Virus record (IMG/VR): IMGVR_UViG_3300046504_000089
Coordinates: 1-20,829 of that record
Reading direction: 5' to 3' (one strand)
DNA from: a virus
DNA: 20,829 bases
Shown: piece by piece, positions 1-20,829 of the stretch
Layout: each line of letters starts with the position of its first letter
How positions within the stretch are numbered: position 1 is the stretch's first letter
Position numbers and translations under genes: made by a program
The notes under the pieces: model-generated
The model's input: only the letters and a program-made list of their open reading frames with translations
The model's database searches: none
What the model was told of the DNA's origin: nothing

Positions 1-175
1 TCCTGGTGAACGTCTTGTATTCCGCGTCCCACTGCCCGACAATCCGGCTTTCCTTGTCGAGCGTCACCCGGCATTCCGGGTTCTGGCAGGTGGTGTCCTC
101 GGCGATCTCATCCTTAAAGATGGGGATGATGGTCAACTGGCCGCAGACGGGGCAGGTTTGGCGTTCAAGAGACAT
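1..175 (-). CDS. Small zinc-ribbon protein, 3' end cut by window edge
   Basis: This gene starts at the ATG complementary to 173-175 and runs off the left edge after 58 residues. A GGAGG Shine-Dalgarno lies just upstream of the start. Two cysteine pairs are visible, CPVC at residues 8-11 and CQNPEC at 30-35, which suggests a rubredoxin-like zinc ribbon. The start overlaps the stop of the upstream ASCH-like gene by 11 nt, so the two are probably translationally coupled. The same start context (MSLERQ) occurs again at 4,176, on a gene that is otherwise different. Small zinc-ribbon proteins of this sort are common in phage early regions and mostly have no known function. I see no catalytic motif. 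Confidence 0.75.
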   Translation of the reverse strand, partial: MSLERQTCPVCGQLTIIPIFKDEIAEDTTCQNPECRVTLDKESRIVGQWDAEYKTFTR

Positions 176-190
176 GGGAAACCTCCGTGA
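159..190. repeat. Gene-junction repeat (second copy at 4,160-4,191)
   Basis: Positions 159-190 and 4,160-4,191 agree at 29 of 32 bases, including 18 identical bases at the start. Both copies hold the end of an upstream gene (SHVS-stop) overlapping the start MSLERQ of the next by 11 nt. The genes on both sides differ between the copies, so this is a shared seam rather than a gene duplication. Confidence 0.8.
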
Positions 191-779
191 TTCGTCGGAA
201 AGTGAGAGCCCACACCCAGGGATTAGCGGACCATGGGAATCCTCGCTTGGCGTTCAAGCGGTCCCACTCAAAGCGGTACCACTGGCGGGCCGTGTCCATG
301 ACAACCGGGTTGTAACTCTGATTCGGTTTCAGACCTTCGAATGCCCATCCTTCGCGCTGGGCGTCGGCTTCGTCGATCTCCTGGACCCGCTGCACGCGAA
401 CCTCGGTGATCTCCAAGAGTAGGCGGGAGTCGCATCGGAACATGTGAATGGGAGACTTCCACGTCCATCCTGACTTCTCGCCATCGGCCCGATAGTGGGG
501 CTTTGAGATTGTCTCGAATCCAGGGCGCCGCAGAAACGTCTCCCGCACCCAGAGCCGGTTTCCGGGTTCGCCGTGGGGGCACGTCATGGCCGCCGATCTC
601 TTTGGAAAATAGTCATAATCTAATGCGTTGTCTGTCCATGCCCAACCGTTACAGGCTTCGTGGAGATTGACGCAATGAGGAGGCGGTTGCGGCTTTATGA
701 TTCGCCGCGTCTGGGTCTTGCGGTCCTGCTGAATCGCAATCACGGATGGCCCGCTGAAGATGATGGGCCGCTCTTTCAT
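165..779 (-). CDS. ASCH/PUA-like phage protein
   Basis: This 204-residue protein resembles a widespread phage family with a PUA/ASCH-type fold. The N-terminus has PIIFSGPSV and KTQTRR (residues 21-26), followed by GNRLWVRETF (73-82). The C-terminal half carries EITEVRVQRVQEI and a final NPWVWALTF segment, all hallmarks of that family. ASCH domains are thought to bind RNA or modified nucleotides; the role of the phage members is not established. Start and stop are coupled on both sides: the start overlaps the upstream ASCH gene by 4 nt (ATGA) and the stop overlaps the zinc-ribbon gene by 11 nt. The family call is from remembered sequence patterns, not a search. Confidence 0.8.
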   Translation of the reverse strand: MKERPIIFSGPSVIAIQQDRKTQTRRIIKPQPPPHCVNLHEACNGWAWTDNALDYDYFPKRSAAMTCPHGEPGNRLWVRETFLRRPGFETISKPHYRADGEKSGWTWKSPIHMFRCDSRLLLEITEVRVQRVQEIDEADAQREGWAFEGLKPNQSYNPVVMDTARQWYRFEWDRLNAKRGFPWSANPWVWALTFRRITEVSHVS

Positions 780-1270
780 GTGGGCATTTCCCAGTCCCAG
801 AGTCCCAGAGCGCCTTTCGCCGGGATGGGCGGGTCGAACTGCTGCAACACGTTGTCAAATATCCAGGCGTAGCGGCCGGGGTTGTAGTCCCCAAACGTCC
901 GTTCCGGTTGCGGAGGCTGGAGCATGCGCGCGCCTGGCATTAGGAGTCGTGCTGCCTCGGTTTCGACAATCACCTTGCAATCCACGAGCCGGCAGACCGC
1001 GAGCACGGAGCCCAGCGGAAGCGCCTTGATGTTTGCCTTTATGAGATCCGCCCATGCCAGGATGAGGGTGTCTGGCGGATCGGGCCAGCCAAGCGCACGC
1101 CGAAACATGTGGTCAGATTCCGCTTGATTCTTCGCCCATCCTGGAAACGTCTTAGCGGCGTGGATTGCCAGCGGGCCGCGGTAGGATGTTCCCCAACTTC
1201 TGGTCTCAATTTTCTTTGCACCAATTGCCACAAGTGTGGCCCAGGGCTGTGTCAGAGTTAGAACTTTCAC
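776..1270 (-). CDS. ASCH domain protein
   Basis: I choose the GTG at 1,268-1,270, giving 164 residues. It forms a GTGA overlap with the preceding gene, has AGGAGG upstream, and the protein then begins directly with the domain. The motif LTLTQPWATLVAIGAKKIETRSW region (residues 4-26) and RGPLAIHAAK (31-40) are typical of the ASCH domain (Pfam ASCH), a beta-barrel related to PUA RNA-binding domains. Family members may act on RNA or recognise modified bases; no nuclease motif is obvious here. The open frame extends upstream to 1,429, but that extension is arginine-rich, overlaps the neighbour and looks non-coding. It lies next to a second ASCH-like gene, so the two may act together. Confidence 0.88.
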   Translation of the reverse strand: MKVLTLTQPWATLVAIGAKKIETRSWGTSYRGPLAIHAAKTFPGWAKNQAESDHMFRRALGWPDPPDTLILAWADLIKANIKALPLGSVLAVCRLVDCKVIVETEAARLLMPGARMLQPPQPERTFGDYNPGRYAWIFDNVLQQFDPPIPAKGALGLWDWEMPT

Positions 1271-1566
1271 GTCGCATCCTCCTGTAGTTTCTTCATAAAC
1301 TCGTACATCGGTTTCCCGTCGCCAGTTTTCAGGGCCTCTTCGTAAAGCTCCTTGAGCTTCGGCCACTTCATGACGAAGCGCTTCCAGGCGGGGAACATAT
1401 CGACAATGTATTCCAGTTGCAACTCCCATTCGGGGCAGAGTTTCAGGATCCGGTAGCAGCGTGCAAAGTCAGCCGGGTCGTGTGAAACTCCATGCTCGCT
1501 GTAGAGCTTCTGTCCAGTAAAGACTTGCCAGATCGTCTTTTTGGATTCGCATCGCCGACACTTCAT
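1267..1566 (-). CDS. Hypothetical protein with N-terminal CxxC
   Basis: The protein is 99 residues and begins with a cysteine pair (MKCRRCE) followed by a mostly helical sequence rich in lysine, glutamate and tryptophan. Two further cysteines at about residues 37 and 44 could complete a zinc site, but this is speculative. The start shares ATGA with the stop of the upstream 63-residue gene, and the stop shares GTGA with the ASCH gene. That 4-nt overlap pattern is the main evidence that it is a real member of the operon. I do not recognise the family. Confidence 0.78.
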   Translation of the reverse strand: MKCRRCESKKTIWQVFTGQKLYSEHGVSHDPADFARCYRILKLCPEWELQLEYIVDMFPAWKRFVMKWPKLKELYEEALKTGDGKPMYEFMKKLQEDAT

Positions 1567-1754
1567 CTCCCGGACCTTTTGTCACGCAGAACACGAGCAT
1601 GAACAAATAGAGGGGTTACGTTTTGTAGTGGGCTCCACCAATTAAACCGATAGCCAGCCACCACTTTAATGCGGCCATCTACCAGTTGGCCAAGGCCCAT
1701 TGCGCGGAAAGCCTTCTTTGGCGGGGTTCTGTAACGCTCCAATGGTTTCGTCAT
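1563..1754 (-). CDS. Small basic hypothetical protein
   Basis: This gene encodes 63 residues, strongly basic, with an aromatic patch (RFNWWSPLQNV) in the middle. I place the start at 1,754 because it forms an ATGA overlap with the stop of the upstream gene, and its own stop overlaps the next start in the same way. The same frame stays open up to 2,306, but that upstream part lies across the Gp37/Gp68 gene, is proline- and arginine-rich and is almost certainly not coding. No family recognised. Confidence 0.68.
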   Translation of the reverse strand: MTKPLERYRTPPKKAFRAMGLGQLVDGRIKVVAGYRFNWWSPLQNVTPLFVHARVLRDKRSGR

Positions 1755-1969
1755 TCGCCATCCTGGCACTGCTGAATGAGCTTCTGGACACTTTCTTTCA
1801 TGCGGCAAAGCGCCGAGAGCACAAGCAAGGTCCAGTGCAGCCCGACGATGCGGCCTTCCTTGAACTCCTGGTTTACCTGTTGGGCGCCGCCCTGGACGAG
1901 CGCGGATACGATCTCCTGGGCCGTGCGCTTCGGGTCGATCTTGGTGGTCTCCATGTAGCGGCTGCTCAT
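1751..1969 (-). CDS. Small helical hypothetical protein
   Basis: A 72-residue protein, probably all alpha-helical, with charged N-terminal and C-terminal thirds and a hydrophobic middle (GLHWTLLVLSAL). The hydrophobic stretch is short for a membrane helix and looks more like a buried helix. The ATG overlaps the stop of the large Gp37/Gp68-like gene by 4 nt and the stop overlaps the next gene by 4 nt. No recognisable domain. Confidence 0.75.
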   Translation of the reverse strand: MSSRYMETTKIDPKRTAQEIVSALVQGGAQQVNQEFKEGRIVGLHWTLLVLSALCRMKESVQKLIQQCQDGE

Positions 1970-3027
1970 CGAAGCATCTCCGGCATCTCGTCCCAGACTC
2001 TTCCGTCGAGCAGTCTGCCGGCGGATTTCTTGCCGACGCGGTAGATGTATGCGTCTCCCATGGGTTGACCGGGTGTGCGGTCATCGGGAGGGTCGATAAG
2101 TGTGGCGAGACTGTAGTGCTGCTTTTGCCCTGTCGGCAACCATTCGCCCCACTGCTTGAAGAAGAACGGCACGCCGGCCGCCTGGCACTGGTCCCGTAAT
2201 CCCCTGGGCCAGTCGGGGTGCATCGGCCTCGCCCCCGGGCCGGATTCGCCGCCACAGATAACCCAGTGGATACCACGCAAGCCGTCGAACTGGCCATTAA
2301 ACCCAATCTTGAGCGGCTCCCATTTAGCCCAACGATGAGAGATCGGCCCCAGTAGCGGTTCCTCGCTCACAAACCTCATAGCGGCCGGGGTCTGAAGCAG
2401 GTCCGGTATCCGCTCGTCGGCCCGCTCCTGGTCCTCTGCCGAGACTCCTAGACCGAGGTTGGGGAGGGGCCAAGCGTTAATCTTCCATGATTGCCCCCAC
2501 GCAATTCGGCGGGCATCAAAAACGTCTTCGGATGGTAGAGTGAATGTCAGTGCGGACAGGCTCTTTGATGCTGCTCCTACCATTACGGGTCGATAGTCCG
2601 AATGTCCGAAGTATTCGCGCATCCTCTTCGCCCGCTTGGTGAGCCACAAGTGCCGATGATGAGGCGTGAGAGCGCACGTCGCCGCACAGCGGTCGATCCA
2701 CTCGTCCGGTACCCAGTCTCCAAACAAGTCTGTACAGTCGGCCCAAAAGAAGGTCGATGGCTTCCGGCGCCGGAGGACCTGCTGTAGCACGTTCTCATCG
2801 AAGAATAGTTCGCCGCGGCTCTTGTTTTCGGCTGTGAATTCCAAACCCGAGAGGTACGGTCCCTTCTGCATTCTGGAGGCGTAGCAGTTTTTGCAGCCGG
2901 GCGAGAGCTTCTCGCAGTAGTGGCCCACCTTCCCGGTTTGCTTGTTTCGGAACCGGATCGGATTCACGGTGAATCCCTGGGAGCCTTCCCCTGGGTTGCG
3001 AACCCATTCTATGGAGGTTCGGGTCAT
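1966..3027 (-). CDS. Phage Gp37/Gp68 family protein (DUF5131)
   Basis: The product is about 353 residues and matches the DUF5131 / phage Gp37-Gp68 family. Evidence includes three clustered cysteines near the N-terminus (C38, C45, C48 in LSPGCKNCYA), FFWADCTDLFGDWVPDEW, HLWLTKRAKRM, the LGLGVSAEDQ segment, RFVSEEPLLGPI, WVICGGESGPGARPM and GVPFFFKQWGEW. These are the conserved blocks of the family. Members are often linked with a three-cysteine-motif partner protein, which is not present here; the biochemical activity is not firmly known, and radical-SAM-like folds have been suggested. I choose the ATG at 3,027 (ATGA overlap with the upstream gene, AAAGGA upstream). Two in-frame starts up to 3,054 are possible. 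Confidence 0.93.
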   Translation of the reverse strand: MTRTSIEWVRNPGEGSQGFTVNPIRFRNKQTGKVGHYCEKLSPGCKNCYASRMQKGPYLSGLEFTAENKSRGELFFDENVLQQVLRRRKPSTFFWADCTDLFGDWVPDEWIDRCAATCALTPHHRHLWLTKRAKRMREYFGHSDYRPVMVGAASKSLSALTFTLPSEDVFDARRIAWGQSWKINAWPLPNLGLGVSAEDQERADERIPDLLQTPAAMRFVSEEPLLGPISHRWAKWEPLKIGFNGQFDGLRGIHWVICGGESGPGARPMHPDWPRGLRDQCQAAGVPFFFKQWGEWLPTGQKQHYSLATLIDPPDDRTPGQPMGDAYIYRVGKKSAGRLLDGRVWDEMPEMLR

Positions 3028-3416
3028 GTACTGAGTCCTTTCCATTTCCGCCACTGCTCCAAAACCTTCTCGCGGGCCGCCGGCGACAAGCCTTCCAGAC
3101 AGCCGAAGGTCAGGCGGTCGAACAGGTGCTCTTTCAGTTCATCCCAGATCGTTCCGAATATCCAACTTCCATCGCATGAGAACTTCGCGCGGATCTCGAC
3201 GCACAGTAGGCAGGTTTTGTACGTGGCCAGAGTCTCTTCCCACTTAGCCGACGTGCGCTCATAGTTATCGCCGGGCTGGATCGCGTTGCCGCATTCTGTA
3301 CACTGGTGCGTCTTGCGGGCTTTCGGAAGCGTGGTCTCGTAGAACTCGGCTTCATTGTCGTCGTTCCGATTGAGCACGCACGTATCCGAGCAGGGGCCGG
3401 CCGCCAGATCAGACAT
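3024..3416 (-). CDS. Phage zinc-binding protein
   Basis: This 130-residue protein begins MSDLAAGPC. Its central part has CTECGNAIQPGDNYER (about residues 39-54), then TYKTCLLCVEIRAKF with a second cysteine pair, and an FGTIWDEL segment. The two cysteine pairs spaced by about 30 residues indicate a zinc ribbon or treble clef; I recall many short phage proteins with the same HxCxECGxxIxxGxxYE pattern, with no assigned function. The start overlaps the upstream stop by 8 nt (ATGTCTGA) and the stop shares ATGA with the DUF5131 gene. The first 25 bases of the gene are nearly identical to those of the gene starting at 3,687. Confidence 0.82.
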   Translation of the reverse strand: MSDLAAGPCSDTCVLNRNDDNEAEFYETTLPKARKTHQCTECGNAIQPGDNYERTSAKWEETLATYKTCLLCVEIRAKFSCDGSWIFGTIWDELKEHLFDRLTFGCLEGLSPAAREKVLEQWRKWKGLST

Positions 3417-3426
3417 TAGGGACTCC
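3392..3426. repeat. Gene-junction repeat, copy 1 (copy 2 at 3,663-3,697)
   Basis: Positions 3,392-3,426 and 3,663-3,697 match at 33 of 35 bases. Each copy spans the 3' end of one gene (ending GVPNV then stop) and the 5' start of the next (MSDLAAGP), including the ATGTCTGA overlap. The flanking gene bodies differ, so the repeat marks a seam where small genes have been duplicated or exchanged. Confidence 0.85.
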
Positions 3427-3687
3427 TCTCTCTGCGGCTATCATCAGTGCTTGCGCCAGTGAGCCGGTTACGTGCAACTGAGCGACCGCGTCCGCTACTG
3501 CCACGGGCCACATGATGTCTTCTTTGGGGCGTGAGTGGCAGAGTTGTTCGGCTCGCGCTTGGTCCACCTTCCAGGCGTCCCGAAGGTCCGACGTGTAGCC
3601 GTGTCCGTCTGGGCGCCACCATCGCAGGCAGTTTCCGCAGAAGCCTACGTTCTGGATGTAATAGGGGCCGGCCGCCAGGTCAGACAT
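3409..3687 (-). CDS. Small cysteine-containing phage protein (internal start in the fused frame)
   Basis: Starting at the ATG at 3,687 this gene gives 92 residues beginning MSDLAAGPYY. It contains FCGNCLRWWRPDG, a cysteine pair resembling half of a zinc site, and ends in a helical alanine-rich segment closing with GVPNV. A GGGAGTCCCC stretch precedes the ATG, the same context as the downstream gene starting at 3,416. It is likely to have been an independent gene, coupled by the 8-nt overlap to its neighbours, before the tandem duplication upstream put it in frame with the preceding gene. No function known. Confidence 0.68.
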   Translation of the reverse strand: MSDLAAGPYYIQNVGFCGNCLRWWRPDGHGYTSDLRDAWKVDQARAEQLCHSRPKEDIMWPVAVADAVAQLHVTGSLAQALMIAAERGVPNV

Positions 3688-4176
3688 TGGGGACTCCCTT
3701 GAGGGCCGCGTCGAGCTTTGCGTGGAGCGGTTTGTGAAAGTGTCTGCGGATTGCCTGGGGAGGATCTGACATGTCGTCAAGCCCTTCGAGTTTCTGCAAA
3801 ACTCCTGTTTCTGCAAAAACTCCTTCGTGAATCGAACCGCCTCTTCGAGCGCCTTCAGGTGGTCTACCGCCTCCTGAATTCCTGCCGGTGTTTCGAGCCG
3901 ATGGATGTTGCAGGTCGCGCCGTACAGCTGGTCGCATATGCAGCCCTGGCGGATGGCCTGGGCGAGGGCGGATTGAAGGGCGTGGATCTCCGGCGGCGGG
4001 TCGGCGGCCTTGAGCGAGAAACCTTCGCGGCGCCACCAGGTCCGATCTTCCGCATGGTAGAGCCGGTCCTCGGGTTTGTCGAGAAGGCATTCGGTGGATT
4101 CTATCGATCCTTCAAGGTCGGCAAAGAGTCGGCGTCGATACGCACGAGCAAGGTCAATCTGGCGTTCAAGAGACAT
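3409..4176 (-). CDS. Two small phage genes fused in frame by a tandem duplication
   Basis: The open frame from the ATG at 4,176 to 3,409 encodes 255 residues, but it reads as two genes joined by a frame slip. The first part is a mostly helical protein with a possible metal site (GCICDQLYGATCNIH, about residues 86-100). A 17-nt tandem duplication at 3,791-3,824 then shifts the frame. If one unit is removed, the frame continues KEFLQKLEGLDDMSDPPQ and ends GVPNV-stop at 3,680, overlapping the next ATG by 8 nt, exactly like the following junction. As written, the frame instead runs through an atypical stretch rich in Thr, Ser and Arg into the next gene, MSDLAAGPYY. The start has a CGGAG-like site upstream. 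A longer start at 4,200 is possible. Confidence 0.7.
   Translation of the reverse strand: MSLERQIDLARAYRRRLFADLEGSIESTECLLDKPEDRLYHAEDRTWWRREGFSLKAADPPPEIHALQSALAQAIRQGCICDQLYGATCNIHRLETPAGIQEAVDHLKALEEAVRFTKEFLQKQEFCRNSKGLTTCQILPRQSADTFTNRSTQSSTRPSRESPMSDLAAGPYYIQNVGFCGNCLRWWRPDGHGYTSDLRDAWKVDQARAEQLCHSRPKEDIMWPVAVADAVAQLHVTGSLAQALMIAAERGVPNV
3663..3697. repeat. Gene-junction repeat, copy 2
   Basis: This is the second copy of the 35-nt junction sequence at 3,392-3,426, differing at two positions. It covers the out-of-frame GVPNV stop and the MSDLAAGP start. Confidence 0.85.
3791..3824. repeat. 17-nt imperfect tandem duplication
   Basis: Two adjacent units begin with TTTCTGCAAAA and end ACTCCT, starting at 3,791 and 3,808; the second has one extra A. 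The period of 17 is not a multiple of three. It lies exactly where the reading frame of the upstream gene departs from its expected C-terminal frame, so the duplication explains the gene fusion. Confidence 0.85.
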
Positions 4177-4191
4177 GCGAATTCTCCGTGA
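4160..4191. repeat. Gene-junction repeat, copy matching 159-190
   Basis: This is the second copy of the SHVS-stop / MSLERQ junction, with 29 of 32 bases conserved. Confidence 0.8.
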
Positions 4192-4384
4192 CTTCTTCAA
4201 CCGCCACCGATCCGCGCGGGTCTCCGAATCCGTTCAGGTGCTCGAAGCCGGTCTCGTTCGACCACAGAGCTGCGGCCGATGAGGCTACCGTCTGAGCGTC
4301 GGTATAGTCCACGGCCCAAACGGAGACATCGGAGCGGACTCGGAAACGGCGGAGGATGGGTTCAGGGCAAGGCGTCTCAGACAT
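4166..4384 (-). CDS. Small hypothetical protein
   Basis: This 72-residue protein begins MSETPCPEP and has a central alternating segment (FRVRSDVSVWAVDYTDAQ) that suggests a beta-strand followed by a helix. The start overlaps the upstream stop by 8 nt through ATGTCTGA, and the stop overlaps the next start by 11 nt, so it sits firmly within the operon. The composition is ordinary for the region. I do not recognise it. Confidence 0.72.
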   Translation of the reverse strand: MSETPCPEPILRRFRVRSDVSVWAVDYTDAQTVASSAAALWSNETGFEHLNGFGDPRGSVAVEEVTENSHVS

Positions 4385-4547
4385 GGATTTGCTTCCTCTC
4401 GGAAGGGCCTTCCGAGATAACCCATGCTTGTCTGAGTAGGATGGTTCGATCTTTGGGCTTCAATCGAGCGAGCGCGATAAGGACTTTTCCCAGCGCGTAC
4501 AGCGGGGCATAGGGGCTTTCCCAGATGGTGTGTTCAAGGTCTTCCAT
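4377..4547 (-). CDS. First gene of the left operon, small helical protein
   Basis: I favour the ATG at 4,547, giving 56 residues, because GAGAG lies upstream. A TTG at 4,571 would add eight residues and is an alternative. The protein is helical with the pattern YALGKVLIALARLKPKDR and a hydrophobic core; it could be a small DNA- or protein-binding factor, but no domain is recognised. It is the promoter-proximal gene of the leftward operon, with the transcription start predicted about 60 nt upstream of the ATG. Its stop overlaps the next gene by 8 nt (ATGTCTGA). Confidence 0.62.
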   Translation of the reverse strand: MEDLEHTIWESPYAPLYALGKVLIALARLKPKDRTILLRQAWVISEGPSERKQIHV

Positions 4548-4611
4548 GGCTCTCAGTTCTGTCCGAATCAACCGGACCCCGCCTTAGAACTGCGGACGGG
4601 ATGGCTCTTCG

Positions 4612-4641
4612 ATCATAAGGCCAGATCCGATCCCATGTCAA
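4612..4641 (-). promoter_or_regulatory. Strong sigma70-type leftward promoter of the early operon
   Basis: Read on the minus strand, TTGACA (4,641-4,636) is a perfect -35 box, followed after 18 nt by TATGAT (4,617-4,612), five of six matches to the -10 consensus. The expected start is near 4,605. Its -35 lies only 9 nt from the -35 of the opposing rightward promoter, so the two are likely regulated together. Confidence 0.75.
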
Positions 4642-4650
4642 CAGAAAAGA

Positions 4651-4679
4651 TTGACGCGCGGCAAACTGTATGGTAGAGT
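4651..4679 (+). promoter_or_regulatory. Rightward promoter of the repressor gene, possibly leaderless
   Basis: TTGACG at 4,651-4,656 and TAGAGT at 4,674-4,679 are separated by 17 nt. The predicted start falls at about 4,686-4,687, where the ATG of the HTH gene lies, and there is no good Shine-Dalgarno. A leaderless message, as for lambda cI from PRM, would fit. GCAAACTGT at 4,661-4,669 also occurs beside the -10 of the promoter at 13,403. Confidence 0.5.
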
Positions 4680-4686
4680 TTCAGGC

Positions 4687-4944
4687 ATGACGGTCAAACA
4701 GGCTCTCAAGCACATTGAGCAAAAGGAATTGGCCAAGCGCTCGGGTCTCAGCCGGAGTGGGGTCTCGCTGATTCTCAACGGGCATCGGCGGGGTACGATT
4801 GTTACGCTGCGAAAGCTCGCTGCGGCTCTCGAAGTTGGGTTGGACGCACTGGACGCCTACCTGCAGAAGTTCCCGGCGCCCGCGAAGCGTTGGGTGAAGG
4901 TCAACCGGAAGAGTGCGAAAGACCGAGAGTCGGTAGCTGCGTAG
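4687..4944 (+). CDS. Cro/CI-type helix-turn-helix repressor
   Basis: This is the only convincing plus-strand gene. It encodes 85 residues from the ATG at 4,687. Residues 12-46 (QKELAKRSGLSRSGVSLIL, then the TIVTLRKLAAAL helix) form a classic XRE-family HTH, the DNA-binding domain of Cro/CI repressors and antitoxins. The C-terminal tail is short and basic, so there is no peptidase or large oligomerisation domain. An in-frame TTG at 4,651 would add 12 residues but would sit on the promoter. Divergent orientation from the early operon, with facing -35 boxes, suggests it represses that operon, itself, or both. An antitoxin role is less likely because no toxin gene is adjacent. Confidence 0.85.
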   Translation: MTVKQALKHIEQKELAKRSGLSRSGVSLILNGHRRGTIVTLRKLAAALEVGLDALDAYLQKFPAPAKRWVKVNRKSAKDRESVAA

Positions 4945-4964
4945 GCGCCGCAACTGAGAGGAAC

Positions 4965-4982
4965 GAAACCTACGGTTTCTTT
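4965..4982 (+). terminator. Possible weak terminator hairpin
   Basis: GAAACC (4,965-4,970), TAC loop and GGTTTC (4,974-4,979) form a perfect 6-bp stem followed by TTT and then C residues. It lies just after the repressor stop and overlaps the last codons of the convergent gene, as expected for a terminator between convergent genes. The stem is short and the T-run weak. Confidence 0.35.
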
Positions 4983-5272
4983 CCCCTCGCCCCTTGCTTC
5001 CCTTTCGAACGGTTAGCGCGAATCGTTATAACCTCTCCATTCCATCTGAAGCGCTTCTGACCTTCGATCCATCCCACAAGTTTAGGGTCATCGTTTGTGC
5101 TTGTGACTCGGCAATGCACTTTACGGTCGCCGATGACGATGTCGCAGTATTCGCCCTGGAAGTGACTCTCGTAGATTCCAGAACAAAGTAGTTCATCGCC
5201 GCTCTTGATCGTCGCTATAGCCGCGTCGTTGATCTGGAATGCCGACACTAAGAATTTTTCGGGCTCATTCAT
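4970..5272 (-). CDS. Hypothetical protein, last gene of the second operon
   Basis: The gene encodes 100 residues with alternating hydrophobic and charged residues that suggest beta-strands (YCDIVIGDRKVHCRV, EVITIRANR) and a very basic tail (SKGKQGARGKKP). A nucleic-acid-binding role is possible but unproven. AAAGGGGA lies upstream of the ATG. That ribosome-binding site is provided by a duplicated piece of the recombinase gene's 3' end (5,282-5,313); an in-frame remnant of the recombinase tail ends in TGA overlapping this ATG by 4 nt. No family recognised. Confidence 0.75.
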   Translation of the reverse strand: MNEPEKFLVSAFQINDAAIATIKSGDELLCSGIYESHFQGEYCDIVIGDRKVHCRVTSTNDDPKLVGWIEGQKRFRWNGEVITIRANRSKGKQGARGKKP

Positions 5273-5281
5273 GAATTGTCC

Positions 5282-5313
5282 CCTTTGAACTGCTTCAGCC
5301 GCTTGAACACCGT
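5282..5313. repeat. 32-bp direct repeat, copy 1 (copy 2 at 5,841-5,872)
   Basis: This is a perfect 32-bp match to 5,841-5,872, the last codons of the serine recombinase gene (TVFKRLKQFKG). The two copies bracket the 172-residue gene. In both, AAAGG at the end of the repeat serves as ribosome-binding site for the following gene. Confidence 0.9.
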
Positions 5314-5831
5314 CAACTGATAGTGCGCGCCATCAGCCCATCCAGGACAAACTGAAGAATCGTCGCGTAGCAATCCACCGACAGGTCCAACGTGGCGTAT
5401 ACGCTCATATTGGGCGGTACCAACAGCGGTGCCGCGGTGAAGTCCATGCACCGGCCACTCTCGTTGCTCACATCCCTGTCATGCGGTTTTAGGCGTGGCC
5501 TATAGATGTCCAGCAGCGGTACGTGTGCATAGCGCTTGTCCCCAATCCACAAAGACAGAACGCTGTGAGCCGCCAACCTTTCGGCATCGCTTGGGTGGCC
5601 GGTCACGTTCACCCACATCCGGTTGATTTGGAATTCATTTTGGGTGTCGATAAGGCGGGGGCGGTACAGGTTTGTAATCGTAGCCCCGTGGAGGTTGTCT
5701 GTGTGGTCGCAAAAAATGTAGTTGGTGCGGAACTTTAGATCGATCACGTTCACAGTGTCGAATATTCTCCATGGGACAATATCCGGCAGGTGGCGTTTTC
5801 TCTCAAACCGCCAACCAGTATCGTTCTCCAT
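5313..5831 (-). CDS. Putative cargo gene between direct repeats, unknown function
   Basis: This 172-residue protein is rich in aromatic residues and beta-strand patterns (QINRMWVNVTGHP, VLSLWIGDKRYAHVPLL, PLLVPPNMSVYATLDL). It has no signal peptide or membrane helix. The LWIGDK...PL...VPP...YATL arrangement reminds me of small beta-sandwich virion proteins, but that is a guess. The start lies 2 nt past the recombinase stop, with GGAGA inside the recombinase codons as ribosome-binding site. The stop overlaps the first base of the second copy of a 32-bp direct repeat. The gene therefore looks like an insertion into the 3' end of the recombinase gene, which was restored on one side. Confidence 0.75.
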   Translation of the reverse strand: MENDTGWRFERKRHLPDIVPWRIFDTVNVIDLKFRTNYIFCDHTDNLHGATITNLYRPRLIDTQNEFQINRMWVNVTGHPSDAERLAAHSVLSLWIGDKRYAHVPLLDIYRPRLKPHDRDVSNESGRCMDFTAAPLLVPPNMSVYATLDLSVDCYATILQFVLDGLMARTIS

Positions 5832-5833
5832 AA

Positions 5834-6433
5834 CTATTCTCCTTTGAACTGCTTCAGCCGCTTGAACACCGTGGTTCGGCTCACCTTTAGAATCCCGGCC
5901 ATCTCCGAAAGGCTGAATCCCTTCTTACGCATATCGCGGAGCTTCGATTCCTGAATCTCGACCGGCTTCCTTCCCCAGCGCTTCCCGCCGGTCCTGACCC
6001 GTGAAACTCCCGCCTTGACCCGTTCACTGAGCCTGGAGCGTTCGAGCTTGGCGACAGCCGCCAGAATGCCCAATACGGCCTCTCTGAAGGGGCCCAACGT
6101 GTCGAGGTACTGTTCCTGGAGGCTGAGGAACTGGATACCCGCCTGGTCAAGCTCCTTGAGCCTATGCAAGGTCTCGTAGACGCCTTCCCGGCTGAAGCGA
6201 TCGAGACTCCAGAACAGGAGCACGTCGAAAGGCTTCTTCGGCTTCTGGATGTCTTGGAAGAGCTTCTGGAACTGCTCCCGGGGTTTACCGCCGGCCGACT
6301 CGCGGTCTTCGTACACCCGAACGATCTTCCATTTCTTCTCGCGGGCGAACTCGCGGAGTTGCAGGAGTTGGTTCTCGGGGTCTTGTCCGAGGTTGCGAGT
6401 CGAAACGCGGGCGTACAACGCGCATTTGGTCAT
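5834..6433 (-). CDS. Small serine recombinase (resolvase/invertase family)
   Basis: The protein is 199 residues. The N-terminal catalytic domain has YARVST with the nucleophile Ser11, then VYEDRESAGG, LLFWSLDRFSREG (about residues 72-84) and a long E-helix with ERSRLSERVKAG. A C-terminal HTH of the Hin/resolvase type follows (LSEMAGILKVSRTTVFKRL). The length fits resolvases and invertases, not large serine integrases. It would cut and rejoin DNA through a phosphoserine link, giving inversion or resolution. I see no clear inverted recombination sites in the window. The start shares ATGA with a 19-codon reading frame and lacks an own Shine-Dalgarno, so translation is probably coupled. The C-terminus lies in a 32-bp repeat and may have been rewritten (KGE-stop instead of KGDNS-stop). 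Confidence 0.95.
   Translation of the reverse strand: MTKCALYARVSTRNLGQDPENQLLQLREFAREKKWKIVRVYEDRESAGGKPREQFQKLFQDIQKPKKPFDVLLFWSLDRFSREGVYETLHRLKELDQAGIQFLSLQEQYLDTLGPFREAVLGILAAVAKLERSRLSERVKAGVSRVRTGGKRWGRKPVEIQESKLRDMRKKGFSLSEMAGILKVSRTTVFKRLKQFKGE
5841..5872. repeat. 32-bp direct repeat, copy 2, within recombinase 3' end
   Basis: This copy encodes the current C-terminus of the recombinase. The identical copy at 5,282-5,313 no longer belongs to a gene with its own start. Confidence 0.9.
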
Positions 6434-6489
6434 TTTGTCTTGGCGGACTGGACGTGCTCGATGGCGTCGAGGCGGTGTTTAAGAGTCAT
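6430..6489 (-). CDS. 19-residue bridging reading frame
   Basis: A 19-codon frame begins MTLKHRLDAIEH and is linked at both ends by ATGA overlaps, with the stop of the upstream gene and with the start of the serine recombinase. It fills exactly the 52 nt that otherwise separate these genes, so ribosomes could pass from one gene to the next without release. The peptide could be functional, or the frame could simply be a translational bridge that sets recombinase levels. Confidence 0.45.
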   Translation of the reverse strand: MTLKHRLDAIEHVQSAKTK

Positions 6490-6785
6490 CCCATCCGAAT
6501 CTGAATCTGCCCACCCTTGCGTGAGACCGTGGCCTGAGTCCACCTGGCGGGGATGGCGGAGGGGCCGGGGTTATGTGCTAACTTCTGCAATCTGGCCTGT
6601 GCCGGGTCGATCTCCATATTCTTCGGATCGGTGATGATATTGTAGAAAATGTCCAGTTCCGCATCGTTCAGCTTGGCTTCGGCTTGGTGGCGGATGTGCT
6701 GGGCAGTTGAAAGGTCGGCGGATTTGTACGCTTTCACGTAGCGTTTTGCAACTCCGGCGGCAGAAGGAGTTTTTGACCGTCTCAT
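6486..6785 (-). CDS. Hypothetical helical protein
   Basis: The protein is 99 residues, with a basic N-terminus and two amphipathic helices (VAKRYVKAYKSADLSTAQ, EAKLNDAELDIFYNII), then a proline-containing tail. The start shares ATGA with the upstream stop, and the stop shares ATGA with the 19-codon frame before the recombinase. It could be an accessory DNA-binding factor, but nothing in the sequence proves this. Not recognised. Confidence 0.75.
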   Translation of the reverse strand: MRRSKTPSAAGVAKRYVKAYKSADLSTAQHIRHQAEAKLNDAELDIFYNIITDPKNMEIDPAQARLQKLAHNPGPSAIPARWTQATVSRKGGQIQIRMG

Positions 6786-7129
6786 TGTTCTATTGGCCTC
6801 CCTTGATATAAGTTGATGCCCGCCTTTAGAATCTCCCGCATAGTTCGGCTTTGCGGATCATCTCCAAATGTGTTGATCGTTAATGGTCCGTCTTTCCCTT
6901 GATCGCTGATCGCGTCCATCAGAAGCATGTCGTTGTACACCACTTCCATCATCTCGACTGTGACCGCATGATTCTGGCGACTGACAAACAAGACCGATTT
7001 CTGATCCGGGTTTCCTGGCAGGTGAACGAAGGGTGTGCCTTTAAGGGCTTCGGCGCGCGCAACCCGGCGTAGAGCTTCCTCTGTGCTTTTGCAGCGGTAA
7101 ACAATACGCACTGATTTAGTTCTAAACAT
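6782..7129 (-). CDS. Hypothetical protein
   Basis: This 115-residue protein begins with a beta-rich stretch (SVRIVYRCKSTEEALRRVA) followed by an alpha/beta pattern. It contains LPGNPDQ at about residues 37-43, a string also present in the protein at 7,859-8,200. The match is too short to prove common ancestry. The stop overlaps the next start by ATGA. There is a 44-nt gap upstream and no strong Shine-Dalgarno. Not recognised. Confidence 0.75.
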   Translation of the reverse strand: MFRTKSVRIVYRCKSTEEALRRVARAEALKGTPFVHLPGNPDQKSVLFVSRQNHAVTVEMMEVVYNDMLLMDAISDQGKDGPLTINTFGDDPQSRTMREILKAGINLYQGRPIEQ

Positions 7130-7173
7130 CTCGTATGTTTAAGCCACCAGTATACCCAACTTGTGACCGAAGA

Positions 7174-7581
7174 TCATGGCAACCACCCGTCGTACCAGGT
7201 GGCCGCCGTTGGGAACTGCGGTTTATCCGAATACGGATGCCGCTTTCCAAGGGGCAGTTCCCCATTCACGTTTCCTGCCGTGCTCCACCACCTGGCTCTT
7301 GTGAAACTGCGATGATGCGATTCAGGAGCTTTTGATGGCGTACACGGTGCGGCTGCTTCGGCAACTGCAATAGTCGGCTTGGTGATTCGCAGTGGGCGGT
7401 GTTCTGGCTTAAAAAATCGGCGCCTCAGAAAACCTAAATCCAGTAAACGGGGTTTCGGGGATGATACCGGAGATGGATGCCCGAGCGTTGGCCGCAGTAT
7501 GCCCTCAGCCGATGACGGATACGGAATCTCCTTCGTTGACCACGGCTGCATTACGGGTCGTACTAGCGCACTTGCGTTCAT
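7174..7581 (-). CDS. Proline-rich hypothetical protein
   Basis: I accept this 135-residue frame because its ATG at 7,581 forms an ATGA overlap with the stop of the upstream gene, as throughout the operon, and because without it about 400 nt of the operon would be empty. An ATG at 7,593 is an alternative. The protein is rich in proline, serine and arginine, with a tail containing YSDKPQFPTAATWYDGW that looks like genuine protein sequence. It is probably largely disordered. No family is recognised, and the composition leaves some doubt. Confidence 0.55.
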   Translation of the reverse strand: MNASALVRPVMQPWSTKEIPYPSSAEGILRPTLGHPSPVSSPKPRLLDLGFLRRRFFKPEHRPLRITKPTIAVAEAAAPCTPSKAPESHHRSFTRARWWSTAGNVNGELPLGKRHPYSDKPQFPTAATWYDGWLP

Positions 7582-7862
7582 TCCGCCACCCATTCAACCT
7601 TCCGCCGCGCTCTCGAGACCGGCTTCAGTTTCCGAACCCAGCAGACAAAGCAGCACCACCAGCAGAGCAACACCCATCGGACGTAGAACTGTTCGCCCTT
7701 GTCGTCACGGATGAGGTTTCCAAGCCCGTGATCTTCGCGGGTCTCTCCGACTGGTTCCGTGAACCCGATGTAGTAGCCCTCGGACTTCCAACCGAGCTTG
7801 TGTTTGCAGATCAGCACGATTTCACCGGGCCGGGGGTCGAAGGTGTCTGGTTCTTTGGTCAT
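7578..7862 (-). CDS. Hypothetical protein with odd hydrophobic C-terminal part
   Basis: Using the ATG at 7,862 (ATGA overlap with the upstream stop, GAGGGA before it), the protein has 94 residues. The N-terminal two thirds look globular and beta-rich (GEIVLICKHKLGWKSEGYYIGF) and resemble short phage proteins with an SH3-like barrel, though I cannot name the family. The C-terminal third contains a Trp/Cys-rich run (WVLLCWWCCFVCWV) that could be a membrane helix but is unusual; another frame over the same bases gives a normal Leu/Val helix. A longer start at 7,946 is less likely because it overlaps the preceding gene widely. Confidence 0.7.
   Translation of the reverse strand: MTKEPDTFDPRPGEIVLICKHKLGWKSEGYYIGFTEPVGETREDHGLGNLIRDDKGEQFYVRWVLLCWWCCFVCWVRKLKPVSRARRKVEWVAE
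7594..7677 (-). CDS. Possible nested 27-residue membrane or signal-like peptide
   Basis: In a frame shifted relative to the surrounding 94-residue gene, an ATG at 7,677 opens 27 codons with a strong hydrophobic core (ALLVVLLCLLG) followed by an acidic tail. The stop abuts another in-frame ATG (7,593). In the host frame the same DNA encodes an odd Trp/Cys-rich stretch, the kind of sequence that appears when a Leu/Val helix is read out of frame. No Shine-Dalgarno is evident. It could be a real nested peptide, or it could signal a frameshift in the larger gene. Confidence 0.25.
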   Translation of the reverse strand: MGVALLVVLLCLLGSETEAGLESAAEG

Positions 7863-8200
7863 CGTCCATCCCTCTTGAGAATGAGTGCCCGCATGTAGAT
7901 GCACAGTTCCACGGATTTCTGATAGGCGGATATTAGCGCATCGCACCCATCGTTTGGCAGCCGCCGGTTCCTGTGTTTCACAGACCCCATGGTGTGTGGG
8001 GCACTTGACATCTCGTTGTCAAAATCCCAGATGTCGGCTATCACCAACCCCGATACCGTAGAGAAGCAGTCGGCCTGATCTGGGTTGCCTGGTAGTGCGG
8101 TCGGTTTCGGTTGTGGTGCGTTCAACCCTTTTGCAGCCGCCAGGTCGAACTCGGTTTTCGAGAACACTCCGGTCGGATCGGGATTGGCGGGCTGGCTCAT
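7859..8200 (-). CDS. Hypothetical protein
   Basis: This 113-residue protein has a polar N-terminus, then LPGNPDQADCF (about residues 37-47), a hydrophobic strand (VSGLVIADIWDF) and a C-terminal helix. The LPGNPDQ string is shared with the 115-residue protein at 6,782. The start overlaps the stop of the upstream zinc-binding gene by ATGA, and the stop overlaps the next gene by ATGA. No function assigned. Confidence 0.75.
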   Translation of the reverse strand: MSQPANPDPTGVFSKTEFDLAAAKGLNAPQPKPTALPGNPDQADCFSTVSGLVIADIWDFDNEMSSAPHTMGSVKHRNRRLPNDGCDALISAYQKSVELCIYMRALILKRDGR

Positions 8201-8463
8201 GTCTTTCTCTTTCCAAGCACAATTTCTCCTACATTGCCGGGCACATACCCTATAGATGGGACAAGAGAGACCACTCCGTCAACGGACATAGCCTTGGCTT
8301 CTTCCAGGCTTCGCTGCATATTGGCCTTCGTTTCAGCGATGCGCTCTGGTGTGGATCTGGCACACGGATAACAGATCGGAGCGCCGTCTGGTCCGTAGGG
8401 CCGCAAACATTCAACTTCACTACGTGCCTCGCAATAGCAACATTTCTTCGCGGTTTGGCTCAT
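8197..8463 (-). CDS. Small zinc-finger-like protein
   Basis: From the ATG at 8,463 the protein has 88 residues. It contains CCYCEARSEVEC followed by ICYPCA, two cysteine pairs about 20 residues apart, consistent with a zinc ribbon or treble clef. A helical segment follows (TPERIAETKANMQRSLEEAK) and then a hydrophobic C-terminal part. Start and stop both use ATGA overlaps with neighbours. The frame is open upstream to 8,580, but that part covers the preceding gene. A DNA- or RNA-binding role is plausible; the family is unknown. Confidence 0.75.
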   Translation of the reverse strand: MSQTAKKCCYCEARSEVECLRPYGPDGAPICYPCARSTPERIAETKANMQRSLEEAKAMSVDGVVSLVPSIGYVPGNVGEIVLGKRKT

Positions 8464-8828
8464 CGTATCAACCCCGTGAAGTTCCTCATCCCCATCCGGG
8501 CGCCCGCGGTCGTGCCGTGGACTGGGCAGGTGGTCAAGTTCGTTGCGACTCCGCCGGTCGCGTTCCGCAAGCATCGGCATTCCGAGTTTCCGATATACTC
8601 GCGCTTCATCCCGAGGTACGCTTTCATCGCTACGCTCCGCTGGGGCTCTGCCAAATTCAAGGCTGAGGTGTCCCCCAGGATGGCCAGGATGGCTCTGTAG
8701 AGGGTCAGGTAGTCCCTCTCATAGCCGCCTCGGAGGATCTCGTCCCGGATGTGCTCGGCGTCGGATCGCGTGCGGATGCAGCCACCTGCACACATTTTTA
8801 CGAGGAGGGCGGGGTCGATGTCGTTCAT
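8460..8828 (-). CDS. Hypothetical cysteine-containing protein
   Basis: The protein is 122 residues. The first half is helical (AEHIRDEILRGGYERDYLTLYRA) and the second half contains CRC (about 84-86) and CPVH, a possible metal site. ATGA overlaps link it to both neighbours. The upstream gene supplies coupling, as there is no clear independent Shine-Dalgarno. I do not recognise it. Confidence 0.75.
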   Translation of the reverse strand: MNDIDPALLVKMCAGGCIRTRSDAEHIRDEILRGGYERDYLTLYRAILAILGDTSALNLAEPQRSVAMKAYLGMKREYIGNSECRCLRNATGGVATNLTTCPVHGTTAGARMGMRNFTGLIR

Positions 8829-9097
8829 GTCTTTTTCTTTGGATTACGGTGAAAGCCTGGCCGGCGTCTGTATGCGTAATAGGGTTCGTAAGCCTTTTCG
8901 GCTGCTTTAATATCTGCGACTGCCTTTGGAAGCACATCGTTTGCAAAGTCAAGGATCGCAGGCATGTCTTCTTCGTTGTACCCATATCCGCGCTTGAGGC
9001 TTTCAGCGATGCCGTAGCGGAGGATGTCCAGCCAGATTTGCGCCCGCGTCCTATTTTCGAGCGCCTCTGTTCGCTTGGGATCTTCTTTACGCTTCAT
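8825..9097 (-). CDS. Hypothetical charged helical protein
   Basis: The protein is 90 residues with a basic N-terminus, a long central helical stretch (FANDVLPKAVADIKAAEKAY) and a lysine-rich C-terminus (HRNPKKKT), which could favour nucleic-acid contact. AGGAGAT lies upstream at good spacing, giving an independent ribosome-binding site after a 70-nt gap. The stop overlaps the next start by ATGA. Not recognised. Confidence 0.78.
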   Translation of the reverse strand: MKRKEDPKRTEALENRTRAQIWLDILRYGIAESLKRGYGYNEEDMPAILDFANDVLPKAVADIKAAEKAYEPYYAYRRRPGFHRNPKKKT

Positions 9098-9121
9098 CTT
9101 TCATCTCCTGTCTGTTGGGCG

Positions 9122-9144
9122 GCGGGACCGCAGATCGGCCCCGC
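9122..9144 (-). promoter_or_regulatory. Intergenic hairpin
   Basis: GCGGG-A-CCG / CGG-C-CCCGC with a 5-nt loop forms a 9-bp stem with one mismatch in the 70-nt gap between two genes of the operon. It lacks a T-run, so it is more likely an RNA-processing or stability element, or a partial attenuator, than a terminator. Confidence 0.35.
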
Positions 9145-9166
9145 TCCTGTGTTCTGATGTTTCCGC

Positions 9167-9415
9167 TTATGCCGGCGTTCCCGGAGCCGGAGTCGCCGGG
9201 GTCTCGCTGTCGAGTTCTGTCAAGCCGGATACGGTGCCTTCGAGTTGGGTCACTGCGGCGTCGATCGCCGCCAGTTGTGCGGGGTCCGTGATCTGGGCCC
9301 TGAGCGCCTCGATCTCCGCTTTCAGATTCTGGATGTCGCTGCGTAGCCCTTCGGCGGCGGTGGCGAGATTGGCCTTGAGGGTGTCGATCCTCGCGGCGAG
9401 TTGCTGTAACGTCAT
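9167..9415 (-). CDS. Coiled-coil protein
   Basis: Starting at the ATG at 9,415 gives 82 residues with clear heptad repeats (LQQLAARIDTLKANL, LRSDIQNLKAEIEALRAQI), predicting a coiled coil over about residues 2-60. The tail is low-complexity Pro/Ala/Thr (PATPAPGTPA). AAAGGA lies upstream. Such proteins in phages often oligomerise or act as scaffolds for partners; nothing more specific can be said. A TTG/ATG start further upstream would overlap the neighbour and lengthen the N-terminus without homology support. Confidence 0.78.
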   Translation of the reverse strand: MTLQQLAARIDTLKANLATAAEGLRSDIQNLKAEIEALRAQITDPAQLAAIDAAVTQLEGTVSGLTELDSETPATPAPGTPA

Positions 9416-9434
9416 AATGATTGTTGTCCTTTCC

Positions 9435-9677
9435 TTACTCCATCGGTGTTTCCAACAGTTGAACATAGACGCTCCTTCGAGTTGCGTCTTCGGCTGCTTC
9501 TACGCACATCTGGGCGGCGGTCCCGAGCATGGACGATTGTGGTATCTGCTTCGCTTTGTACGAGCGCATCAGGTTCCCCCATGCTACCGCGAACCGCTTG
9601 TTTTCGATTCGGCAACGGTCGCAGAGCTTCTTCTTCGGCTGGACCTTTCGTTTTCCGCAATCGGGGCAGAGCCGCAT
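9435..9677 (-). CDS. Zinc-ribbon protein
   Basis: This 80-residue protein begins with CPDCGKRKVQPKKKLCDRC (residues 4-22), a four-cysteine zinc ribbon in which the pairs are separated by 12 residues. The remainder is helical and basic. GGAGATG lies just upstream, inside the end of the preceding gene, with only 1 nt between that stop and this start. Likely a nucleic-acid-binding accessory protein, by analogy with other short phage zinc ribbons. Confidence 0.8.
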   Translation of the reverse strand: MRLCPDCGKRKVQPKKKLCDRCRIENKRFAVAWGNLMRSYKAKQIPQSSMLGTAAQMCVEAAEDATRRSVYVQLLETPME

Positions 9678-9678
9678 G

Positions 9679-10098
9679 TCATCTCCATTGACAGGTCGAT
9701 ACGCCTTGCACTAGGACTGAGCACGCGAGCATCTGCTCGTTGGCCCGGCCCGCGTCGAAAGGTTGATCAGGTGCCGGTGGAGCCGTGGGCATCTGGTACC
9801 GCACTCCTCCAGCCGTGAACCCGTCCTTAAGGCTCAGAATCCCGTCCGATGTTCCGGCTGGGTCCGGCGTCAATTGGAACTGGTTGGGGTCCAGCTTGAA
9901 GTACCAGTAGGGCTGTGGCTGGCCCCGTTTCAGGTTGTCTAAGATTGGGATGCGGAGTCCGATCCAAGGGCCGATCTTCGGCTTGGTCTGGGCCGTGGCC
10001 TTCTCAGTGAAAGTGTCAAGTTCAGACTTGGTTATCATTAACGCGACAAAAAACATTCCAAATACTAAACACCAACCGATCACGCGCTGGGGTGTCAC
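9679..10098 (-). CDS. Membrane-anchored protein with extracytoplasmic domain
   Basis: The start is a GTG at 10,098 with AAGGAGG upstream and a GTGA overlap with the preceding stop. The 139-residue protein has one N-terminal hydrophobic helix (VIGWCLVFGMFFVALMI, about residues 6-22) and a polar remainder with few charged clusters, consistent with a signal anchor and an external domain of about 110 residues. It is the first of three nearby envelope-targeted products (with those at 10,424 and 11,486). A role in blocking superinfection or altering the envelope is possible; the sequence itself shows no domain. Confidence 0.72.
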   Translation of the reverse strand: MTPQRVIGWCLVFGMFFVALMITKSELDTFTEKATAQTKPKIGPWIGLRIPILDNLKRGQPQPYWYFKLDPNQFQLTPDPAGTSDGILSLKDGFTAGGVRYQMPTAPPAPDQPFDAGRANEQMLACSVLVQGVSTCQWR

Positions 10099-10427
10099 GG
10101 TGAGACCTCCTTAACCGGAGCCGCAGCGAGTTCCGCCAACCGCAACTCGACGTACCGCTCTAAGCGTTCGAGAAAGCTTCGCTGGAAGAGGAGTTGCCAT
10201 GCCATCCAAGATTGCTCGGATTCGGCTGAGGGGAACTTCCCATCGGAACACGTCTTCCCGTCTTGCGCTCCCAGATGGCCGCCGTCCACAATTACTACGA
10301 AGTTGTCGTAGTTTCCAAAGGCGAAACCGAGCTTAGGCTTCACTCCGCACACGAGAGCTCCCTGCCCTTCTACGCTGCGGGTCTTCAGAGAGCCCGCCTC
10401 CTCTTCGGTCTTAGCTCGGTTCTTCAT
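10095..10427 (-). CDS. Hypothetical protein
   Basis: I start this gene at the ATG at 10,427 (GGAGAAG upstream, ATGA overlap with the preceding stop), giving 110 residues. The N-terminus is charged, the middle has a beta-rich segment (FAFGNYDNFVVIVDGGHLG), and the C-terminus is helical (QRSFLERLERYVELRLAEL). The frame is open upstream to 10,850, but that portion is proline- and arginine-rich and lies over the neighbour. No family recognised. Confidence 0.7.
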   Translation of the reverse strand: MKNRAKTEEEAGSLKTRSVEGQGALVCGVKPKLGFAFGNYDNFVVIVDGGHLGAQDGKTCSDGKFPSAESEQSWMAWQLLFQRSFLERLERYVELRLAELAAAPVKEVSP

Positions 10428-10762
10428 GGTTTCTTCTCCGTGTTGTAGGTGCCGTTTACGTGGACAGCGTCCATCCCTTGCGGCGCGTCGTCCTTCAGTA
10501 TTCGCAACGCCTCGTCGATTGAGATGCGGACTTCTTCTTTTCCGTTGATGGTCACCAGCAGGAATAAGATGTCGGGCCGGTTCGCGTCCGTAACGATCAG
10601 GTTCAGTTCCAGAAGGCTGGTTTTGGAAGTCGTCGTCGCGTCGATCCGAAAGCCGCGGGTTTCGATGTCGTCTCCCTGCCGTCCGTAGGCTAGGATTGGG
10701 GCGGCTCCTAGAAGGGTGAGTAGAGCCTGGCGCTTGGTCATGCCGGATTTGGTGGTTTGCAT
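10424..10762 (-). CDS. Exported hypothetical protein
   Basis: The ATG at 10,762 has AGGAGA upstream and gives 112 residues. The N-terminus has a signal-peptide pattern: basic KRQ followed by ALLTLLGAAPILAYG, with likely cleavage near residue 27. It resembles a Tat-style leader but lacks the twin arginine. The mature part alternates strands and helices (LLELNLIVTDANRPDILFLLVTI). The gene shares ATGA with the next and is 8 nt from the previous one. Function unknown; probably periplasmic. Confidence 0.73.
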   Translation of the reverse strand: MQTTKSGMTKRQALLTLLGAAPILAYGRQGDDIETRGFRIDATTTSKTSLLELNLIVTDANRPDILFLLVTINGKEEVRISIDEALRILKDDAPQGMDAVHVNGTYNTEKKP

Positions 10763-10770
10763 GGGGTCTC

Positions 10771-11145
10771 CTAAACGATACTGTCGAGGGCGGCGTCGAG
10801 GGTGGCGCCCCGCGCCAACTCCTTGAGATTCCCGTCGTCCACCACAACACCGTCTGGCCACTTGCGGATCATAATAAATTGCTGTTGTTCCAATAGCCGC
10901 TTGATTATATCGTATCGCCGGGCGTCCTCCTGGGCTTCCTTTCGTAGCCGTTCTTCGGCTTGCAGAAGGTATCGCCACCCATCGATCTTTCTGGTGTCGA
11001 GGAGCGCATCCTCTAAAGTGCGGACTGCGGAAGAGAGCCGGGACACTTCTTCGCTGATGGGGTTCAGGTCGTCAGGTGTCAGTAAAATATATTCAGACAC
11101 AGCGGCATGCTCCCCCAGTGTTCGCAATATGAGTTTAGCTGGCAT
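10771..11145 (-). CDS. Phage protein with EDARRY...LDAALD domain
   Basis: The gene starts at the ATG at 11,145, 2 nt after the upstream stop, and encodes 124 residues. An N-terminal strand and coiled-coil region are followed by EDARRY (73-78), IIKRLLE and a terminal RGATLDAALD (112-121). The same arrangement occurs in the 194-residue protein at 12,247. I recall many short phage proteins with a similar RYRxLR...LDxAID layout, function unknown. The two here are therefore likely paralogous in that C-terminal domain. Confidence 0.75.
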   Translation of the reverse strand: MPAKLILRTLGEHAAVSEYILLTPDDLNPISEEVSRLSSAVRTLEDALLDTRKIDGWRYLLQAEERLRKEAQEDARRYDIIKRLLEQQQFIMIRKWPDGVVVDDGNLKELARGATLDAALDSIV

Positions 11146-11147
11146 GG

Positions 11148-11459
11148 TCAGATCCTCTCGCACTGCTCGATCATCTGGACCAGGTGCGCCTGCATCCGCT
11201 TTAGAGCCGAAAACGCCACTTGACATTTCCCGTGATATGCCGCTTCGTCCAGGTGTAGGGTTCTGAGGGTCTCTCCGACGAGCTTGTAGTCTCGCAGGAG
11301 GTCCCCCATGGCCAAGAGTGGATTCAGAGCCGGAGCCTCGACTGCTCTCGGGTCGGATACGTCTTCGTGTGGTTCCGACTGCCGGGTTTTGCGGCGCGGG
11401 TTCGGCTGTGAAGATGTGAGTTCGTTGAACCCTTGAAAGTGTAGAGACTTCATTGGCAT
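11148..11459 (-). CDS. Hypothetical protein
   Basis: The start at 11,459 has GGAG at good distance and gives 103 residues. The first 45 residues are polar and basic (NPRRKTRQSEPHEDV) and probably disordered; the rest is helical (LLAMGDLLRDYKLVGETLRTL, FSALKRMQAHLVQMI). It could be a small helical-bundle protein. The next gene starts 2 nt after its stop. Not recognised. Confidence 0.72.
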   Translation of the reverse strand: MPMKSLHFQGFNELTSSQPNPRRKTRQSEPHEDVSDPRAVEAPALNPLLAMGDLLRDYKLVGETLRTLHLDEAAYHGKCQVAFSALKRMQAHLVQMIEQCERI

Positions 11460-11485
11460 TGTTTGATTCTCCGTTCTCCTGCTCT

Positions 11486-12016
11486 CTAATTCACATTCCG
11501 CGTTGTACCGTACCAAGAGTTTGCAGGTGTGAGGACCGCTGCCGGCTTGGGCACGATGAACTTGAAGTCCTTGGAAGGCTCGAACCCATTGGCCCATCCA
11601 GAGCGATAGTATTTCAGCTTAACCCGCGGCGCCGGCTTCTGCCCGGCCGATTCTTTGTCTTGGGCTTCTGCCAGCCGCACTTTCAGACACGCCACAGATT
11701 CCCAACTGGAAGCGCACGGACCCTTGATTGTGGTAGTTCCGATTGTTGCCACCCAGCCGTAGCCTGAACCGATGCTCAGACCTGATTCTTTGGGGTCGGT
11801 CCATGTGTTATTGCCGGCGTCCGGGTCTCCTTCATCGACCACCAGGTAGAGGCGCTGTATCCGGTCCTCTTCATCTTCCAGAGCTTTAGCAGCTTCCACT
11901 TTGGCCTTTATGGTAGTGGCCAGCCGGGCGGAGTCCTCGGGTTTCAACTGGATCACCAGGGCCGACTGTGCAAACAAGCCGGCCGAAAACACCACCAATG
12001 CGATCAGAGCTTTCAT
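11486..12016 (-). CDS. Exported protein with Sec signal peptide
   Basis: This 176-residue protein has a clear Sec signal (MKALIALVVFSAGLFAQ, cleavage near residue 17). A charged helical region follows (AAKALEDEEDRIQRLY), then a region with GYGWVATIGTTTIKG and two cysteines (about 101 and 109) that could form a disulfide, and a C-terminal part with KLKYYRSGW. GGAG lies just upstream of the ATG. It is probably periplasmic or secreted. The AQ ending is typical of acidobacterial exported proteins in my memory. Function unknown. Confidence 0.78.
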   Translation of the reverse strand: MKALIALVVFSAGLFAQSALVIQLKPEDSARLATTIKAKVEAAKALEDEEDRIQRLYLVVDEGDPDAGNNTWTDPKESGLSIGSGYGWVATIGTTTIKGPCASSWESVACLKVRLAEAQDKESAGQKPAPRVKLKYYRSGWANGFEPSKDFKFIVPKPAAVLTPANSWYGTTRNVN

Positions 12017-12031
12017 GGTTCTCCGTTTCTT

Positions 12032-12250
12032 CTATGCGGGCTTGGCCGCTTTCTTCTGCTTCGGTTCGAGCTTGTCGAGTAGGGTTTGGTACACGGTGGC
12101 TTCTCGCTTCCAAGCATCCGCAACTCCTGGCGCGTGTTCGCTATGGACTCCCCTGGTCTGCTCTTCCATTCGTAGACAGAATGCGATAGCCCGGCGCAGG
12201 GCGCGGGAGATCACCGAGAGCTTGGGGGCGGGGCGGGTGGCTTCGCTCAT
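12032..12250 (-). CDS. Small helical hypothetical protein
   Basis: The protein has 72 residues and is helical throughout (ISRALRRAIAFCLRMEEQ, WKREATVYQTLLDKL) with a lysine-rich tail (KQKKAAKPA). The start shares ATGA with the stop of the 194-residue gene. It could be a DNA-binding or regulatory protein, but there is no specific motif. Confidence 0.73.
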   Translation of the reverse strand: MSEATRPAPKLSVISRALRRAIAFCLRMEEQTRGVHSEHAPGVADAWKREATVYQTLLDKLEPKQKKAAKPA

Positions 12251-17798: not shown

Positions 17799-19079
17799 TT
17801 AGTCTGCCACAGCGGACGCGATGCTCTGCCAGTCCGCGGTAGCGTTCGCGTTGGCCACCTTCAGGTAGAGCTTCCCGATGGTTGTCACGTAGAGAGACCC
17901 GATGGCGCCCGTCAATCCTACCTCGGTCCTGACAGCATCTCGTGTGGTCTGCGTTCCGTAGTAGACGATGCCGCCGTTGGGCATGCGGGCGAATGCGTGA
18001 AATGGGTTCTTGACCCCGTTGGCGTCGAGGATGTAGTTCCAGCCGGTGTTGACTAGGGTCATTTCCTCCACGAGGTAAGCGGCGTCGGCGGGGCCAGCTA
18101 CGGAATTGTTGAGGTTGCGAACCCTGACACCCCATTCCTTGGTGGCTTTGGCCCCTTCGTTCTTAATTGAGAAGTCCGCGGCAGAGTGCTGGGTTGCGTT
18201 CACCCCGAAATTCTCGGCGTTGACCGTGATACCGTTGACGATCGGCACGGTTCCCCCGACACGATTGGCCACGCTGATGAGGTTGTCGAGCATCCCCAAC
18301 GTGCCTCCGGATCGGTTGGTAACCAGGGTGTTTATACCGCGAATAATGAAGTTGGCATCGTTGGCGGCATAGTTGGAATAGGACCCGCGAATGAGGGCGT
18401 CGTTCGAGTCGCCCGTGGCCACCGATCCAGCCGGCCGGGTCACGTTGATCCCCAGAGCGTAGGTCTTCTGCGCCGTCGTTCCCGTCATGAGCCCGCCGAT
18501 CTGGTACAGATAGCCGTAGGCGAGATTGGAGCGTACCGGCATGATGTGGAACTCTCCATTGACGGCGAAGTATGGGTAGCTGTCGTCCCGGTTGTTCACT
18601 GCGATGGACAGAAGCGCGGCCCTAGCCGTTATCGTTCCTGCCGTGGGCCAGTTGTTAGCGGCGACTACCACATTGTCCAGGTAGGTGGTTCCAGCCTGAT
18701 TGCTGGTGACGACGCAGGCTACACACGTCCCGGTTGTCGGGAACTGCTGTGTTGCCAGGCGGATCACGTCGTAGCCGGTTGCCCCGGCGGATGCCTGCCA
18801 ACTGAGCTGGACCGGGCTGGTGACCAAGGCGAGTATGCCCCTGGTACCGGTGGCGCGCGCCGGCTGTGCCATTCCAACCACCCCAATCGGGTAGCGTGCG
18901 ACCACCCAGTAGTAGATGGTCGAGGCTCCGCCGACTCCGGTAGCCGTGGCCGTGACGCCTATCGGCGCCCCTGGGGTCGGTCCTCGGAAGATAAGCTGAT
19001 CGACGATGCTGTTTTGCCCCCAGCCGGCCGTGACCGTCAAAAGGGCCAACAGGACTGCAATTGAGACTGCTCGTTTCAT
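17799..19079 (-). CDS. Exported fibre-like protein with FN3-like N-terminal domain
   Basis: The 426-residue product starts with a clear Sec signal peptide (KRAVSIAVLLALLTVTAGWGQ, cleavage near residue 22), preceded by AAGGAG. Residues about 30-140 look like a fibronectin type III-like sandwich (PGAPIGVTATATG, YYWVVARYP, VQLSWQASAGATGYDVIRL). The rest is rich in Gly, Ala, Asn and Thr with many short strands, as in adhesins or tail fibres. Two cysteines at about 124 and 127 (CVAC) sit in a loop. A signal peptide is unusual for a virion fibre; the protein may be secreted or displayed by the host cell. No C-type lectin or VR-type ending is seen, so it is not an evident DGR target. Confidence 0.78.
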   Translation of the reverse strand: MKRAVSIAVLLALLTVTAGWGQNSIVDQLIFRGPTPGAPIGVTATATGVGGASTIYYWVVARYPIGVVGMAQPARATGTRGILALVTSPVQLSWQASAGATGYDVIRLATQQFPTTGTCVACVVTSNQAGTTYLDNVVVAANNWPTAGTITARAALLSIAVNNRDDSYPYFAVNGEFHIMPVRSNLAYGYLYQIGGLMTGTTAQKTYALGINVTRPAGSVATGDSNDALIRGSYSNYAANDANFIIRGINTLVTNRSGGTLGMLDNLISVANRVGGTVPIVNGITVNAENFGVNATQHSAADFSIKNEGAKATKEWGVRVRNLNNSVAGPADAAYLVEEMTLVNTGWNYILDANGVKNPFHAFARMPNGGIVYYGTQTTRDAVRTEVGLTGAIGSLYVTTIGKLYLKVANANATADWQSIASAVAD

Positions 19080-19085
19080 GGTGTG

Positions 19086-19466
19086 CTACTCCTTTGTTGG
19101 ATTTGGCCCGTCCGTATTGGGAGCGGGGGTTGCGGGATTGGCCGGAGCCGGGGGCGCCGGTTTTGTCCACGTAAAGTCTGCGTTCAGGGTGCAGTTCTGG
19201 CAGGAGTATTGCACCTTCAGGTCTTCAATGGTTTGGTTCAACTGGGCCTCATAGGTTCTCACCTGGGCCTCGGCTTGCAACCTGGTGATGTGGGCCTGGG
19301 CCAGGGCAAGTTGGACGTTTCGTATCTGAAGCTGGTCCCGAGAGATCAGCATAGAGACGCCGGCGACGTTCACAGGCAGCGGCTCGGTTGGTGCGGTTGG
19401 CGAGTCGGCGGCAAACAGGGCGCACGCCAGAAGGGTTAGCAGGATGCTTCTGTAAAGTGTTCGCAT
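19086..19466 (-). CDS. Exported coiled-coil protein
   Basis: I prefer the ATG at 19,466, giving 126 residues with a signal peptide (RTLYRSILLTLLACALFAAD). ATG at 19,484 and GTG at 19,520 are alternatives. The mature protein has a coiled coil (LQIRNVQLALAQAHITRLQAEAQ, then VRTYEAQLNQTIEDL), a CQNC pair at about residues 90-93, and a Pro/Ala-rich tail. It is probably periplasmic. It follows the RT-linked genes and precedes the fibre-like gene by only 6 nt, suggesting the two are co-expressed. Function unknown. Confidence 0.7.
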   Translation of the reverse strand: MRTLYRSILLTLLACALFAADSPTAPTEPLPVNVAGVSMLISRDQLQIRNVQLALAQAHITRLQAEAQVRTYEAQLNQTIEDLKVQYSCQNCTLNADFTWTKPAPPAPANPATPAPNTDGPNPTKE

Positions 19467-19532
19467 GGGCCTATCGTAGCTCATTCTCTTCTTCTCATCG
19501 CGTTTTGGTACGTTTGCCACTCTTTAGTGTGC

Positions 19533-19880
19533 CTACGAGATCAACCTCTCTATCGAAGCCGGTTCGATAACATTCCCGCTCGCAACCTTTGCCTCCAACG
19601 CCTCCACGCGGGTCTTGATGGACGGCTGCGCCACCACTTCCGCTGGCTTGCCGCCCTTCTGGATCGTCTTGGTCTTCGGGTCAACCGTGTATGCCTTCTG
19701 GTTTGCTGTGAGACTCACCAGGTCCGCATCGGACAACTCTCCCACGTCGATGTAGGCGAGGCTGGACTTCTGGCCTTGCGGTGTTGCCAAATAGGCGTCC
19801 ATCTCTGCGGGGCGCAAGTCTTTGGCGATGTTTTGAATCTGCCCCTCAAAGCCTGGGTTGGTTCGGTAAATTATCAACAT
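19533..19880 (-). CDS. Small protein translationally coupled to the RT
   Basis: The ATG at 19,880 overlaps the RT stop by 7 nt (ATGTTGA) and has GGAGG upstream, giving 115 residues. The protein starts with a strand (MLIIYRTNPGF), has LRPAEMDAYLATPQGQ and IDVGELSDADLVSLTANQ blocks, and ends in a short coiled coil (IKTRVEALEAKVASG). The tight overlap predicts production tied to the RT. It is not recognisable as Avd, the usual DGR partner (a small basic helical-bundle protein), and looks more like an assembly or structural accessory. Confidence 0.78.
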   Translation of the reverse strand: MLIIYRTNPGFEGQIQNIAKDLRPAEMDAYLATPQGQKSSLAYIDVGELSDADLVSLTANQKAYTVDPKTKTIQKGGKPAEVVAQPSIKTRVEALEAKVASGNVIEPASIERLIS

Positions 19881-20829
19881 ATGAATCCTCCAAGAATCGG
19901 TTTTGCCTCGCGCCATAACGCCACGCGGAGCCGGTATGAATCGGCGTGACTAAGATGCTGAAACCAACTTCTCAGCGACTCTATAGCCTTTCCACCGGGC
20001 AACTCCTCGCGCTCCACTGCCGCCATCAAGCCGCGCATTCGCCGCCGCCCAGCCACGACGTTCGGGCGCAAAATACGCCGGTGGCCACACCAGATTTTAT
20101 GACCTAGGAACGGCACTCCGATGCGTGTGGGGAATACGCAGGTTTTGGGATTTATCACGAGGCCTATTTCCTCGATGAAGCCGCGCAGATTGTCCTCCCA
20201 GCCTTTGACGACGCTCTGTTTTGAACCCAGCAGCACCAGGTCATCCATATACCGGGCGTAGTAGCGACAGTGGAGAACGTGCTTGACGTGGTAATCGATT
20301 CGCGAGCCGATGATGTTGGCAAACCATTGGCTCGTCAAATTGCCGATAGGTAACCCGCGTGGGCCGAAACCGGCGGGGAAAGTGTCAAGGGCCGCATGGT
20401 AGCTGGTCAGAATGCGCCGGCACAACTCTAGCGTTCGGGAATCCGTAATACGCCACTCCAGCTCCCGCATCACCAAGCCGTGCGGGATCGAATCGAAGAA
20501 CTTCCGCAAGTCGAGCTTTAGAATGTAGTTTGAACCCGGCCTGCGGAGAAACTGCGTCAGGCGGTCAATGGCCTTGTGTGTGCCCTTGCCAACGCGGCAG
20601 GCGTACGTGTCGTGAATGAATGTGTTCTCAAACAGCGGAGCGATCACAGAGCAGAGCGACTGGTGGACAATCCGATCCGAGAATGGGGCGATGCGAATGA
20701 TGCGCTCTTTCGGTTCGTGAATAACCTTTTTCCGGTATGTACCGGGTTGCCACTCCATCGATTGAAGTTGGTCTCGCAAAGCGATCAGGTTCTCTCCGAG
20801 ATTGCCAGTGAATGAAATCACATCGGGTC
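19874..20829 (-). CDS. DGR-type reverse transcriptase, N-terminus cut by window edge
   Basis: The frame is open to the right edge; an internal GTG at 20,821 is not necessarily the start. Numbering from that GTG there are 315 residues. Conserved blocks are YRKKVIHEPKERIIRIAPF (30-47), RIVHQSLCSVIAPLFE, FIHDTYACRVGKGTH (68-82), motif A LKLDLRKFFDSI (D104), the DGR signature IGNLTSQ (159-165), and the catalytic YMDD (191-194). IGxxxSQ in motif 4 distinguishes DGR RTs from retron and group II enzymes. DGR RTs copy a template repeat RNA with adenine-specific errors and write it into a variable repeat. The missing N-terminus, perhaps 30-50 residues, and the template, variable repeat and accessory gene would lie to the right. 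Confidence 0.93.
   Translation of the reverse strand, partial: PDVISFTGNLGENLIALRDQLQSMEWQPGTYRKKVIHEPKERIIRIAPFSDRIVHQSLCSVIAPLFENTFIHDTYACRVGKGTHKAIDRLTQFLRRPGSNYILKLDLRKFFDSIPHGLVMRELEWRITDSRTLELCRRILTSYHAALDTFPAGFGPRGLPIGNLTSQWFANIIGSRIDYHVKHVLHCRYYARYMDDLVLLGSKQSVVKGWEDNLRGFIEEIGLVINPKTCVFPTRIGVPFLGHKIWCGHRRILRPNVVAGRRRMRGLMAAVEREELPGGKAIESLRSWFQHLSHADSYRLRVALWREAKPILGGFIC

Follow-up and report, generated by a model that had tools for sequence, protein, structure and literature searches.

What is the reverse transcriptase (RT) gene at the right edge of this viral contig, and where are the partners with which it would work? The window, i.e. the whole stretch analysed, is the entire 20,829-base record, and the right flank beyond 20,829 is outside it. 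Diversity-generating retroelements (DGRs) are phage systems that scramble chosen positions of a host-binding protein. The first-pass annotation had read the edge as a truncated DGR-type RT with IGNLTSQ and YMDD motifs. Our answer, held with high confidence, is that the contig breaks off within the RT gene of an ordinary tailed-phage DGR, and that the rest of the cassette should lie beyond 20,829. The RT features are as follows:

19874..20827, minus strand: DGR reverse transcriptase coding sequence, 5' cut by the edge, stop codon included, about 32 codons missing
20327..20347, minus strand: IGNLTSQ codons, the DGR-type [ILV]GxxxSQ motif (motif reading of the RT)
20240..20251, minus strand: YMDD codons, the catalytic motif (motif reading of the RT)

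The identity of the RT was established directly in the window. Its frame on the minus strand (20827..19874) encodes 317 aa with an open 5' end, and the alignment to the RT of contig L002 indicates that about 32 N-terminal codons are missing because the contig ends. The protein matches Pfam RVT_1 with 73 bits and PHROG 1423 'Reverse transcriptase' with an E-value of 1.8e-103. Among solved structures it is closest to chain 8ub7_A 'Reverse transcriptase' (E 3e-45), which we take to be the DGR RT of phage BPP-1, present together with its Avd partner chain, while the best group II intron RT among the solved chains only reaches 5e-19. The first-pass reading of an edge-truncated DGR-type RT was therefore confirmed by Pfam, PHROG, the solved relative and the L002 alignment.

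On the other hand, no partner was found inside the window. Both strands were scanned for repeat pairs differing almost only at A, and none was found in the window. When the L002 and L003 templates were compared to it with A as a wildcard, the window maximum was 0.51, against 0.99-1.00 for the true variable repeats (VRs); a remote VR within the window was rejected since no stretch resembles the relatives' templates. A lectin-like target was also looked for in the window and not found. The absence of a template/variable pair from the window, as claimed earlier, thus agrees with both the A-biased scan and the relatives' templates. The expected place of the template repeat (TR) and the VR, upstream of the RT, falls beyond the window edge.

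The anatomy can be read directly in relatives. A scan of IMG/VR gave 54 loci with a related RT; the window RT is 96% identical to that of L002 and 72% identical to that of L003. Upstream of the homologous RT, L002 and L003 both carry target, Avd, TR, spacer RNA and RT in that order, which is the order (target, accessory, template, RT) anticipated in the first-pass annotation. The L003 target has 707 aa, and the L002 features are as follows:

488-2344: target gene, 618 aa
2396-2770: avd
from 2764: template repeat (TR)
up to 3025, the likely RT start: spacer

The differences between TR and VR fall almost exclusively at template A: over 113 nt, 18 of the 19 mismatches in L002 (hypergeometric p 7e-13) and all 25 in L003 (hypergeometric p 8e-17), and in L071 (a genome contig; RT 58% identical to the L002 RT) 16 of 17. 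An A-only repeat pair was present on the RT strand in 48/54 IMG/VR relatives and on the opposite strand in 0/54; in the remaining six, the sequence is cut 0.1-1.1 kb upstream of the RT. The A-biased pair expected near the RT was thus found in the relatives, less than 1 kb upstream of the RT in L002 and L003. A search for more close cassette relatives through the TR/VR DNA pattern gave nine matches, two of which were the contigs of L002 and L003, and the other seven are about what chance would give (17 fixed bases, collection size). The nearest locus in the genome scan, L071, sits on a contig of low coverage from a Chloroflexi bin; the binning does not establish a host, and there was no isolate among the genome-scan loci.

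Some repeats depart from the simple layout. The 5' part of the L002 TR (2764-2800) reads CTCTGGAGCGAC, where L003 has AACTGGAACAAC and L071 has AATTGGAACAAC, and it is identical there to its own VR at 2228-2264; the L002 template has lost adenines there, perhaps through copying from VR to TR. L016 (VR near 9010 and 13910) and L022 (VR near 9003 and 13669) have two VRs for a single template; in each case the second lies some 3 kb further downstream than the RT. Also, L083 (9397/9780) and L093 (9412/9708) show the unusual layout of an A-biased pair downstream of the RT on the opposite strand.

We infer that the window phage has the same cassette as these relatives, that it is active, and that its target binds a host receptor. 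Beyond 20,829, upstream of the RT, there would be a target gene ending in a VR and then avd, followed by a TR of about 113 nt overlapping the avd end and, from there to the RT start, about 150 nt of structured spacer RNA. Reverse transcription of the template RNA by the RT with Avd would introduce random bases wherever the template has A, and the resulting cDNA would take the place of the VR at the target 3' end. The target would be an Mtd-like receptor-binding protein with a predicted C-type-lectin-like domain, and the outcome would be many ligand variants displayed across the phage population. Against this we count that no TR, VR, Avd or target lies within the window, and that the AlphaFold model of the L002 target is unusable (pLDDT 31.8 from a three-row alignment).

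The block shared with L002 and the genes around its end are as follows:

19647..20829, minus strand: block 93% identical to L002 3119-4301 (1183 shared bases; DNA comparison)
19533..19880, minus strand: post-RT gene, 115 aa, its start overlapping the RT stop (ATGTTGA)
19086..19484, minus strand: small protein with a Sec-type signal sequence (MSYDRPMRTLYRSILLTLLACALFAADS...), the next gene after the DGR block; DGR membership is not implied
17799..19079, minus strand: 426-aa protein with a Sec-type signal sequence (MKRAVSIAVLLALLTVTAGWGQNS...), no VR; DGR membership is not implied

Beyond this block and one lipoprotein region (72%), no DNA or protein likeness was detectable between the window and the 51-kb L002 contig. 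The best surviving alternative, though an unlikely one, is a DGR remnant, in which recombination brought in the RT block but no functional template or target, so that it is now idle or has its template elsewhere. A 93% block amid contigs that are otherwise almost wholly unrelated does mean that the block has moved, and the 20 kb downstream of the RT hold no template or target. However, the frame of the RT is unbroken, and by codon position (11, 7 and 43) it differs from the L002 RT mainly at third positions, as it would under selection. The last 300 bases before the edge are 97-100% identical to L002, so that the block probably continues upstream, and L002, L003 and L071 all keep the full cassette set. 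An assembly chimera, with the RT end misjoined to an unrelated phage contig, is somewhat less likely still. It would fit the way in which the L002 likeness ends near the end of the post-RT gene, fading within about 100-200 bases (~19,700-19,530), and the different contents of the remaining contigs. But the post-RT gene is recognisable over nearly its full length (76% over 126 aa), and the G+C content is even across the junction. Moreover, with no more than 93% identity over the shared part and a selection-like pattern over codon positions, a chimera would need a third, unseen phage.

Under the preferred reading of a DGR cut by the contig edge, the block would reflect exchange between phages. 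Common to L002 and L003 are the target's C-terminal parts, avd, TR and RT as well as a weak lipoprotein likeness, and the search found nothing else; the simplest reading of these comparisons is that the cassette is exchanged horizontally together with the ligand-binding end of the target. Since the window is unlike L002 outside the DGR block, its target may differ, at least at the N-terminus. The near-identity of co-occurring phages could also be why the assembly stopped at the window edge.

The post-RT gene is in the same place in L002, L003 and L071, and it is possibly translated by coupling to the RT. A general DGR role for it was rejected, because among the compared loci it has kin in the window, L002, L003 and L071 alone. 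The 426-aa protein is a possible second surface or tail protein. Elsewhere in the window, short near-identical repeats lie at the ends or starts of different genes (12247-12281/12847-12881, 5270-5313/5829-5872, 159-190/4160-4191 and 3392-3426/3663-3697) and are perhaps traces of recombination. A tRNA-Met (CAT) gene at 14174-14251 on the minus strand also has an Rfam tRNA match.

The placement of the RT was evaluated with a tree of 91 RTs, built by a quick method with SH-aLRT support only and with retrons not among them. The RTs of the window, L002, L003 and L071 were grouped with support 100, and this group falls inside a 41-RT set holding BPP-1, on a long branch, and the archaeal virus ANMV-1 (support 97). 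This DGR set, including the window RT, is apart from the group II introns. The tree check proposed earlier therefore places the RT in the DGR clade with BPP-1 and ANMV-1, not outside it. A group II intron maturase-type RT is hardly credible, as the NCBIfam TIGR04416 match (125.8 bits) is far under the model's cut-off of 300, group II controls have PQGGxxSP where the window RT has IGNLTSQ, the tree separates them, and group II intron RNA was looked for in the window with none found. The chance of a retron or DRT-type defence RT is just as negligible: the PADLOC DRT models match weakly (best RT_UG17, 84.5 bits), but the general PADLOC RT model is much better (134.7 bits) and is beaten by no specific one, the NCBIfam retron and Drt models score far under their cut-offs, and the motif, the tree (without retrons) and the cassette in relatives all indicate a DGR.

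Between the TR and the RT, the relatives point to a structured RNA. In L002 and L003 a single open frame of 436 aa takes in both TR and RT, as it would in a fusion protein. Such a fusion was rejected because the differences in the spacer are even over the codon positions (16, 11 and 12, compared to 83, 47 and 169 in the RT, where third positions dominate) and because the stretch folds with compensated pairs. The RT start is most likely at MPHTY. Across L002, L003 and L071, 13 of the 37 spacer pairs show compensatory changes in both partners, a count reached in none of 500 shuffles and in no slid structure, albeit for a structure derived from the same three sequences, which are few. The 3' hairpin of the L002 spacer matches Rfam RT-16 (RF03019) with 30.5 bits and an E-value of 0.009, below the 50-bit threshold, and the L003 spacer gave no match to RT-16; the likeness of the L002 spacer to RT-16 lies in the conserved 3' hairpin. 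For L004-L008, the spacer match is to RT-14 (RF02921). From these comparisons, the TR-RT spacer appears to be a covarying RNA related to RT-16. In BPP-1, the RT-Avd complex is recruited by the spacer, from which cDNA synthesis is also primed (PMC12875486).

The targets of the relatives are consistent with the first-pass guess of a diversified tail ligand. In both L002 and L003 the VR is at the ORF end of the target, and the targets match the Pfam family mtd_2nd ('Mtd second domain') with 30.6 and 39.5 bits, respectively (cut-off 24.6). Mtd is the tropism protein (tropism determinant) of Bordetella phage BPP-1. A lectin-like domain of the FGE-sulfatase type scores just over its cut-off in L003 (23.7 bits) and under it in L002 (19.7 bits). 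The Avds match bAvd (68.8 bits in L002 and 53.9 in L003) and PHROG 3206 'Avd protein of DGR', and the solved Bbp7/Avd 4dwl matches the relatives' Avd with an E-value of 0.003. A protein search for relatives of the L002 target returned itself alone. L003 encodes terminase, portal, protease, major head protein and tape measure, and is thus a tailed phage. Its DGR comes after the tail genes, behind a very long protein in the tail-tip position; this protein contains a carbohydrate-binding domain and has no match in PHROG. The Mtd domain together with the position downstream of the tail genes supports, though it does not prove, a receptor-binding role of the target. By eye, a stretch of about 100 residues within the lectin-like region of the L003 and L071 targets is Ig-like and is absent from L002, and a second such stretch lies further upstream in the L003 target. 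On the strand opposite to the tail genes, L003 5648-6322 (minus) encodes a protein whose N-terminal region is hydrophobic and in which HEIGHALGMGHS reads by eye as a matrixin-like metalloprotease motif.

When compared to the BPP-1 DGR (mtd, avd/bbp7, TR and brt; AY029185), L002 and L003 have the same order of target, Avd, TR, spacer (about 145 nt) and RT, with an Mtd second domain and C-terminal VR in the target and a bAvd-type accessory protein; the BPP-1 RT is 35% identical to the window RT. The differences are the target length (618 and 707 aa against 381 aa in BPP-1), the N-terminal signal sequences of the L002 and L003 targets, and the Rfam Phage_DGR (RF03022) threshold, which the BPP-1 spacer passes and the L002 and L003 spacers do not reach. 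The window itself, unlike the BPP-1 locus, has no DGR partners within it. The best match of the RT in the phage collection was the DGR of ANMV-1 (adtA; KP703175, PMC4372165) with 37.8% identity, in the same part of the tree, but ANMV-1 is a virus of archaea and its target was compared by annotation alone.

The signal sequences deserve a separate word. The N-termini of the L002 and L003 targets have a charged part, then a strongly hydrophobic stretch and a plausible cleavage site, as in a Sec-type signal sequence, and good ribosome-binding sites precede both starts. When the other viral targets found here were screened by simple hydrophobicity, nothing comparable emerged except the ambiguous L032, whose true start is uncertain, and the L071 target is without a signal-like N-terminus. 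Because the score is home-made, the positives are two related sequences, and the window's own target is unseen, we treat these signals as a lead rather than a result. Sec export of the hypervariable target in this phage group, with the ligand produced in the periplasm or presented on infected or lysogenic cells instead of being solely assembled into tails in the cytoplasm, is a doubtful but conceivable reading; it bears on this that the window phage encodes further signal-bearing proteins beside the DGR. In L087, a contig assigned to Spirochaetia, the VR (3586) falls within an ORF (2160-3650) whose N-terminal stretch, FTLIELVIVIAILAILAAVIV, is type IV pilin-like.

This locus represents one further DGR lineage, whose complete anatomy is known through its relatives. 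It is a known kind of DGR; more unusual are the shared 93% block, the signal sequences on the targets and the apparently covarying, RT-16-related spacer RNA. The DGR block is common to otherwise unrelated phages. Phage DGR proteins are described as lacking signal peptides (PMC6199706); if the signals found here act as such, they would contradict that description and raise the question of where a hypervariable phage protein is displayed.
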